Of a stretch of 64,000 nucleotides of DNA, positions 1 through 64,000 are shown in pieces (within the stretch, counting starts at the first letter, position 1; every line of letters begins with the position of its first letter). The notes under the pieces were generated by a model. That model was not told the DNA's origin, searched no databases, and saw only the letters and a list, made by a program, of their open reading frames with translations. The position numbers were made by a program, and so were the translations under genes. This stretch comes from Nocardia brasiliensis (lineage in GTDB: Bacteria > Actinomycetota > Actinomycetes > Mycobacteriales > Mycobacteriaceae), in assembly GCF_011801125.1 (NCBI RefSeq), contig NZ_CP046171.1, forward strand, positions 1,860,001 through 1,924,000. Direction: 5' to 3'.

Positions 1-2
1 AG

Positions 3-1451
3 CAGTTCGACGACGCCCAGCAGGTGCTCGACGAACTCGATGAGCGCCGCAAGAAACTCACCGACGACCCCGAACGCGAGGTGGACGATCGGCTGTGCGC
101 CTACGCGCGCGGCGTGCTGTACTTCACCGCTCAGCTGTGGCCCGACGTGATGGCGGTGCTGGCCGGATCGGCCGAATGGCCGGACCAGTACATGGCGGTG
201 GGCGCCCACGTCATGGTCGGCACCGCGTGCGCACATCTCGGCCTGTTCGGTGAGGCGACGCGGCGGCTCGAACTCGCCGAGCGCGGGCCGATTCCGGCGG
301 CCCGCACCGCGGCCATGTACTGCCGCGGTCTGGCGTTGCGGGAGCAGGGCAACGAAGACGAGGCGCGCGCGTTGTTCGAGACCGTCTACAGCCAGGTGCC
401 CGGGTTCGCCTCGAACGCGCGCGCTCTGCACGATCCCACCTTCCGAATCATCGTCACCACCCGCGAGCAGATCGAATCCCGCACCGACCGTTGGGATCCC
501 GCGACCGCGCCGTCCCTGGACGAGGCCGCGCTGCAGGAACACCAGGATCGCGCCGAGGAGATCTTGGCCGCCGCCCGCGCGGAATTGCAGGCGCAGATCG
601 GCCTGGCCGCGGTGAAGGTCCAGGTCGCCAAGCTGCAATCCTCGGCGGCGATGGCGAAGATCCGGGCGGAGAAGGGCCTCAACAGCATGCCCCGCGGCCA
701 GCACCTGGCCTTCACCGGTCCGCCGGGCACCGGAAAGACCACCATCGCCCGCGTTGTCGCCAAGATCTACTGCGGCCTGGGGCTGTTGAAGACCGACAAG
801 GTGGTCGAGACCAAACGTTCCGACTTCGTCGGTCAGCACCTGGGGTCCACCGCGATCAAGACCAACGCGTTGATCGACTCGGCGATGGACGGCGTGCTGT
901 TCGTCGACGAGGCGTACACGCTGATCCAGTCGGGCCTGTCCGGGGGCGACGCGTTCGGCCGCGAGGCGGTGGACACCCTGCTCGCGCGCATGGAGAATGA
1001 CCGCGACCGGCTGGTCGTCATCATCGCAGGCTACGACGGCGAGATCGATCGCTTCCTGGCCAGCAACGACGGCCTCGCCTCCCGGTTCGCCAAGCGCGTC
1101 AAGTTCGACTCCTACACCCCCGAAGAGCTCTGCGATATCGGCGAATTCATTGCGCGCAAACGCGATTCGTCGCTGTCACCCGATGCGGTCGGCTGCCTGC
1201 GCGCCGCCTGCGCCCAGCTGTACGCGACCGAGCGCACCGACCAGAGCGGCCTGCCACGCCGCGGCGTCGACATCGCGGGCAACGGCCGGTTCATCCGCAA
1301 TGTCATCGAAAGTGCCGAGGAAGAGCGGGAATACCGCCTCGCCATGGACGAGTCGCTCGACCTGCGCGCCCTCGACGAAGACACCCTGATGCGCATCGAG
1401 GCCGACGACATGAGCAAGGCGCTGGAGAGCGTGCTCGCTACGTTGACGTGA
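3..1451 (+). CDS. eccA: EccA-like ESX (type VII) secretion AAA+ ATPase, 5' end outside window
   Basis: Cytosolic CbbX/EccA-type AAA+ ATPase thought to act in type VII secretion by handling substrates before export. The frame is open to the window edge, so the N-terminus is cut; about 480 residues remain of the ~570-620 usual for EccA. The first ~150 residues are helical repeats typical of the EccA TPR domain. The AAA domain follows, with Walker A GPPGTGKTT (about bases 720-745), Walker B VLFVDEAY (about 897-920) and the arginine-rich C-terminal lid. No other ESX gene is visible downstream. It ends at a strong hairpin. The family call is firm; which ESX locus it belongs to cannot be told. Confidence 0.9.
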   Translation, partial: QFDDAQQVLDELDERRKKLTDDPEREVDDRLCAYARGVLYFTAQLWPDVMAVLAGSAEWPDQYMAVGAHVMVGTACAHLGLFGEATRRLELAERGPIPAARTAAMYCRGLALREQGNEDEARALFETVYSQVPGFASNARALHDPTFRIIVTTREQIESRTDRWDPATAPSLDEAALQEHQDRAEEILAAARAELQAQIGLAAVKVQVAKLQSSAAMAKIRAEKGLNSMPRGQHLAFTGPPGTGKTTIARVVAKIYCGLGLLKTDKVVETKRSDFVGQHLGSTAIKTNALIDSAMDGVLFVDEAYTLIQSGLSGGDAFGREAVDTLLARMENDRDRLVVIIAGYDGEIDRFLASNDGLASRFAKRVKFDSYTPEELCDIGEFIARKRDSSLSPDAVGCLRAACAQLYATERTDQSGLPRRGVDIAGNGRFIRNVIESAEEEREYRLAMDESLDLRALDEDTLMRIEADDMSKALESVLATLT

Positions 1452-1453
1452 GT

Positions 1454-1494
1454 GCTGCTCGCCGCGCCGGTGTGCGACCGGTGCGGCGAGCAGC
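1454..1494. terminator. Bidirectional terminator hairpin
   Basis: A perfect 12-bp inverted repeat, GCTGCTCGCCGC (1454-1465) and GCGGCGAGCAGC (1483-1494), with a second GCCGGT/ACCGGT pairing inside the loop. It lies in the 47 bp between the convergent ends of the EccA-like gene and the antiporter gene and probably serves both. Confidence 0.7.
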
Positions 1495-1498
1495 GAGG

Positions 1499-2680
1499 TC
1501 AGGAGGATCGCGCCCGGCGCCGATCCACGAACACCAGCACCGGCTCCACCACACGGGCGGCAATCGGTCCGAGGACCGCCATCAACAGCACGTAGGTCGT
1601 TGCCATCGCGGTGAATTCGTCCGGTACCGCGCCTGCGGAGACCGCGAGTCCGGCGATCACGATGGAGAATTCACCGTGCGCGACGAGCGCGGTGCCTGCT
1701 CGCGCGCGCCCGAATTTGGACACCCCGCCCCACTTGCCCGCCCACCAGCCGGTGGCGATCTTCGTCGCCACCGTGACCGCGGCCAGCACGCACGCCCAGC
1801 CGAGGACCGGCGGGATGCTCGCCGGGTCGGTGCTCAGACCGAACAGGACGAAGAACATCGCGGCGAACAGGTCACGCAGCGGTTCGAGTAGTTTGGTCGC
1901 GTTGTGCGCGGTGGATCCGGAGATGGCGATGCCGAGCAGGAACGCGCCGACCGCGGCCGAAACCTGCACCGCCGAGGCGACTCCCGCGACCAGCAGCGCC
2001 GAGCCGAGCACCTTCAGCAGGAAGATCTCGCGATCCTCGCTGTCCACGATCATCGACACGTAGCGGCCGTACCGCAGCGCGATCACGAGCACGACGGTCA
2101 CCGCGGCGAGCGCGATGCCGAGGGTCTGCAGCCCGGCGAGGAATCCGACGCCGGCCAGCACCGCGGTCAGCACCGGCAGATACCCGGCCATCACCAGATC
2201 CTCGAAGACCAGGATGGACAGGATGATCGGGGTTTCCCGGTTACCGAGCCGACCGAGGTCGTTGAGGACCTTCGCGACGATGCCGGACGAGGAGATGTAG
2301 GTGACGCCGGCCATGGCGATCGCCCCGGTGGGCCCCCACCCGAGCACGAGCGCGACCAGCACACCGGGTGTGGCGTTGAGCACGAGATCGAGCACGCCGG
2401 CCATCCACGACTTGCGCATCCCGGTGACCAATTCCGCCGCGCTGTACTCGAGTCCGAGCAACAGCAACAGCAGCACAACGCCGATCTCGCTGGCGATGTG
2501 GATGAACTCGTCGACGTGTCCGAGCTGCACCAGCCCACCGGACCCGAAGACAAGGCCGCCGAGCAGATACAACGGAATCGGCGACAGACCGATCCGGGCG
2601 GCCACCCGCCCCAGTAGTCCGAGACCGAAAAACACCGCCCCGAGTTGCATCAGCGCAAGGGCGGTTTCGTGTGCGACCAC
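1499..2680 (-). CDS. khtU: CPA2 family K+/H+ antiporter, KhtU/KefB-like
   Basis: Membrane cation:proton antiporter of the CPA2 family, 393 aa, with about 12 hydrophobic segments over its whole length. It reads as the membrane subunit only: there is no C-terminal RCK/TrkA-N domain. The gene directly upstream supplies a TrkA-C regulatory subunit, matching the KhtT-KhtU pair known from Bacillus and common in actinobacteria. The start is a GTG four bases after the upstream stop, so the two genes should be cotranscribed and coupled. Probable role: K+ efflux in pH or osmotic stress. Confidence 0.88.
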   Translation of the reverse strand: MVAHETALALMQLGAVFFGLGLLGRVAARIGLSPIPLYLLGGLVFGSGGLVQLGHVDEFIHIASEIGVVLLLLLLGLEYSAAELVTGMRKSWMAGVLDLVLNATPGVLVALVLGWGPTGAIAMAGVTYISSSGIVAKVLNDLGRLGNRETPIILSILVFEDLVMAGYLPVLTAVLAGVGFLAGLQTLGIALAAVTVVLVIALRYGRYVSMIVDSEDREIFLLKVLGSALLVAGVASAVQVSAAVGAFLLGIAISGSTAHNATKLLEPLRDLFAAMFFVLFGLSTDPASIPPVLGWACVLAAVTVATKIATGWWAGKWGGVSKFGRARAGTALVAHGEFSIVIAGLAVSAGAVPDEFTAMATTYVLLMAVLGPIAARVVEPVLVFVDRRRARSS

Positions 2681-2684
2681 CGGC

Positions 2685-3167
2685 TCAGCCGTCGGTGAGA
2701 ATCGTGGCGGCGGCGTCTAGGCCGTCCGCGGTGCCGACGACGATCAGCAGATCCCCGGCCACCAGGACCAGATCCGGGCCCGGCGAGGCGATCGGATTGC
2801 CCGCGCGCATCACCGCGACGATGGACGCCCTGGTGCGGGTGCGCATCTCGGTGTCGCCCAGTCGGCGCCCGTCATAGGGCGAGCTCTTGCGGATCGCCAG
2901 CTGCCGGGTGGTGAGACCTTCCAAGTCGCGGTGTTCCTCGCGCAGCTGAGCGACCAGCTGCGGCGCGCCGAGCAGATTCGCCAGCGTGGACGCTTCCTCC
3001 TTGGTCAGGGGCAGCTGTTCGGTCACCTCGGGATTGTCGGCCTTGCTCAGGATCAGGTCGATCGACCCGTCTTTACGGTCGATGATTCCGAGCCGGCGGC
3101 GCGCGCCTTTCAACGGAAAGTCCTTGCGTACACCTATCCCCGGCAGGGGTGTCACCTCGATATTCAC
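2685..3167 (-). CDS. khtT: TrkA-C domain regulatory subunit of the K+/H+ antiporter, KhtT-like
   Basis: Cytosolic regulatory subunit with a C-terminal RCK_C/TrkA-C domain (about residues 75-155, including the stretch GDLLIVVGTADG). The open frame runs up to 3308, but the family start (NIEVTPLPGIGVRKDF) fits the GTG at 3167, giving 160 aa, the normal length. The longer upstream reading is arginine-rich and unlikely to be coding. It is the first gene of a two-gene operon with the antiporter. Confidence 0.85.
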   Translation of the reverse strand: MNIEVTPLPGIGVRKDFPLKGARRRLGIIDRKDGSIDLILSKADNPEVTEQLPLTKEEASTLANLLGAPQLVAQLREEHRDLEGLTTRQLAIRKSSPYDGRRLGDTEMRTRTRASIVAVMRAGNPIASPGPDLVLVAGDLLIVVGTADGLDAAATILTDG

Positions 3168-3611
3168 ACATCGCACCCTAATCACGCCGTCCGCGCGGCG
3201 CGCGCCACCTCGCCCGATCTCCCGCCGCGCCCTTCCGATCGCACAGATCAGCTTCGCGCGCGGTGCGGACATGCTGGATGCGCGCACACGCACATGCATA
3301 TGTAGCAACTATTTAGCTAATGGCATATTTTGGGCGAATGTCGCCCAGGCGGGTTTTGTCCGTGTAGCGACCCGTATGCGTGTCCGATATAGGGTGAATA
3401 TGCCTCAAATCACCCAAAATTCCCGACTTTTGGTAGAAATGCCGTTCTATCAGGCATTTTCAGCGATGTGCATTGTGCATAATCCCCCGTGGGGATCTTC
3501 GTGTACATGCACAATTGATCGCTTCTATTGACGGGTTGGCGCATGGCGCGCACTCTTCTCCGCAGTCCAACAGTTAACCGTTGGCTAACAACTTGTGGAG
3601 AGGAATGTTCT
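3168..3611. other. AT-rich divergent intergenic region
   Basis: About 440 bp without a supported gene between the divergent khtT-like and glycine-zipper genes. It is clearly more AT-rich than its surroundings. Candidate signals are a CATAAT box near 3478 and related TGCATTGTGCA / ATGCACAATTGA segments at about 3470-3515. Promoters for both genes should lie here. I see no RNA gene. Confidence 0.5.
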
Positions 3612-4352
3612 ATGCGAAGAAGTTCCGTCTGGGCAGGGGTGGCCTTGCTGTCCGCAGTCACCGTGGCCGCGCTGCCCGCTGTCGCCACCGCTGATCCGGT
3701 TGTCCAGGAGAACAACACCTACGTGTCTCCCGGGGTCGTCGGACCGCCGCCGGTCCCGCCGTCATGGCAGAACCTGGAGGACGGACGCACCGATTTCGAG
3801 CCGGGTACCAACGGCGTGCTGAACCCGAACGTGATCGACCCGCAGTACTTCGACCTCGTCCAGCAGCGTCGCCATGACCTGGTCGCGGCCGCGGTCCTCG
3901 ACGGCGCGGTCGACGGCGCCGCCACCGGCGCCATCGCCGGTGCCGGTGTCGGCGCGGCCCTGGGCGGCACCGCCGGAGCCGGTGCCGGCATCGGTGCCGG
4001 CACCGCCGCCGGACTCGTCGCCGGTCCGCTCATCGGCGCGGCGACCGGCATGGCCGCCGGCTGCCTCGTCGGCCTGCCCGCCCTGCTCGTCGGCTGCGTG
4101 CCCGGCGCCATCGTCGGCGGCACCATCGTCGGCATCGCGGGCACCATCGTCGGCCCGCCCGCGGGCGCCGCCGCGGGCGGCCTCGTCGGCGGTGCCGCGG
4201 GCGCCACCGTCGGCGGCGCGATCGGCGCGGGCATCGGCACCGGCGTCGGCGCGGCCATCGGCGCCGCCACCGCCGCCTCCGAAGCCAACAGCCAGTACGC
4301 CCAGCAAAACCTCAACGACCTAGAAGGTTTCGCCTACACCCGCAACCGCTAG
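3612..4352 (+). CDS. Secreted glycine-zipper / Ala-Gly-rich protein
   Basis: 246 aa. The ATG at 3612 is preferred because GAGAGG lies 8 bases upstream and a clear Sec signal peptide follows, with predicted cleavage after ATA before DPVVQEN. Residues ~95-230 are an almost unbroken run of GxxxG/AxxxG glycine-zipper repeats holding two cysteines, able to form several packed membrane helices. The C-terminus is polar. Such proteins are common in Nocardia and mycobacteria, without known function. A cell-envelope location is inferred. A strong terminator follows. Confidence 0.75.
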   Translation: MRRSSVWAGVALLSAVTVAALPAVATADPVVQENNTYVSPGVVGPPPVPPSWQNLEDGRTDFEPGTNGVLNPNVIDPQYFDLVQQRRHDLVAAAVLDGAVDGAATGAIAGAGVGAALGGTAGAGAGIGAGTAAGLVAGPLIGAATGMAAGCLVGLPALLVGCVPGAIVGGTIVGIAGTIVGPPAGAAAGGLVGGAAGATVGGAIGAGIGTGVGAAIGAATAASEANSQYAQQNLNDLEGFAYTRNR

Positions 4353-4364
4353 TCACCCCAGAAG

Positions 4365-4394
4365 CCGGCACCCGGTTCGTCACCCGGGTGCCGG
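4365..4394 (+). terminator. Rho-independent terminator
   Basis: Perfect 11-bp stem CCGGCACCCGG / CCGGGTGCCGG with an 8-nt loop, followed by TTT, 12 bp after the stop of the glycine-zipper gene. Confidence 0.8.
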
Positions 4395-4443
4395 TTTCCA
4401 GTTCTCCCGAAGCTCCCGCCGCGCGGACGAGCTCGGCCTACTC

Positions 4444-5856
4444 TCAGTCCGTGGTTCGACGGGCGATGACTCGCATATGTAGTCCGCGTGGGGCGATAAA
4501 GGTGGCGAGTTTCGGGCGAACTCGGTGGCGGGGATGCTGCTGCAATCTCCAGCGGGACGTGATGGTCGCCAGGGTGAGAACGGCGTCGGCCGCGCCGAGC
4601 GAGTCGCCGATACACTTTCGGCCGCCACCGCCGAACGGTATGAAGCCTTCGTGTGGTATTCGGCGGTCGGGCAGCCATCGATCGGGGTCGAAACGGTCGG
4701 GGTCTGGATACAGGTCTGCGCGGTGGTGGATGATGTACGGGCTGTAGACGATGTTGGTTCCAGCGGGAATTACGTACTTGCCGAGCTGGGTATCAGTAGT
4801 GGCGATGCGAGTGAGCAGCCACACTGGCGGCCATAGCCGTAGGGTTTCGTTAATGATCCGAGTGGTCAGCGGCAGGCGAGGCAAGTCTGCGAAGGTGGCA
4901 TACCGTCCGGCAAGGACAGCGTCGACCTCGGCGTGTAGGTCCTTTTCGATTTCGGGATGTTGGGCCAACATGTGTAGCGCCCATGCGAGAGTAGCTGCGG
5001 TGGTGTCGACGCCGCCGATGAAGAACGCCATGATCGTATCGACGATCTGGGAGTCGGTTAGCTGTTGCTCGTCGCTTTCCGGGGCGCGGGCGCTGAGCAG
5101 CGCTGTCAACAGGTCGCCTTCGTCTGTGGCTTTGGCGCGCCGGTCGCTGATGGCGGCGTAAATGGTCTCGTGCAGACGAGAGTTTGCTAAATCGTCGCGG
5201 CGGTTGCCGAGTATGCGTAGACGGTCCAACGGCGGGGGTAGCAGCATTCGCCAAAAGACGGCGGCTAGGACGATGTCGAGGTCGGCGAGCACTTGCGTTT
5301 GCTGCTCGGGCGCCACGCTGGTGGGGAATATCGCGGCAAACAATCCTTTAGACACTATTGTCCGTGTTTCAGCGGCGATGTCGAGGACTTGACCGTCACG
5401 CCAGCAATCGATAACGGAAGCCACTGTGGTCATCTTGACCTGGGTGTAGTCAGGAATGCGTTTCCGGTGAAAGGTTGGTTGTGCCAGGCGTCGCAGGCGT
5501 CGGTGCTGGTTGTGTGGGCACAGGCCCAAGCCATCGCCGATGAGCTTCCGGCCCTGATCATAGAGCGGACCACCCTTGTCGAACGTCCGGTCGTCGCGCA
5601 GAAGTTGGCCGGTCAGGGAGGGGTCGCACACCACGACTGCTTTGACTGGGCCGATGCGGATTCTTACTAGATCGCCCTGCGCCGGCAAAGATGCAAGAAA
5701 AGGCCCGAGCCGCCACAGGAGGGTTACGTGCCCGATAAGCGGTAGTTCACCTTTGACGGTCGGGATCAGTGCGGTGACTTTGACGTCGTCTTTATGTCTA
5801 TGGCTTCCAGGCTCGTGCCGGCGATGCGGTCGTAGACCGCCTGAGCGTGATTTCAC
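4444..5856 (-). CDS. Cytochrome P450 monooxygenase
   Basis: Heme-thiolate monooxygenase, 470 aa from the GTG at 5856, which has GGAGA about 6 bases upstream; the frame extends to 5958 without a good ribosome site. Hallmarks: I-helix FFIGGVDTTAATLAW, K-helix ETLRLW (ExxR), and heme loop FIPFGGGGRKCIGD near the C-terminus. The N-terminal GELPLIGH pattern and the overall sequence resemble pentalenene-oxygenase-like P450s (CYP183 type), but the substrate cannot be named. No terpene cyclase, ferredoxin or reductase lies nearby. An IS remnant lies upstream, so it may be an acquired single gene. Confidence 0.9.
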   Translation of the reverse strand: MKSRSGGLRPHRRHEPGSHRHKDDVKVTALIPTVKGELPLIGHVTLLWRLGPFLASLPAQGDLVRIRIGPVKAVVVCDPSLTGQLLRDDRTFDKGGPLYDQGRKLIGDGLGLCPHNQHRRLRRLAQPTFHRKRIPDYTQVKMTTVASVIDCWRDGQVLDIAAETRTIVSKGLFAAIFPTSVAPEQQTQVLADLDIVLAAVFWRMLLPPPLDRLRILGNRRDDLANSRLHETIYAAISDRRAKATDEGDLLTALLSARAPESDEQQLTDSQIVDTIMAFFIGGVDTTAATLAWALHMLAQHPEIEKDLHAEVDAVLAGRYATFADLPRLPLTTRIINETLRLWPPVWLLTRIATTDTQLGKYVIPAGTNIVYSPYIIHHRADLYPDPDRFDPDRWLPDRRIPHEGFIPFGGGGRKCIGDSLGAADAVLTLATITSRWRLQQHPRHRVRPKLATFIAPRGLHMRVIARRTTD

Positions 5857-6169
5857 AGTGGTCTCCGTTCTCGACGCGCCGCATTCCGCGCAACGCAGGC
5901 GAGTCAGACGGGAGGCAATCAGCCATCGCGAGGTGTCCGTTCTGCCCGTGGGTGCCAATTTTAGAGCCGTGGGTAGTTAGGGACGCCAAAATAATTTGTA
6001 CCCTCGAAATTTTTCCAGCACGAGCCCTTGGAGTCTCGAGCAGATTCTCGGCGCGACAACATCGTGGAAGGTGTCGAGGCTGACCGGAGGTTGCGGCTCT
6101 GGCGCACCGGGTCTCTTAAAATCTCGGCGTATTGGTGCCAACATAATTTGGATCGCTGTAAATCCGTGG
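5857..6169. other. P450 upstream region / IS border DNA
   Basis: 313 bp without a supported gene. Related segments GCCAAAATAATTTG (about 5983) and GCCAACATAATTTGG (about 6139) occur as direct repeats and may be debris of an insertion-sequence end. The P450 promoter should lie here. Confidence 0.35.
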
Positions 6170-6519
6170 CCAGTACGCAGCCGCCGAGGCCGCCGCCGGT
6201 CAACTCGGCGCCCTGCCTGCCGATACCCCCATCGCCGAACTCGTAGGCCTGGCCAAGGTCCGCTGGCGCATCGAACACGACTACCGCGAACTCAAAACCG
6301 GCCTCGGCCTCGACCACTTCGAGGGCCGATCCTGGCTCGGCTGGCACCGCCACGCCACCCTCGTCACCGCCGCCCACCTGTTCATCACCACACCGCGACT
6401 TACCGACCCGAAAGCAACGGGGCAGGACTGACCTTCTACGGCATCCTCCACAAATCCAATGCGCACTAGCTATTTGGATCGGCACCTGCCCACTCTGCCG
6501 CCACACCTTCCCGACCTAA
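6170..6519 (+). pseudogene. IS701-like (DDE) transposase remnant, C-terminal part
   Basis: The frame ending at 6431 translates to a typical transposase C-terminus, including RWRIEHDYRELKTGLGLDHF (about 6261-6320) and HATLVTAAHLF. After a frame change the reading continues with ALAIWIGTCPLCRHTFPT and stops at 6519, which matches the usual end of this family. The N-terminal two thirds are missing and no paired terminal repeats were found, so the element is dead. It marks DNA exchange between the P450 and the mauE-like gene. Confidence 0.75.
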
Positions 6520-6761
6520 CAAAGCACTACTAGGCCGTGTAAATGCCCGCATAAATTTTGGAGGGCTACTTGCGCCCTGCTCGACGTGTCCTCGGCTCTA
6601 TTATGGTTGCAAGGTTGCTATCGTGCTTGCTGCACCCTTCGGCGGGGCAGGTGGACTATCTGCAGGCCTCCCTTCCGTTGTGCGGTTAGCGCGAGAAACG
6701 CGCCGCGTGGCCGGAGTCGGACGAAGCCGTCAATGCCTGCCTAGAGAAGTCGAGGAGATCA

Positions 6762-7319
6762 GTGCTTTTTGAGTGCTTCATGGTCTTGATGGCTGTCGTG
6801 CAGATGGTGCTAGCCATCCGACTGTTGGCCGCCGGGTTGCGAAAGATGCGTAAGCCAGCGGAGACAAGAATTGCAATGGCGCGATATCGAGTAGTGCCCG
6901 AACCCCTGGTGACCTTTATGGCGGCGGCATTGCCAATTGTAGAGATCGCGATCGGCATATTCCTGCTCGTCGGTGCGTCTGTGCGATGGGCGGCATGTGC
7001 CGCCGCAGGACTGCACATTGGATTCGCGATGGTGATCAGCGTAAATCTCTTGAGAGGCCGTTCGTTTGATTGTGGGTGCCATGGAGCCGACGCTGGTCGG
7101 ACAATCGACTGGGCACTCGTTGGCCAGAACCTTATCTCCGCTGTCGCGGCGGCACTGCTTGCGATCCATCCTTTACCCAGGATTCCCGGCATGGACACGG
7201 TCGCAGTAATCGCGGTGACTGCGATGGCGTGGTGCCTCGCACGGCTGCTGGTCACCATGCGCCATGTGGCTGCGCAGGCCGGCCAGGTTGAAAGTCATTT
7301 GCTGTGGAGGGTGATCTGA
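6762..7319 (+). CDS. MauE/DoxX-family redox membrane protein
   Basis: 185 aa membrane protein with about four to five hydrophobic segments and the family signature FDCGCHG (a CxC pair, about residues 104-110). The GTG start at 6762 has GAGGAG just upstream. MauE proteins work with thioredoxin-like MauD in forming the many disulfides of the methylamine dehydrogenase light chain. Here the next gene, overlapping by one base, is MauD-like, and 155 bp further a cysteine-rich exported peptide is encoded. The likely role is electron transfer for disulfide formation in that peptide; no methylamine dehydrogenase gene is present. Confidence 0.82.
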   Translation: MLFECFMVLMAVVQMVLAIRLLAAGLRKMRKPAETRIAMARYRVVPEPLVTFMAAALPIVEIAIGIFLLVGASVRWAACAAAGLHIGFAMVISVNLLRGRSFDCGCHGADAGRTIDWALVGQNLISAVAAALLAIHPLPRIPGMDTVAVIAVTAMAWCLARLLVTMRHVAAQAGQVESHLLWRVI

Positions 7320-7885
7320 TGACGTGGCCGTGGATGATGGTGGTGCTTGCCCTTGTTGTCGTGGTCGTCGGGCAGAGCATCCTGCTGCTCGGACTGATGA
7401 CGCGATTAGAGCCGACTCTGGCCAAACTGGAGACCCTATTCGGGCCGGGCACAGAGTTGTATCCCGCTACTGGCAAACAACTTCCAGAGACTGAGTTGTA
7501 CGACGGCAGCGGCGGGAGTGTCCGCTCCGGTCAGTGGCTCGGGACGCAGCAAGTGTTGCTGTTCGCTGCCGCGTCGTGTCCACCGTGTATGCACTTACTC
7601 GACGGTCTGCGTGCAAGCCCCGCCCGAGAACCTGATGTTCCAGTCATGCTCATTACCAATGAGGCTTCTGCGCAGGTCCTGCGCGATGCCACGCTCCCTG
7701 ACTGGCTCATAATCCTCCACGAGTACGAGGACGGGTTGGCTGAAGGCCTCGGAGTGGACCGTACACCGTTGGCAGTTCTGGTCGACGAACATAATCGGGT
7801 TCAGCACACGACCGTCCCCAAGACGGTCGATGATATTCTCTCTGCTCCGAGAATCACTGCCGAACGGATCTTGTCCGGTCCATAA
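7319..7885 (+). CDS. MauD-like membrane-anchored thioredoxin-fold protein
   Basis: 188 aa. One N-terminal transmembrane helix (residues ~4-28) is followed by a thioredoxin-like domain with redox motif SCPPC (about residues 85-89) and a cis-proline-type TPLAVLVD segment. The ATG at 7319 overlaps the mauE-like stop (TGATG) and is preceded by GGAGGG, so translation is coupled. The domain is expected on the outer face of the membrane, oxidising or isomerising exported cysteines. The pairing with MauE and the cysteine-rich peptide downstream makes a dedicated disulfide-maturation role the best inference. Confidence 0.82.
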   Translation: MTWPWMMVVLALVVVVVGQSILLLGLMTRLEPTLAKLETLFGPGTELYPATGKQLPETELYDGSGGSVRSGQWLGTQQVLLFAAASCPPCMHLLDGLRASPAREPDVPVMLITNEASAQVLRDATLPDWLIILHEYEDGLAEGLGVDRTPLAVLVDEHNRVQHTTVPKTVDDILSAPRITAERILSGP

Positions 7886-8039
7886 TGCGAGTTTACGCCA
7901 AACCGTCCCACAGCACCGACCATTCAAGAGTTCACTTGCCGACGTGTCCCAGCGCCGCAGTCAGACGCCATCAAGTGTTAGTCGACGCCATTTCAGGATA
8001 ATTGGATTACCCCAGTATCAGAACGGATGGAGTTCGACC

Positions 8040-8333
8040 ATGTGTGCATCTCCTCGACCCGCCGATCGTGTTCCCCGAGCTTCGGTGCCGACCTCTCGTC
8101 GAGCGCTCATCCGAATGATCGCTACCTCTGCGGGAGCGGGTGCGCTCGCGATGATCGGCATGTCTACGGCCCGAGCGCAACCAACAACCTGCAATTGGAA
8201 ACCTTCTGCTACATATAAGGGCGTCTGCGGTAGTGACCAATCCTGCGAAGATGAATGCGTAAGGCGCAACGGCGCGAAAGGTGGACGGTGTTACTACGTA
8301 TACCCGGCGCACCGCTGTGAATGCTGTCAATAA
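8040..8333 (+). CDS. Tat-leader eight-cysteine defensin-like (CSalpha-beta) peptide
   Basis: 97 aa precursor. The ATG at 8040 has GGAG 7 bases upstream. The leader carries a twin-arginine motif, SRRALIR (about residues 19-25), a hydrophobic stretch and a signal peptidase site ARA|Q at 46/47. The mature 51 aa have eight cysteines (51, 63, 69, 73, 84, 93, 95, 96) in the pattern C-x11-C-x5-C-x3-C-x10-C-x8-C-x-C-C. CxxxC plus CxC is the CSalpha-beta core, and GRC with a following cysteine fits the gamma-core GxC-x(3-9)-C. Spacing and short matches such as YKGVC and RCEC recall plant defensins. Defensin-like bacteriocins are known from Actinomyces (actifensin). Activity is inferred, not shown. Confidence 0.75.
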   Translation: MCASPRPADRVPRASVPTSRRALIRMIATSAGAGALAMIGMSTARAQPTTCNWKPSATYKGVCGSDQSCEDECVRRNGAKGGRCYYVYPAHRCECCQ

Positions 8334-8385
8334 GAGCGATGTGGTTCTCAAATTCCGATTGCCACGTCCTCTCGTCGACAACAGA

Positions 8386-8766
8386 CCGGCGAAAAGAGCC
8401 AAGGGGCAGAAGAAGGCTCTGCTCGAACCTCACCGGGAGGTACCTGTGGTGCGGCGCATCTTCGCCTTGCTGGGCGCTGCACGCGCCGTTGCTGATGTCG
8501 AGGCGGGGGTGGAGCGGCTGGTGCGCGAGCTCTCGCCGGGCCGAATCGGAGAGTTCGACGTCTTCTATGGGTGGGCGGCGACTCCACATCGGTTGCGTGC
8601 AGGGCTACCCACCGTACCGTCCCGCTGTCATCGGCACTCGCCGAGGAAGTCGGGTTGCCTGATCGAGGAGGTGGGGTGCGGCAAGATATCGACCCGTTGC
8701 GCGGCGGTCTCCGCGCGGAGTTCCTGGGTGTTTGAGTGCTGGGTGGAGTGGGTATCCCCGCTCTGA
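8386..8766 (+). pseudogene. Internally deleted large serine recombinase scar
   Basis: The frame contains KRAKGQKKALLEPH followed by VVRRIFAL, nearly identical to the second recombinase remnant at 14030-14115. It then jumps to ADVEAGVERLVREL, which matches the coiled-coil part of the second copy at about 14767. The zinc ribbon and most of the recombinase domain are thus deleted, and the catalytic N-terminus is absent. Beyond about 8560 homology is lost. It lies just before an att-like border and supports an older serine-integrase element at this site. Confidence 0.65.
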
Positions 8767-8835
8767 CCCGGACTAAGTCCAGGTCAGAGCGGGTGTGGCG
8801 CCCCCGGCGGGGCACCATATAGATGGGAACAGTGC
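8756..8835. repeat. att-like border with hairpin, remnant
   Basis: CCGCTCTGACC...GGTCAGAGCGG (about 8759-8792) followed by GCGCCCCCGG copies the arrangement beside the intact tRNA-Arg at 47448-47500; the shared stretch begins about 20 bp earlier with TGTTTGAG and GGGTATCCCC. Just after it, TAGATGGGAAC (about 8819) matches an arm of the inverted repeat at 15180-15212. Only the outermost ~10 bp of the tRNA core remain. I read it as a decayed attachment border. Confidence 0.55.
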
Positions 8836-9512
8836 CGACCAGCATCTTCTTGGTGGTCGGTTGGTGCTCGAAGCTGACTTCGCGCTGTGACGGCCGCCGA
8901 TTGTTGTGTCGGTCCCAATCATGCGGCGTTTCGAACAGCATCCATACAAACGTCTACCCCTCGTGAACCGGCCTACTGACCGAAGAAATACGAGCTGGGA
9001 TGCCTTGCAATTGCCGAAGTATCTCGAAAGGCGTGGGCCCCAGACGGTCGTCCGCGGGGCGGCCATCAGAACGTGCCTGGCACAGCGATTCGAACAGCTC
9101 CTCGGCGACAGCTTGAGATTCGCTCACAAATCCATCATCCATCCAGCTGCCAGGCCCTCCGCTCCTCTTTCCCGACTTCGGCCATGCTGGCCTGACAACT
9201 TCAGGCCGCCGAAGGTGCGCCGAAGCCCAGTGCACGTGAGCGGTTGAGGTGACTGTGCGAGCGGCACCGATCCAAGGTAGTCGTGGCTACGAATACCAGC
9301 TTGGTGTGCACGACCAACCTGGCGGCACACGGTCTTTGGCGGTCGATTTGAATCGCTAAGGCTTCTTGTGTCCGTATCTTGCCGGGCTCGATCTCCTGAG
9401 GAGCGGTGTGTTTCAGTCTGGAATCACTTGTGCAGGGTTCGTCAGAGGCTAGTGTGTGCCGGGTTTTGTTCGTTTCCTTGGAGGTTCGCCGGACCGCGGA
9501 GGTTTGACCTGC
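8836..9512. other. Mostly noncoding accessory DNA
   Basis: About 680 bp without a strongly supported gene. One minus-strand frame (9142-8954, 62 aa from an ATG with GGAGGG about 12 bases upstream) has protein-like composition (SESQAVAEELFESL) and may be a small gene or a fragment; I do not recognise it. The porin promoter probably lies at the right end. Confidence 0.3.
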
Positions 9513-10193
9513 ATGTTCGCTGGAGGTGGGATCAGCTCGTTCGTTCGGACAGTGTGCCCGGTGTCGCTGGTGTTGCTGCTGGGTGTTCCCGCCGCTGGTG
9601 TCGGGTTCGCGGAACCCGGTATCGACAAGGCGCAGACGATGCAATCGCCGGAGGGCTGGGAGATTTCGATAGCCAAGACCGAAGAGACACTGGATGCAGT
9701 GCCGCCGTTGAACGCTGCGGCGTTCTCTCGTGAGGCGTTCTTGTCGGTTACCGCCAGTGCGACGATTGGTGGACAGGGCACTACCCCGGTGCGGGCGGGG
9801 GTGATCGCGGCAGGGGTGATGATCGGCTGCAACACCGATGTCTCCCCGGGACTGACGTTGGGCTTGAACGCCAACCTCGGGGCGAACCTCGGTGCCTCTG
9901 GTAACGGGACACTGTCGCAATCCCCTGCCGGTACCGCTGGTCTCAACGGAGGTGCTAACGCAGGACTCGGTGGCAATGTTCAGGTGACGTTGCGGCCGGG
10001 CTCGATCACCACTGTGACCTTGGCGTCCAAGCCGATTGCCGCTGCGACGGGAGACTTGGCGTTGAAAGGGGTGGCGTTGCACGTGGATGCCTGTATCGGG
10101 CAGGTGGCGATGCGCACGATCGCCTCGTTCACCGTGTCCACCGCGACTCGCGATGACTCGGTCACTGTCTATGGCGAACCCCAGTCGTTCTGA
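9513..10193 (+). CDS. MspA-family porin
   Basis: 226 aa outer-membrane (mycomembrane) porin of the MspA family. The ATG at 9513 has GCGGAGG about 10 bases upstream; a longer frame from GTG 9456 is less likely. A Sec signal peptide ends at about GFA|EPG. The mature part has family features: TMQSPEGWEISIAKTEE, NAAAFSREAFLS and AGVMIGCNTDVSPG, then a glycine/asparagine-rich segment and beta-strand repeats. Two cysteines (in IGCNTD and DACIG) are conserved in the family. The gene stands alone upstream of the toxin operon; a link to it is only positional. Confidence 0.88.
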   Translation: MFAGGGISSFVRTVCPVSLVLLLGVPAAGVGFAEPGIDKAQTMQSPEGWEISIAKTEETLDAVPPLNAAAFSREAFLSVTASATIGGQGTTPVRAGVIAAGVMIGCNTDVSPGLTLGLNANLGANLGASGNGTLSQSPAGTAGLNGGANAGLGGNVQVTLRPGSITTVTLASKPIAAATGDLALKGVALHVDACIGQVAMRTIASFTVSTATRDDSVTVYGEPQSF

Positions 10194-10381
10194 TCACGTC
10201 ACCGGCCTCCCCGTGGTGACCGGATTGTTGCAATCGGCAGTCATTGATGCAGGTCAAGGCAGTGTGGTAGCGGAGTAGCATCCCGACAGTACTGATCTGA
10301 TGGTGCTGTCGTGTGAACAGCTCTCCCCGCATTCTCCTAGTTCGACCACGGCTGTAGAAGCAGGCGAAGGGAGCATGGGCA

Positions 10382-10675
10382 GTGACTACAGAAGCATCGA
10401 CCGCGGCGGGTAACCCTGGAGGGTCGTCGGCAGCGGATTCTGGTGAAGGGCTGGTGCGTCCGGTGGCCGCTCTGGTGGTCGGGCTGGGTGTGCTGATCGC
10501 GGCGTTCGCGGTGTTGAATCGGATACCAGGATGGGCCGATGACTATGGTGCGATCTGGGTGTATTTGGGCTATTTCGTGGTCATGTCGATCGCGGGCCGA
10601 TTGTTCTGGCAAGGTGCCGACGCGCTGATCGCACGGATCCGTACCGGTGAGGCCGAGCCCGGATCGGGCCGGTGA
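10382..10675 (+). CDS. Small two-helix membrane protein upstream of toxin-like gene
   Basis: 97 aa with two hydrophobic segments (residues ~27-45 and ~57-75) and a disordered Gly/Ser N-terminus. The GTG start at 10382 has GAAGGGAG upstream. Its stop overlaps the GTG of the next gene (GTGA), so the two are translationally coupled. No family recognised. It could be an accessory membrane factor for the large secreted protein. Confidence 0.6.
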   Translation: MTTEASTAAGNPGGSSAADSGEGLVRPVAALVVGLGVLIAAFAVLNRIPGWADDYGAIWVYLGYFVVMSIAGRLFWQGADALIARIRTGEAEPGSGR

Positions 10676-13053
10676 GGACCTCCACCGCGGTGTCTTCAAT
10701 GCGGCGGCGAGTAGCCGGGTATGTGATGGCGGCCGCGGTCCTCGCTGGTGGTGTCGCGGCGTTGTGGGCCAGTCCGGTTGCGGCGCAGCCGATCTGTATT
10801 CCCTCTCCGATCGTGTCGTGTCCGCCCCCGCCGCCTCCGCAACCTCAGCCGGGGGCGCCGAGCACTGCGCCGGTGCCGACACCGGTCATGCCCACGGTTC
10901 CCGATCAGCCCGGCACGGGTGGTGGACCCAATGGTGGTGCTTTCGTTCCGCCCGCACCCGGCCCCTACAACGGCACTCCCATCATCCCGGTCCCCGGTGC
11001 ACCCGAGCCTGTTCTGCCGGGCAACTTGCCTCCAGTCCCGCCAGCCCCCGCGCCGGCACAGCCGGGGCTAGCACCGGCTCCCGCACCAGAAGCCCCCGCG
11101 CCTCCACCACCAGACGCAGATATCGTGACCCAGCTCGAACGTGCCGCGAAGCTACATGAGCAGGGGTTGCTGTCGGATCAAGAGTTCGCCGACCTCAAAC
11201 AACGCCTGCTCAACGGCAAGGTCGCACCACCGCGACCACCCGCCCTCGAACAACCCACACAACCGGAGCCCACGACTTCGACCGATTCCCACCGAGGGGG
11301 TAGCGACAAACGCATTCCGGCGCTGCTCCTCGCCGGACTGACAGCATTCCAGGCGGCGGGCCTGCGGCGGCCGGTCCGCAATGGTCCCGCTACAACACAA
11401 GGCATCGGTGCCCCGTTTGCCCGGTCGCGGCCCGCCACCGCGGCGGGTAGGTTCGGCGGCTTGGTCAAGGAAGCCAACAGCAAACCCGAGATCGGTGCCG
11501 GAGGCGGTGGGGGGAAGTCCGGTGCCGGGCAGTCGTCGTCGATGGGGACGATGGGGATGCTGGCTGGTGTCGACCCCGTACCGAAGCAGCAGCCCGGAGT
11601 CGGCGACCTGCCCGACGTGATCGACATCGTCAACCAAGGCACACCCGAACCGGGCCAGAGCAGAACCCTCCCCAGCGGTACCGGCGTGCAAACCAATCCC
11701 GGAGGCACCAGCACTCAGTGGTCTCCGCCGGGAGGCCAACCGTTTACCACCGAGACCACCCCACCCCGCCCGAAGCAGCAATCCACACCTTCCCCCTCGC
11801 AACAGTCGTCGATCACGCCTCAGCAGTTGACCGGTGTCGAACCGATGCCGACGCAACAGCAGGGGCCGATGGACCTCATCGATGTCCTCGCGTTGACCAA
11901 GCAAGGACCGATCAAGCCGAACACGACCACGGAACTGCCCAGCGGCTACACCATCGAGAACACGACCACGACCACCGAGAACGGTGTCACCGTCAGCACC
12001 AACACCTACAGCTACCCCGGCGCGGAAACCACCAGCCGCACCGAATACACGCGCACGTTCAACGAACCCTTCAACGGCGAAGGCAGCTCCTACGACGCCA
12101 CCGTCGATGAAAACGGCAACCTCATCTCCGTCACCGTGCACGGCTCCAAGACCATCAAACAGATCACCTTCAACCCCGACCACTCCTACACCGTCACCGG
12201 AACAGACGGCAGTACACAACGATTCGACCCCACCGGCAAACCGATCACCAAACCACCCACCGACCTCGACAACCCGAAATCACAAGCCACCAAAGACTGG
12301 CTACGAGAAGGCTGGCACACCGCCACCAGCCTCAACCGCTTCATCCAAAACCTGCAAGGCGCCCGTGGCGTCGACGGATTCAAAGACGGCGCCGAAACCC
12401 TCGGCAACGCCGCCACCGCCTACGGTGAGTGGGCACTCAAGAACCAGAACAACCCGAGCGCCAACGCCGAACTCCTCGCCAAATTTGGACAGAAACTGTT
12501 CCGTTACGACGAACTGGTCCAATACGGCCCGCAGTACTGGCAGCAGAAGATGGGCCTCGATATTGCCACCGCTCTAATCGGTGGAGAAGGCGCTGGTGCC
12601 GCCCGGCCGTTGCTCCGTGCGGGCGACGAAGCAGCAGAAGGCCTCGGCGCAGGCGCGACCGCACCGAAAGGCGGGGCGGCGTTGCCCGGTACTGTCGATC
12701 CGTACGGCATGAAGCTCGACATCGACGGGCCACGGGCTTTGGAACGTCCGGGTCCGTCGAATAACCTCGGTTTGAATGCTGGGGAACTAAGTTGGTCCAG
12801 GACGGCTGAAGGTCATTTCGGGGACTACGGAAAAGGGCTGGACCCCTATCCATCGCGACCCTACATGCGCTCCAACGAATTCACGCAGATGATCATCGAC
12901 GCTGTTCCTCCCGTGCCCGACCCTCAAGGATATCCCGGGGCTATGCTGTGGGAAGCGCCGGGATCGTTGCGTGGTACGCCCGGAACCTACGAGTTAGTGA
13001 TCGATGTGCCAAATCAGACAATTATTCATTACTTGTTCAAGGGGGACCGTTGA
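10672..13053 (+). CDS. Large secreted polymorphic-toxin-like protein
   Basis: 793 aa. N-terminal signal sequence (twin arginine-like MRRRVAGYV, cleavage about VAA|QPI), then a Pro-rich region (~40-150) and a SHOCT-like short helical motif (~152-180: QLERAAKLHEQGLLSDQEF). Two related units follow (GVDPVPKQQPG...TLPSG and GVEPMPTQQQG...ELPSG). Next comes a Thr-rich beta-repeat segment (~420-530) like RHS/YD-type sequence, and a C-terminal ~90-residue domain ending GTYELVIDVPNQTIIHYLF. That tail has the strand pattern of BECR-fold RNase toxins, but the match is by eye. The small gene overlapping its stop is placed like an immunity gene. Secretion route and target unknown. Confidence 0.65.
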   Translation: MRTSTAVSSMRRRVAGYVMAAAVLAGGVAALWASPVAAQPICIPSPIVSCPPPPPPQPQPGAPSTAPVPTPVMPTVPDQPGTGGGPNGGAFVPPAPGPYNGTPIIPVPGAPEPVLPGNLPPVPPAPAPAQPGLAPAPAPEAPAPPPPDADIVTQLERAAKLHEQGLLSDQEFADLKQRLLNGKVAPPRPPALEQPTQPEPTTSTDSHRGGSDKRIPALLLAGLTAFQAAGLRRPVRNGPATTQGIGAPFARSRPATAAGRFGGLVKEANSKPEIGAGGGGGKSGAGQSSSMGTMGMLAGVDPVPKQQPGVGDLPDVIDIVNQGTPEPGQSRTLPSGTGVQTNPGGTSTQWSPPGGQPFTTETTPPRPKQQSTPSPSQQSSITPQQLTGVEPMPTQQQGPMDLIDVLALTKQGPIKPNTTTELPSGYTIENTTTTTENGVTVSTNTYSYPGAETTSRTEYTRTFNEPFNGEGSSYDATVDENGNLISVTVHGSKTIKQITFNPDHSYTVTGTDGSTQRFDPTGKPITKPPTDLDNPKSQATKDWLREGWHTATSLNRFIQNLQGARGVDGFKDGAETLGNAATAYGEWALKNQNNPSANAELLAKFGQKLFRYDELVQYGPQYWQQKMGLDIATALIGGEGAGAARPLLRAGDEAAEGLGAGATAPKGGAALPGTVDPYGMKLDIDGPRALERPGPSNNLGLNAGELSWSRTAEGHFGDYGKGLDPYPSRPYMRSNEFTQMIIDAVPPVPDPQGYPGAMLWEAPGSLRGTPGTYELVIDVPNQTIIHYLFKGDR

Positions 13054-13535
13054 GTCGGCTGGAATTTCGTACACACCCGGGTGATCCCCTTGAGCTGACC
13101 CCGGTCTATCGGAAATCGGAGCACTCCTTCGATGTGACACCGACCACTATCGAGAGCGGATTCGGTAGACGCGGTGTAACCTCGCTCACCATCAAGTACC
13201 TCCAGCTCGAGGTGGACATAGAATCCGCGCGGATACTGCACGTATGGGGCCTGCACTACAGTCCGAATTGGTCGAGTGCGAACCTGGAACCGCCGGAATC
13301 CGAACCTGCGATAGTGACCGTCTGGTCGGACCCTCCGCTACTTGCGGGAGTTTCTATCAGCCTCGATGAAGGCACCGACTGGACTACCGAATACGACGAA
13401 CGAACGGGATGGGTGCGAGTAACTCGAGCCGATTCTCGGCCCGGGCAAATACTTGAAATCGCAACCGGAACGTTGCTTGAACTCAGTCACGAGGGGTTGA
13501 CCTCGATATGGGTTCGCCCGAAATTCGTTGACTAG
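13050..13535 (+). CDS. Putative immunity protein for the preceding toxin
   Basis: 161 aa, no signal peptide, acidic, mixed alpha/beta. The TTG start at 13050 overlaps the toxin stop (TTGA) and has AAGGGGG about 5 bases upstream, giving tight coupling. No family recognised. The immunity call rests on position, size and lack of export signal. Its base composition is less GC-rich than the neighbouring core genes, as is common for toxin/immunity tips. Confidence 0.5.
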   Translation: MSRLEFRTHPGDPLELTPVYRKSEHSFDVTPTTIESGFGRRGVTSLTIKYLQLEVDIESARILHVWGLHYSPNWSSANLEPPESEPAIVTVWSDPPLLAGVSISLDEGTDWTTEYDERTGWVRVTRADSRPGQILEIATGTLLELSHEGLTSIWVRPKFVD

Positions 13536-13890
13536 AACCGGCAGACCGGCAACCGGCAGACCGATTGCAGACCGCTGCAACCGCGCGATTCGGTCCGGCG
13601 ACTTCATCGTATTCGGCGGTGTGGGCGGTGCCGCTGGTTTCGATCGCGGCGATGATCACACGGTGGGCGTCTTCGCTGCCGAGGCCGAGCTGGCGGCATA
13701 CGGCCAGTAGTCCGGGTAGTAGGGCGGCGTGGGTGATGCCCAAAGGCCTCGCGCCCGGCACCGGGAAAGCTGCGACCGCTTCCGATGCAACTTGGCGGTC
13801 AGGTACCCACGAGAAACCAGCCCCTGACCGGCAGCCAGATCTCGGGCTGCGGACGTTGATGGTGCTGAGGCAGTCAAACGTCCCACGGCC
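13536..13890. other. Gene-poor stretch with a possible broken minus-strand gene
   Basis: About 350 bp. The minus frame around 13761-13600 (GITHAALLPGLLAVCRQLGLG...) looks protein-like but has no clear start or family and runs into unrelated DNA. I treat it as a possible fragment only. Confidence 0.25.
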
Positions 13891-13892
13891 GA

Positions 13893-15248
13893 GTCACTCC
13901 GAACCTGACGAACACCGGTTGGTCCTTGGAGAAGTCGTGGGATGGCTTCGCCGTGCACACGGAGGCTGGCTTCAATGTCGGCAAACCCTGCTACGGCCAC
14001 AAAGCCCGACTCGTCCCGCACCCGGTACCGGCGAAAAGAGCCAAGGGGCAAAAGAAGACCCTGCTCGAACCTCACCCGGCGCAGGCGCCTGTAGTGCGAC
14101 GCATCTTCGCCCTGCGGTGCGTGGAGCGGCTGACGTATCAGTAGATCGCCGATCGCCTCAACCTCGATCTGGTCAGCAACCCGCCTCCGGTCCCGGTTGA
14201 TCCGACGACAGCGGTCGGGCGCTGGACCTGGTCCAACGTCCGTGAAGTCCTGACCAACCCGAAACACACCGGCCACATGGTGTGGAATCGGAGGGGCCGC
14301 AAAGCCAACAAGAATCGGCGCAATCCTGTCGCGGAGTGGGTGTGGTCACCGCAGCCGGTCCACGAGGCACTGGTCAGTATGGAGGACTTCCTGGTGGCCC
14401 AACAGCCCAGCGCCCGCCACCGCTCCCGCGCGGGAGCGCAGCCCAACTCGCATCCGGATACCAAGCGCACCTATTGGTTCCGTTCATACCTGAAATGTGA
14501 TCACTGCGACCGCCGCATGTTTGGCAAGACTCGCAAGGTCGCGGCCTACTACGCGTGTCAGCCGAAGAAGGGGTACGCCGCCGAGGACCACCCCAGCGGG
14601 GGATCGTTCTTCGTCCGCGAGCAAGACCTGCTCGAACATCTGGGCACCTTTCTCAACGAGCAGGTGTTCGGTGCCTATCGGCGCGCCGCACTCGAGTCCG
14701 GCGACGCAGATTCTGACGCCGAAGACGAAGGCCAGCGGAAGCGCGAAGCGCTGCGCGCGCAGATTGCCGATGTCGAGGCCAGGATGAGGCGGCTGGTGCG
14801 CAACCTCGAGTTGCTCGACGACCCAGATCCGGACTTTGCCGCCGACATCAACCAGCGCCGGGCTGAACTCAACGACGAACGAGCTCGTCTCCGCGGCACA
14901 CTCGCCGCCGTGGAAGCCGAGGTGGTCGAGACACCGAACCTGAATCTGATTGACGCGCTTCCAACTGGGTATGTAGATATCCAAGCCTTGCCGTACGAAC
15001 TGGCTCGGCAACTGTTCGAAGCCTTCCGACTGGAGGTTCGCTACAACAAGACCCACCATCGCGCCAAATACCGGGTGACACTCACCGGTCAGACGTTGCG
15101 CCTGGCGGCCGATATCGCGACCACGGCCCTGGGGACCGCGAACGCCGCCACCCGATTGGGTGGCGGCGGGATCAGGCGCGTAGATGGGAACAACGGTGTT
15201 GTTCCCATCTACATAGCGCCCCCGGCAGGAATCGAACCTGCGACCTAG
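13893..15248 (+). pseudogene. Large serine recombinase (integrase), N-terminally truncated with an in-frame stop
   Basis: One frame reads SWDGFAVHTEAGFNVGKP, KRAKGQKKTLLEPH, VVRRIFALRCVERLTYQ, then a TAG at 14142-14144 where the family has a sense codon (one base from CAG), and resumes IADRLNLDL. After the recombinase domain comes the zinc ribbon (CDHCDRRM ... YYACQ, about 14500-14560) and a long coiled coil. The catalytic serine domain is missing upstream. The downstream open part (14277-15248, 323 aa) may still be annotated as a gene. Its last codons (PPAGIEPAT) are read from the tRNA core of the att site. Confidence 0.8.
15180..15212. repeat. 15-bp inverted repeat next to attL
   Basis: GTAGATGGGAACAAC (15180-15194), loop GGT, GTTGTTCCCATCTAC (15198-15212), perfectly paired, ending 3 bp before the 44-bp att core. 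It may be an integrase arm site or a transcription stop. A single arm copy survives near 8819. Confidence 0.75.
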
Positions 15249-15258
15249 GGATTAGAAG
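15215..15258. repeat. attL: 44-bp direct repeat of the tRNA-Arg 3' part
   Basis: The 44 bases starting AGCGCCCCCGGCAGG and ending GGGATTAGAAG are identical to 47488-47531, which is the 3' half of tRNA-Arg from the anticodon loop to the discriminator base. Outside this stretch the two sites differ. This defines the core of site-specific recombination. Confidence 0.92.
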
Positions 15259-15409
15259 TTCCTCAGCCCGAAACGGTGTGCTGACCTGCATAAATGCTGC
15301 TTCTGCGTAAGCCAGTCGGCAAAATCCCTAGGTGCGTACTACTGCTCTTGTGACCTTGCTCTCTGTCCGGGTCGACTCCGCGGGCTCGAAGCGCGAACTT
15401 CGGCCACGG

Positions 15410-15415
15410 TAATCT
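15410..15415 (+). promoter_or_regulatory. -10 box of leaderless promoter (HAD gene)
   Basis: TAATCT ends 7 bases before the GTG at 15423, the spacing expected if transcription begins at the start codon, as is common in actinobacteria. Confidence 0.5.
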
Positions 15416-15422
15416 TACGAGC

Positions 15423-16079
15423 GTGATTTCTGCGGTCGTCTTCGATGTCGGTGAAACCCTGGTGGACGAGACACGTGAGTACGGCACGTGGGCGGACTGG
15501 CTTGGTGTGCCCAGGCACACCTTTGCGGCTGTCTTTGGTGCTGTGATCGCGTCTGGCCTCGACTACCGCGAGACCTTCCAGGTTTTTCAACCCGGCTTCG
15601 ATCTGACTGAGCAGCGAGCGGCCCGAGCCGCGGCGGGACAGCCGGAGTGGTTTGGGGAGGACGACTTGTACCCGGATGTGCGGCCGGCACTGAGCAAACT
15701 CCAGGAAATTGGAGTGTGGGTCGGCGTCGTCGGGAACCAGACGGTCCGAGCAGGGGAGCTTCTGCGGCAGCTCGACCTGCCCACTGATTTCATTGCTACC
15801 TCCGATGACTGGGGTGTCCAGAAGCCTGCAACTGAGTTTTTCAGCAAGGTGATCGAGGCCGCAGGGCGTCCAGGTGACGAGATCATCTACGTCGGTGATC
15901 GGATCGACAATGACGTGGCGCCAGCGAAACTCGTCGGCATGCGCACGGCGTACCTTCGCCGCGGTCCGTGGGGTTGGATTCATCGGGACAAGAACGAGGT
16001 CGCTGATCTGTCAGATTGGCAGATCAGCGACCTGACGGAATTGGCTGGGATCGTCGCTGCTGAGAACCGCTCCGGCTAG
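15423..16079 (+). CDS. HAD-superfamily hydrolase
   Basis: 218 aa cytosolic phosphatase-like protein. Motif I is DVGETLVD (residues ~8-15; the first Asp is the nucleophile, the second acidic position is Glu), motif II lies near GVVGNQTV, the lysine of motif III in GVQKPATEFF, and motif IV is YVGDRIDNDV. The GTG at 15423 lies 7 bases after TAATCT, so the transcript is probably leaderless. It converges with the XRE-TPR regulator, overlapping it by 4 bp. HAD genes paired with such regulators recur in actinobacterial elements; the substrate is unknown. Confidence 0.82.
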   Translation: MISAVVFDVGETLVDETREYGTWADWLGVPRHTFAAVFGAVIASGLDYRETFQVFQPGFDLTEQRAARAAAGQPEWFGEDDLYPDVRPALSKLQEIGVWVGVVGNQTVRAGELLRQLDLPTDFIATSDDWGVQKPATEFFSKVIEAAGRPGDEIIYVGDRIDNDVAPAKLVGMRTAYLRRGPWGWIHRDKNEVADLSDWQISDLTELAGIVAAENRSG

Positions 16080-17338
16080 CTGACGAGAGAGTTCACCGTC
16101 GTGTGCCAGTCATACAGTCGCTCGTCCAATGCGCGAACGGCAGGGCGAGAGTCCCACTGGCGGAGCGACTGCCGAACGGATTTGATGCGATCGAGAGCTG
16201 TGGCGTACCAATTCCGTGTGAGGAGATCGAGCGCCTCTTCAAGCAGTTCGCAGGCAGCTTCCGGGTTCTTTTCCAGAACGCACGCCGCTGCTGCGTCTGC
16301 CAGATAGATCGGTTTCTGCTTCACCTCTTCAGGAGGTAGATCTTCGATCACAGCCGTCAATGTCTCGCGTGCTTCACGCCCGCGTCCTGCGGTCAGCAGG
16401 GTATTCCCCTTGAACCCCGCGAGTCGTGTAGGCGAGAACCAATCCATCCAGGATGGCGACGGATCGACGTCTGGGTCGAAGCTCGCATACGCCTCCTCCG
16501 CATGATGGATTAGCGCAAGCGCTCTCCGGCTATCGCCGAACCGGGTTTCAACTTCGGCTTCAACGGCGTCGAGCCACGCCGTGAACTCTGCGTTTGCGCC
16601 GCCCCGGCGCGAGAACGCGCGGGCTGCCCGGAGTCGTTCCCGTGCCTCCTCTGCTCGTCCAGCTTCGCCGGAGAAGGCTGGCGCGAATGCCATGTGGGCT
16701 AGAGCGGCGGCTCCCAGGAGGGAGTCTGAGGCCTCGTGGGCTGCTTGGAGGGATAAAACGAGACTCGTGTGCGCCGCCTCCGGTTGCTGGAGGTCGAAGA
16801 ACTCGAGCCGACCCGCGAGCAAATTTGATTCCGAGGCTGCACGAGCCAAAATTTCCTTCGCAGTTCCGGTCACTTGCGGCAGTAGATCGATTCCGAGCTG
16901 GGCATGCTCGGTGACGATCCGGTGCAGCCTGGTCGCCGGGATGGACCAGTACAAGTGACGGTGAGCGACGGTCACCGTCGCGAAATCTGTTGCGACCGAG
17001 GGGGGAAGCTGATGTGCAGCAGTGTGAAGGCGCTGTCCGGATCGTGCCTCGGACGCGGAGCTGACGCGTTCGGGCGATGACCTGTCTTCGGCCCACGGTG
17101 GAGTGAACCCCAGGTCGGTGATCGGGCGCCGAAATAGCGCCTCAAGCACTGTGACGTGGTCAGAGTGTGGCCACGGAGGTTCTGCTGACTCCCATCTGCG
17201 AACGGTCCGGGGAGCCACCTCTGCGCGCAGGCCGATCTCGCGGGCCGTATTCGTCAGCGCCGTAGCCAGAGCGGACTGAGACCGGATGCCGAGGGCCTGC
17301 CTGGCGGCGCGAAGTGCTGCGTTACCTGTGGTGGGCAT
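16076..17338 (-). CDS. XRE-type HTH regulator with TPR-like C-terminal domain
   Basis: 420 aa. N-terminal helix-turn-helix (residues ~10-60, ending APRTVRRWESAE) followed by ~350 residues of alpha-helical repeats rich in Ala/Glu, as in actinobacterial regulators with TPR sensors. It is transcribed away from the mobile-element operon at 17486, across a spacer with repeated GTGGCCGT and a palindrome, so it is a good candidate for the switch controlling excision and transfer genes. The ligand is unknown. Confidence 0.78.
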   Translation of the reverse strand: MPTTGNAALRAARQALGIRSQSALATALTNTAREIGLRAEVAPRTVRRWESAEPPWPHSDHVTVLEALFRRPITDLGFTPPWAEDRSSPERVSSASEARSGQRLHTAAHQLPPSVATDFATVTVAHRHLYWSIPATRLHRIVTEHAQLGIDLLPQVTGTAKEILARAASESNLLAGRLEFFDLQQPEAAHTSLVLSLQAAHEASDSLLGAAALAHMAFAPAFSGEAGRAEEARERLRAARAFSRRGGANAEFTAWLDAVEAEVETRFGDSRRALALIHHAEEAYASFDPDVDPSPSWMDWFSPTRLAGFKGNTLLTAGRGREARETLTAVIEDLPPEEVKQKPIYLADAAAACVLEKNPEAACELLEEALDLLTRNWYATALDRIKSVRQSLRQWDSRPAVRALDERLYDWHTTVNSLVS

Positions 17339-17360
17339 AAGGCCAGTCTAGTGCTGCATG

Positions 17361-17429
17361 TGGCCGTTTACAGAGAAAGTGGCCGTGATATGGCCCATAG
17401 ATGTCCTATATTTTGGCCTTTTTTAGGAC
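17361..17429. promoter_or_regulatory. Candidate operators between regulator and transfer operon
   Basis: Inverted repeat GTCCTA (17403-17408) / TAGGAC (17424-17429) around an AT-rich core, and two direct GTGGCCGT copies (about 17361 and 17380) with further GGCC half-sites. Placed between divergent genes, these are likely binding sites for the upstream regulator and overlap the operon promoter. Confidence 0.5.
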
Positions 17430-17485
17430 TTATCGCCGAGAGAGCCTGTCTTGGAAGAACTTTCCGTATCTCCCAGGAGGCCTCC

Positions 17486-17710
17486 ATGACACTGAATCTC
17501 CCTGCTAGCCCGGTCCCCGAGGACCTCATCACTGTTCGAACAGCGGCATCTCTGGTTGATGTCGACGCCAAGACGATCAAGAACTGGATCAAGGCCGGCG
17601 ACCTTGAAGGCTGGTTGGTCAACGGGAGTCGGTGGCGGGTCCGCCGTGCTGCGGTGCTGGCGCTGGTGCAGTTGGCCAGCGTGTCCGGTGTCGGTGGTGA
17701 CTCGAAATGA
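17486..17710 (+). CDS. Small excisionase-like / MerR-type HTH protein
   Basis: 74 aa. The ATG at 17486 has CAGGAGG 5 bases upstream. A winged helix-turn-helix of the AlpA/excisionase kind spans residues ~14-58 (TVRTAASLVDVDAKTIKNWI, then NGSRWRVRR). First gene of the long operon, it overlaps the next by ATGA. Probable role: excision directionality factor or operon regulator. Confidence 0.7.
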   Translation: MTLNLPASPVPEDLITVRTAASLVDVDAKTIKNWIKAGDLEGWLVNGSRWRVRRAAVLALVQLASVSGVGGDSK

Positions 17711-17973
17711 CCACGCCAAACGACCGCACGCTACAAGCCCGAATAGCCGCGCACGAATCTTGGTCGAGGACTGACGATCGTGCGGCACGAACCGCGAAGG
17801 CCCGCGATGCGCTACTCACAAAATTCGACCGCGTCGTCGACCCCGACGGATTGCTTACTCCTGAGGAAAGAGCGTATCGGGCGGGACAGGCGCGGAAGGC
17901 GCACTACACACGTCTCGCATTGAAGTCGGCGCGGGCACGCCGAAACCGCCGACACGAGGGCGGTGAGTTGTGA
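17707..17973 (+). CDS. Small basic hypothetical protein
   Basis: 88 aa, soluble, rich in Arg/Ala, mostly helical, ending in an ARARRNRRHEGGEL tail. Overlaps both neighbours by 1-4 bases. The central LTPEERAYRAGQARKAHYTRLALKSA segment resembles short conserved proteins of actinobacterial plasmids and phages, of unknown function; DNA or RNA binding is possible from its charge. Confidence 0.6.
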   Translation: MTTPNDRTLQARIAAHESWSRTDDRAARTAKARDALLTKFDRVVDPDGLLTPEERAYRAGQARKAHYTRLALKSARARRNRRHEGGEL

Positions 17974-18122
17974 TGCGCCCCAGGACGTTTGGTCTGGCTG
18001 TGGCTGCGGTGGCGGTCGGCTACCTGATCCTGACGAATCCGGCGGTGGTCGGGTTTACTTTGCTGGTACTCGGTGCGCTGGCGTTGTGGCGGTCGAGTCG
18101 TCGGTGGGGGGTTCGGCGATGA
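17973..18122 (+). CDS. 49-aa membrane microprotein
   Basis: ATG overlaps the preceding stop (TGATG). It has one or two hydrophobic stretches (residues ~7-23 and ~27-40) and an Arg-rich end (RRWGVRR). Overlap on both sides supports it as real. Resembles small Spd-like membrane proteins of actinomycete elements in size and place only. Confidence 0.55.
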   Translation: MRPRTFGLAVAAVAVGYLILTNPAVVGFTLLVLGALALWRSSRRWGVRR

Positions 18123-18427
18123 ACACGCCGCTGCCTTCTGATCCTTTCGACGGTATTGACCCGTACGTGCGCGATGCGATGTCTGCGTGGCGGTCGCTGA
18201 CAGCCGAACAACGTGATTATGCAATGGGTTTCGTTTGCGCTTGGGCGCCCGATGTGGTCTTGAGTGCGTCGAAAAGGGCTGTGGAGATCTCGCGGATCGA
18301 TCAGGAGCTTGTACGAATCGAGTCGCAGGTCGCTTCACCCCGGAATCCGGCTGTGCCTGGCCAGGATCTGCAGCCCAACCGTCGACTTGTCGAAGCGCCT
18401 CAGGTTGATCGGGGGCGGTCGCGGTGA
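18119..18427 (+). CDS. Hypothetical protein, 102 aa
   Basis: Soluble. Residues ~12-75 form helices (DPYVRDAMSAWRSLTAEQRDYAMGF), then a polar tail ending RGRSR whose codons hold the ribosome site of the next gene. ATGA overlaps at both ends. No family recognised. Confidence 0.6.
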   Translation: MNTPLPSDPFDGIDPYVRDAMSAWRSLTAEQRDYAMGFVCAWAPDVVLSASKRAVEISRIDQELVRIESQVASPRNPAVPGQDLQPNRRLVEAPQVDRGRSR

Positions 18428-18759
18428 GCGCGGATTGGCGGAACGCCCCGCCACAGCAGGTGCACACGGTCTATGTCGATCGAAGCAGGGCGCATACGCC
18501 GTTGCATTCGATGGCGGGCCCGGAGTTCACCGGTGTGGGTGCGGTGTACGCGCCGCTGGGTTTGCTGCCGCCGGCGCTGCGGTTGGCCGCGATCGCGGTC
18601 CTGTTGTTGGTCGCGATTGGTGGCTGCACCGCGGCGTGGGTGGATTACAAGCAGTACACGCCTTCCCCGAATGTCTGCCGATCGGCGAATGCGGGTGTGC
18701 CGGCGGAGAAGCCAGGTTCGTGTGTTCGGGCCTCGCAGCTGCCGGGGGTGACCCGATGA
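18424..18759 (+). CDS. Single-pass membrane protein, 111 aa
   Basis: GTG start overlapping the preceding stop. A short cytosolic N-terminus (QVHTVYVDRSR), one transmembrane segment (about residues 46-70) and an extracytoplasmic tail with two cysteines (NVCRSAN, GSCVRAS) that could form a disulfide. May belong to the transfer apparatus. Confidence 0.6.
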   Translation: MSADWRNAPPQQVHTVYVDRSRAHTPLHSMAGPEFTGVGAVYAPLGLLPPALRLAAIAVLLLVAIGGCTAAWVDYKQYTPSPNVCRSANAGVPAEKPGSCVRASQLPGVTR

Positions 18760-19070
18760 GCGCGCCGGCCGATGACGCGGACCGGTTGTGGTCGGACTAC
18801 CAGCAGATCGCCGAGGTCCGCGACCTCTTCGATGACATCGACGCGGCGGCGTGGGCGTCGATGGAACGCAAGAACTTCGCCGACTCGACGGCGGAGATCG
18901 CCAAGCTCGCCCAGATCAAGGGTGCCCGGGCTGCGGTCGGCGGCGAGGTGAAGGAGGTCTTCGACCGCTACCTCGAGGCGTCGGCACGCACGGCACCGGT
19001 CGATGAGATCACCGCGGCGGTCGAGGACTTGTCCCGGCGACGTCGACGGGGGATCGAGAGGTCGCGATGA
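18756..19070 (+). CDS. Hypothetical helical protein, 104 aa
   Basis: Acidic helical protein with a basic tail RRRRRGIERSR. ATGA overlap with the gene before and after. No domain recognised. The tail codons (GAGAGG) double as the ribosome binding site of the next gene. Confidence 0.6.
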   Translation: MSAPADDADRLWSDYQQIAEVRDLFDDIDAAAWASMERKNFADSTAEIAKLAQIKGARAAVGGEVKEVFDRYLEASARTAPVDEITAAVEDLSRRRRRGIERSR

Positions 19071-19453
19071 GCGGGTTTCTCGATCCGGACGGTGCCCGGC
19101 ATGGGTTGCCGACGTGGCCGTGGGGGATGGCGCCGCAGCATTTGAGGACGTGGCGGCAGCTGGACGCGGAGAACAAGCGGCCAGTCGGTGAGTACGAGGC
19201 GCAGGTTCGCGGCGCGGGTTGGCGGCAGGCATACCTGTACGACTCGCGTGAGGTACGGCCCAAGCGCGAACCCTCTGCGGCGCAACTGGAGTCGTTGCAG
19301 ATCGCGCGCTGGACGCGGTCGGTGGATGCGTGTGAGCGGCGCGGGATCGACGCGACGGACATGCGCGAGGTGATCGAGCAAGCGCGCGCCGATATCGCCG
19401 CTCAGCGCGCTGCTCGCCAAGTCCCGCGCGGTGGAAGGGAGCGAAACCGATGA
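19067..19453 (+). CDS. RRQRL-motif-like actinobacterial protein
   Basis: 128 aa. The N-terminus FLDPDGARHGLPTWPWGMAP followed by LRTWRQL matches the small actinobacterial family often named RRQRL-motif zinc-binding protein, frequent on integrative elements. Cysteines usual in that family are sparse here (one, in DACERRG), so zinc binding is doubtful. Function unknown. Confidence 0.6.
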   Translation: MSGFLDPDGARHGLPTWPWGMAPQHLRTWRQLDAENKRPVGEYEAQVRGAGWRQAYLYDSREVRPKREPSAAQLESLQIARWTRSVDACERRGIDATDMREVIEQARADIAAQRAARQVPRGGRERNR

Positions 19454-20547
19454 ACCACAACACGGGTAGGACCACCGGGCGCCCTGATCGGTATTCGGTG
19501 CTCGAGGTCGAGTACCGCAACCAAATCATCACCGGGCTGCGCGGGGTGGGGGTCTCCTATCAGGAGATCGCCCGCACCTTGAACATTCGCACTCGCCGGG
19601 TGGAGGCGACCTTGGGTGAGATCCGCGTGTTGGCGGGGCAGGGCTGCAGTCAGCACGAGATCGCCCGCCGGGTCGGTCTGCCGCGCACCACGGTGCAGGA
19701 TCTGTTGCGGGACAAGAAATCCGGTCGTTCGACGCCACGCAAGACCGCGGTGAAGGCCGCGATCTCGGACATGCATGGCATGCAGCTCGACGTGTTGGGC
19801 TGGTTTTTGGGCATGGAACGCAACCACGTCCACAGCCTGGCCAAACAGTTGTTCGACGAGGGGGCGATCCACGAACTCGAGCAGGTCCAGGCTGGGGCAC
19901 CGTGGGTGGTGCCGACGCGGGTCACCGCGGCCCGCTATTTGGGTTGGCGGCCCACCGATTGGCATCCGCCGTTGGGGTTGGCTGAGCACTACCGGGCGGT
20001 CGCGCAGGCGCGGGTGATGTTGGTCGGCGCCGACCGTGCCCTGTGGGTGCCCGAGCGTGTGTTGCGGCACCGTATCGGCAAAACCGCCGGCGGAAAGTCG
20101 AAGTCCGGTGAGGTGCTGGCGTCTTCGGGGCGCACTCCGGTCCTGGGTTACCCGCATGTGCACGACGGCCGGTTCCTGGGGGTGGTGGAAGGCACCTACG
20201 GCTGGTGGGCCCTCGAGGTCGAGTTGTCGAAGAAGGACCCCGAGCACATGGATATCGCCCTGAGGGGCGCGATCCGCGCCGCGCGTGACGCCACCGAGGA
20301 GTCGATGGTCGGGGTGCTGTATCTGTGCCGCACCTCGACGGTGATCGACAACGTCAACGCCGCCTATGAACGCCTGCCCGACAACGAATTCGGTGAGGTG
20401 CTGGCGATGGATCTGAAGGTCCGTGACTTCGACAAGAAGTGGCGCAAGTTCCTCACCCACTATGCCGCGATGCGCGAGGCCGCCAAAGCCGAGAGCTCGA
20501 ATCGTCGCCGCCGCACCATCATTCACCTCTCCCAGGAAGCGTCATGA
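19450..20547 (+). CDS. Replication-relaxation-like HTH protein
   Basis: 365 aa. Two helix-turn-helix segments in the N-terminal third (SYQEIARTLNIRTRRVEATL and CSQHEIARRVGLPRTTVQDLL) are followed by a winged-helix region and a nuclease-like fold region (FLGVVEGTYGWWALEVELSKK...), the arrangement of replication-relaxation family proteins of actinobacterial plasmids and AICEs. It immediately precedes, with ATGA overlap, the DNA-transfer ATPase. Probably handles the element's origin or transfer site. No relaxase signature is seen. Confidence 0.6.
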   Translation: MNHNTGRTTGRPDRYSVLEVEYRNQIITGLRGVGVSYQEIARTLNIRTRRVEATLGEIRVLAGQGCSQHEIARRVGLPRTTVQDLLRDKKSGRSTPRKTAVKAAISDMHGMQLDVLGWFLGMERNHVHSLAKQLFDEGAIHELEQVQAGAPWVVPTRVTAARYLGWRPTDWHPPLGLAEHYRAVAQARVMLVGADRALWVPERVLRHRIGKTAGGKSKSGEVLASSGRTPVLGYPHVHDGRFLGVVEGTYGWWALEVELSKKDPEHMDIALRGAIRAARDATEESMVGVLYLCRTSTVIDNVNAAYERLPDNEFGEVLAMDLKVRDFDKKWRKFLTHYAAMREAAKAESSNRRRRTIIHLSQEAS

Positions 20548-22562
20548 CCCACCAGAACTGCCAACCCATCCTCACCCCCTTCGACTGCGACCCCCTCGGT
20601 ACCGCCACCGCGGCACCGCCGACACCCACCCCGGCACCGGCGCCTGCCGATCAGGCACCCCCTATCGAGGTACACCCGGTCAAGCCACCTATCAAACAAC
20701 TCGACCGCATCGACCTGCCCGACCTGTCCGTGGTCGGTCATCATGCGGGGACGGCGGTGGTCGCCGGGCTGGTGCTGATGGCCATGCTGGTGCTGATCGT
20801 GGCGGTGGCGACGTATTGGCCGTTGACCGCGCACCGGCTGCGTAACTTCGCCATCGCCGCGTTGCTGTTGCCGGTGGCCTCGATGGTGGCGGGTGGTTCG
20901 TGGACGACCCCGGCATCGCTGTTGTGGTCCGGCGCCGAACGCGTCGGCGACGGTGACTGGTCCGGGTTGCGGATGATGCTCGCCCTCGGCGCGCCGTTCG
21001 CCGCGATCACCGCCACCTATGTGCGGGCCCGGTTCGTGCACAAGGTGCGCACGGTCGGTCTCAAGAACCTCGGCCGCACCGAACGCGTCAGCGAGGCGAT
21101 GCTGGCCCGCGAGTTCGCCCGCGCCGCCAAGGCCGCGCAACTCGGCGCCCCGTACACCACCGCAGAAGGGGTGGTGCTGGGTCCGTTGGTGAAACGTGGC
21201 ACCGCCGACACGCCAGGGTTGTGGCGGGAGCTGATCGCACGTCACGAGCAGTGGATGGTGATCCCGCACAAGCAAGCTCGCCGAAATATCGGGTTGGTCG
21301 GCACGACCGGCAGCGGCAAGACCGAGGTGATCAAACGCTACTTCGTCGGGATGCTCGACTACGAATGGACCGCCTGGCAGGCCTGGAAAGACGTGCCCGG
21401 CATGCGCAACCGGTACCGGCGCCCGTTGCAGGTGATCATCTCGTGCAAGGGCGGCCAGGACGATGTCGAACTGGGTCGTGAGATCCGGGACATGGCCCTG
21501 GCCAAGGGAATCGAACCCCACCGCATCGCGATCGTGGTGCCCGGCGGGGACCGGCTCGAAATGTGGGCCAACACCCCGGCGCGTGACCTGCGTGCCGCGG
21601 TGGGGGATCTGCTCAACGCCGGTGAGGCCACCACGAGTGAGGGTCAGCATTTCGACGAAATGCGCCGCCGCATCGTGTCTTTGGCGTGCATGGCCCCGAT
21701 CGGGGCACCGGGATCGTTCGCCGAATTCGTTCGGCGGTTGGACAAGGCGGTGCTGCTCGACGCATGGGGCGGGGACCCGAACGTGAAACGGATGCTCGAC
21801 GCGCTGCAGGAGGAGAAAGTCCCCCAGCTCGACGACGCACTCATCAAGGCCAGCAACCTGTTCGAGCTGTTGTGCGACCAGGACGGGCAGACCGTGTTCG
21901 ACGGCGGCCGCGATCTCGACGAGCTCGACGTGCTGTATGTGACCGTCCCCGGACTGGACAAGGATGCCGCCCGCGCCCAGGTCGCCGCCATCTTGCGGAT
22001 GGTGATGCAACGCGCCGGACGCACCTCGAAAGATCAGCGGCGTTCGGTGACCCTGATCATCGACGAACTCTCCGCTCTGACAACAGCGAAAGGGTCGATC
22101 GGGCTCGCTGATGTGTGCGAGCGGGGCCGCTCCCAAGGGGTGGCGTTGTTGTTCGCCGCGCAATCCCAGGAAGGCCTCGCTCCTGATGCGTGGGGGCTGA
22201 ACCGGCTGCTCAAGGCGTGCGCGGGCGGGTTGATCCTCGGTTACAACGAGAACGCCGGCGACCTGTGCAAACACCTCGGATCGTTGCGGTCGATGCTGCC
22301 CTCGCGGCACCTGATCAAGGGCCAGCGTCACGGCGACGAAGGCCAGGTCTCGGTCGGGGAGAAATGGCTGGTCGACCCGGATGTGCTGCGCCAGCTCGAC
22401 ACCGGCGAATTCGTCTACGCCCGCGGCCGGCGCGCCGACTGGGTCCATGTCGTGCGCGTCGCCGATCACCCGCTGACTCCGATGCGCGGCACCCCCGCCG
22501 CACACGCCGCCGCCAGCCGGGGCCGCAAACCGCTGATCTCCGGTGACACCGCCGTCGCCTGA
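20544..22562 (+). CDS. DNA translocase / coupling ATPase, VirD4-TraG or FtsK/TraB-like
   Basis: 672 aa. Pro-rich cytosolic start, two transmembrane segments (about residues 66-90 and 95-120), then a large motor domain: Walker A GTTGSGKTE (~253-261), Walker B LIIDELSAL (~508), and the C-terminal QSQEG motif. The residues around it (DVCERGRSQGVALLFAAQS) are typical of conjugative DNA pumps. This is the likely transfer protein of the element. ATG at 20544 overlaps the previous stop. With no relaxase found, double-stranded transfer as by TraB/TraSA is possible, but the sequence looks closer to TraG/VirD4. Confidence 0.82.
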   Translation: MTHQNCQPILTPFDCDPLGTATAAPPTPTPAPAPADQAPPIEVHPVKPPIKQLDRIDLPDLSVVGHHAGTAVVAGLVLMAMLVLIVAVATYWPLTAHRLRNFAIAALLLPVASMVAGGSWTTPASLLWSGAERVGDGDWSGLRMMLALGAPFAAITATYVRARFVHKVRTVGLKNLGRTERVSEAMLAREFARAAKAAQLGAPYTTAEGVVLGPLVKRGTADTPGLWRELIARHEQWMVIPHKQARRNIGLVGTTGSGKTEVIKRYFVGMLDYEWTAWQAWKDVPGMRNRYRRPLQVIISCKGGQDDVELGREIRDMALAKGIEPHRIAIVVPGGDRLEMWANTPARDLRAAVGDLLNAGEATTSEGQHFDEMRRRIVSLACMAPIGAPGSFAEFVRRLDKAVLLDAWGGDPNVKRMLDALQEEKVPQLDDALIKASNLFELLCDQDGQTVFDGGRDLDELDVLYVTVPGLDKDAARAQVAAILRMVMQRAGRTSKDQRRSVTLIIDELSALTTAKGSIGLADVCERGRSQGVALLFAAQSQEGLAPDAWGLNRLLKACAGGLILGYNENAGDLCKHLGSLRSMLPSRHLIKGQRHGDEGQVSVGEKWLVDPDVLRQLDTGEFVYARGRRADWVHVVRVADHPLTPMRGTPAAHAAASRGRKPLISGDTAVA

Positions 22563-22611
22563 TCCACCCTGTCCGCTCTATCCCCATTCGAACCTGTTGA
22601 AAGGCAACCCA

Positions 22612-23250
22612 ATGCGCTACAGCCGCGAAAACGACCACAACGACGACGACCCCGAGGACTACCAGCCGGGTGGGCCCGCGCAGCCCGCGGACGAGTCGCG
22701 TGAACCGAAGGCGATCGGTGACATCCTCGCCGCACAGTTCGCCAGCTTCCTCGCCGACGCTGTCGCCAAAGTCCCACCGCCAGAACCGGACCCCGACGAC
22801 ACCACCCCGGCGACACCGCCCCGCCCGAACCTGCGTCTGGTGACCACCCAACCCGACCACACCGCGCCCGCGGACGGGGACGAACCGTTCACCGTGGAGG
22901 CCGCCGTGAACGCCGCGCGCACCGCGCGGCGGAAGGTGGTGCGCGGCGCGGCCAGCGGCTCCACATTTGTGGTCGCCGCTGGTGTGTTCGCGGGCTGGGG
23001 CGAGCCGCTGATCGTGGCCGGTCCGCTGGCCGTCTACGGCGCGGGCTGGTTGGCCTACCTGTGGTGGAACGCCGCCCTGCGCCCCTCCCTTGGTCAGGTC
23101 CTCACCACGGTTTTCGGCGCTCTCCGGACCGCGGTTGCGGTCGTGCTCACCACCCTCGCCGGGATCGCACGCGGGCTGCTCGAGCGGGTCGATACCGCAC
23201 GGGCACGCCACGAAACCACCCGCACCTCACCAGCCTCGCCATCGGCATGA
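22612..23250 (+). CDS. Membrane protein of the transfer operon, 212 aa
   Basis: Disordered acidic N-terminus to ~residue 105, then two hydrophobic segments (~120-140 and ~143-160) and a further membrane-near helix. GAAAGG precedes the ATG at 22612. Located right after the DNA pump, as spread (Spd) membrane proteins are in actinomycete elements. No sequence family identified. Confidence 0.6.
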   Translation: MRYSRENDHNDDDPEDYQPGGPAQPADESREPKAIGDILAAQFASFLADAVAKVPPPEPDPDDTTPATPPRPNLRLVTTQPDHTAPADGDEPFTVEAAVNAARTARRKVVRGAASGSTFVVAAGVFAGWGEPLIVAGPLAVYGAGWLAYLWWNAALRPSLGQVLTTVFGALRTAVAVVLTTLAGIARGLLERVDTARARHETTRTSPASPSA

Positions 23251-23270
23251 CCTGAAAGGACCCAACCATC

Positions 23271-23891
23271 ATGAATCACACCACTATTCGTGCCATCGCC
23301 ATCGGTGTCACCGCCGGAGCAGGCGTGTTCGCCGCCCTGTTGGCGTTGGTCGAGTACGACCCGTGGCACGTGGTCGCCGAGCAGATCGCGCGGCGACAGC
23401 TCAGCCCGGCAGAGCGCGACGAGCTCGAACGCCTCCGTATCGAGCAGCAGGACCGAGACAGGCGCAACCGCGCCTACATCGAGACCGAGCAGCAACGCCG
23501 GGCCGAGCGGGACGCGGCGGTCGCGGCCGGTTTCAACCCGGATCTGCTCTCGACTGCGACTGTGCCGGTGGGCGATCCGCACGAGTTGACTCTCGCGGAC
23601 CTGGTAGCCGAAATCGAGCACGCCGAACAGGCCTACCGCCACCGCGACCGCGGATTGCTGTACCCGCATCGAGAAGCCCTGCACCTCGAATTCACCCGCC
23701 GCAACGACTGGCAAGCCCGCATGAGCGTTTCGCGCGCGGACCAGCTGCGCCTGGACCTGGCAGCCAACCGCGTCCAGGCCGCCCGCTCGCAGCCGCTGGA
23801 CTACTGCCCACCCCCACCGATGGTGTGCGACGGATACTCGGACTTCACCGGCCCCGACCTTGCCGACCTCGACCCTGAGAACGGGTGGTGA
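23271..23891 (+). CDS. Membrane-anchored coiled-coil protein, 206 aa
   Basis: N-terminal hydrophobic anchor (residues ~5-26), then a highly charged helix (residues ~40-85, RDELERLRIEQQDRDRRNRA) likely to form a coiled coil, and a polar C-terminal region with two cysteines. GAAAGGA precedes the ATG. No family recognised; probably part of the transfer machinery. Confidence 0.55.
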   Translation: MNHTTIRAIAIGVTAGAGVFAALLALVEYDPWHVVAEQIARRQLSPAERDELERLRIEQQDRDRRNRAYIETEQQRRAERDAAVAAGFNPDLLSTATVPVGDPHELTLADLVAEIEHAEQAYRHRDRGLLYPHREALHLEFTRRNDWQARMSVSRADQLRLDLAANRVQAARSQPLDYCPPPPMVCDGYSDFTGPDLADLDPENGW

Positions 23892-23894
23892 CCG

Positions 23895-24272
23895 GTGATG
23901 CCTGAGAACCAGAACGCTCCCATCCTGCCGGTTCCGTCCGAGCTGTATCGGGACATGAGGGAGCTCGGTGACCACATCGAGGCCCTGCGCGACGAGCTGG
24001 CATCCATGCGGGCCCGCTACCGCGAGCTCGGCGCCTGCCCGGAGTCGCTGGCAGTAGACGCACTCGGCGAACCGATCGAGCCGAGCGAGGCGAACGAGCG
24101 GATCCTGGGCGGCCTCAAGTTGACCGACAGCGAGTTGCAGGCCGCCGCCGAATGGCTCGACACCACCCGCACCCGGTATGCGAGCCGGTTGAAACTCACC
24201 GACGCCGCCGACGCCGAACGCGAACGCCGCCTCACCCAGGCGCGGCGCAGTCCCCGCTTCCGGCAGTTCTGA
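23895..24272 (+). CDS. Hypothetical helical protein, 125 aa
   Basis: Two possible starts, GTG 23895 or ATG 23898, just after the preceding stop. Predicted coiled-coil helix at residues ~15-45 (MRELGDHIEALRDELASMRARY) and a basic end. No family recognised. Confidence 0.55.
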   Translation: MMPENQNAPILPVPSELYRDMRELGDHIEALRDELASMRARYRELGACPESLAVDALGEPIEPSEANERILGGLKLTDSELQAAAEWLDTTRTRYASRLKLTDAADAERERRLTQARRSPRFRQF

Positions 24273-24302
24273 AACCCCTTATCCCCGAAAGGAACACCAA
24301 CA

Positions 24303-26357
24303 ATGACTGACCGTAGCCCTGAAGATGAACTGTTCGCCGAGGCGATCAAGTTCGGTCGTTCGTTTCAGCAGATGCTGCGCTTGTATGCCCAGGCAGGGGC
24401 CTGGCTGGACAAGCGGCGCATCCGCAAGCAGATCAGTTTGGCGTTGCGCGAGCAACGCCGCGAGGAGCAGACCTTGCGTGCCCATCAGCTGGATTGGACC
24501 CAGCAGATGGTCGACCGCTACCGGGTGCACGCGGAGACCGTCGCCGAACGCGCCGATGATCCGACTATCGATCACCAACGCCGCTACCACGATTCGCGGA
24601 TCTTGGCCGAGCACGGCGATTTCCTGCGCTCGAAGATCATCGCCAATCCGCGCCTGACCCCGACCGAGCAGGGGATCGCCCTCGACGGGCTCGACGCGGC
24701 TACGACCTACCCGCAGTGGACGACGGGAAGGCTGTTCGACCGCGCCCACAAGGTGAAAGGCATTGAGGCCCTGCGTTACCGGGCACAAGTCCATCGGGCG
24801 AAGGCCAGCCTCAACACCGTCGACTGGGAGGCCGGCCGCGACCGCGACCAGGTGAGCGTGAAGCGGCCGGAGCGGTACGCGGTGCAGATGACGTGGACCG
24901 ATCCACGAGGCTGGGTGTGGAGCGAGTTCGGCTCGGCAAGAACCGTCGACGGGGCCGCGGCATGGGTCAATGACAACGTCGCACGCTCGGACTGGATGTC
25001 AGACACCACCGTCGAGCTGAACATCACCGACACCACGGACGAGTCGGCGCCGCGTTATCGCGATGGTGGTGAGCCCCGCGAGGTCGCCGAAAACCTGCTC
25101 GACTACACCGGCGCCCGGGATCGGGCGGCCCGCCGTGACGCGGCAGCACAGGCCGCGCAGGGGCGGCGGTGGACCAGCGTTGTGCGCTATCACGCGCCCG
25201 GTGATCTCGCCGCCGAACAGAGCCGGGTGGCGCGCGGGTTCCACGACGAGCGCGACGCCGCGGCGCGGTGGGTGCACGACACCGTGCAATCACTCGAGAT
25301 CGAGCCGCGCACAAGGGTGTCGGCGACGCTATGGGACAAGGACGCGGTCCAGCCCGCGCATATCGCTGCAGGCCGGCCCAGCGACGTCATCGAGGAGGTT
25401 CGTCAACGCTGGCACCGCTACACCGCCCAGTTGAGCTACGTGCCCGAGGGCGCGGACCGGGCGGTGCACGAAACCCGCGGCCATAACAGCGAAGCTGAAA
25501 GCGCCGACTGGGTCCGCCGTGAGCTCGACGCGGTCGGTGTCGAGCCAGGCTCGCGAGTTGAGGCCAGCGTCTACGACGGTGACCGCAGCGACTACGAGCC
25601 GGTGTTCCGCGCTGAGGGCCCGATCGGCATGGTGGCCGACGAGATCGACATGCTGCGCGCCCAGCACCAACACCGCAACGACCCGCAGCGGGCGCGCTCC
25701 ACCGAGCCTCCCGATGTCGGTGTCGACGATTCCCGGATCGCCGAGGTCGAGCGGCAGCTCACCGACATGGCCGCCGACCGGGACCGGCTCGGTTCCCGGG
25801 TCGAGATCCTGCAACGAGGCCTGGACGCGGTGACCGCCGACCGCGACGAGATCCGCCGCAAGCTCGGCAACGCCGAGTCCCAGATCGAGTCGTTGAAGAA
25901 CCGCAACCAACGTTTGGCCGCCGAGATCGGCGAACTGCGTGATCGGCCCGCCGTGGAACAGGTTGCGGCGGAACGGGATCGCTACAAGCGTGAACGCGAC
26001 GAAGCCGTCACGAAACTCGCCCAGCGCACCCCTCAGCAGCAGCGCTACGGCAGCAAGGAACGCGTCGAGTTCGACAGGCTTGGTGACACCCAGCGTCAGC
26101 CCCGCGACGCCGTCACCGGCGATGCCGATACTGCCGCGGATGCGGCGGCGCGTGAGGCCTATGGCTGGGCGATCGCCGAGCAGATGTCGGCCGACTTCGC
26201 CAAGGTCCACGGCGATATCTACGACGAGCCCAAGCTGCGTGAGTTCGCCCGCGAATGGCTGACCAACGCCGCCAAGGAGCATCAACAGCGCAGCGGCAAC
26301 GACGGCGGTAGCGAGCGTAACGGGCAGTCCCGCAACGGGATCGAACGGAGCCATTGA
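24303..26357 (+). CDS. 684-aa coiled-coil protein with three internal repeats
   Basis: Residues ~1-175 are charged helix. Then three diverged units of ~95 residues begin at RYAVQMTWTD (~192), RWTSVVRYHAP (~286) and RYTAQLSYVP (~373). Each ends in a short 'VE/VS-A/V-S' strand such as RVSATLWD and RVEASVYD. A long heptad coiled coil follows (~465-570). The protein is soluble and large. It could be a structural or DNA-handling factor for transfer; no known domain recognised. GAAAGGA lies upstream of the ATG. The tail GIERSH holds the next gene's ribosome site. Confidence 0.65.
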   Translation: MTDRSPEDELFAEAIKFGRSFQQMLRLYAQAGAWLDKRRIRKQISLALREQRREEQTLRAHQLDWTQQMVDRYRVHAETVAERADDPTIDHQRRYHDSRILAEHGDFLRSKIIANPRLTPTEQGIALDGLDAATTYPQWTTGRLFDRAHKVKGIEALRYRAQVHRAKASLNTVDWEAGRDRDQVSVKRPERYAVQMTWTDPRGWVWSEFGSARTVDGAAAWVNDNVARSDWMSDTTVELNITDTTDESAPRYRDGGEPREVAENLLDYTGARDRAARRDAAAQAAQGRRWTSVVRYHAPGDLAAEQSRVARGFHDERDAAARWVHDTVQSLEIEPRTRVSATLWDKDAVQPAHIAAGRPSDVIEEVRQRWHRYTAQLSYVPEGADRAVHETRGHNSEAESADWVRRELDAVGVEPGSRVEASVYDGDRSDYEPVFRAEGPIGMVADEIDMLRAQHQHRNDPQRARSTEPPDVGVDDSRIAEVERQLTDMAADRDRLGSRVEILQRGLDAVTADRDEIRRKLGNAESQIESLKNRNQRLAAEIGELRDRPAVEQVAAERDRYKRERDEAVTKLAQRTPQQQRYGSKERVEFDRLGDTQRQPRDAVTGDADTAADAAAREAYGWAIAEQMSADFAKVHGDIYDEPKLREFAREWLTNAAKEHQQRSGNDGGSERNGQSRNGIERSH

Positions 26358-26358
26358 C

Positions 26359-26838
26359 ATGAACCGCGACGATAATCCGCAGCCCGGGCCTCGTTACGCC
26401 GAGATCGAAACTGCGGCAAGGGAATTGCGTGAGACTATCGCGCTCGAGACAGGGCGTCTGGCCGACCGGCTGCTCGGTCGCCCGGAGTTCGGTAGCGCGC
26501 AGTGGCAGCTCGAGTGGGACCAGCGTGGCACGCCGGAAGGCCGGCGCCGACAAGTCGACTGGTATCTGGTCAAGATCCGCATCGATGCCGCGGCTGGCCT
26601 GGACCCGCACGGCAACGCGGTCAACGCCCGCGGCTTCGGTGCCAGCTGGGCCGAGATCGGTGATGCCTACGGAATCAGCGCCGAGGGCGCGGCCGAGCGC
26701 TGGGAACGCGCGGCGACCGACTTCATCGAACGCTATCGCGGCACCGCCCTGCTCCCGGAGTGCGAAACCCCGCCCACGCCAACGCAAGTTGAGCCGGGCA
26801 AGGAACGTCCGAATATCGGGATCGAACGGAGCCGCTGA
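26359..26838 (+). CDS. HTH protein, 159 aa (paralogue of the gene at 42154)
   Basis: N-terminal helical region (EIETAARELRETI...LADRLLGRP) and a helix-turn-helix near residues 95-120 (ASWAEIGDAYGISAEGAAERW). The same layout appears in the minus-strand gene at 42154-42714. Probably DNA binding. Single-base spacing to the preceding gene. Confidence 0.62.
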   Translation: MNRDDNPQPGPRYAEIETAARELRETIALETGRLADRLLGRPEFGSAQWQLEWDQRGTPEGRRRQVDWYLVKIRIDAAAGLDPHGNAVNARGFGASWAEIGDAYGISAEGAAERWERAATDFIERYRGTALLPECETPPTPTQVEPGKERPNIGIERSR

Positions 26839-26839
26839 C

Positions 26840-27544
26840 ATGGAACACACACAAGATCAGCAGCCTTCACGCCGGTATTGGGGTCCGGCCCAGTTCGCTA
26901 CCGCCCTGGGTATGCCCACTGGTGTCTTCGACCGTGCCCTGCGTTCCGGGGTAATCCCGGCCGCCGATGCCGGGATACCGTCGCGGCCGGCGCGCTGGAC
27001 GGCTGAGACCGTCGCCGAAACGGTCGGCCGGGTCGAGGAGATTTGTGCCCAGGTCGGCCGCCTCGATGATGTGGGCGCGGTGCGCGCTGCGGAAGCATTG
27101 TCGGCGACCTTCGGCCGCGATATCGACCCAGCCACCGTCGAGGAACTCGGCCGATCCGGTGTGATCCCGGTGGTGGGGCAGTTCAAGGGGCATGTGCTGT
27201 ATTCCGGGTCGGCGCTGGAACGTTTCGACGACTCGATCGTGCTGGAGCAGGCCGAACAGCGTGGCCGGTTGTTCAGCCTCGAACAGGCCGCAGCCCACCT
27301 GCGAGTACGTGTCGCGGATTTGCGTCACGTGGTTGACGGGCGCTGGCTCGTACCGGTCAAGCATGTGCATTCACGGTGGCAGCGCCGCCGCGAGGCCCCG
27401 AAGGTCGCGCTGTTTCGGGCGGCGGACCTCGACGCCCTGGCCGTCGATCCCGCGATCGACTGGGACGCCGTGCGCGCCACCCCGGCAGGGCGTCCCTCAC
27501 CCCTGGCGCCGCTGAGCGGCACTCGAATCCGCAGGGGGCGCTGA
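26840..27544 (+). CDS. DNA-binding-like hypothetical protein, 234 aa
   Basis: ATG 26840 lies one base after the preceding stop. The sequence has an MerR/AlpA-like start (WGPAQFATALGMPTGVFDRALRSGVIP) and a second similar block (FSLEQAAAHLRVRVADLRHVV), suggesting two winged-HTH modules. Such proteins are frequent on actinobacterial elements; the function is unknown. Confidence 0.6.
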   Translation: MEHTQDQQPSRRYWGPAQFATALGMPTGVFDRALRSGVIPAADAGIPSRPARWTAETVAETVGRVEEICAQVGRLDDVGAVRAAEALSATFGRDIDPATVEELGRSGVIPVVGQFKGHVLYSGSALERFDDSIVLEQAEQRGRLFSLEQAAAHLRVRVADLRHVVDGRWLVPVKHVHSRWQRRREAPKVALFRAADLDALAVDPAIDWDAVRATPAGRPSPLAPLSGTRIRRGR

Positions 27545-27545
27545 G

Positions 27546-27887
27546 ATGCACGGCGAGCACGAGGAAGCGATGCGGGAGGCGTTCACCGAACTCGATCGCC
27601 TCACCCGCCTGGCCTACCGGCCGCAAGCCAGCGAGGCCGATATCCAGCGCCTCTACACCGAGGGCGCCGCGATCGATCAGGGCTGGCACTACGGCCCGCA
27701 TCAGCGGCAGTGGGAATTCTTGAAAGCTGTTCGCAGTCAATGGGAATGCGAACCCGAGGCCGTGCGCCAGGCGCTGCGCTACTGCGGCGGCAACGGCGGG
27801 TTCGATCCAGTGCAGCGCCGAAGCATCGAACAAGCCCGCATCCTGTCCGCCGCCGCTCCGCGCCCGGATATCGAGCGGGGGAGGTGA
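27546..27887 (+). CDS. Small hypothetical protein, paralogue of 28772 gene
   Basis: 113 aa. Shares EHEEAMR at the N-terminus, W/H-x-GPH...W near residue 55 and the spacing of tryptophans with the protein at 28772-29137, two genes downstream. Helical and soluble. Function unknown; the duplication suggests cassette-like growth of the operon. Confidence 0.6.
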   Translation: MHGEHEEAMREAFTELDRLTRLAYRPQASEADIQRLYTEGAAIDQGWHYGPHQRQWEFLKAVRSQWECEPEAVRQALRYCGGNGGFDPVQRRSIEQARILSAAAPRPDIERGR

Positions 27888-27891
27888 GGAA

Positions 27892-28716
27892 GTGGGCACC
27901 GCATCCGGGGAAGAGAACTCGACCGCCACGGCTTGTGGCCGGTGTGAGCGGGTCAAACCGCCGCTGCGTCGCGGGTTGTGCGGTGCCTGCTACGAACGCA
28001 CCCGCCAACGCGGAAAAGCCTACGGCCGATGGGATCCCGACCGCACGGCCGCGGACCCGGTGCGCAAACACATCACCCGCCTGGAAAAGGCCGGTCTCAG
28101 TCACCGGCGCCTGGCAGAGCTGGCCGAGCTGCACCGCTCGACGCTGGGCGCCCTCCTACACGGGCGACCGGGACTGGAACCGCCGCAATGGATTTCCCAC
28201 GCCATCGCGCAGCGGATCTTGGCGGTGCCGGTGCCCGAATCGGTGACCGCGGTCGCCGCGCCCAACGCGTCGGTGCCCTCGATCGGGGCGCAACGTCGCC
28301 TGCGGGCGTTGGTGGCCGACGGCTGGCCGCAAGCCACACTGGCCACTGATCTGGGCATGACCGCCACCAACATGGGCCCGCTCATGCATGGGGACCGGCC
28401 GATCACCGCGCGCCGGCACCGCGCCGTTGTCGAGTTGTTCGCTCGCAAGCAGCTCACCCCGGGCCCGTCGCAGCGGGCCCGGGAGTACGCGCGGGCCCGC
28501 GGCTGGGCGCGGTCGTGGCAATGGGACGAAGACAGCATCGACGACCCGAAAGCACGACCGGACCCGGCCCATTGGCGACGCACCCGTCAGCCGCGTCCCG
28601 AACTCGGGTGGGGCGTCCACGCACCCGGCCCGACAACTCCGGCGTCCGGGGGCAACTGCTGCGTGCACGACCTCGCCGTACCCGTGCGGCACCGCCCGAT
28701 CCAGCGCGGACGCTGA
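27892..28716 (+). CDS. Zinc-ribbon / HTH regulatory-like protein, 274 aa
   Basis: N-terminal CGRCERVKPPLRRGLCGACY holds two CxxC pairs that may bind zinc. Two helix-turn-helix-like segments follow (LSHRRLAELAELHRSTLGALL and WPQATLATDLGMTATNMGPLM). The C-terminal ~80 residues look disordered. GTG start at 27892 with GGGGGAGG upstream inside the preceding gene. Similar architectures occur in mycobacteriophage proteins. Confidence 0.6.
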   Translation: MGTASGEENSTATACGRCERVKPPLRRGLCGACYERTRQRGKAYGRWDPDRTAADPVRKHITRLEKAGLSHRRLAELAELHRSTLGALLHGRPGLEPPQWISHAIAQRILAVPVPESVTAVAAPNASVPSIGAQRRLRALVADGWPQATLATDLGMTATNMGPLMHGDRPITARRHRAVVELFARKQLTPGPSQRAREYARARGWARSWQWDEDSIDDPKARPDPAHWRRTRQPRPELGWGVHAPGPTTPASGGNCCVHDLAVPVRHRPIQRGR

Positions 28717-28771
28717 ACAACCCTGCACCCCAACCTGTTTGGGCAACCGACACAGAAAGGAACCACCCGAC

Positions 28772-29137
28772 ATGGACTCCGAACACGAAGAGGCCATGCG
28801 CGCCGACTTCGCCCGCAACAACGAGTTGCGTGCTCGAGCATGGCGTGCCAGCACTCCCGAAACCGAAATGAACGAGCTGTTCGCGCAGATGAGTGCCACC
28901 AACCGTCGCTGGCTCGAGGGCCCGCACCGCGAGCACTGGCAATACCTCGACGACGCCTACTCCGATTGGCATGCCCGGCCCGACACCATGGCCCGCATGC
29001 TCGACAACGTCGAGCACAACCGCGCCCAAGGCCATGACTTCCTGACCGAGGTCGAGCACCGCAGCCAACTCCAGGCCCGCGACATCACCGACGCCGAACG
29101 CGCCCGCAAGCGCGACCGGCCGCCCCGGCAGCGGTGA
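28772..29137 (+). CDS. Small hypothetical protein, paralogue of 27546 gene
   Basis: 121 aa from ATG 28772 with GAAAGGA upstream. Shares the EHEEAMR start and GPHREHW motif with the earlier paralogue, then has its own basic tail. Function unknown. Confidence 0.6.
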   Translation: MDSEHEEAMRADFARNNELRARAWRASTPETEMNELFAQMSATNRRWLEGPHREHWQYLDDAYSDWHARPDTMARMLDNVEHNRAQGHDFLTEVEHRSQLQARDITDAERARKRDRPPRQR

Positions 29138-29143
29138 CCGGTC

Positions 29144-29542
29144 ATGGACGAGCCGAAGAGATTTCGTGTACTGGTCACCGGGTCCCGGACCTGGACCGAC
29201 CACAGCGCAATCCAGTACGCGTTGGCGCCGTTCAGGTCCCGTGACGCTGTCCTCGTTCACGGCAACGCACGCGGCGCCGATCGCATCGCCGCGGGGATCT
29301 GGCACGCATGGGGCGAGCACGACGAACCCCATCCCGCGGACTGGGAACGAGAAGGCCGCGCGGCTGGGTTGCGGCGCAATCAGCGCATGGTCGATGCGGG
29401 CGCGGATGTGTGCCTGGCGTTCATCCAGGACAACTCTTGCGGTGCCAGCCACACCGCCGACCGCGCCCAGGCCGCCGGGATCCCGACGATGCGCCACCGC
29501 CGCACCACCATCACTCGCGCGCCGATTCAGCGGGAGCGGTGA
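29144..29542 (+). CDS. SLOG-domain (DUF2493 / YspA-type) protein
   Basis: 132 aa. The sequence FRVLVTGSRTWTD near the start and VHGNARGADRIAAG (~residues 38-51), then ADWEREGRAAGLRRNQRMVDAGADVCLAF, are hallmarks of the YpsA/SLOG Rossmann-like nucleotide-binding family. Widespread on phages and integrative elements. SLOG proteins are proposed to sense nucleotide-derived signals; the ligand here is unknown. Confidence 0.85.
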   Translation: MDEPKRFRVLVTGSRTWTDHSAIQYALAPFRSRDAVLVHGNARGADRIAAGIWHAWGEHDEPHPADWEREGRAAGLRRNQRMVDAGADVCLAFIQDNSCGASHTADRAQAAGIPTMRHRRTTITRAPIQRER

Positions 29543-29544
29543 CG

Positions 29545-30561
29545 ATGAAACCTCAACAGCCACCCGGTAATTCGTGGAAGGTCATCACCACCGCACTGGA
29601 GAAGGCGATGGGCCCCGGTCACGGCAGCGGAGACCCGACGCGGTGGACGAACTACCTGTGCCCGGTGCACGAGGGCGACGGCCGCCCGCACACCCCGAGC
29701 CTGGGGGTTCGCTACGACCCGACCCAAGCCCGCACGATCGTGCGCTGCTGGGCCACCTGCGACGACGAAGCCGTCCTAGCCCGGATTCCGCACCCCACCG
29801 AGAACCGGCAGCTCGCGGTACGTGACATGTTCGACCGACTTCCGGAACGGCGATATGACACCGGGCAAGGGCGGCAACGGGGAGGGGCTGAGGTCGTCTC
29901 GCCGGTGGAGAAGGCGATCCTGGCTGCCCGGTTTCCGATCCTGTCCAAGCCGGATCTCGGTGCGCGGATCGGGCCGCCGGAGAAGGTCGAGGCCTACCTG
30001 TATCGGTGGCCGGACCGGCACGTCGAGGGTGCCGTGATCCGGGTGCACACCCCGCACGAACACGGACACCGCAAGGACTTCTACCAACGCCATTGGACCG
30101 GAACCGAATGGGAGGACGCCGGTTTCGCGCCGATCCCGTTCCAGCTGCCCGACATCCGCGAAGCCCTCGACACCGGCCGCGAAATCTTCGTGTGCGAGGG
30201 GGAGAAGGACGTCCTGCGCGCCAACCGGGCCGGGCTGATCGCGACCTGCAACGTCGGCGGCGCCGGATCCTGGACACCGCAGCACGTGCGCTGGCTCGCC
30301 GGCGCGGGACGGGTGATCGTGGTCGCCGACCGCGACCGCCCCGGATACCGCCACGCCGCCAAAGTCGCCGACTCCCTCACCGGCCGCGTGGGTGAGGTGC
30401 GAGTGCTGCAGGCCCGCGGCGGCAAAGACCTCGCCGACCACCTCGACGCCGGATACGACCTGTCCGAACTCGACCCCGTGCCCTATCTCGACCGCCCTCG
30501 CCAGCAGCCGCCCCGATTTCAAGACCGGGCCGTGAACCGGACGCGCACGCGCAGCCGCTGA
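29545..30561 (+). CDS. TOPRIM-domain primase-like protein
   Basis: 338 aa. N-terminal zinc-finger-like part (LCPVHEGDGR ... VRCWATCDDEAV), then a TOPRIM domain with the acidic motif FVCEGEKDV (~residues 213-221) and VVADRDRPG (~258-266), as in phage and plasmid DnaG-like primases. No helicase domain is fused. ATG 29545 with GGGAGCGG upstream in the preceding gene. It probably primes replication of the excised element, with the origin-like block ~2 kb downstream. Confidence 0.78.
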   Translation: MKPQQPPGNSWKVITTALEKAMGPGHGSGDPTRWTNYLCPVHEGDGRPHTPSLGVRYDPTQARTIVRCWATCDDEAVLARIPHPTENRQLAVRDMFDRLPERRYDTGQGRQRGGAEVVSPVEKAILAARFPILSKPDLGARIGPPEKVEAYLYRWPDRHVEGAVIRVHTPHEHGHRKDFYQRHWTGTEWEDAGFAPIPFQLPDIREALDTGREIFVCEGEKDVLRANRAGLIATCNVGGAGSWTPQHVRWLAGAGRVIVVADRDRPGYRHAAKVADSLTGRVGEVRVLQARGGKDLADHLDAGYDLSELDPVPYLDRPRQQPPRFQDRAVNRTRTRSR

Positions 30562-30595
30562 AACCCCAACCACCACAACGGAAGGACTACTCGCG

Positions 30596-31789
30596 ATGAC
30601 CGAATCAAATGCAGCCGAAAACATGACAACCGACGATCCCGGCACACAGCCGGTACACGCCGACGAGAGCGCGTCTTGGCCTCGGCGGCCGATGCGGGCT
30701 TGGCCGGTGTTGCTGCTGGCGTTGCCGGCGTTCGTCGCGATCTGGTCCGGGTGGGTCGGGCTGGGTGAGTTAACCGGGTTCGGGCCCGTGCGGCCGTTGC
30801 CGGGTATCGCGGACACCTTCACGATCAACACTGCGATCACGTTGCCGATCGGGATGGAAACCTATGCCTCTTACGCGCTGTATGTGTGGCTGGGCAACCG
30901 GATCCGATCCGCGGGCACCCGCCGCTACGCGAAGTTCTCCGCGTTCGGCAGCCTCGCGCTGGGCGCGGTCGGTCAGGTCGCCTACCACCTCATGCAGTCC
31001 GCAGGGGTGCGGACCGCGCCGTGGGCGGTGACCGTGCTCGTGGCCTGCCTGCCCGTCGCGGTGCTCGGCATGGGAGCCGCGCTGGCACACATGATCCTGC
31101 GCGAGCACCACCCCGCCACCGCCGAGGAGACCATGCGAACGGTGGTGCACAGCGGTGCAGAACGATCGAATCCTGCTCCGGAAACGGTGCGGACCGACGG
31201 TGCGCACCCCACCGTCGCTGCACCAGCGAACGCACCAGCGCTCGACCCTGTCGCATCAGGTGGTGCACACGCTCCAACCGGTGCACCACTGCGGCGGGCA
31301 GGAGTGGTGCGCACGCACCGGCGCGCTCGATCCCACGTGGGGCACCGTCGGCCCGGCCGCTCTATTCGCCCGCACACCGAAGGCCTCACCGCAGGCATCG
31401 CGGCTGATCAACCCGCATCAACCCGAGCAGCCGAAGCGGCGTCTCCGACGACCGAGCAACGGCTTCCGGCCGACCGTGACGCACTGATCCAGGAGCTCAC
31501 GGCCCGAGGTATGTCGACCCGCCAGATCGGTCCGCTCGTCGGGGTGGCTCACTCCACCGTCGTGCGTGTGCTCGAACGCACCAAGGCTGCACCGGCCGAT
31601 GCACCACCGGCGCGGCGCACACCAGTCAACGCACCACCGACACCAGAGCCGGTGCACACCACACCCTCGGCGCGGCATCCCGGGCTGCAAGTCGTGCACA
31701 ACCGTGCGGGCGGACCGGTCGATGTGATCGACGCCGAGCTAGTCGAGGACACCGGACCCACCGGCGATGCCACGCGGAGGCAGGCATGA
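30596..31789 (+). CDS. Four-helix membrane protein with C-terminal HTH (Spd/DUF2637-like)
   Basis: 397 aa. Four hydrophobic segments between residues ~35 and ~165 include WPVLLLALPAFVAIWSGWVG and LPIGMETYASYALYVWLG, typical of element-borne membrane proteins often mislabelled ABC permease. A disordered linker follows, then a helix-turn-helix (LTARGMSTRQIGPLVGVAHSTV, ~300-320). The membrane-plus-HTH design suggests anchoring DNA at the membrane during transfer. A stretch at 31155-31487 is also open in another frame, but I see no frameshift. Confidence 0.7.
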   Translation: MTESNAAENMTTDDPGTQPVHADESASWPRRPMRAWPVLLLALPAFVAIWSGWVGLGELTGFGPVRPLPGIADTFTINTAITLPIGMETYASYALYVWLGNRIRSAGTRRYAKFSAFGSLALGAVGQVAYHLMQSAGVRTAPWAVTVLVACLPVAVLGMGAALAHMILREHHPATAEETMRTVVHSGAERSNPAPETVRTDGAHPTVAAPANAPALDPVASGGAHAPTGAPLRRAGVVRTHRRARSHVGHRRPGRSIRPHTEGLTAGIAADQPASTRAAEAASPTTEQRLPADRDALIQELTARGMSTRQIGPLVGVAHSTVVRVLERTKAAPADAPPARRTPVNAPPTPEPVHTTPSARHPGLQVVHNRAGGPVDVIDAELVEDTGPTGDATRRQA

Positions 31790-32625
31790 TGAGTGGGATC
31801 GAGTGGACCGAGGTCACGTGGAATCCCGTGACTGGGTGCGACCGGATTTCACCCGGCTGCCTCAATTGCTACGCCTTGACGATGGCCAAACGGCTCAAAG
31901 CCATGGGCGCCGCGAAATATCAAGCCGACGGCGACCCGCGCACCTCCGGGCCGGGGTTCGCGGTGACGATTCACCCTGAGGCATTGGGGATTCCGGCGCG
32001 CTGGCGCACCCCGCGGCTGGTGTTCGTCAACTCCATGTCGGATCTGTTCCACGCCCGTGTCCCGGAGTCGTTCGTGCACCAGGTGTTCGAAGTGATCGCT
32101 TCGACACCGCAGCACACCTACCAGGTGTTGACGAAGCGGCCGTTGCGGATGCGGCGAATGGCGCAGGCGGGCTTGGTGTTTCCGCCGAATCTGTGGGTCG
32201 GTGTGTCCGTCGAGGACCAGGACAGCACCACCCGGATCACCCACTTGCAAGCGACACCGGCGGCGGTGCGGTTCCTCTCGTGTGAGCCGCTGCTCGGACC
32301 GGTCGATCTGGACACACACCTGTTCCCGCAGCGATGCCCGGGTGTCTGCGGGTGCCGTCGTCGCGACGACCCGGACCGGTATGAATGCGGTTGTGGTGGT
32401 GAATGTTCGGGCGGGAACCCGCACCCGGCGCTGGACTGGGTGATCGCCGGCGGCGAGTCCGGCCCCGGCGCCCGCGCGATGCGCCCGGAGTGGGTACGCG
32501 ACCTGCGTGATCAATGCGTCGAGGCGGGTGTGCCGTTCTTCTTCAAGCAGTGGGGTGGGCGCACACCCAAACAGCACGGCCGCACCCTCGACGGGCAGAT
32601 CTGGAACCAGATGCCCACCACCTGA
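31786..32625 (+). CDS. DUF5131 / phage Gp37-Gp68 family protein
   Basis: 279 aa. Family start IEWTEVTWNPVTGCDRISPG with CxxxxxGCxxCYA cysteines of radical-SAM-like spacing, FVNSMSDLFH, VLTKRP, LWVGVSVEDQ and GGESGPGARAM. An insertion at residues ~183-208 adds a cysteine cluster (CPGVCGCRR ... CGCGGECSGG). ATGA overlap makes it the last gene of the long operon. The family is common in phages and next to DNA-modification or defence genes; its reaction is not established. Confidence 0.87.
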   Translation: MMSGIEWTEVTWNPVTGCDRISPGCLNCYALTMAKRLKAMGAAKYQADGDPRTSGPGFAVTIHPEALGIPARWRTPRLVFVNSMSDLFHARVPESFVHQVFEVIASTPQHTYQVLTKRPLRMRRMAQAGLVFPPNLWVGVSVEDQDSTTRITHLQATPAAVRFLSCEPLLGPVDLDTHLFPQRCPGVCGCRRRDDPDRYECGCGGECSGGNPHPALDWVIAGGESGPGARAMRPEWVRDLRDQCVEAGVPFFFKQWGGRTPKQHGRTLDGQIWNQMPTT

Positions 32626-32649
32626 CCCCACCCCTGCAGCACGAATCCA

Positions 32650-32681
32650 GGCCCGCCAGGCACCCGCCAGGCGGGCCTTTT
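32650..32681 (+). terminator. Terminator of the transfer operon
   Basis: GGCCCGCC (32650-32657) pairs with GGCGGGCC (32670-32677), followed by TTTT. It lies 25 bp after the last stop of the long operon. Confidence 0.82.
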
Positions 32682-32707
32682 CGTGTGTTCAGACAGCGTT
32701 CCCAGCC

Positions 32708-32751
32708 GGGACCTGGACGGGAAAATGACGGGACTTGGACGGGACACTGAC
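32708..32751. repeat. 22-bp tandem repeats (iteron-like)
   Basis: Two adjacent 22-bp units, each GGGAC(C/T)TGGACGGGA...TGAC, at 32708-32729 and 32730-32751, differ at three positions; the start of a third unit follows. Such spacing (two helical turns) is typical of initiator-binding iterons. Confidence 0.7.
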
Positions 32752-32782
32752 GGGAAAACCAAGTCCCGTCCAAGTCCCGTCA
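32726..32782. repeat. 20-bp perfect inverted repeat over the iterons
   Basis: TGACGGGACTTGGACGGGAC (32726-32745) is exactly the reverse complement of 32763-32782, with a 17-nt spacer. It lies within the origin-like region after the operon terminator. Confidence 0.85.
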
Positions 32783-32823
32783 AGTAAACGCTCAGAGTGC
32801 CTCTGAGCTGGGTGTTTTGCGCC

Positions 32824-32902
32824 GTCCTCTGTCCCTGCCCGGCTGACACTCTCTATGGCTTCGCTGTTCATAGAGAGTGTCAGCCGGGCAGGGACAGAGG
32901 AC
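32824..32902. repeat. 34-bp perfect inverted repeat, candidate origin hairpin
   Basis: Arm 32824-32857 (begins GTCCTCTGTCCCTG) and arm 32869-32902 (ends CAGGGACAGAGGAC) are perfectly complementary over 34 bp with an 11-nt loop. No T-run follows; instead an A/G-rich strand begins. Too long and perfect for an ordinary terminator; it suits a single-strand origin, transfer or replication signal. Confidence 0.88.
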
Positions 32903-33000
32903 AACACAAAACACAAAGAACAAAGATCAAAAGCAAAGGCAGGGAAGAGGAGAAGACCAAAAGAGAGACCACAAGGGAGGGGTTGGGAGCGGGGTTGCGT
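32903..33000. other. Strongly purine/A-rich asymmetric tract
   Basis: About 100 bases of the plus strand are nearly free of T and dominated by A and G (ACACAAAACACAAAGAACAA and similar), right after the 34-bp hairpin. The open frame over it has low-complexity translation, so it is not read as a gene. It could be an unwinding or primer-loading zone. Confidence 0.55.
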
Positions 33001-33221
33001 CAGGTGGGGAAGTTACGTCTAGAGCTGCGCCACCTACGGTGGCGTGTTCGCGCGCCGGGGCGCGCTCAGTGCGGGGATTAGGTCAGGTGCGGACGCGGCG
33101 GCGTAGGGCACGCGGATTCGCAGGCACGCCGGTTCCTGGGCGCGCGGCGGCAACCGAAGGGGCGAGCAAGGACCACAAAGCGGAGGGGGTGGCTCAGCGC
33201 AGCTGCGGGCGTTGAATTGTA

Positions 33222-33251
33222 GATATCAATACGTCGCTGATCGATATCAAT
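33222..33251. promoter_or_regulatory. Two GATATCAAT repeats 21 bp apart
   Basis: GATATCAAT occurs at 33222-33230 and 33243-33251, on the same face of the helix, about 65 bp before the SprT-like gene in an AT-rich stretch. Likely an operator or partition-like binding site. Confidence 0.55.
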
Positions 33252-33315
33252 TTCACTGTGGCAGCGCATATTTCGGTAAAATGGAACTAGAAATCAACTA
33301 CCCGGGGAGGGTGCA

Positions 33316-34020
33316 ATGAGTGTCGTTTCTGCTGCGATGGTCGCCGCGATCGATGAAGCGTGGGCCGGTGTACGCTCCCGGCATCCAGAGGTCCCCGACG
33401 TGATGATCACGATCGCGGCCGGGTCGGTCGGCCGGCGCGGTGTGCGCTTGGGCCAGTTCGGGCCCGACCGCTGGGTGCACGGCGATGCCCGGTTGCCGGA
33501 GTTGTTCGTCGGCGGTGAAGGATTCGTCGACGGGCCGCGCGAGGTGCTGGCGACGCTGTTACATGAAGCGGCCCATGGTGTCGCGCTCACCCGCGGTGTC
33601 AAGGACACCAGCAGAGGCGGGGCTTACCACAACGGCAAGTACCGCGAGATCGCTGTGGAACTCGGTTTGAGTGTCGATCGCAGCAAGGGTTCGGGATGGT
33701 CGGATACCGCCATCACCGATCGGGCTGTCGACAGTTACCGGACGCAGATCGACAAGCTCGGTTCCCTGCTGGTCGCGCACCGCCGCTCCGAACATGACTA
33801 CCTCGACGAACTCGTATCTGCCACTGACGACGACAGCGGGGAAGGTGAGACCGAATCGGAGGCGAGCAACCCGAGTCCGCACAACGGTTACGCACTGAGA
33901 TGTTCGTGTGACCCGGTGCGTCGGATCAGGGCCTCCCGCAAGGCATTCGACGTCGGTCCGATCGTGTGTGGGGTGTGCGCGGACCCGTTCACGGTGACCA
34001 CCGAAGACGATGATTCCTAG
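33316..34020 (+). CDS. SprT-like zinc metalloprotease-like protein
   Basis: 234 aa. Active-site-like LLHEAAHGVA (HExxH, about residues 82-91) followed by YHNGKYREIAVELGL, the SprT-family arrangement, and a C-terminal zinc-ribbon-like pair (RCSCDP ... VCGVCADPF). GGGGAGGG precedes the ATG. SprT/Spartan proteins cut proteins crosslinked to DNA. On this element it could process integrase or other DNA-bound proteins, or be anti-defence; that is inference. Confidence 0.8.
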   Translation: MSVVSAAMVAAIDEAWAGVRSRHPEVPDVMITIAAGSVGRRGVRLGQFGPDRWVHGDARLPELFVGGEGFVDGPREVLATLLHEAAHGVALTRGVKDTSRGGAYHNGKYREIAVELGLSVDRSKGSGWSDTAITDRAVDSYRTQIDKLGSLLVAHRRSEHDYLDELVSATDDDSGEGETESEASNPSPHNGYALRCSCDPVRRIRASRKAFDVGPIVCGVCADPFTVTTEDDDS

Positions 34021-34160
34021 GACTCAATTCGGGTGCTTCTCAACAGAAGTCGAGGATTCGTGACTCGCGCGCCGATACCTCCCAGGATATCGAATCTCAC
34101 CGTCGGCGGGCGTGGTTCTGCCGTGAGCAATTCGAGCCGACTGATCGCGGGAACGAGACG

Positions 34161-35312
34161 ATGAAGTTCTACCTGGGCACCCACCAACCCCACTGGCTTG
34201 CCCGCACCACCGAGCCACTGTTCATCAGTGACGCTCGTCTGCGTGATCGCAAGTCCTTCCCGCGAGCACAAGGCGAATGGGCCCTCGACAGCGGCGGTTT
34301 CACTCAGCTGCAGAAGTACGGGAGTTGGGATTCGGTCAGCCCGCGCCAATACATGGATCGGGTGCGGCGCTACGACGAAGAGATCGGCGGCCTGGCGTGG
34401 GCGGCGCCGCAGGACTGGATGTGTGAATCGTTGATTCGTCACGGCGGGGTGGGATCGCGAGGGATCCGTTTCGTCGGAACCGGGTTGAGCACCCGTGAAC
34501 ACCTCCACCGCACCGTCGGCAACCTCATCGATCTCCGCTCGCTGGACTCAGGCCAGCGGATCATTCCTTCGATCCAAGGTGAAAACCGCGAAGACTACGA
34601 ACTCTGCATCGACCTCTACGCCAAGGCCGGCATCGACCTAGCCGCCGAACCGATCGTCGCGGTCGGCAGCGTCTGCCGACGACAAGCCACCACCGAGGCC
34701 GCTGACATCATCACCGCCATCACGGAAGCCGTGCCCGGGATCCGCCTGCACGGATTCGGGATCAAAACCTCCGGACTCGCCGCCTACGGCTCACTGCTGG
34801 CATCCTCCGACAGCACCGCCTGGTCCGACACCGCACGACACGAAGCGATCCTGCTACCGGGATGCACAGGACACAAGAACTGCGCCAACTGCATCCGGTG
34901 GGCCTTCCAATGGCGCCACAAGGTCCTCGCATCATTGGCTGGACACGCCACCCGAATCCCGCTGTGCGCGAGCCCGTCCGACCGTCCGCTGTCCAGAAAA
35001 CTGGACAGAACCCTGTGTGCTTCACACCGGTTGGCGCTGTCTGGGTTCCGCGACGAAGCCGCCCGCCTCGAACGCGACACCACCATCCGTTGGGCCCACC
35101 GCGACGGTATGACCGTGCGACAGATCGCAACTCGCATGGACCTGAGCCCCGCCCGGGTGGGGCAGATCCTCGCCCAACCCGAGCAACGCGCGCTGCTGCC
35201 ACAACTTCAGGACTTGCGCCGTAAATGGAACGTCGACGCAGAACCAGCAACCCGTGCGGCGGCCGACCATATCATCGCCACCCTCACCGCCGCAGAACTA
35301 GCCACCACCTAG
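34161..35312 (+). CDS. DpdA-like deazapurine DNA modification enzyme with C-terminal HTH
   Basis: 383 aa TGT/DpdA-like TIM-barrel protein. Signatures: LDSGGFTQL (residues ~43-51), AAPQDWMCE, IPSIQGE, VGSVCRR, LHGFGIKT, and a zinc-type cluster GCTGHKNCANC (~235-245). Residues ~308-340 add a helix-turn-helix (GMTVRQIATRMDLSPARVGQIL). DpdA-family proteins exchange guanine in DNA for a 7-deazaguanine. No preQ0 synthesis genes are in the window, so precursor must come from elsewhere. The neighbouring CoiA-like nuclease and KAP NTPase suggest a modification/defence context. Confidence 0.78.
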   Translation: MKFYLGTHQPHWLARTTEPLFISDARLRDRKSFPRAQGEWALDSGGFTQLQKYGSWDSVSPRQYMDRVRRYDEEIGGLAWAAPQDWMCESLIRHGGVGSRGIRFVGTGLSTREHLHRTVGNLIDLRSLDSGQRIIPSIQGENREDYELCIDLYAKAGIDLAAEPIVAVGSVCRRQATTEAADIITAITEAVPGIRLHGFGIKTSGLAAYGSLLASSDSTAWSDTARHEAILLPGCTGHKNCANCIRWAFQWRHKVLASLAGHATRIPLCASPSDRPLSRKLDRTLCASHRLALSGFRDEAARLERDTTIRWAHRDGMTVRQIATRMDLSPARVGQILAQPEQRALLPQLQDLRRKWNVDAEPATRAAADHIIATLTAAELATT

Positions 35313-35603
35313 GGCCAGGGGGTCGCTGCAGTCACACACCATCGACCGGGAGGTCGCGGCAAGGAGATCAAATCCGGCCAGACGACGATCGACCGCGCGA
35401 TACCATCGTCTGCGGGATCTGCGCAGCCCTTCACTATCCAGGGCCAGCTTGACGCATAAGCCTCAATTCGGCCCACCATCCGGTGGTCACTCGCCCAGTC
35501 TGGGGATCAAATCCGTTCGTGCGCATCGAAACCCGGTTTCTGTCATACCCGGTCGCTACCGTGATAGACGGCCGAAGTCCGCGTGGTTGTGCAGGGGTGA
35601 GCG
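35313..35603. other. Spacer with a fragment resembling a zinc-ribbon tail
   Basis: About 290 bp. A short frame near 35395-35452 ends DTIVCGICAALH, echoing the VCGVCADPF tail of the SprT-like protein, and may be a degraded copy. A CTCAATTCGG segment occurs here (about 35462) and in the spacer near 34022. No intact gene seen. Confidence 0.3.
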
Positions 35604-36623
35604 ATGGCCATGGCTGATCGAAGTCGGCGCCAAGGATCGCGTAGCGGCGCTGTGATGATGACTGCGGCGCTGACGCCCGGACGGGAGTATGTCGACATCA
35701 GCCACGATGTTGTTTTCCAGGCATGGCATGGTCGTGCCGGATTGACATGTTTGGGCTGCAAGGATCGGCTCACCGTCGTCGCTCTGCCGACGGGTACGCG
35801 GTTTCTGCGCCACGAAGCTGGCAGGAAGGCGCGCACCGGCGTGGGGGAGCACCACAGCGGTGAGGAAACCTATCTGCACAACCGTGCCAAGCACTGGGTG
35901 CGCAACCAGTTGCGGTCGGTCGGCGTGACCGATGCTGAGGTCGAGCGTGCCATCGCCAGCCGGACACCCGACGTGTCCGGTCACTACCAAGGGCACCTGT
36001 TCGCGGTCGAAGTCCAATGGTCCCCGCTGACGGAAAACATGGCTCGCGAACGAACCGCTGCACTCGGCGCGGCCGGCGTCGACCACCTCGTATGGCTGAC
36101 CCAAGACTGCGACTGGGTCTCTCGGCTGCCGGCGCTCGGGATTGCCGACTTCGACCCCGCCGAGGACGAATACGAGGCCTTCACCGGCTTCTACCGCGGG
36201 CACTCGCGAGGAATGCGCGAGACACGACACCCGGTCAGTACTTTTCTGCGGCAATGGATCAACGACGAACTCGGCTGGGCACACATCGACCTCAGCCGCC
36301 GAGGATGGGCCATCGTGACCGACTGGGAACAACGCACCCGACAGCAATCCGCCACCCTCACCGACCTCAAACGTCAACTCGACAACCGAGTAACCGAGAA
36401 CGCTGAACTCGAGACCGCACTCGACGCCGCAACCACGTCCGCGGAGAAGGCTGCCGAGGATCTGATCAAAGCCGAGATCGTCGTCGATCAGCTCAAGGAC
36501 AAGAACCGGCGACTCGCCACCGAACTTCGCCACGAAACGGGTCTAACGCACACCGCGGCTGGCTTTGCTGGGGTTCTCGGGATCGTCGCGCTCATCCTGC
36601 TGGTGCTGCTGCTCGTGCTCTAG
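35604..36623 (+). CDS. CoiA-like PD-(D/E)xK nuclease with coiled coil and membrane tail
   Basis: 339 aa. CoiA-type N-terminus (LTCLGCKDRL ... RFLRHEAG), a nuclease core RTPDVSG ... FAVEVQWSPL with the PD and ExQ residues (~about 114-137), followed by ARERTAAL as in CoiA. Residues ~245-310 form a coiled coil, and the last ~25 are a hydrophobic anchor (VLGIVALILLVLLLVL). Tail anchoring of a nuclease is unusual. CoiA acts in DNA uptake in firmicutes; here a role in DNA entry or defence is inferred. A second ATG is at 35610. Confidence 0.72.
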   Translation: MAMADRSRRQGSRSGAVMMTAALTPGREYVDISHDVVFQAWHGRAGLTCLGCKDRLTVVALPTGTRFLRHEAGRKARTGVGEHHSGEETYLHNRAKHWVRNQLRSVGVTDAEVERAIASRTPDVSGHYQGHLFAVEVQWSPLTENMARERTAALGAAGVDHLVWLTQDCDWVSRLPALGIADFDPAEDEYEAFTGFYRGHSRGMRETRHPVSTFLRQWINDELGWAHIDLSRRGWAIVTDWEQRTRQQSATLTDLKRQLDNRVTENAELETALDAATTSAEKAAEDLIKAEIVVDQLKDKNRRLATELRHETGLTHTAAGFAGVLGIVALILLVLLLVL

Positions 36624-36829
36624 GCGGCGGTATCGCGCACTGGCTCCGAGCCAACGGTTGGCTCCCGCTCCTCGCCGCTGCAGCCATCGGCGGCCCCGTT
36701 CGATAGTCAACCAGACCCACTTTGCCACTCGGTTAGCCGAGCGTGTCGGGGCCTGTTTGTAGGCTCGACGTGGCGCGCGACTGTGATCACGCAGTTGGCC
36801 GCCGCGGCGGACCGCACGAAGGAGGGTAC

Positions 36830-39682
36830 ATGCCTGCTTGGGCGCTGTTGACGAAGGCTAAGGGCCGGAGTTGGGAGAGCAATGAGGGGTACCCCGATGT
36901 GCTAGGGAGCGAGTATGTCTACGACAGTGCGGTAGGTAACCACCGTCAGGTTGCGGTCGGTGACGTGGTGGTCCTCCGAAGCTCGGAAACGGTCTATGGG
37001 ATCTCACGTATCGATCGAATTGACACCGAATCAACCGTGAAGACCCGGCTGCTGTGCCCCAACTGTGGCAAGACCGGCTTCGACCGCCGGACTTCAATCA
37101 AACCGATATTTCGGTGTGGATCCTGCCAACACACTTTCGACACACCGAACAAGGCGGAAGTACCGATCGTCCGATACAGGGCCGGCTACGCACAGCGGTG
37201 GCACCCTCTGGACGGTGAACTGACCAGCAAACAGATCGAGCCAGCTCTCGACAACGCAAAACAGAGCGCAATTCGCCGCTGTGATCTCGATATTCTTGCC
37301 GGAATACTCGACGGGATCGGCGTTCGAATCCCGGATCCGGTCGACACCTCGACGACTTCAGCACACAGCGGCCCCGCTTCCGATGTCAATGTCACCGCTG
37401 TGGGTGACGAGATCAACGCGACCGATAGCGCCACTGTCTGGAAAAGGGCTACGGTCTCGATTCCAGCTATTTCCGACGATGAGACACTTGGCCCTGATCT
37501 ACTCGGCATTGCGCCGGACGCACGTGCGCTAGCAGCACTCCTCGCGTCAAAGAACTTGATCACACCGTTGGCTGTGGCGCTGTATGGGGAATGGGGAGTC
37601 GGCAAGACGTTCTTCATGAACCAGATTCAGGCATACATCGATGCTTTCACCAGTAGTGACCCGGAAGGCACCGTCTTCCAACCCGGGGTGCAGCACGTCG
37701 TGTTCCGGGCATGGCACTACGAGCGAGGCGACCTCATGGCTAGCCTCCATCAGCACATCTTCGAAACTCTCGATCTGCCGCCTGAGACCCCTGCAGAGAA
37801 ACTGCAGAAGGCGCACGACCGCGTCGTGGCCCTCGCCGAATCGGTTGCGACTGCCCGAACGCAAGTAGTGGCGATCGAAGGAGAAATCGACAGACTCGGT
37901 GCGAGGATCGAGACTGTCCGAATTCGTCACGAAGCAGAACTGGAATCGCTCAAATCTGTACGACCAGAAGACATCTGGTCGGCGGCTACCGACGGTGACG
38001 CGTTGCGTAGCCAGTTCGAGACGGCCGCCCAACAGATGAAGATCTCGGAGGCAGTCGACAGTGTTCGAGAGTTGCGTGACTCTGCCGATGAGATCGTCGC
38101 GCAATGGAGCAGGATCCGGCTGCTCGGAACCCCGTCAGCGCCGCGGCGCACATCGCCACTACTGGGTGGACTCCTCGCCGGCCTGTTTGTCCTGATATTG
38201 ACGCTGATTCTCGCGAAGGTCGGTCCTGATGACTACCACGCGGTGGCTACATCGGTCGGATGGTTCGCGGCGGCGATCGCAGGCGTCGCAACAGGTTTGA
38301 GCAAACTTTCCAAGCTGATCTCAAAGATTCTTGCGCCGGCCGAGCGGGTGCAACGGTGCATCGCACGCCGGGTCCAAAATAAGAAGATTGACCAGGCAGT
38401 CGAGCTTGCGGACCTAGAAAAAGAAGTGGCTCAGAAGCGTAGCGAGCTTGCCGAGGCCTGTCGCGCAAAGGTCGACGCACTCAAGGAGTTGGACGAGGCG
38501 CGCCGCGAACGTGATGATCTGAAACCGTCGATCGTGTTGCAGCGCTTCATAGCCGACCGCGCTGCAACGGTGGAGTACGAGGAAAACCTCGGTGTGACCA
38601 CCCGGATCCTCCGCGATCTACGGAACCTGTGCCAACATCTCAGCGACGCAATCGCCGAGCCTGAGGCCAGAACCAAACGTGTGGTCCTCTACATCGACGA
38701 TCTCGATAGGTGCTCAACAAAGACCGTCGTAGCTGTACTGGAAGCAGTTCACCTGTTCCTTGGCCTCCCCCATTTCGTGGTCGTGATGGGAGTTGCCCCG
38801 CGCAGTCTGGATCGATCCCTCCGAGCATGTCATCCAGAACTGCTCGAATCCGGAGATTGCGCTCCCACACCGTCGGACTACCTGGAAAAAATCTTCCAGT
38901 TGACTTTCACCTTGCCGCCGATGAGTCCAGAGGGATGCAGAGCCATCCTGCGCGAGGTTGTCGACCGCAACGATGGACCAATCCCGAGAAGCGGTTCGAC
39001 GGAAGTTTTGCCAGACGATCAGATCAACGAGGTCCCCGGTCCCGACGAGACCGACAGTGCTGGAGACCTGCCCGGAACTTCGGCCGACGGCGTTACAACC
39101 GAGCAGGACAGTCCGGCAGGGCATTTCGATGCGATGCCCGACGAACTACTTACCGAATCGTTGGCGCTGTCCGAGAGCGACCGCGAGATTCTGGATCTAG
39201 TGGCACCGCTCGTAGCAACGACTCCGAGACGGGCCAAACGTTTCGTCACTGTCTACACCGTGGTCCGAGCGCGGCTCTCTGCAGAACCACACGACCCTGC
39301 CGCGCTCGCAGTTCTCGTCGCGGCCTTGCTTGGTGCACCCGAAACTCTCGGCTGTGCGCTTCGCCATTGTGATGCCGCGACCGAAACGGCGGAATCCTTC
39401 GGGAACTGGGCTGAGAGCATCCAATATCCCAGTGTCGCAACTCTAGAGGGAAGTCGGGTCGCGGCGTTTCTTGCCAAAGCAGACCGGTTGCTCGACCTTC
39501 CTATGGAGACCGTTCTAGCCAACCGGCATCAGGTCTTGCCCTACACAATCGGCATCACCAACAATCCGCCACTGCCCGGAAACGAATCCGATGATCCCGC
39601 GGACGGTGGCGATCTCGAAGTTCAACCGTTCGATCCCGACAGTCGTGCGGAGCCAGCGATTCCGGTGTGGGTAAGCCGGTAG
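36830..39682 (+). CDS. KAP-family P-loop NTPase with EVE/zinc-ribbon-like N-terminal domain
   Basis: 950 aa from ATG 36830, preceded by AAGGAGGG. Residues ~1-115 form a compact domain (WALLTKAKG, HRQVAVGDVVVLRSS, GISRIDRI) with a zinc ribbon (CPNCGKTG ... CGSCQ), like the heads of some modified-DNA endonucleases. The KAP NTPase follows: Walker A GEWGVGKTFF (~252) and Walker B VVLYIDDLDRCS (~619). Two transmembrane segments (~443-465 and ~470-490) and coiled coils are inserted between them, as is typical. KAP NTPases occur in defence systems; the fused reader-like head next to a DpdA-like gene is notable. Confidence 0.8.
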   Translation: MPAWALLTKAKGRSWESNEGYPDVLGSEYVYDSAVGNHRQVAVGDVVVLRSSETVYGISRIDRIDTESTVKTRLLCPNCGKTGFDRRTSIKPIFRCGSCQHTFDTPNKAEVPIVRYRAGYAQRWHPLDGELTSKQIEPALDNAKQSAIRRCDLDILAGILDGIGVRIPDPVDTSTTSAHSGPASDVNVTAVGDEINATDSATVWKRATVSIPAISDDETLGPDLLGIAPDARALAALLASKNLITPLAVALYGEWGVGKTFFMNQIQAYIDAFTSSDPEGTVFQPGVQHVVFRAWHYERGDLMASLHQHIFETLDLPPETPAEKLQKAHDRVVALAESVATARTQVVAIEGEIDRLGARIETVRIRHEAELESLKSVRPEDIWSAATDGDALRSQFETAAQQMKISEAVDSVRELRDSADEIVAQWSRIRLLGTPSAPRRTSPLLGGLLAGLFVLILTLILAKVGPDDYHAVATSVGWFAAAIAGVATGLSKLSKLISKILAPAERVQRCIARRVQNKKIDQAVELADLEKEVAQKRSELAEACRAKVDALKELDEARRERDDLKPSIVLQRFIADRAATVEYEENLGVTTRILRDLRNLCQHLSDAIAEPEARTKRVVLYIDDLDRCSTKTVVAVLEAVHLFLGLPHFVVVMGVAPRSLDRSLRACHPELLESGDCAPTPSDYLEKIFQLTFTLPPMSPEGCRAILREVVDRNDGPIPRSGSTEVLPDDQINEVPGPDETDSAGDLPGTSADGVTTEQDSPAGHFDAMPDELLTESLALSESDREILDLVAPLVATTPRRAKRFVTVYTVVRARLSAEPHDPAALAVLVAALLGAPETLGCALRHCDAATETAESFGNWAESIQYPSVATLEGSRVAAFLAKADRLLDLPMETVLANRHQVLPYTIGITNNPPLPGNESDDPADGGDLEVQPFDPDSRAEPAIPVWVSR

Positions 39683-39723
39683 GGGTGTAGCACAAGGCGA
39701 CGGTAGGTCGGAAAGCGATCGGA

Positions 39724-40092
39724 TCACGCCCGCGGCGGCATCCAGCCGTCCTTCTCGGGAAGATGAGGAATCCACGCTTCAACGAGTTCAGCCGCTTCCT
39801 GTAGTTCCTGGAGAAGGATGCGTGCTTCTTTTCGCGTGCCTATGAACCCGCACTGCCCGAACATCTCTGCCTCTATACGAGGATTTCCCGGCGTTCCGTC
39901 GGCGCTGATGTTGCAAACCAAAGTCGCCATGAACTCGAGCGATCCTTTAGCTAGGTACCTGGGGATAGAGGTACCTGCCGAGTCGCTCATATGAAGGACG
40001 TCCTCACGGCATTTTTCTATGGTGTGTGTCTCCGTGCACCAGTCTGGACACGCATATTCGGGGATTAGTGAGGTCTGCGTGACTGTATTCAC
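39724..40092 (-). CDS. DUF6907-like small protein
   Basis: 122 aa. N-terminal CPDWCTETHTIEKC gives a Cys/His cluster (residues ~15-28), followed by beta-rich sequence and a helical end (ARILLQELQEAAELVEAWI). This matches small actinobacterial proteins common on plasmids and phages. Function unknown. The minus-strand block starting here is separated from the KAP gene by only ~40 bp. Confidence 0.6.
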   Translation of the reverse strand: MNTVTQTSLIPEYACPDWCTETHTIEKCREDVLHMSDSAGTSIPRYLAKGSLEFMATLVCNISADGTPGNPRIEAEMFGQCGFIGTRKEARILLQELQEAAELVEAWIPHLPEKDGWMPPRA

Positions 40093-40168
40093 GGGTTCCG
40101 ATTATCGCGACCAGTAGGAGAATCACAGGTAGGCGCGCCCGGAACGTACTTCGCAAACCGACAATGAA

Positions 40169-40223
40169 GTCAGCACTACCGCCGACCTCGGCCGGGCGGT
40201 CATTGCGGGCGGGCAGTGCTGAC
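40169..40223. repeat. Inverted repeat in spacer
   Basis: GTCAGCACT (40169-40177) pairs with AGTGCTGAC (40215-40223), with inner ACCGCC / GGCGGT arms able to extend the structure. It lies between two minus-strand genes and may act as terminator or regulator. Confidence 0.5.
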
Positions 40224-40297
40224 GTCGAAGGGTAGAACTTCTGCCTTCCAAGCAAACACCGCCACGGAAGCCGGGCGACAACAGCAAGCTAAATAGT

Positions 40298-41101
40298 TCA
40301 GCGTCGGCGTTGACGGCGCAGCCACCGCCAGCGTGATAGAGAGGTACCGGGCGCTGGTTTCGGTGCTGCTGCTAGATCGATGGTGTGCCGGTCTGCCCAG
40401 GCGCCGGTGAGCGTGCGCCGTACCGACCCTTCACCGACCACGCGCGTGGCGATAGCCAATGCGCCCGGCTCGTCACTGAGCTCCTCAGCCCGCAGCTCAG
40501 TGCATGCCGCGGCGGCTGCGGCGATGTCGGGGTGCAGCGAGAGGTGCACGACTGCACCGGTTTCCGACGTGATGACCAGTATCCCTACCGCGGTGCTGGC
40601 GGTGTCTTTTGCCAGCCGGGTCTGCTTGTCGAGCACTCCGCCTGGCTTGGCGCCGAAGCGGTCGACGACCTCGATGCGGGTTTGAGCCAAGTCCAGCCAC
40701 AGGCATCGTTTCGCGATATCTCGTTCGCTGATCCCGAGCGTGGCGACCAGCTCATCCATGCTCGGCGGTGGGTTCGCTGCCCAGGCGTGGATCAGTTGTT
40801 CGTCGGCTGCCGCGTCCCAGTATGGGATTCCTTGCTGGGTGTGCGCGGTGCGCGCCATCTGTTCCCAGTCGAAATCCGGTGAGGCGGCCATCTGTCGCAG
40901 TTTCCGTAGCGCCATGGTCTCGCCCCAGGCGTCCAGCAGCAGTAGTTTCGCGCGAGCCCGGATCGCGGTGAGACTGCGACCGAGGTGGTCGGCTATTTCC
41001 TGGTCCGACATCGACGTGCGCAGCGCGGCAACGAATTTCTGATAGTCCTCGCCGTTCCAGAAACTGTCCCGACGATCCTCAGCCCCCAGCGTCATGAGCA
41101 C
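40298..41101 (-). CDS. Hypothetical protein with HTH-like N-terminal half, 267 aa
   Basis: Starts GTG at 41101. Residues ~25-55 (RTSMSDQEIADHLGRSLTAIRARAKLL) and ~112-135 (SMDELVATLGISERDIAKRCL) look like helix-turn-helix units of SANT/Myb-like or sigma-4-like type. The middle is alpha/beta and the end Arg-rich. No family recognised; DNA binding likely. Confidence 0.55.
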   Translation of the reverse strand: MLMTLGAEDRRDSFWNGEDYQKFVAALRTSMSDQEIADHLGRSLTAIRARAKLLLLDAWGETMALRKLRQMAASPDFDWEQMARTAHTQQGIPYWDAAADEQLIHAWAANPPPSMDELVATLGISERDIAKRCLWLDLAQTRIEVVDRFGAKPGGVLDKQTRLAKDTASTAVGILVITSETGAVVHLSLHPDIAAAAAACTELRAEELSDEPGALAIATRVVGEGSVRRTLTGAWADRHTIDLAAAPKPAPGTSLSRWRWLRRQRRR

Positions 41102-41241
41102 ATCCTCGCAAACGGCACCGACACGCTCTTGTGCCCGCTGGGTTCAGGATTCAGTTGCGCGGTGTGTTGGTCAAGTAGTCGGTGCCGACTGTCCAGCGAG
41201 GTGCGCCGGAAATCCGCCAGGCGCGCCCCGGGCGATGTAGA

Positions 41242-41562
41242 TCAGTAGCAGTCGAGGTGGCCGGCGAAGCCGATCCGATAGTCCGCGACCGCTTCGGCAA
41301 GGAACTGGAGCCTGCGCGCGACCACATCCGCCGGTCCGGCGATCTGCCATCCGTCGCCGTCCGCGCGAAGTCCGCCGATGTTGGGCAGCGCCAGCAGCTC
41401 CAACGCGGCAGTGACCTCGTCACAGGTTGGTGCCGGGTCGAGGGCGCGGCGAACGACTCGGAGAATGTCTGCGGTCGCGAACCCGCCAGTGCCGTCTTCG
41501 TCGTCGATCGCGGCCATCACCACCGAGAGCACGTCACCGGGCCGTTCTTCGGATGTCGTCAT
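41242..41562 (-). CDS. Hypothetical protein, 106 aa
   Basis: ATG at 41562 with AGGAG upstream, overlapping the stop of the preceding gene (TGATG), which sets the start. Acidic, helical, with a winged-helix-like pattern (GGFATADILRVVRRAL). No family recognised. Confidence 0.6.
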   Translation of the reverse strand: MTTSEERPGDVLSVVMAAIDDEDGTGGFATADILRVVRRALDPAPTCDEVTAALELLALPNIGGLRADGDGWQIAGPADVVARRLQFLAEAVADYRIGFAGHLDCY

Positions 41563-41894
41563 CAAGAGCTCCTGCGGTTTCTCTTCGGTTCGATCAGCGA
41601 ACGCCGCGGGCACCACTGGAAAGCGGGAACGTGGCCGCGCTGATCGGCGGTGGGGATCACGAACGAGCACAACCCGATCCAGGAACCGTCGATGCACTCC
41701 GCCCACGCATGAACCAGTCCTGGCACTGTCCGACGCAGGTCTAGGCCGGCCGATTTGACGCGCAGCGAGGCGCCGCCACCCCGTAGGTGGGTGATGGTAG
41801 AGATAGCTGTGCCGAGCTCGACGAGAACTGGCTTCGGTGGGTCGACAACCCGCCAAAGCGACGAGGAGAACTCATCGGTCCAGTACTCGAACAT
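41562..41894 (-). CDS. Hypothetical protein, 110 aa
   Basis: Upstream partner of the 106-aa gene, coupled by overlap. Mixed alpha/beta sequence (VLVELGTAISTITHLRGGG ... VHAWAECIDGSWIGLC) with an Arg-rich end. Short proteins of this kind occur on nocardial elements. Function unknown. Confidence 0.58.
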   Translation of the reverse strand: MFEYWTDEFSSSLWRVVDPPKPVLVELGTAISTITHLRGGGASLRVKSAGLDLRRTVPGLVHAWAECIDGSWIGLCSFVIPTADQRGHVPAFQWCPRRSLIEPKRNRRSS

Positions 41895-41943
41895 AGTTTC
41901 GAATGTTAGCGCGTGTCGACCCTGGTTAGTCGGACGCTCAAGT

Positions 41944-41949
41944 TAGGCT
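41944..41949 (+). promoter_or_regulatory. -10 box of leaderless promoter
   Basis: TAGGCT ends 6 bases before the GTG at 41956, fitting leaderless initiation. Confidence 0.45.
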
Positions 41950-41955
41950 GCGATC

Positions 41956-42144
41956 GTGGCGTTCGTGGAAGGTTCCAAGGTCAAGATCGGTGCCAACGGC
42001 GGCTCCGAGTTCGTTGTGATCGAAGTCGAGCACAACGGAGACCCCGGCGTCGTGCTGATCAAGCCGGTCATCGACGCCGGCTACGAGTTCCCGATGCGCG
42101 TCGCCGATCTGGTGCTCATCGACGACCACCCCGAAACGGCCTAG
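41956..42144 (+). CDS. Small beta-rich protein, 62 aa
   Basis: GTG start, probably leaderless. Sequence (GSKVKIGANGGSEFVVIEVEHNGDPGVVLIKPVI) looks like a small SH3/KOW-like barrel. Convergent with the 186-aa HTH gene, 9 bp apart. Function unknown. Confidence 0.55.
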   Translation: MAFVEGSKVKIGANGGSEFVVIEVEHNGDPGVVLIKPVIDAGYEFPMRVADLVLIDDHPETA

Positions 42145-42153
42145 CGCCGGGCT

Positions 42154-42714
42154 CTACTCTGTCGAATCGCGCGGCGGCAACTGTTGGAGCTGCTCGTACA
42201 GTGCGGCGATGGGGCGCATGCCTCCCGGGTCGTACTCGTCGAGGGGATCGACGGGGCGGTGATCGGTCTTGCGTCGTGTGATCTCGAGTTCGCCGACTGC
42301 CTTGTGCCACCGTTCGTAGGCCGCTTGTTTGGACTTTCCGCACGCCGCGCCCACCTGCTGCCACGTCGCGCCGGCGAACCGCGCTGCCGCTACCGCGCCA
42401 CGAACATCCATGTTCGCTTTGCATAGAATTCTGAGTTTGGTCAGTTCCAGATTCAACCGCGTAGGAGACCGGTCGGAATTGTTCCCAGCATTCAATTTCG
42501 ATACATCTTCGCTGTTTGTCGCATTACCAAGCAGTAGCTTCGTGGCGAGTTCGCTGCATTTGGTAATCATTGCTAGCTCCAGGTCGGTGGCGGCCTGGGC
42601 AATCTCGTCGTCATCAGGGCACCGCGTAAGGTCGTCTACGTTGTCGCGCTGGTTCTCCATGGGTAAAGGATTCCTTGACGCAGCTAACCGTGTCAAGATT
42701 TTCTTTATCGTCAT
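42154..42714 (-). CDS. HTH protein, paralogue of the 26359 gene
   Basis: 186 aa; ATG 42714, with a second in-frame ATG at about 42660. N-terminal helices (DEIAQAATDLELAM...LATKLLLGN) and a helix-turn-helix (ATWQQVGAACGKSKQAAYERW) parallel those of the 159-aa protein in the transfer operon. Probably a DNA-binding regulator, transcribed away from the HTH-membrane gene at 43249. Confidence 0.6.
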   Translation of the reverse strand: MTIKKILTRLAASRNPLPMENQRDNVDDLTRCPDDDEIAQAATDLELAMITKCSELATKLLLGNATNSEDVSKLNAGNNSDRSPTRLNLELTKLRILCKANMDVRGAVAAARFAGATWQQVGAACGKSKQAAYERWHKAVGELEITRRKTDHRPVDPLDEYDPGGMRPIAALYEQLQQLPPRDSTE

Positions 42715-43248
42715 GTTTTCAACATCTTCCCAGCGTGTCGGTTTGAAACAGCGCTGTTCCCATTGTTGGCAGTGACTCAGATCACCAACTGACTGTGAGG
42801 TTTGTTACACCCGATTCGGGAACTTTGATCTTGATAACCGATGAGGCATTCCGTTTTGAGTGCTTCAACCAGGGCGAAATCGGGAATTATCGCCATTTGG
42901 TAGCAAATGCATCGCGGTCGACGCAATGTTATCGCCCTGTGATCCGGGCGAGGTATGCAGCTAAAGTCTGAAGCAAGCGTTGTGGTGGGCTGCTGTGCCC
43001 AGCCTGAAACAACGAGTGGTAACCGATGCGTGTCCGCCCCCGTGCCAGCGAGGGCGGATCACGGGTTTCGACAGCCGCCGCAACGCGTCCGATAACCGCT
43101 ACAATGCCGGAGCTGTCCTTGCCAACGATATCGGTTGCTGCTGTCCCATTCAATCGAACATGGTTGTTCGAAAGAACATTTGCAAAATCACCTGCACGTA
43201 CATCCACGACTCTAGAGCACCGTAGCACTCTCCTGCTGGGGGGCTCCC
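42715..43248. other. AT-richer divergent regulatory region
   Basis: About 530 bp without a supported gene. It contains a palindrome CGAACA-TGGT-TGTTCG (about 43156-43171) and GGCGAAATCGGGAATTATCGCC (about 42875-42896), a plausible operator pair for the flanking HTH proteins. Promoters for both divergent genes should lie here. Confidence 0.45.
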
Positions 43249-44157
43249 GTGGAGAATGACCGGCTGGACGGCGGTGCGCCGCCCGCTCCCTTTCGTCAGT
43301 TCGGTGAGACCTACACCATCATCGGCGTCGTGCCCTCGGACCGGGCGTCGCTGGCGACCGTGCAGACCGCCGAAGAGCTCGCCCGTGCTCTGCGGCATGT
43401 CCAGATCGAGGTCAACCTCAGCATGGCTGAGATTGCCCGGCGTGCAGGCGTCTCCCAGATCGCGGTGATGAATATCCTTGTCGGTAGGCAGATCCCGCGC
43501 AGCCGGCACTCGTTCCTCGCGATGGTGCGCGCGCTGGGCATCGTGGACCTCAAACCATGGAACGCCGCGTTCAAACGTGTGCGAGGCAACGCCACCCGCT
43601 TCCAGCGGGGTCTGATCATCGGCGACCACGCCGACGTCAACGGCGTCGGTACTCCCGCGCCGATGGAATCCGTCGATCCCGAAACTCTGCATCAGGGCTT
43701 CTGGTCCGACTTCCTCCAGCAAGCACTCTCCCAGGCCCACAGCACCTTCCGATGCGCGATGTTCTTCACCTCGGTCGGCGCGCTGATCCTGCTGACCGGC
43801 GCCTGTCTGGCCATCGCGAACGCCAAGAGTGCCGACGGCAATCTCTACGCGGCCGCCGCGACAGGTCTCGGCGGACTCCTCATCACCACCATCAGCGGCG
43901 CATTCACTGTCCACGCCAACAAAGCCCGCCGCCACCTCACCGACCAAGCCGCGCTGATTCACCAAGCCATTCAATCCGACAGAGTCCTGAACCAAGCGCT
44001 GCAGCTGATCGACTGCGTCGAAGATCCACACCTTCGCGACCGACTCCGCAGCGTCACCACCGCCTGGGTACTCGGCCTCGGCCCCGCACCCCTGGACATG
44101 ACGAATCACGAGCCGCCACAACAAATCGAAGCTGCTCGCGATACGGAGATGAACTAG
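43249..44157 (+). CDS. XRE HTH fused to TRADD-N-TM-like membrane domain
   Basis: 302 aa, GTG start. A helix-turn-helix lies at ~45-95 (LSMAEIARRAGVSQIAVMNIL). The C-terminal half has FWSDFLQQALSQAHSTFRCAMFF, two transmembrane helices (~165-187 and ~200-225) and a helical tail. That is the pattern of the TRADD-N-associated membrane domain described in bacterial conflict systems. A DNA-binding head on a membrane protein hints at a sensor that controls neighbouring genes. Call by eye; moderate confidence. Confidence 0.6.
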   Translation: MENDRLDGGAPPAPFRQFGETYTIIGVVPSDRASLATVQTAEELARALRHVQIEVNLSMAEIARRAGVSQIAVMNILVGRQIPRSRHSFLAMVRALGIVDLKPWNAAFKRVRGNATRFQRGLIIGDHADVNGVGTPAPMESVDPETLHQGFWSDFLQQALSQAHSTFRCAMFFTSVGALILLTGACLAIANAKSADGNLYAAAATGLGGLLITTISGAFTVHANKARRHLTDQAALIHQAIQSDRVLNQALQLIDCVEDPHLRDRLRSVTTAWVLGLGPAPLDMTNHEPPQQIEAARDTEMN

Positions 44158-44326
44158 GCGAGGCGTCCGGATCGGTCGGCACAGGGAGCTTGCCGAGGAA
44201 GGGGAAATAACGTAAAGCCGCAGTCGAACGAGCCGGGATCGCAATGTGTTGGACCACACTCCCCAGTGTCGTCGGTAAGGCCTTGTTCGCCGATCTTGTT
44301 CAAGCAAAGTTTGGAGTTTCCGATGT

Positions 44327-45091
44327 ATGGCTGCAGATTGCGCGAGAAGCTATCTAGTTATCGGATTGAACCCTCGGTTACCCTCGGCGGGCCTGCTAGG
44401 TCTGGGAAACTTGACAACTAAGCAAAACGACCCAGGGCAGGAGAGAACTGCATTGGAGTTCGGGCCCGACGATCGGTGGCCGCCGCACACGGAACCGTTC
44501 TGGCGGGAGACACTTGACCACGCCAGGGCGCGCGGCTGGTGGCTCCACCGGTATACAAGCCATGCGTTCGGCGTAATCAAATGCATGACGGGCGAGTGCG
44601 AGCGTCAAGTTCCCTGTACAGCCAGGGGGTCGGAGAGCATCGCTCGTGATGTTCGTAAGAAGATCGATCAGTGCACGCACGGTAGTTCGACTATCGGACT
44701 ACTGGCGGCGGTCGACCAACGGCTCAATCAGGCTCACAACTTGATCGTGGCTGCGAAGGCGATGGTCCTCAGAGGGCGTGCTGAAGCGGTGCTTACACTG
44801 CTCGATGACGCTGAATCGTTGATCGACGGTTCCGTGGACTACGACGAGTTCAGTCGGCGCGTCGATGAGGTTGACGAGCAAGACATGATCATCGAGGGCG
44901 CAGCGCAAGCGGGCGGCTTCGATGTGCCGAGCACGCCAGCGAAGGCCGTTGACCTCGCCAACTCGCAGGTCAGGGCCGCGCGCAAGACGCTGGCTGATGC
45001 ACCGTTAAGTGCAAGCGAAGTCAGAGCGCGGCAGCGGAGATGCAAGGAGCTGCTTGCGGAGATTCGTACTGTGAGAAAGTCCCTATTGTGA
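44327..45091 (+). CDS. Hypothetical protein with HicA-like segment (toxin candidate)
   Basis: 254 aa from ATG 44327; the true start may be further in. The segment FWRETLDHARARGWWLHRYTSHAFGVIKC (split here at about residues 62-90) has the 'GW-x-L-x-R...H' pattern of HicA-like double-stranded-RNA-binding-fold toxins. The rest (residues ~110-254) is helical. Directly downstream lie an HTH gene and a SecB-like gene, as in toxin-antitoxin-chaperone loci. Toxin role is inference. Confidence 0.45.
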   Translation: MAADCARSYLVIGLNPRLPSAGLLGLGNLTTKQNDPGQERTALEFGPDDRWPPHTEPFWRETLDHARARGWWLHRYTSHAFGVIKCMTGECERQVPCTARGSESIARDVRKKIDQCTHGSSTIGLLAAVDQRLNQAHNLIVAAKAMVLRGRAEAVLTLLDDAESLIDGSVDYDEFSRRVDEVDEQDMIIEGAAQAGGFDVPSTPAKAVDLANSQVRAARKTLADAPLSASEVRARQRRCKELLAEIRTVRKSLL

Positions 45092-45178
45092 TAAAGCTGA
45101 TCGCTTAGTCATGCCATCATTGAGGAGTTGGCGATTGTCAACCAGTGCGGGGCGACTGCAGGGAGGAGCGGGTACTGC

Positions 45179-45841
45179 ATGTCAATGTCTGTAGAGCTGC
45201 AGGTAGAAGGCGTTGACTTGGCGCAGGAAGCAACGCAGCAGGCCATCGCAACTTCCGACCTGTCGTCGGCGCTCTGGTCTAAGGTCAACGGCATCGCAAC
45301 TGCCACGGTTTACCCCACTTCAAACCACGTACCGAGCGAAGTCCTTGAGTTTGCCAGGCAGCTGGCGAGCTTGGTCCCAGGAGCTCGGGCGATTCGAGTA
45401 CATCGAGACTTGGTCTCTGCAAGCGACATCGCTCACCGAACGGGCTTCTCTCGTGAGACTGTCCGGAAATGGGCAAGTGGCTCGACCGAACGTTCCTTTC
45501 CAACTCCGTTCGGCGCTGTTGGTGACGGGACGCGGACGTCGAAGGTCTGGTTGTGGCCCGACGTTGCCGACTGGCTGATCACCAATTACGCGTTACCGAT
45601 CGAGAAAGACTGGCCGGACGAGTCGACGGTGGCGCACATCGACGCATGTCTCGCGCGTGTCCCGGACTACGCAACGCAGGAGTGGCATGCGCTCAAAGTC
45701 TGGAACGACACCCTTGAGCTGGCCCTGAAGCGGCATTTGCAGACCTGCCGACCGCGGGCTGCGCGGGTGCTGGCCACGAACTTTGCTTCCGAGCAGCAGC
45801 GAGAGATTGCTCGTGAACAAAGTGGGGTCATCAGTGCCTGA
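45179..45841 (+). CDS. HTH DNA-binding protein (antitoxin candidate)
   Basis: 220 aa from ATG 45179 (second ATG 45185) with GGGAGGAG upstream. A helix-turn-helix lies at ~80-105 (VSASDIAHRTGFSRETVRKWASG), followed by KVWLWPDVADWLITNY, typical of AlpA/MerR-like actinobacterial regulators. Its stop lies inside the next gene, a SecB-like chaperone. Could be the regulator/antitoxin of the locus. Confidence 0.6.
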   Translation: MSMSVELQVEGVDLAQEATQQAIATSDLSSALWSKVNGIATATVYPTSNHVPSEVLEFARQLASLVPGARAIRVHRDLVSASDIAHRTGFSRETVRKWASGSTERSFPTPFGAVGDGTRTSKVWLWPDVADWLITNYALPIEKDWPDESTVAHIDACLARVPDYATQEWHALKVWNDTLELALKRHLQTCRPRAARVLATNFASEQQREIAREQSGVISA

Positions 45842-46334
45842 GTCTGTGGGTGCTCCACGTCCATCGCTGGTCGCGCGCACCAAAATTTGCGACGTGCTGA
45901 CTGTTCAGCTGAGGGCCGACGTGCGGACGGTCAAACTTCCCGAGGAAGTCAACGCCAAGATTAGTGTCGACGAGCCGAAATACACATTTGAAGGGGGTGA
46001 CCTCTTCATTCGTGTGACCTACGATGCCTCATTTTTTCCCGCTAGTCCCACTGGCGAGGACTCTACGGACGATGACAGCAAACTTGCGGAGATCCGCGTC
46101 GCGCACGTTGCCGTTATCAAGGTGGAAGGTGACGCCCCTGATCGTTCAGAGATCGACCGGCTGTTTGTTGAAAACGTAACTTTTATGATTCATCCTTACG
46201 CGCGTGCGTCCATACAACGGCTCGCAACCGACGTGGGTTTGCCGCCTGTGACCTTGCCGTATATGCACCGGCGCGGACCGATTGCAAACGCCGTCGCCGT
46301 GGTTGCGGAGTTGCAGGGAAAAGGGTCTAGCTGA
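45834..46334 (+). CDS. SecB-like chaperone
   Basis: 166 aa from GTG 45834, overlapping the preceding gene by 8 bp and preceded by GTGGGG. Beta-rich middle (ICDVLTVQLRADVRTVKL ... DLFIRVTYDASF) and the C-terminal signature HPYARASIQRLATDVGLPPVTLP, matching the SecB pattern PYARE...PPxxL. Actinobacteria usually lack SecB for export; SecB-like proteins there (M. tuberculosis Rv1957) guard antitoxins. Linked to a HTH gene, this suggests a toxin-antitoxin-chaperone system. Confidence 0.68.
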   Translation: MPESVGAPRPSLVARTKICDVLTVQLRADVRTVKLPEEVNAKISVDEPKYTFEGGDLFIRVTYDASFFPASPTGEDSTDDDSKLAEIRVAHVAVIKVEGDAPDRSEIDRLFVENVTFMIHPYARASIQRLATDVGLPPVTLPYMHRRGPIANAVAVVAELQGKGSS

Positions 46335-46457
46335 GACCCGAGAATGGCCTCAGAGTATGGCCCCGGGGCCTGTCCGGAAACGGACTATGAGTGCACGGCC
46401 TACGACAAACGCTCACTTTGTGATCAGCACAGCGTCCGGACGGATCGACCTCTTAAT

Positions 46458-47390
46458 TCAGAGCTGGTCGCCTAGCCTGGCACGTCGATGGGCATCGCGT
46501 GCACGTTCTTCAGCGACCGATGCGCCGTACCTGCCGAGCATCTGGCGCGACCGCCAGCCGGCCAGCATCATCAGATCTTGTTCTTGACCGCCGCTCGCCA
46601 GCCAGTTGTGCGCGAAGAAGTGTCGGAACTGGTGCGGATGCAAGTGTTCGATACCTGCGGCGGCAGCACGGCGTTCGATCATCTGCTGAATGCCGGACGC
46701 GGTCATGCGGCCCTGCTGACCGAGCCACAAGGCGGAATCGCCGCTTGCTGCCGCTCGGTGCCCGGCGCGAACGCGTAAGTACCGGCGCAGGCATGTCCTC
46801 GTCTTATCGCTGAACGGCAGGGTGCGCGGCCGACGGCCCTTGCCCAGCACCAAGACAGTGTTCTCGACGAAGTCGATCGCGTCGACATCCAGCGGGGCGA
46901 GCTCACCGATGCGCGGTCCGGAATCCGCGAGAAGACGGATGATCGCCATGTCGCGGCGGCTCTCGAAGTCGGTGCCCTCGCACTCGGCGATCAGTTTCCG
47001 GAGGGCGTCGATCTTGGGTACCGGAATCGGCTTGTCGGGGACAACCGGAGGCGTCAGCCGGTAGAACGGATCGGCAGGCAAGATGTCCTCCGCTACCAGG
47101 TATTTGCAGAATTGCTGAAGGCTGCGGTATTGCCGGTGTGCGTACTCAGGGGTGACCGGCCGCCCGGTGCGACGGTTGGTGCGGGTGAGGGTGTCCTCGA
47201 TGTAGGCGCCGATATTGGCCCGGGTGAGCTGCGCGGAAGTCGTTGGGAGCTCCCTCGATTCGAGGAACTCGCGGAAGTAGCGGATGTCGCGGCAGTAGGT
47301 CTCGATGGTGCCCCGCGACTTGTTCTGCTGGCGCAGTTCGCTCGCGAAGTCCTCGGCTAGCTCGGCCAGGTCGTCGAAATCGCTCCCCAT
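46458..47390 (-). CDS. int: Tyrosine integrase of the element
   Basis: 310 aa XerC/D-like site-specific recombinase. N-terminal SAM-like domain (KSRGTIETYCRDIRYFREFL), catalytic domain with Arg in SGPRIGELAPL, Lys in VLGKGRRPR, HPHQFRHFFAHNWL (HxxR), AGW in place of the second His, and the tyrosine in MLGRYG. Its 5' end lies ~100 bp from the 3' end of the intact tRNA-Arg, the usual place for an integrase next to attR. Confidence 0.92.
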   Translation of the reverse strand: MGSDFDDLAELAEDFASELRQQNKSRGTIETYCRDIRYFREFLESRELPTTSAQLTRANIGAYIEDTLTRTNRRTGRPVTPEYAHRQYRSLQQFCKYLVAEDILPADPFYRLTPPVVPDKPIPVPKIDALRKLIAECEGTDFESRRDMAIIRLLADSGPRIGELAPLDVDAIDFVENTVLVLGKGRRPRTLPFSDKTRTCLRRYLRVRAGHRAAASGDSALWLGQQGRMTASGIQQMIERRAAAAGIEHLHPHQFRHFFAHNWLASGGQEQDLMMLAGWRSRQMLGRYGASVAEERARDAHRRARLGDQL

Positions 47391-47447
47391 GCACGAAGTC
47401 TACTCGGCAAAGTTCCTTGGTGTTTGAGCGTTGTGCTGAGCGGGTAT

Positions 47448-47485
47448 CCCCGCTCTGACCCGGAGTATTACCAGGTCAGAGCGGG
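47448..47485. terminator. Hairpin after tRNA-Arg
   Basis: CCGCTCTGACC and GGTCAGAGCGG form an 11-bp stem directly beyond the tRNA 3' end (tRNA is on the minus strand). A near-copy lies at about 8759-8792. Either the tRNA terminator or an integrase arm site. Confidence 0.65.
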
Positions 47486-47487
47486 AA

Positions 47488-47531
47488 AGCGCCCCCGGCA
47501 GGAATCGAACCTGCGACCTAGGGATTAGAAG
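47488..47531. repeat. attR: 44-bp direct repeat inside tRNA-Arg
   Basis: Identical to 15215-15258. It covers the tRNA from the 3' side of the anticodon loop to just past the discriminator, so integration restores a whole tRNA. Confidence 0.92.
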
Positions 47532-47563
47532 GCCCTTGCTCTATCCAACTGAGCTACGGAGGC
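47490..47563 (-). tRNA. tRNA-Arg(UCU)
   Basis: 74 nt. Acceptor GCCUCCG pairs with CGGGGGC; D arm GCUC-AGUUGGAUA-GAGC; anticodon loop CUUCUAA with anticodon UCU (AGA codons); T arm GCAGG-UUCGAUU-CCUGC; discriminator G. CCA not encoded. One apparent C-U mismatch at the base of the anticodon loop. Serves as attB of the element. Confidence 0.9.
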
Positions 47564-47632
47564 AGTGGGTTCCACCTTGGCCGACATTGGTCGTGCTGTC
47601 CAGCGCGCCAATTATAGCGACCGACCAGATGG

Positions 47633-48019
47633 CTAAGGGTCCAGCGTGACGGCGAGTACGAGCATCGCGGCCATGATCACCTCTAGCACCAGGTAGAACC
47701 AGACGGGGTAGAAGGCGGACGGGCTTTCGGCGACGGACGACCACACTCGGCCGAACGCCATGCCGCCGAGCGCGGCGGCCACCGCCAGGCATGCCCCGAA
47801 TCTGAGTTCACCGACGTCTGCGGCGGCCAACCCGAGGATCACCGCGATGGCGATGCCGAAGCCGCCGTAGACGGCCCGCACCTCGGCGCGGGCGTCGGCG
47901 CGGTCGGCTAGCAGGCCGAGCGGGTCGACGAGTTGGCTGGGCCGCAGGAGCCCGAAAACGCCCATGGCGGCGAAGAACAACGCCACCAAGGCAATCAACA
48001 CGATCGACACGACCGACAC
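47633..48019 (-). CDS. Small membrane protein, DUF4345-like
   Basis: 128 aa from GTG 48019, preceded by GGAGG. Four hydrophobic segments; the pattern MGVFGLLRPSQLVDPLGL ... ARAEVRAVYGG fits DUF4345-type four-helix membrane proteins. The frame extends to 48286 but would overlap the divergent CopD gene. Function unknown. Confidence 0.72.
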   Translation of the reverse strand: MSVVSIVLIALVALFFAAMGVFGLLRPSQLVDPLGLLADRADARAEVRAVYGGFGIAIAVILGLAAADVGELRFGACLAVAAALGGMAFGRVWSSVAESPSAFYPVWFYLVLEVIMAAMLVLAVTLDP

Positions 48020-48101
48020 AACACCTCCGTGATCCGCAGCCCACAATATCGGCCCAAACCCGACGCGGCCACGCGATAGCCCTCGAACTACGCTCAGTCG
48101 T

Positions 48102-50159
48102 ATGTCGTCTGCGCTTGGCCCGTCCGCTTCCCCTGATCTGGAGAGCACTCGGCCCGCGGCGACATATGCGGTGGTGATCGCGCTTTCCGCGGCGATCGCG
48201 GCGGTGGTCGCGGCGCTCGTGGTCGGGCTGTCGGCGGCGCAGGCGCTGAGTTTGCTCGGCATTCCCGATCCCGGCGCGTTGACCACCTACGGTCTGCCCG
48301 CGGTGCGCGCGCTCGCGGATCTGTCCGCGGCGTTGACGGTCGGCGCCCTGCTGTTCGCGGCGTTTCTGGTGTCGCCGCAGGCGAGCGGGCTGCTGGACGT
48401 TGGCGGATATCGCGCGGTCCGGCGCGCTTCCAACTTCGCGCTGCTCTGGGCTTGCTGTGCGGCGCTGCTGATTCCGTTGACCGTGTCCGACACGACCGGC
48501 CAACCGGTGCGCGACACGCTGCACCCGGTGGCGCTGTGGCGCGCCATCGATCAGATCGAGCTGGCCGGCGCGTGGCGCACGACGGTGCTGTTCGCGTTGA
48601 TCGTCGCGGTCGGCGCCCGGCTGGCGTTGCGCTGGGGTTGGACGCCGGTGCTGTTCGGTGCGTCGATCGTGACGATGATGCCGCTCGCGCTGACCGGTCA
48701 CTCGTCGTCCGGCGGCGCGCACGACGTGGCCACCAACAGCCTGATCCTGCACCTGGTTTCGGCCGCGGTGTGGGTCGGCGGCCTGTTCGCGCTGCTGGCG
48801 CACGCCCGCCGCGGCGGCGCGCACACCGGACTGGCCGCGCGCCGCTTCTCGCTGACGGCCACCGTCGCGTTCGTCACGATCGGGGTGAGCGGGGTGATCA
48901 ACTCGTGGGTTCGGGTGCCCTGGGACGAGCTGTTCACCAGCACCTACGGAAAACTGGTGCTGGCCAAGGCGGCGGCCCTGGTGGTCCTGGGCGTTTTCGG
49001 TTACGCGCAGCGGCGCGCGGCGCTGCCCGCGCTGGCGGCCGATCCGAAGGACCGCGGCGCGCTGATCCGGTTCGCCGGGGTCGAGGTGCTGGTGTTCGCG
49101 GCGACCATGGGGCTCGCGGTCGGCCTCGGCCGCACCCCGCCACCGCCGCCGACCAGCATCCCCTCGCTCGCGGAGGTGGAGCTCGGCTACAACCTGGACG
49201 GTCCGCCGACGGTGGCGCGCATGCTGTTCGACTGGCGCTTCGATCTGATCTTCGGCACGTTGGCGATTCTGCTGGCGATCGCGTACCTGCTGGGCGTGCG
49301 CAGGCTGCGGGCCCGCGGCGACGCCTGGCCGATCGGGCGGACGATCGCGTGGCTGTCCGGCTGTGCGGTGCTGCTGCTGGCCACCTCGTCCGGCGTCGGG
49401 CGGTACGCGCCGGCCATGTTCAGCGTGCACATGGGCGCGCACATGGCACTGTCCATGCTGGCGCCGATCCTGTTCGCGCTCGGCGGCGCGGTGACGCTGG
49501 CACTGCGGGCACTGCCGCCCGCGGGACGCGACGGCGCTCCCGGTCCGCGCGAATGGATCCTGGCCGCGGTGCACAATCCGGTGTCGCGCTTGCTGACCAA
49601 CCCGATCATCGCCTCGGTGATCTTCGTCGGCGGGTTCTACGCGCTGTACCTCGGCGGAATCTTCGACACGTTCGCCGACTCCCATGCGGCGCACCTGCTG
49701 ATGAACCTGCACTTCTTACTCAGCGGCTACCTGTTCTACTGGGTGGTGATCGGCATCGACCCGAAACCTCGCCGGGTGGAACCGCTGACCAAGCTGGCCA
49801 TGGTGTTCGGCTCGCTGCCGTTCCACGCCTTCTTCGGGATCGCGCTGATGAGCATGACCACCGTGCTCGGCGGCTGGTTCTATCGCGGCCTCGGACTCGA
49901 CTGGAACGGTGACCTGCTCGGCGATCAACGCACCGGCGGCAGCCTGGCCTGGGCGAGCGGCGAGGTGCCGCTCGTGGTGGTGATGCTCGCGCTGCTGATC
50001 CAATGGTCACGCAGCGACAAGCGTTTGGCGCAACGCACAGACCGGGCCGCCGACCGCGACCACGACGCGGAGCTCGCCGCGCACAACGCGATGTTCGCCG
50101 AACTGGCCAAACGCGATCGGGGAGTACAGAAGTCGGCGAGCGACCCGGCGCAACCGTGA
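48102..50159 (+). CDS. Fused CopD / CtaG membrane protein (cytochrome c oxidase assembly)
   Basis: 685 aa with about 15 transmembrane segments. The N-terminal ~330 residues are CopD-like copper-transport helices (LTGHSSSGGAHDVATNSLILHL region with conserved His). The C-terminal half is caa3-type CtaG (FSVHMGAHMALSMLAPILFALGG; GFYALYLGGIFD; HLLMNLHFLLSGYLFYW). Actinobacterial fusion thought to deliver copper to cytochrome oxidase. Last ~40 residues are charged and cytosolic. Confidence 0.88.
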   Translation: MSSALGPSASPDLESTRPAATYAVVIALSAAIAAVVAALVVGLSAAQALSLLGIPDPGALTTYGLPAVRALADLSAALTVGALLFAAFLVSPQASGLLDVGGYRAVRRASNFALLWACCAALLIPLTVSDTTGQPVRDTLHPVALWRAIDQIELAGAWRTTVLFALIVAVGARLALRWGWTPVLFGASIVTMMPLALTGHSSSGGAHDVATNSLILHLVSAAVWVGGLFALLAHARRGGAHTGLAARRFSLTATVAFVTIGVSGVINSWVRVPWDELFTSTYGKLVLAKAAALVVLGVFGYAQRRAALPALAADPKDRGALIRFAGVEVLVFAATMGLAVGLGRTPPPPPTSIPSLAEVELGYNLDGPPTVARMLFDWRFDLIFGTLAILLAIAYLLGVRRLRARGDAWPIGRTIAWLSGCAVLLLATSSGVGRYAPAMFSVHMGAHMALSMLAPILFALGGAVTLALRALPPAGRDGAPGPREWILAAVHNPVSRLLTNPIIASVIFVGGFYALYLGGIFDTFADSHAAHLLMNLHFLLSGYLFYWVVIGIDPKPRRVEPLTKLAMVFGSLPFHAFFGIALMSMTTVLGGWFYRGLGLDWNGDLLGDQRTGGSLAWASGEVPLVVVMLALLIQWSRSDKRLAQRTDRAADRDHDAELAAHNAMFAELAKRDRGVQKSASDPAQP

Positions 50160-50308
50160 TTTGAGTGGCACAGTGTGTTCCACTGACACTGTGTCTTGCG
50201 AAGGCAATCTTGCGAAATCCGTCTTGCGGGGCGGTGCTCCGCGACCGGAGACGGTGCTTTCGGACATGGTTCAGTCGTGGTCGAGTCGAATGTGGTCAAG
50301 GTGTGGTT

Positions 50309-51277
50309 GTGAACGAGCGTTCCATGGTCTTTCCCGAACACGACCACAGCGACCGTGTCCATCGTTCCGATGTGCGGGCCGCGCGCAGGCGACTGACCGG
50401 ACGCACCCGTAAGACCCCGGTCTTCCACACCTGCGTCGACGGCCCGGACGGTCCGGTCCCGGTTACCATGAAGCTCGAATACCTCCAGTACGGCGGCACT
50501 TTCAAGGCGCGTGGCAGCCTCAACGCGCTGCTGGCTGCTCCGGATTGCGCCGAGCAGGTGGTGATCGCCTCGGGCGGGAACGCGGGCATCGCCGCCGCCC
50601 TGGCCGCCGCGCAGCTCGGGAAGTCCTGCACCGTGGTCGTTCCCGAATCGGCGCCGCACACCAAGGTGGCCGCGATGTGGTCGCACGGCGCCGAAGTGCT
50701 CTGGCACGGAACCACTTACGCCGAGGCGCTCGACCACGCCACCGAATTGGCAATGGAACGCAAGGCATTGCGTCTGCATGCTTACGACCTGCCCGCCGTT
50801 GTCGCCGGCGCGGGCGTGGTCGGGCTGGAGATCGAGGAGCAGGTGCGCGGCCGCCCGCCGGTGCTCGCCGCGGTCGGCGGGGGCGGGTTGGTCGCGGGCA
50901 TCGCCGCGGCGATCGGCAGGCGCCAGCGGGTGATCGGTGTCGAGCCGGAGGGCATCCCCACCCTGCACGCCGCGCTCGCGGCGAACCGGCCGGTCGAGGT
51001 CGCGGTGTCGAGCATCGTGGCGGAATCCTTGGGCGCCACCAGGATCGGCGATATCGCGATGGACGCGGCGCGGCGCTACGACATCGGCGCACTGCTGGTC
51101 ACCGACGACGCGATCACCACGGCACGTGATTATCTGTGGCGAGAGTTCCGGATCGTGGTGGAGCTGGCCGGTGCGGTGGCGCTGGCCGCGGTGCAGAGCG
51201 GTGTGTACGTTCCGGCGGTCGGCGAGCGGCCCGTCATCGTGCTCTGTGGTGCGAATACCGACGTCGCGTCGCTCTGA
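50309..51277 (+). CDS. PLP-dependent threonine/serine dehydratase-like enzyme
   Basis: 322 aa, fold-type II PLP enzyme. Schiff-base lysine in GGTFKARGSLNALL (~residue 58), phosphate-related SGGNAGIAAALAAA, and the tetraglycine loop VGGGGLVAG (~192-200). Start: GTG 50309 (VNERSMVFPEHDH); ATG 50324 also possible; the longer frame from 50165 has no family support. Close to threonine ammonia-lyase / serine dehydratase; the exact substrate is uncertain. Confidence 0.82.
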   Translation: MNERSMVFPEHDHSDRVHRSDVRAARRRLTGRTRKTPVFHTCVDGPDGPVPVTMKLEYLQYGGTFKARGSLNALLAAPDCAEQVVIASGGNAGIAAALAAAQLGKSCTVVVPESAPHTKVAAMWSHGAEVLWHGTTYAEALDHATELAMERKALRLHAYDLPAVVAGAGVVGLEIEEQVRGRPPVLAAVGGGGLVAGIAAAIGRRQRVIGVEPEGIPTLHAALAANRPVEVAVSSIVAESLGATRIGDIAMDAARRYDIGALLVTDDAITTARDYLWREFRIVVELAGAVALAAVQSGVYVPAVGERPVIVLCGANTDVASL

Positions 51278-51279
51278 AC

Positions 51280-51455
51280 GTTCCGGTTCTGATTCGACCG
51301 CTCCGGCTCCGATCCTGACCGCCCGGCTCCGATCTGACTGCTCGGGCTGATCTGACTGTTTCGCGTCGCGTCCAATGGCTCGGCGCGAAACCGACTGCTC
51401 CGGCTTGCATCTGACCGCTTCAGCGCGAATCCGACCGCTCCGGAATGAAATCGCC
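51280..51455. repeat. Degenerate ~20-bp tandem repeat, about nine units
   Basis: Nine consecutive units of 18-21 bp fitting GCTCCGGCTC-GATCTGACC, beginning 3 bp after the dehydratase stop. Unit length varies and is not a multiple of three, so it is not a protein repeat. No inverted arms; not CRISPR-like. Could be a transcript-end element or recombination debris. Confidence 0.65.
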
Positions 51456-51605
51456 TGCGAAGCACCGCATATCCACATCCGGGAAAGTTGTGCACATTCT
51501 CGGCTCGCGCCGCCCGATCGGCGCCCGGATCAGCGACGCTGGTGACACCCCAGCAAGGGGGCGGAACTTCCCGGGCAAGCCGGCGGAATGCGAAGGGGCG
51601 GCACC

Positions 51606-52097
51606 ATGTACGAGGCGAATGCGACCGTGATCGGCACGATCGTGAACCATCCGGTGAGGCGGGACCTGTCCAACGGCGAGCAGGTGCTGACCTTCCGGAT
51701 GGCGAGCAACTCGCGCAGGCTCGACCACACGACCGGGGAGTGGGTGGACAACGGCACGTTGTTTCTCACCGTGTCCTGTTGGCGCAGACTGGTAGCGGGC
51801 GTAGAGGCGTCATTGCGCCGCGGTGACCCGGTTCTCGCATACGGCCAGTTGCGCTCGCGGGAGTACCGCGGCAAAGACGGCATGGCACGTCGGGATCTGG
51901 AAATGCGCGCCACCGCGGTCGGTCCCGACCTCGCCCGCTGCACCGCCCAGGTCACCCGCTGGTCCGCGGAGCGGTGGACCGACGAGCCGGCACCGGCTCT
52001 CCCGGTCGCGGCGTCCGGCGTGCTGTCCGACGCCCTCCCGCCGGAACAGCCGTCGCACCCGGTGACACAAGACGAGGCGCTGCCCGCTCCGGTGTGA
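51606..52097 (+). CDS. Single-stranded DNA-binding protein (second, SsbB-like paralogue)
   Basis: 163 aa OB-fold protein. N-terminus YEANATVIGTIVNHPVRRDL, then VLTFRMASNSRR and TLFLTVSCWRRL, and YGQLRSREYRGKDGMARRDLEM match actinobacterial Ssb. The acidic C-terminal tip of the replicative Ssb (DDDIPF) is absent; the end is DEALPAPV. So this is likely the second Ssb, not the essential one. AAGGGG precedes ATG 51606. Confidence 0.85.
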   Translation: MYEANATVIGTIVNHPVRRDLSNGEQVLTFRMASNSRRLDHTTGEWVDNGTLFLTVSCWRRLVAGVEASLRRGDPVLAYGQLRSREYRGKDGMARRDLEMRATAVGPDLARCTAQVTRWSAERWTDEPAPALPVAASGVLSDALPPEQPSHPVTQDEALPAPV

Positions 52098-52302
52098 CCG
52101 CGCGACGCCTTCGCCCTGCTCCGGTGGTGTGCCGGCCGAGTCCTCGGCCGTCCTCGAACGACCCCGCGACCGCGGCGCGGTGGGTGCCGGTGGGGTGGGG
52201 AATCCCGGTGATCCGGTGCTGGTTGAATGTACGGGCCCGTGAGCTGCGAGGGTGGGGCAGTGGGGCGTAATCGTTGATCCCCTTACCGATAGGCTTCCCT
52301 GT

Positions 52303-53979
<1,677 letters not shown>

Positions 53980-53990
53980 TCCCGGTCGTT

Positions 53991-54021
53991 CCGGGGTAGG
54001 GGCCATGCGCACCTACCCCGG
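53991..54021 (+). terminator. Terminator hairpin after ettA
   Basis: CCGGGGTAGG (53991-54000) pairs with CCTACCCCGG (54012-54021), 11-nt loop, starting 12 bp after the ettA stop. No T-run, as often in actinobacteria. Confidence 0.7.
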
Positions 54022-54121
54022 TCAGTGATACCCGAAAGACCTCATCGCACTGTCTCGGATCCGGCACAACGGCGACCGGCCCGCGCACACGACCCGCGCG
54101 GATCTCGCTAGGGTGGGACAC

Positions 54122-54241
54122 GTGAATGCGAAGGCGCAGTTCGAGCAATCGGCGGTCCGCTCCGCCGACCTGGTGGCCGAGCTGAACCGAGGTACTTCGG
54201 CCCCGTTGCCGCCGCGGAAAGTACCTGTCGCGCACACCTGA
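54122..54241 (+). CDS. Possible leaderless 39-aa protein
   Basis: GTG start, 7 bases after a -10-like TAGGGT (54109-54114), suggesting leaderless expression. Encodes NAKAQFEQSAVRSADLVAEL followed by NRGTSAPLPPRKVPVAHT. Amphipathic helix then basic tail. No family recognised; it could also be a gene fragment. Confidence 0.35.
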   Translation: MNAKAQFEQSAVRSADLVAELNRGTSAPLPPRKVPVAHT

Positions 54242-54430
54242 CGTTCGTGGGTCCGGACCGATGCTGTGCCGAGATCATCCGTTCGAGATCGGCAATCGCG
54301 TGGCGAACACGGCGGTTGAGGTGAACAACCCAGGATTGGAAGGGATTTCACCCCCGCGTCTTCGGCGTACAGCTACTCTCGGACCGGCGTCGCTTTGTTA
54401 CGGAACCGAATCCGAGGAGTTGGCGAAAAA

Positions 54431-57400
54431 ATGACGGTCTCGTCCGAATTGTCCAGTGCGGCGTGGGCCGCGAGTTTGCCGCAGGCACTGCGCGGCGAAC
54501 TGGCGACCCTCGAGGAGGCGTATTTCCGCCACGTCGACGCTGGCGATGTGGACTGCGCGATCACCGGCATCACACAGATCTTCCGGCGGCACATGGAATT
54601 GGCCATGCACCGTCCGGCAGGCCGGGCACTAGTACGGGTGTACCACCCGGATGACAGCTCCGGCCTCGGCGCGGCGGTACAGGTCGTCACCGACGACATG
54701 CCGCTGCTGGTCGAGTCGATCACCTCGTCGCTGAGCAGGCTCGGCGTGAGCGTGAGCGAAGTTATCCATCCGATTTTCGAGGTCGAGCGCGACGCGGACG
54801 GACGCCTCGAGCAAGCCGCCCCGCACGAGGTGGACGGCAACGGCGCGGCCGGGCTGCGCGAATCCTGGATGCACCTGCAACTGCATCCGGCCACCAGCCG
54901 GGCCCAGCTGAGCCGGATCGAATCCGGCCTGCCGAACGTGGTCGCCGACGTGCGCCAGGTCATCGGCGACACCGAGGCGATCAAGCAGGTGCAGAGCGGG
55001 CTCGCCGACGACCTGGAGTTGGCCGCGAAGTCCGGCAACGCGCCGTTCTCGGAGACCGACCTGGTCGACACCGCGAACCTGCTGCGCTGGCTGGCCAGCG
55101 GCAACTTCACCGTGCTCGGCTACGCCCGCTACCGGCTGAGCTCGGATCAGGACCAGGAAACGTCCAACGCACTGCCCGGCACCTGCCTGGGCGTGCTGCG
55201 GCCCGACGTCGGCACCGATTTCCAGGTGCCGATCAACGCGATCGATCGGCCGCTGCTGATCCTGACCCAGGGCCTGGTCCCGGCCACCGTGCATCGCTCG
55301 GTCTACCCGTACTTCATCGGGGTGGCCGATTTCGACGAGGCGGGCACCATCGTCGGCGAGCACCTGTTCATCGGTGTCTTCACCGTCACCGCCGTGCACG
55401 AGAACGTGCTCGACATCCCGGTGATCGAGCGTCGCGTGCGCTCGGTGATCGAGGAGAGCGGGTTCGATCTGGAGTCGTTCTCCGGGCAGGCGATGCTCGA
55501 GGTCATCCAGTCCTTCCCGCGCACCGAGCTGTTCTCCTCCGACAACGACACGATGCGCAAGACCGCCGTCGCGGTGCTGAACGTCGGGCTGCGCAGGCAG
55601 GTGCGCCTGTTCCTGCGCGCGGACGGCTACGGCCGCTTCGTGGCCTGCCTGGTCTACCTGCCGCGCGATCGCTACACCACCCGGGTGCGCCTGGAGATGC
55701 AGGAGATCCTGGTCAGGGAGCTGGGCGGCGTCGACATCGACTACTCCGCCCGGGTCGCCGAAAGCGATTTGGCCAGTGTGTATTTCACGGTGCGCATGCC
55801 CGCGGCCGAGCGCGGCGCCCCGCGCTACGCCGCGGCCCCGGCGGCCGACACCTCCGAGGCCAACCGGCTGCGCATCCAGAGTCTGCTCGCCGAGGCGAGC
55901 CGCACCTGGGAAGACCACCTGAACGACGAGGTGAGCACCTCGACGATGCTCGATCCGGCGGTGGTGCAGCGCTACGCCGAGGCGTTCCCCGACGCCTACA
56001 AGGAGGACTTCGAAGCCGATCGCGCGCTGGCCGATATCGTCCGGCTCGAACACCTGCGCGACGGCGGCATCGACCAGTACCTGTACCGCAACGCGGGCTC
56101 GGATCCGGGCAGCTGGCGCTTCTCCCTCTACGTCGGGGGCGCGGGCATCTCGCTGAGCCAGGTGCTGCCGGTGCTGCAGAGCCTTGGTGTCGAGGTCGTC
56201 GACGAGCGGCCCTACCAGCTGGAGCTGGAACCACAGCTCGGCGCCGACCCGAGCAGCGGCGGGGAGCGCTGGATCTATGATTTCGGCCTGCTGGCCCGGC
56301 CGGAACTGCTGCGCAGCGCGCTCGATCGGGATCTGGACGCCGAACTGCTGGAGTCCTCCAAGCGCGCCGCGGTGCTCGAAGCCGAGGTGCGCGGTCTGCA
56401 CGACCGCTTCACCGAGGCGTTCGAGGCGGCCTGGTACGGCCGTGCCGAAGCCGACGCGCTCAACGAGTTGGTGCTGCGTGCCCGGCTGCCGTGGCGCGCG
56501 GTGTCGATCCTGCGCGCCTACGCGAAATACCTGCAGCAGGCGGGCTTCCCGTACAGCCAGGCGAACATCTCCCGGGTGCTGCTGACCTATCCGGACGTGG
56601 CACGGCTGTTCGTCGATCTGTTCGGGGCGCGCTTCGACCCCGACACCGTCTCGGCCGAGCACGCCGCCGAACTGGAACACCAGGTGCGCAGCCGGATCGA
56701 CGAGGTGGTCAGCCTGGATGCCGACCGCATCCTGCGCGCCATCCTCAACCTGATCCGTGCGACGCTGCGCACCAACTACTACGTCACCGATGCCGAAGGC
56801 ATGCCGCGCGACTACCTGTCGATGAAGGTCGAGCCGCGCGAGATCAGCGAATTGCCCAAGCCGCGGCCGCAATTCGAGATCTTCGTGTACTCGCCCCGGG
56901 TCGAGGGCGTGCACCTGCGGTTCGGTCCGGTCGCGCGTGGCGGGTTGCGCTGGTCGGACCGCCTCGAGGATTTCCGCACCGAGGTGCTCGGCCTGGTCAA
57001 GGCGCAGGCGGTGAAGAACGCGGTGATCGTCCCGGTCGGCGCGAAGGGCGGCTTCGTGGTGAAGCAACCGCCCGCGGCCACCGGTGATCCGGTCGCGGAT
57101 CGGCAGGCACTGGGCGCCGAGGGCGTCGCCTGCTACCGGACCTTCATCTCCGGCCTGCTGGATGTGACCGACAACGTCGATCGCGCCACCGGCGAGGTCG
57201 TGCCGCCCGCGCGGGTGGTCCGTCGCGACGGGGACGACACCTACCTGGTCGTCGCCGCCGACAAGGGCACCGCGACCTTCTCCGATATCGCCAACGATGT
57301 GGCCAAGCGCTACGGCTTCTGGCTCGGTGACGCGTTCGCCTCCGGTGGTTCGGCAGGCTACGACCACAAGGCGATGGGCATCACCGCCAAGGGCGCGTGG

Positions 57401-59383
57401 GAGAGCGTCAAGCGCCACTTCCTGGAGATGGACATCGACACCCAGGCAGAGGATTTCACTGTCGTGGGCATCGGTGACATGAGCGGTGACGTGTTCGGCA
57501 ACGGCATGCTGCTCTCCGAGCACATCCGCCTGATCGCCGCGTTCGATCATCGGCACATCTTCTTGGACCCGAATCCCGACACGGCGGCGTCCTACGCCGA
57601 GCGGCAGCGCATGTTCCAGCTGCCGCGCTCGTCGTGGGCGGACTACGACGCCAAGCTGATCAGTGCAGGCGGCGGCGTGTGGGACCGCACGGTGAAGTCG
57701 GTGCCGATCAGCCCGCAGGCGCGCAAGGCCCTCGGCCTCGCCGACGATGTCGAGTCCCTCTCGCCGCCGGAGCTGGTGCGTGCGATCCTGCTCGCCCCGG
57801 TCCAGCTGCTGTGGAACGGCGGCATCGGCACCTACATCAAGGCGAGCACCGAGTCCAACGCCGACGTGGGCGACAAGTCCAACGACCCGGTCCGGGTCAA
57901 CGGAAACCAGTTGCGCGTCAAGGTGATCGGTGAGGGCGGCAACCTGGGTGCGACGGCGCTCGGCCGGATCGAGTTCTGCCGCAACGGCGGCAAGATGAAC
58001 ACCGACGCGCTGGACAATTCGGCCGGTGTCGACTGCTCCGACCACGAGGTCAACATCAAGGTGCTGCTCGACGGCGTCGTCAGCAGTGGCGAGCTGCCCG
58101 AGCCCGAGCGCAACCCGCTGCTCGCCTCGATGACCGACGAGGTCGCGCAGATCGTGCTGGAAGACAATGTGGCGCAGAACTTCCTGATGGGGATCTCGCG
58201 CACCGACGCACCGCAGATGCTCAACGTGCACATGCGGCTGATCGACGACCTCGAGCAGCGCCGCGGCCTGGACCGCGAACTGGAGGCGCTGCCCTCGGAG
58301 GCGCAGATGCAGCGCATGCTCGAAGAGGGTGTCGGCCTGACCTCGCCGGAACTGGCGAATCTCATGGCACACGTGAAGCTTTCGCTCAAAGCGGATCTGT
58401 TGGAAACGGACCTGCCGGACAGCGCCTACTTCACCACCCGGCTGCCGGACTACTTCCCGACACCGCTGCGCGAGCGCTTCGGTGCGGCGATCAAGAAGCA
58501 CCGGCTGCGTCGCGAGATCCTCACCACGATGATCGTCAACGAGATGGTCGACTACGGCGGCATCACCTACGCGCACCGGTTGAGCGAGGAGACCGGCGCC
58601 ACCGCCACCGACTCCGTCCGCGCGTTCGCGGCGGCGACCGAGATCTTCGGCCTGCCGCAGATGTGGGCACGGATCCGGGCTGCCGATGCCACCACCTCGG
58701 TGCGTGACCTGCTGGAGCTGGAGACCAAGCGGACCCTGGACCGGGCGTCGCGCTGGTTCCTCAGCAACCGGCCGCAGCCGATCGCGGTCGGCGCGGAGAT
58801 CAACCGGTACTGCCGCGGCGTGCAGGAATTGGCGCCGAAGGTGCCGGGTTGGCTGCGCGGCCACCACGTCTCGACGCTCACCGACCAGTCGGCCGAGCTG
58901 ATCGCCCGCGGTGCGCCGACCGATCTGGCCACCGAGGTGTTCGGGTTGCTCAACCTGTTCCCGCTGCTGGACATCGTGGACATCGCCGACATCACCGATC
59001 GGGACGGCGACGAGGTCGGCGCGCTCTACTACGCGCTGAACGAGCACCTCAAGATCGACTGGTTGCTGGAGGCGGTCAGCCACCTCGAACGCGGCGACCG
59101 CTGGCACTCGCTGGCCAGGCTCGCGCTGCGCGACGACATGTACGCCTCGCTGCGCTCGCTCACCCTCGACGTGCTCTCCGCCGGAGACCCGGAGGAGAGC
59201 GCCGACGAGAAGATTGCATACTGGGAGTCGAAGAATCAGTCGAGGCTCGGGCGTGCCCGTGCCGCGCTGTCGGAGTTGTTCGAGTCCGGAACCCACGATC
59301 TCGCCACGCTGTCGGTTGCGGCGCGGCAAGTGCGAAGCATGGTGAGCGGGGTGGGCGCCCAGTCGGAGGTAGCAGCACGGTGA
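54431..59383 (+). CDS. gdh: NAD-specific glutamate dehydrogenase, large (~180 kDa) class
   Basis: 1650 aa from ATG 54431. Large GDH: oxidative deamination of glutamate to 2-oxoglutarate with NAD+. Long N-terminal ACT-like regulatory region, catalytic core around residues ~820-1230 with GGLRWSDRLEDFRTEVLGL, VKNAVIVPVGAKGGFVVK and GIGDMSGDVFGNGML, and a helical C-terminus. In mycobacteria this enzyme is inhibited by GarA under PknG control; the same is likely here. GTGA overlap with the thioesterase gene shows an operon. Confidence 0.95.
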   Translation: MTVSSELSSAAWAASLPQALRGELATLEEAYFRHVDAGDVDCAITGITQIFRRHMELAMHRPAGRALVRVYHPDDSSGLGAAVQVVTDDMPLLVESITSSLSRLGVSVSEVIHPIFEVERDADGRLEQAAPHEVDGNGAAGLRESWMHLQLHPATSRAQLSRIESGLPNVVADVRQVIGDTEAIKQVQSGLADDLELAAKSGNAPFSETDLVDTANLLRWLASGNFTVLGYARYRLSSDQDQETSNALPGTCLGVLRPDVGTDFQVPINAIDRPLLILTQGLVPATVHRSVYPYFIGVADFDEAGTIVGEHLFIGVFTVTAVHENVLDIPVIERRVRSVIEESGFDLESFSGQAMLEVIQSFPRTELFSSDNDTMRKTAVAVLNVGLRRQVRLFLRADGYGRFVACLVYLPRDRYTTRVRLEMQEILVRELGGVDIDYSARVAESDLASVYFTVRMPAAERGAPRYAAAPAADTSEANRLRIQSLLAEASRTWEDHLNDEVSTSTMLDPAVVQRYAEAFPDAYKEDFEADRALADIVRLEHLRDGGIDQYLYRNAGSDPGSWRFSLYVGGAGISLSQVLPVLQSLGVEVVDERPYQLELEPQLGADPSSGGERWIYDFGLLARPELLRSALDRDLDAELLESSKRAAVLEAEVRGLHDRFTEAFEAAWYGRAEADALNELVLRARLPWRAVSILRAYAKYLQQAGFPYSQANISRVLLTYPDVARLFVDLFGARFDPDTVSAEHAAELEHQVRSRIDEVVSLDADRILRAILNLIRATLRTNYYVTDAEGMPRDYLSMKVEPREISELPKPRPQFEIFVYSPRVEGVHLRFGPVARGGLRWSDRLEDFRTEVLGLVKAQAVKNAVIVPVGAKGGFVVKQPPAATGDPVADRQALGAEGVACYRTFISGLLDVTDNVDRATGEVVPPARVVRRDGDDTYLVVAADKGTATFSDIANDVAKRYGFWLGDAFASGGSAGYDHKAMGITAKGAWESVKRHFLEMDIDTQAEDFTVVGIGDMSGDVFGNGMLLSEHIRLIAAFDHRHIFLDPNPDTAASYAERQRMFQLPRSSWADYDAKLISAGGGVWDRTVKSVPISPQARKALGLADDVESLSPPELVRAILLAPVQLLWNGGIGTYIKASTESNADVGDKSNDPVRVNGNQLRVKVIGEGGNLGATALGRIEFCRNGGKMNTDALDNSAGVDCSDHEVNIKVLLDGVVSSGELPEPERNPLLASMTDEVAQIVLEDNVAQNFLMGISRTDAPQMLNVHMRLIDDLEQRRGLDRELEALPSEAQMQRMLEEGVGLTSPELANLMAHVKLSLKADLLETDLPDSAYFTTRLPDYFPTPLRERFGAAIKKHRLRREILTTMIVNEMVDYGGITYAHRLSEETGATATDSVRAFAAATEIFGLPQMWARIRAADATTSVRDLLELETKRTLDRASRWFLSNRPQPIAVGAEINRYCRGVQELAPKVPGWLRGHHVSTLTDQSAELIARGAPTDLATEVFGLLNLFPLLDIVDIADITDRDGDEVGALYYALNEHLKIDWLLEAVSHLERGDRWHSLARLALRDDMYASLRSLTLDVLSAGDPEESADEKIAYWESKNQSRLGRARAALSELFESGTHDLATLSVAARQVRSMVSGVGAQSEVAAR

Positions 59384-59850
59384 CGAGTCCGCGGAACGGA
59401 CACGGGGAGACGCAGGGCGGCCAAGCGGTGCTGCCCAAGCGTTTCCACACGCAGGTCGAGGTCCGCTGGTCGGACATGGATGCCTTCCAGCATGTGAACC
59501 ATGCCCGCATGGTGACCCTGCTGGAGGAGGCGCGCATCCCGTGGCTGCTCGAGCCCGGCCGGCCGACCGCCGCGCTGGGCGCGGGCTGCGTCCTCGCCGA
59601 TCTGCGTGTCCGTTACCGCGGCCAGTTGCGGCACGAGGACACACCGCTCGACATCGCCATGTGGATCGAGCAGTTGCGGGCCGTCGACTTCACCATCGGC
59701 TACGAGGTGCGGGCCGCCGCGGCGGCACCGGACTCGCCGCCCGCGGTGATCGCCTCGACGCAGATCGCCGCGTTCGACATGCGGGCGCAGCGGCTGCGCA
59801 GGCTGACCGACGATGAGCGGGACTATCTCGCGCAGTGGCGTAACGACTGA
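59380..59850 (+). CDS. Acyl-CoA thioesterase, hot-dog fold
   Basis: 156 aa. GTG start overlaps the gdh stop. 4-hydroxybenzoyl-CoA thioesterase-type motif VRWSDMDAFQHVNHARMVTLLEEAR (shown in part; catalytic Asp of the WSDMDAFQHVNH stretch) near residue 30. Cytosolic. The gdh-thioesterase order is conserved in corynebacteriales as far as I recall. Confidence 0.88.
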   Translation: MTSPRNGHGETQGGQAVLPKRFHTQVEVRWSDMDAFQHVNHARMVTLLEEARIPWLLEPGRPTAALGAGCVLADLRVRYRGQLRHEDTPLDIAMWIEQLRAVDFTIGYEVRAAAAAPDSPPAVIASTQIAAFDMRAQRLRRLTDDERDYLAQWRND

Positions 59851-59865
59851 CACCACACGGTCGTG

Positions 59866-60531
59866 ATGTCTGAACAACGTGTGTTGCACGTGTCCGATCC
59901 GGCGGAGCGGGAGAATCTCGCGACGTTCCTGACTCGGGCGGTGCGGCTGGACCCCGCGGCGGTGGTGCGAATCCGCCGCCGCGGGGAGCAGTACGTGTCG
60001 GCCTGGGTGGCAACGGGTTTCGAGACGCTCGCGGTGCGCACCGTGGTCGCCGAGCTCGGCGTCGACGATGTCACCGTCGACGCCGAGCTGGTGTTGACCG
60101 GATTGGGCTCCGGCCTGCCGATCGACCTCGGGTATTCGATGGATTCCGCCTGGCGCGGCGCGCTGCCCCCGCCGGACGGTTTCGCGCACATCGACGATGT
60201 CCCGGCGCGCACCCTGGTCGAACTCGCCGAGCAGGGTGCGCGGTTGGCGAAGGAACATGGCAGCAGCCACGGTCCGCCCGCCTCACTGCTCGATCAGACG
60301 GTGCTGACCGTCTCTGGGTCGGGCACCCAGGTGCAAGTTCCGATGCGGGTCGTCTTCGCCCTCACCGCGATGGATTTCATTCCGCACTCCGGTGACAAGG
60401 CGGACTCGCGGCGCATCAGGCCGACCGAGATCGTCCGCGTGCGGGCCAGCCGAACCTGGCTGCGCATCGACGCCCGCTACGGTTCGGTCGCGCGCCGCAT
60501 CGGCGGCGGAATACCGCTCTCGCCCACCTGA
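59866..60531 (+). CDS. Conserved actinobacterial hypothetical protein, 221 aa
   Basis: Soluble, about 15 bp after the thioesterase gene; probably the same operon. Start ATG 59866 or GTG 59863. Features: an N-terminal alpha/beta domain (DPAAVVRIRRRGEQYVSAWVATGFETLAVRTV, in part) and a C-terminal region with MDFIPHSGD. No known domain. Confidence 0.72.
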   Translation: MSEQRVLHVSDPAERENLATFLTRAVRLDPAAVVRIRRRGEQYVSAWVATGFETLAVRTVVAELGVDDVTVDAELVLTGLGSGLPIDLGYSMDSAWRGALPPPDGFAHIDDVPARTLVELAEQGARLAKEHGSSHGPPASLLDQTVLTVSGSGTQVQVPMRVVFALTAMDFIPHSGDKADSRRIRPTEIVRVRASRTWLRIDARYGSVARRIGGGIPLSPT

Positions 60532-60640
60532 TCACGCGCACCCAAGGAGTCGGGGGCACCGTGTTCTGCGGCTGGGTTGGTTCGCCGCTGCTGACTAGCC
60601 TTCCATGTGGGTGGGATGTATTGAAAGGCAAGGGATTACG

Positions 60641-60748
60641 GTGACATACGACTTGTCCGTTCGGGAGGGAGAACCGCCGTCGGATGAGGTCGTGTGCTAC
60701 GACATCGATCAGGATCGGCTACGCACTGAGTCGCGTCCGAAGCATTGA
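60641..60748 (+). pseudogene. N-terminal fragment of a hypothetical gene
   Basis: GTG ACA TAC GAC start with AAGGG upstream encodes TYDLSVREGEPPSDEV and stops after 35 aa. The TYDL-x-V-x-EGE-x-P start resembles the N-terminus of longer actinobacterial immunity-like proteins; the remainder is missing. Confidence 0.4.
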
Positions 60749-60777
60749 ATAGGTTGCCGTGCAACATGTCTCGGCGC

Positions 60778-61095
60778 TCAGGCGACGCCGAGAAAACGTA
60801 GGAGTGCGGTCGTCGCGGCGGCCGCGAGGATGACCACCAGGATCGGCAATTTGCGCCACGCCAGCACACCGGCTACGAGAACCCCTGCGGGCAAGGCGAA
60901 TCCGAGATGACCGGTGCCCGCAGGCAGCGCGGTCACCGCGACGAGTGCGGCGAGCAACACCACCGCACCGACCTCGAGCACGCGAACTACCCGCGCGGGG
61001 AAGCGGATTCGCTCGCGCAAGGCCGGCCCGGCCCAGCGGAAGGCGAACGTGCCCGCGGCGAGCGCGAACATTCCGGCCAGCAACATCATTCGCAA
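60778..61095 (-). CDS. azlD: AzlD-family branched-chain amino acid exporter subunit
   Basis: 105 aa, four hydrophobic segments, typical of the small BrnE/AzlD subunit (AGTFAFRWAGPAL near the N-terminus). Overlaps the azlC stop by 10 bp. Forms a two-part amino-acid exporter with AzlC. Confidence 0.85.
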   Translation of the reverse strand: MRMMLLAGMFALAAGTFAFRWAGPALRERIRFPARVVRVLEVGAVVLLAALVAVTALPAGTGHLGFALPAGVLVAGVLAWRKLPILVVILAAAATTALLRFLGVA

Positions 61096-61844
61096 CTCGG
61101 CTCCAGGCTGGTGGGTGTGCGTTCAGGCGCCGGCACGGGTTGTTCTCGCCGTGGAATCGCGACCAGTACGCCCAAAAGTGCCACCAGCACCGGCATTCCG
61201 GCGGGCAGGAACGGCGCGCTGAGCAAGGCGAGTGTCACGCCGACCAGCACTGCGCGTAGCGTCGCGCGGTCACGCGACGCCGGAATCACCAGCGCGAGCA
61301 GCACCGCGGGAAATACCGCGTCCAGTCCGAGGATCGAGGTGTCGGATACCGCCGAGCCGATCAACGCGCCGACCGCAGCCCCGGTGGGCCAGGCGAGCAA
61401 CACGCCGAAACCGGTGGCCCAGTAGGCCGCCCGTCTGCGTGCGGCGTCCGGTTGCGCGAGGGCCATCGCCACCGCTTCATCGTTCATCAGGTGCACGCCG
61501 ACCATGCGGCGCCAGCCCGTGCCCACCACGTCCGGCACCGACAGCCCGTACGGCAGATGCCTGGCGTTGACCACCAAGCCCGCCAGCACGGCCGCGATCG
61601 GACTGCCGCCTGCCGCGACGATCCCGATGAACAGGAATTCCGCCCCGCCCGCCAGCACCGTGACGCCGAGCACGATGGGCAGCCATCCCGGAAGTCCGCT
61701 GGTCACCGCGGTGGCACCGTACGAGACGCCGATCACCCAGACCGCGAGACAGACCGCCGCGATTCCGGTGGACGTGTCCCGGCCGAGTGTTCGCCATATC
61801 GAACGCATGTTGTTTATGGTGAACATGGTGGCCGGATTCGTCAA
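61086..61844 (-). CDS. azlC: AzlC-family branched-chain amino acid exporter subunit
   Basis: 252 aa; the start may be 61844 or the later ATG at about 61808 (MRSIWRTLG). Family signatures: GVSYGATAV, VNARHLPYGLSVPDV and HLMNDEAVAMAL. About seven membrane segments. Divergent from the cupin-regulator gene, which probably controls it. Confidence 0.87.
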   Translation of the reverse strand: MTNPATMFTINNMRSIWRTLGRDTSTGIAAVCLAVWVIGVSYGATAVTSGLPGWLPIVLGVTVLAGGAEFLFIGIVAAGGSPIAAVLAGLVVNARHLPYGLSVPDVVGTGWRRMVGVHLMNDEAVAMALAQPDAARRRAAYWATGFGVLLAWPTGAAVGALIGSAVSDTSILGLDAVFPAVLLALVIPASRDRATLRAVLVGVTLALLSAPFLPAGMPVLVALLGVLVAIPRREQPVPAPERTPTSLEPSCE

Positions 61845-61887
61845 TATGGTTTTCTGTTGAGCGGTCTGCTACGTGAGGGGAGCTGGG

Positions 61888-62457
61888 ATGGTGCGGGACG
61901 AAGCGACGGCGACGACGCCGCAGGCGATCATCGCTGTCGCGCTGCGGCGGGAACGGGCGCGGGCCGGGCTGTCCCTCACCGAGGTCGCGGGTCGCGCGGG
62001 CATCGCGAAGTCCACACTCTCGCAATTGGAATCGGGCACCGGCAATCCGAGTATCGAGACGCTGTGGGCGCTGTGCGTCGCGCTGGACATGCCCTTCTCG
62101 CGCCTGCTCGATCCGCCGCGACCGCGGGTTCAGGTGATTCGCGCGGGGGAGGGGCCGGTGCTGGCGGCCGAGCGTTCCGACTATCGCGCCGCGTTGCTGG
62201 CGGCCAGCCCGCCAGGCACGCGCCGCGACCTGTTCCGGGTGACCGCCGAACCCGGGCACGCGCGCAGCTCGGACCCGCATATGCCGGGCTCGGTCGAACA
62301 TGTGCTGCTCGCGGCGGGCCGGGCCATGGTCGGTCTGGCCGACGAGCCGGTCGAACTGCACCCCGGCGACTACACCTCGTATCCGAGCGATCTCCCGCAC
62401 GTCTTCGAGGCGCTCGAACCCGGCACCTGGGCGATGCTGGTGAACGAATACCCGTGA
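61888..62457 (+). CDS. XRE-cupin transcriptional regulator
   Basis: 189 aa from ATG 61888 (GAGGGGA upstream). HTH at ~15-70 (RARAGLSLTEVAGRAGIAKS, SQLESGTGNPSIETLW), cupin domain at ~115-185 (HVLLAAGRAMVGLADEPVEL, HPGDYTSYPSD). Divergent from azlCD, the standard arrangement for its regulator. Confidence 0.88.
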   Translation: MVRDEATATTPQAIIAVALRRERARAGLSLTEVAGRAGIAKSTLSQLESGTGNPSIETLWALCVALDMPFSRLLDPPRPRVQVIRAGEGPVLAAERSDYRAALLAASPPGTRRDLFRVTAEPGHARSSDPHMPGSVEHVLLAAGRAMVGLADEPVELHPGDYTSYPSDLPHVFEALEPGTWAMLVNEYP

Positions 62458-62479
62458 GCCACCGAGGCGTTCGGGACGG

Positions 62480-63184
62480 TCAGGCCGCGCCCTCGCCGAG
62501 GTACTGCAACCAGACCGGGTCGAGATCGGCCGTGGTGGACAGCAGCCGCCAGTGCGGGCCCTTGGGCGAGACCAGCGGTGCGCGCAATGTCCAGCCCAGC
62601 TCGCTCAACAGCTTGTCGGCTTTGCGGTGATTGCACGGCGCACAACTGGCGACGCAGTTCTCCCAGGAGTGTTCGCCGCCCCGGCTGCGCGGGATGACGT
62701 GGTCGATGGTTTCGGCCTTGCTCCCGCAGTAGCCGCAGCGATAGCGGTCGCGATGCATGAGGGCGGCGCGGGTCATCGGCACGCGGGCCCGATACGGCAC
62801 GTGGACGTAGCTGCGCAGGCGGATCACCGAGGGAATGGTGACGGCGGACTCGGCGGAGTGGACTACCGGGCCGTCGGCGTCATGATGGACGGTGTCGGCC
62901 TTGTCGCAGATGAGCAGGACGATCGCGCGGCGCGCGGACAGAGCGGTGAGCGGCTCGTAGGTGGCGTTCAACAGCAGCACTCGGCGCTTCAACCAGCTCG
63001 GTGTCTCACTGGGCGGCGGTGCGAAGCGGTGCGCATGCTCGGGATGACCGTGATGCGCGCCCGGATGATAATCGGACAAGATATGCAGCGGAGTAGCCCC
63101 CGACCCACGATTGTGGACGTCGGCGGGCTGGAGTTGTCGATGCGCTCGCGCCTCGTGTGACCTGGCGCTATGCCGCTGCTTCAT
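62480..63184 (-). CDS. HNH endonuclease, actinobacterial type
   Basis: 234 aa. N-terminal His-rich tail of doubtful start, then LLLNATYEPLTALSARRAIVLL and an HNH core with zinc cysteines RCGYCGS, catalytic TIDHVIPRSRGGEHSWEN, and CAPCNHRKADK. Ubiquitous actinobacterial chromosomal HNH protein; role unproven, perhaps DNA repair. Confidence 0.88.
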   Translation of the reverse strand: MKQRHSARSHEARAHRQLQPADVHNRGSGATPLHILSDYHPGAHHGHPEHAHRFAPPPSETPSWLKRRVLLLNATYEPLTALSARRAIVLLICDKADTVHHDADGPVVHSAESAVTIPSVIRLRSYVHVPYRARVPMTRAALMHRDRYRCGYCGSKAETIDHVIPRSRGGEHSWENCVASCAPCNHRKADKLLSELGWTLRAPLVSPKGPHWRLLSTTADLDPVWLQYLGEGAA

Positions 63185-63532
63185 CTGGACCTCAATTTCA
63201 TGATTGGCAGGATCATGCTGTTAGCTCGGCAGAGATTGCCACTCAGTTGACCATGGAACGACGGCCATTGCACGGTGATTTTCAACAATGTCCGGTTAAC
63301 TGTGGCTGAAGAGCCACCAGTCCGCGATTTTCTACCGCCGGAAACGGCCATGTGGGCGGGCTGTGCGACCACGAGCGCGGCGATCGGAGCGCGCTTGCCC
63401 GCAACGGCCGCGCGCCGCGGAATTGGCGATCGTCGCGATTCTCGGCGATAACCGTGGGGATGGGGCAAAGGTGACGGGGCGCTGGGAAGGTCGCACAATG
63501 GTTGAGGCGCATCCAGCGAATCGAGAGGGTCT
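63185..63532. other. Intergenic region
   Basis: 348 bp between divergent HNH and haemoglobin genes. No RNA gene or strong repeat seen; promoters for both are expected here. Confidence 0.4.
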
Positions 63533-63961
63533 ATGACTTCGGGCGAGCAGGCAGCAGCGGCAACGGCGGGCGAGCCGACGACGTCGTTCTACGAGGCGGT
63601 CGGCGGGGCGGAGACGTTCCGGCGCATCGTCGCCTCGTTCTACCGCGAGGTGGCGGCCGACGAGGTGCTCCGCCCGCTCTACCCAGAGCAGGACCTCGGT
63701 CCCGCCGAACGCAGGCTGCGGATGTTCCTCGAGCAATATTGGGGCGGCCCCCGCACCTACTCCGAGGAGCGTGGCCATCCGCGGCTGCGGATGCGGCACA
63801 ACCCGTTCGTCATCGGGCCGATCGAGCGCGACGCGTGGCTGCGCTGCATGCGAATCGCCGTGGCCGAGATCGAACCCGAGCTGCTCGACGACGAGCATCG
63901 CAAGGCGCTGCTCGACTATATGGAGATGGCGGCGAATTCGCTGATGAACGCACCCTGGTGA
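63533..63961 (+). CDS. glbO: Group II truncated haemoglobin, GlbO-like
   Basis: 142 aa. [20 protein letters not shown] start, [25 protein letters not shown] (in part; Tyr and Trp of the distal pocket), proximal His in LRMRHNPF and the G8 Trp in RDAWLRCM. Binds O2 and protects respiration or handles NO/peroxide in mycobacteria. Confidence 0.93.
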
Positions 63962-64000
63962 GGTCGCCGCACGCGCGTACCCCTGCGGCCCGAGGTACTT

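Follow-up and report, generated by a model that had tools for sequence, protein, structure and literature searches.

A candidate plant-type defensin with a twin-arginine leader is encoded beside mauE-like and mauD-like genes in Nocardia brasiliensis

RESULTS

A mauE-like gene, a mauD-like gene, and a precursor gene share one locus

We analyzed a 64-kb stretch of DNA, here called the window, from a Nocardia brasiliensis genome that is a single contig of 7.95 Mb. Positions 6762 to 8333 of the window hold, in this order on the + strand, a mauE-like gene, a mauD-like gene, and a gene for a 97-amino-acid precursor, and all three frames are intact. The mauE-like gene (6762 to 7319) starts at GTG 6762 (185 amino acids) or ATG 6780 (179 amino acids) and ends with TGA at 7317 to 7319. 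The mauD-like gene (7319 to 7885; 188 amino acids) begins with the ATG at 7319, so that it overlaps the mauE-like gene by one base (TGATG), and its stop codon is at 7883 to 7885. The precursor gene follows after 154 bases, with its ATG at 8040 and its stop codon at 8331 to 8333; GGATGGAG lies 7 bases upstream of this start codon.

An earlier note on this DNA had described the first product as a MauE-like membrane protein with an FDCGCHG motif. We have confirmed this by alignment, by hydrophobicity (several hydrophobic segments), and by a PF07291 match at an E value of 3.5e-26 (92.4 bits against a gathering cutoff of 27). DoxX gives a second, weaker Pfam match (E value of 1.9e-5), and the full motif reads RGRSFDCGCHG. 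The same note had called the second product an overlapping MauD-like thioredoxin with an SCPPC motif. The gene, the overlap, and the motif are as described, and the protein has a single N-terminal hydrophobic segment (residues 1 to 31). Alignment and a Redoxin match (PF08534, 26.6 bits, right at the family cutoff) place it in this group. However, it scores 31.7 bits against the MauD equivalog TIGR02661, for which the cutoff is 188.6. Because this is so far below the cutoff, we refer to the protein as MauD-like and not as the MauD of methylamine dehydrogenase (MADH). The same genome also has a second, weaker MauE/DoxX gene (G000:C1:3158559-3158792, L145; 30.9 bits against the cutoff of 27).

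The mature peptide resembles plant PDF1-type defensins

The reading of the third gene as a precursor with a twin-arginine leader, an ARA↓Q cleavage site, eight cysteines, and a GxC gamma-core was borne out in the sequence. The 46-residue leader (8040 to 8177) contains TSRRALIRM, then a hydrophobic stretch, and ends at ARA↓Q, as is expected of a Tat substrate, so the peptide is predicted to be exported. TIGR02811, the TAT-target model, matches the leader weakly and under its cutoff (E value of 0.0034). The script used below to find Tat-leader cysteine-rich genes also calls this precursor. The mature part, with its stop codon, occupies 8178 to 8333 and encodes 51 residues with a net charge of only +2 and a pI of 8.2. 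Its cysteines lie at mature positions 5, 17, 23, 27, 38, 47, 49, and 50, and it has the C-x5-C-x3-C spacing, the GxC gamma-core (here GRC), and the CxC of defensins. In plant defensins C8 comes a few residues after C7, whereas in this peptide the two are adjacent (mature 49 and 50). The computed mass of the mature peptide is about 5702 Da when oxidized, 8 H below the 5710 Da of the reduced form, and would be about 17 Da lower with a cyclized N-terminal Gln.

The defensin likeness that the earlier note proposed is now supported by homology that goes beyond cysteine spacing. The PF00304 score of the peptide, 28.3 bits (26.7 bits when the genome was searched), lies above the gathering cutoff of 25.1. 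The best matches in the PDB are plant PDF1/Rs-AFP-type chains (2n2r, 2m8b, and 1ayj; E values of 2.4e-11 to 1.3e-10). Against three PDF1-type chains, 19 to 21 of 42 ungapped residues are identical (45 to 50%); six cysteines, C2 to C7, are in register, and 13 to 15 of the identities are at positions other than cysteine. When the peptide was shuffled with its cysteines fixed, none of 5,000 shuffles scored as high against any of four plant stretches as the peptide itself does (z of 7.3 to 10.5). A six-frame search of the window for the CS-alpha-beta cysteine pattern, which we composed after the peptide had been seen, gave a single match, and 400 kb of control DNA gave none.

We also modeled the peptide with AlphaFold2 from its single sequence with no relatives. 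The model has a helix at 21 to 34 and strands at 37 to 41 and 46 to 50. Its mean pLDDT is 64.7, and with this low-confidence model neither Foldseek nor VIA-align found a significant match in the PDB. Therefore, the assignment of the mature peptide as a plant-type (gamma-thionin) defensin draws on its sequence.

The triplet was found in one genome and has features of an acquired cassette

We then looked for relatives of the peptide. There were none in 98 other related genomes, where the only weak match (G027) contains a stop, lacks the cysteine pattern, and was judged false, and none in plasmids, in phages, or in the genome-contigs scan. The six other MauD-bearing Nocardia genomes, G174 included, gave no match below an E value of 0.1. 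PF00304 matched in 12 of 148 Nocardia genomes at an E value of 0.01, and in two of the 12 the cutoff was exceeded: by the window and by a 68-amino-acid frame in G172. We judged the latter spurious, as an open frame of 566 amino acids overlaps it and its end has no CxC. The ten others, all under the cutoff, were taken for chance matches from their translations. With relatives of the peptide absent from the sets searched, the mauE-mauD-defensin triplet is seen once, in one genome. At the DNA level, with two candidates scored in each of 148 genomes, only G174 matches the cassette (68%, over mauE-mauD only).

Base composition offers a hint that the defensin domain is foreign. The G+C content of the mature part is 52.9% (GC3 of 49%, from 51 codons only), compared with 65.2% for the leader and 65.0% for the window. 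Just upstream of the mauE-like gene, positions 6211 to 6540 hold what is left of the 3' part of a DDE-type insertion-sequence transposase, recognized by DNA matches in other Nocardia genomes. Its best copies are 85 to 89% identical in five Nocardia genomes, two of which have two copies, and three full copies of the element carry a PF13546/PF01609 transposase. The low G+C content, the upstream transposase remnant, and the rarity in the genus together fit recent acquisition, and from these features the locus is probably a horizontally acquired cassette.

On the 3' side of the defensin gene, a short stretch at 8718 to 8963 recurs, by DNA matches, in many Nocardia genomes. At three of the copies, or close by, the reading frames match Lsr2, DUF4345, or no family, and one copy overlaps an Lsr2-like gene.

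MauD-like genes often adjoin a gene for a Tat-leader cysteine-rich protein

We asked what lies beside MauD-like genes in other genomes, using the MauD-like protein alone as the query and reading the neighbors afterwards. A MauD-like gene is present in 7 of 150 Nocardia genomes, and in six of these seven a gene for a Tat-leader cysteine-rich protein (here called the cargo) is beside it. The six cargoes are the defensin in the window, an 8-Cys peptide in G108 (N. mexicana), an 8-Cys protein in G112, and light-chain-like proteins in G129, G004, and G164. The N. mexicana gene (L023, 5765 to 6088) is convergent with mauD and, because it lies on the opposite strand, is outside any one operon with it. 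The G112 gene (L024, 7577 to 8104) encodes another, different 8-Cys protein and lies upstream of mauE. One light-chain-like cargo (L025) matches the MADH light chain model PF02975 at 2.6e-32, and two others (L026 and L027) look alike by eye. The seventh genome, G174, has the closest MauD (60% identical) and has no Tat-leader cysteine-rich gene within the 30 kb read. A gene of this kind likewise lies beside the MauD-like gene in G068 and G432. Two observations count against the exact defensin triplet being a conserved unit: no other cargo read is a defensin, and the closest cassette, that of G174, has no cargo gene in the 30 kb read.

The region around L025 (6449 to 10220), also from Nocardia, has mauE-mauD, then the light-chain gene, and a multicopper oxidase downstream. 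A 467-amino-acid frame between the light chain and the oxidase has no Pfam family at an E value of 1e-4.

Across the phylum, a MauD-like profile matched 60 of 346 genomes. This profile gave 28 new loci, of which 18 had a Tat-leader cysteine-rich protein, three were cut by a contig end, and seven had no such protein; the sample leans toward cargo, because seven of the eight sequences in the profile were themselves taken from loci with a cargo and because 13 of the 18 cargoes belong to a single family. These 13 also mean that the phylum loci cannot be treated as independent; the remaining five cargoes are different proteins. Sixteen of the 18 were called by script and two (G616 and G690) came from the neighbor list; G616 was also called by a later script. 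The G690 cargo is light-chain-like, 35% identical to L025, without a Pfam match, and was judged by eye. Of the 28 loci, the best 20 comprised 15 with a cargo, three that were cut, and two with none. One of the seven loci without cargo (L086) does have a cysteine-rich frame, which lacks a Tat leader. Three further weak MauD matches (L097 to L099) had no cargo. Altogether, 10 of the 31 phylum MauD loci inspected were without a Tat-leader cysteine-rich gene.

A scan of named genomes with a MauE profile yielded seven loci: N. mexicana, two metagenome-assembled genomes (MAGs), and four from Spirochaete MAGs. The two MAGs, one actinobacterial and one from Acidobacteria (L047 and L049), have the same layout of MauE, MauD, and a Tat-leader cysteine-rich gene. 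In the Spirochaete MAGs (L044, L045, L046, and L048), MauE carries RGRSFDCGC, and no MauD was found at these loci, nor a Tat-leader cysteine-rich gene within 2 kb.

As a control, we ran the Tat-leader cysteine-rich gene finder on 400 kb of DNA (20 stretches from five of the same genomes). It made three calls, and a looser form made six; none was convincing by eye. A call in the window at 31480 to 32625 was spurious, as the arginine pair is internal to a longer frame. When 14 neighboring cargoes were scanned, only the L025 light chain exceeded a Pfam cutoff, and by eye the cargoes have little in common except a Tat-type leader and many cysteines. MauD-like genes often adjoin a gene for a Tat-leader cysteine-rich protein. 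The link that the earlier note drew between mauE-mauD and Tat-leader disulfide-rich proteins extends past this locus: it is seen at six of seven Nocardia loci, this one included, and at 18 of 28 phylum loci.

The shared phylum cargo is a 10-Cys family

The family shared by the 13 loci has a Tat leader, a motif beginning CGHTYTT, and ten invariant cysteines, with about 126 residues from the CGH motif (for example, L056 1985 to 2596, L132 3146 to 3733, and L133 3235 to 3885). Two members were scanned and had no Pfam match. A model of the family has a pLDDT of 82.9 and no PDB fold match at an E value of 0.001. The reverse search found the family in 25 of the 342 phylum genomes, 22 of which have MauD and/or MauE next to it. 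Of the remaining three genomes, G436 is truncated upstream where its contig ends, G487 offers 0.6 kb of upstream DNA only, and in G501 neither gene lies within 7.5 kb. We rejected the idea that the family is a distant MADH light chain, as hhalign aligned only W..CC...DCC (21 columns, probability of 0.6%, E value of 0.089).

Comparison with known systems

The closest likeness of the peptide is to the plant PDF1/Rs-AFP defensins (PF00304), with which it shares 45 to 50% identity over 42 residues, the C2-C7 register, and the GxC gamma-core. It differs from them in being bacterial, in its Tat-type leader, in having C8 directly after C7, and in its mauE-mauD neighbors. Bacterial class V cis-defensins resemble it in having eight cysteines in a plant-like framework, and one actinobacterial member has been named (PMC11561630). 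That class is defined by a fourth disulfide, C1-C8, and a third beta strand, and the main text of the report contains no occurrence of Tat, thioredoxin, or Nocardia (PMC11561630). Actifensin (PMC6989792) and actinomycesin (PMC8819291) are likewise actinobacterial CS-alpha-beta defensins. Actifensin has six cysteines and is reported to have three disulfides and to be antibacterial; ABC-transporter and protease genes surround its gene, and thioredoxin, DsbA, and VKOR do not occur in the available text of that report (PMC6989792).

On the side of the maturation genes, the MADH mau cluster is alike in that MauE and MauD adjoin a long-leader disulfide-rich protein. It differs in that the cargo here is unrelated, the MauD-like protein is under the equivalog cutoff, and the light chain was not found: PF02975 had no match at an E value of 0.01 in this genome, nor in 14 control genomes, and the same model does match L025. 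We therefore rejected a methylamine dehydrogenase reading of the locus. The MADH precedent for MauE and MauD, as described in PMC7794033, speaks of disulfides. In that study, decRiPPter found three families with mauE in Streptomyces, one also with mauD, in which each predicted precursor has at least eight cysteines, and a role for mauE/mauD in precursor modification was proposed. These clusters were from Streptomyces only, and the text available from that report has no occurrence of Tat and mentions no defensin.

The clusters of the class I lasso peptides sviceucin, MS-271, and humidimycin also pair a DoxX-family protein and a CXXC thioredoxin with a disulfide-bearing peptide (PMC9266682, PMC7168211). 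These clusters differ in having their own cyclase and transporters, and the product persists without members of the pair. Release was altered when sviF was deleted, and yield fell without mslE or mslF, but the products were still formed (PMC9266682). The bacteriocin cluster of TMcin likewise has its own disulfide catalyst, TmcD, but this catalyst is of the DsbA type, and the peptide is membrane-embedded and has one disulfide (PMC13252029).

Among the open-licence PubMed Central papers listed by our searches, we found no report in which a defensin with a Tat leader is joined to MauE-MauD, or that describes the breadth of the association. Within these papers, the claim that the combination was undescribed stands for the union of the three, but not for its parts, since MauE/MauD beside precursors with at least eight cysteines (PMC7794033) and 8-Cys bacterial defensins (PMC11561630) are in print.

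DISCUSSION

In the model that we propose, the twin-arginine translocon exports the precursor, and cleavage at ARA↓Q removes the leader. Tat carries such precursors, signal peptidase cuts after ARA, and CXXC proteins of the MauD type handle thiols outside the membrane. MauE is related to DoxX and may return electrons to quinone. The anchored MauD-like thioredoxin, acting outside the membrane with its SCPPC motif, would oxidize or shuffle the eight cysteines into four disulfides, and MauE, through its CGC motif, would reoxidize MauD and pass the electrons onward, probably to quinone. The product would be a plant-type defensin, most likely directed against competing fungi or bacteria. More broadly, MauE-MauD would be a reusable maturation module, for which the MADH light chain is the studied case and which lineages pair with differing Tat-exported cysteine-rich proteins.

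The earlier note had suggested that MADH maturation logic is reused for a defensin. The defensin homology, the Tat-type leader, and the MauE-MauD association support this suggestion in part, and the other loci speak against conservation of the exact triplet. We hold the whole account, an acquired Tat-defensin cassette with MauE-MauD disulfide maturation, to be probable, with confidence that is moderate because members of the lasso DoxX/thioredoxin pair were dispensable for the product (PMC9266682). A wider form of the idea is tentative, and we would give it somewhat less than an even chance. In it, Tat-exported disulfide-rich proteins in Actinomycetota and beyond have in MauE-MauD a general and interchangeable oxidative-folding module dedicated to them, distinct from the housekeeping DsbA/VKOR, and the plant PDF1-type defensin domain, possibly from a plant, was captured here and fused to a native Tat leader.

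The strongest alternative is that MauE-MauD serves export, quality control, or producer protection and that the defensin folds spontaneously outside the cell. Such a role has been suggested for the DoxX/thioredoxin pair of lasso peptides. This would agree with the lasso deletions (sviF, mslE, and mslF), which changed release or yield while the products were still made (PMC9266682), and with the DoxX relationship that MauE shares with the lasso pair. However, a Tat-type leader and many cysteines are what the cargoes have in common, which points to thiol chemistry, and the MADH precedent concerns disulfides (PMC7794033). We therefore regard this alternative as unlikely. It is less probable still that the peptide is no defensin, being either similar by chance or a convergent cysteine-rich protein. 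The lack of a bacterial orthologue in the genomes searched, the weak single-sequence model without a significant PDB match, and the adjacent C7 and C8 would all suit such a protein, but 45 to 50% identity to PDF1 chains, 0 of 5,000 shuffles, and a PF00304 score above the cutoff would not. That the cassette is decaying, with three unexpressed genes left beside an insertion-sequence remnant, is very improbable: the upstream transposase remnant, the occurrence of the triplet in one genome only, and a consensus promoter search that gave one match (inside mauD) against 0.6 expected by chance are offset by intact frames, the retained mauE-mauD overlap and motifs, and GGATGGAG before the peptide start.

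If disulfide maturation by MauE-MauD is correct, mauE-mauD would serve as a genomic marker by which unannotated, disulfide-rich exported peptides could be located. Defensins are hard to produce in bacteria, and the locus would represent a natural bacterial system for their secretion and folding. The function of MauD and MauE would also become testable on a 51-residue peptide rather than on a quinone enzyme.

At some of the phylum loci, the MauE and MauD profiles match one frame (L133 3848 to 4735, L134 3552 to 4502, and L086 706 to 2292), and these are apparent natural MauE-MauD fusions. At L082 (6359 to 7888), a single 509-amino-acid frame joins MauE, a TlpA/AhpC-like domain, and PqqD, and no Tat cysteine-rich gene was found nearby. 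PqqD is a RiPP-recognition fold, and the fusion may tie MauE-MauD to RiPP chemistry.
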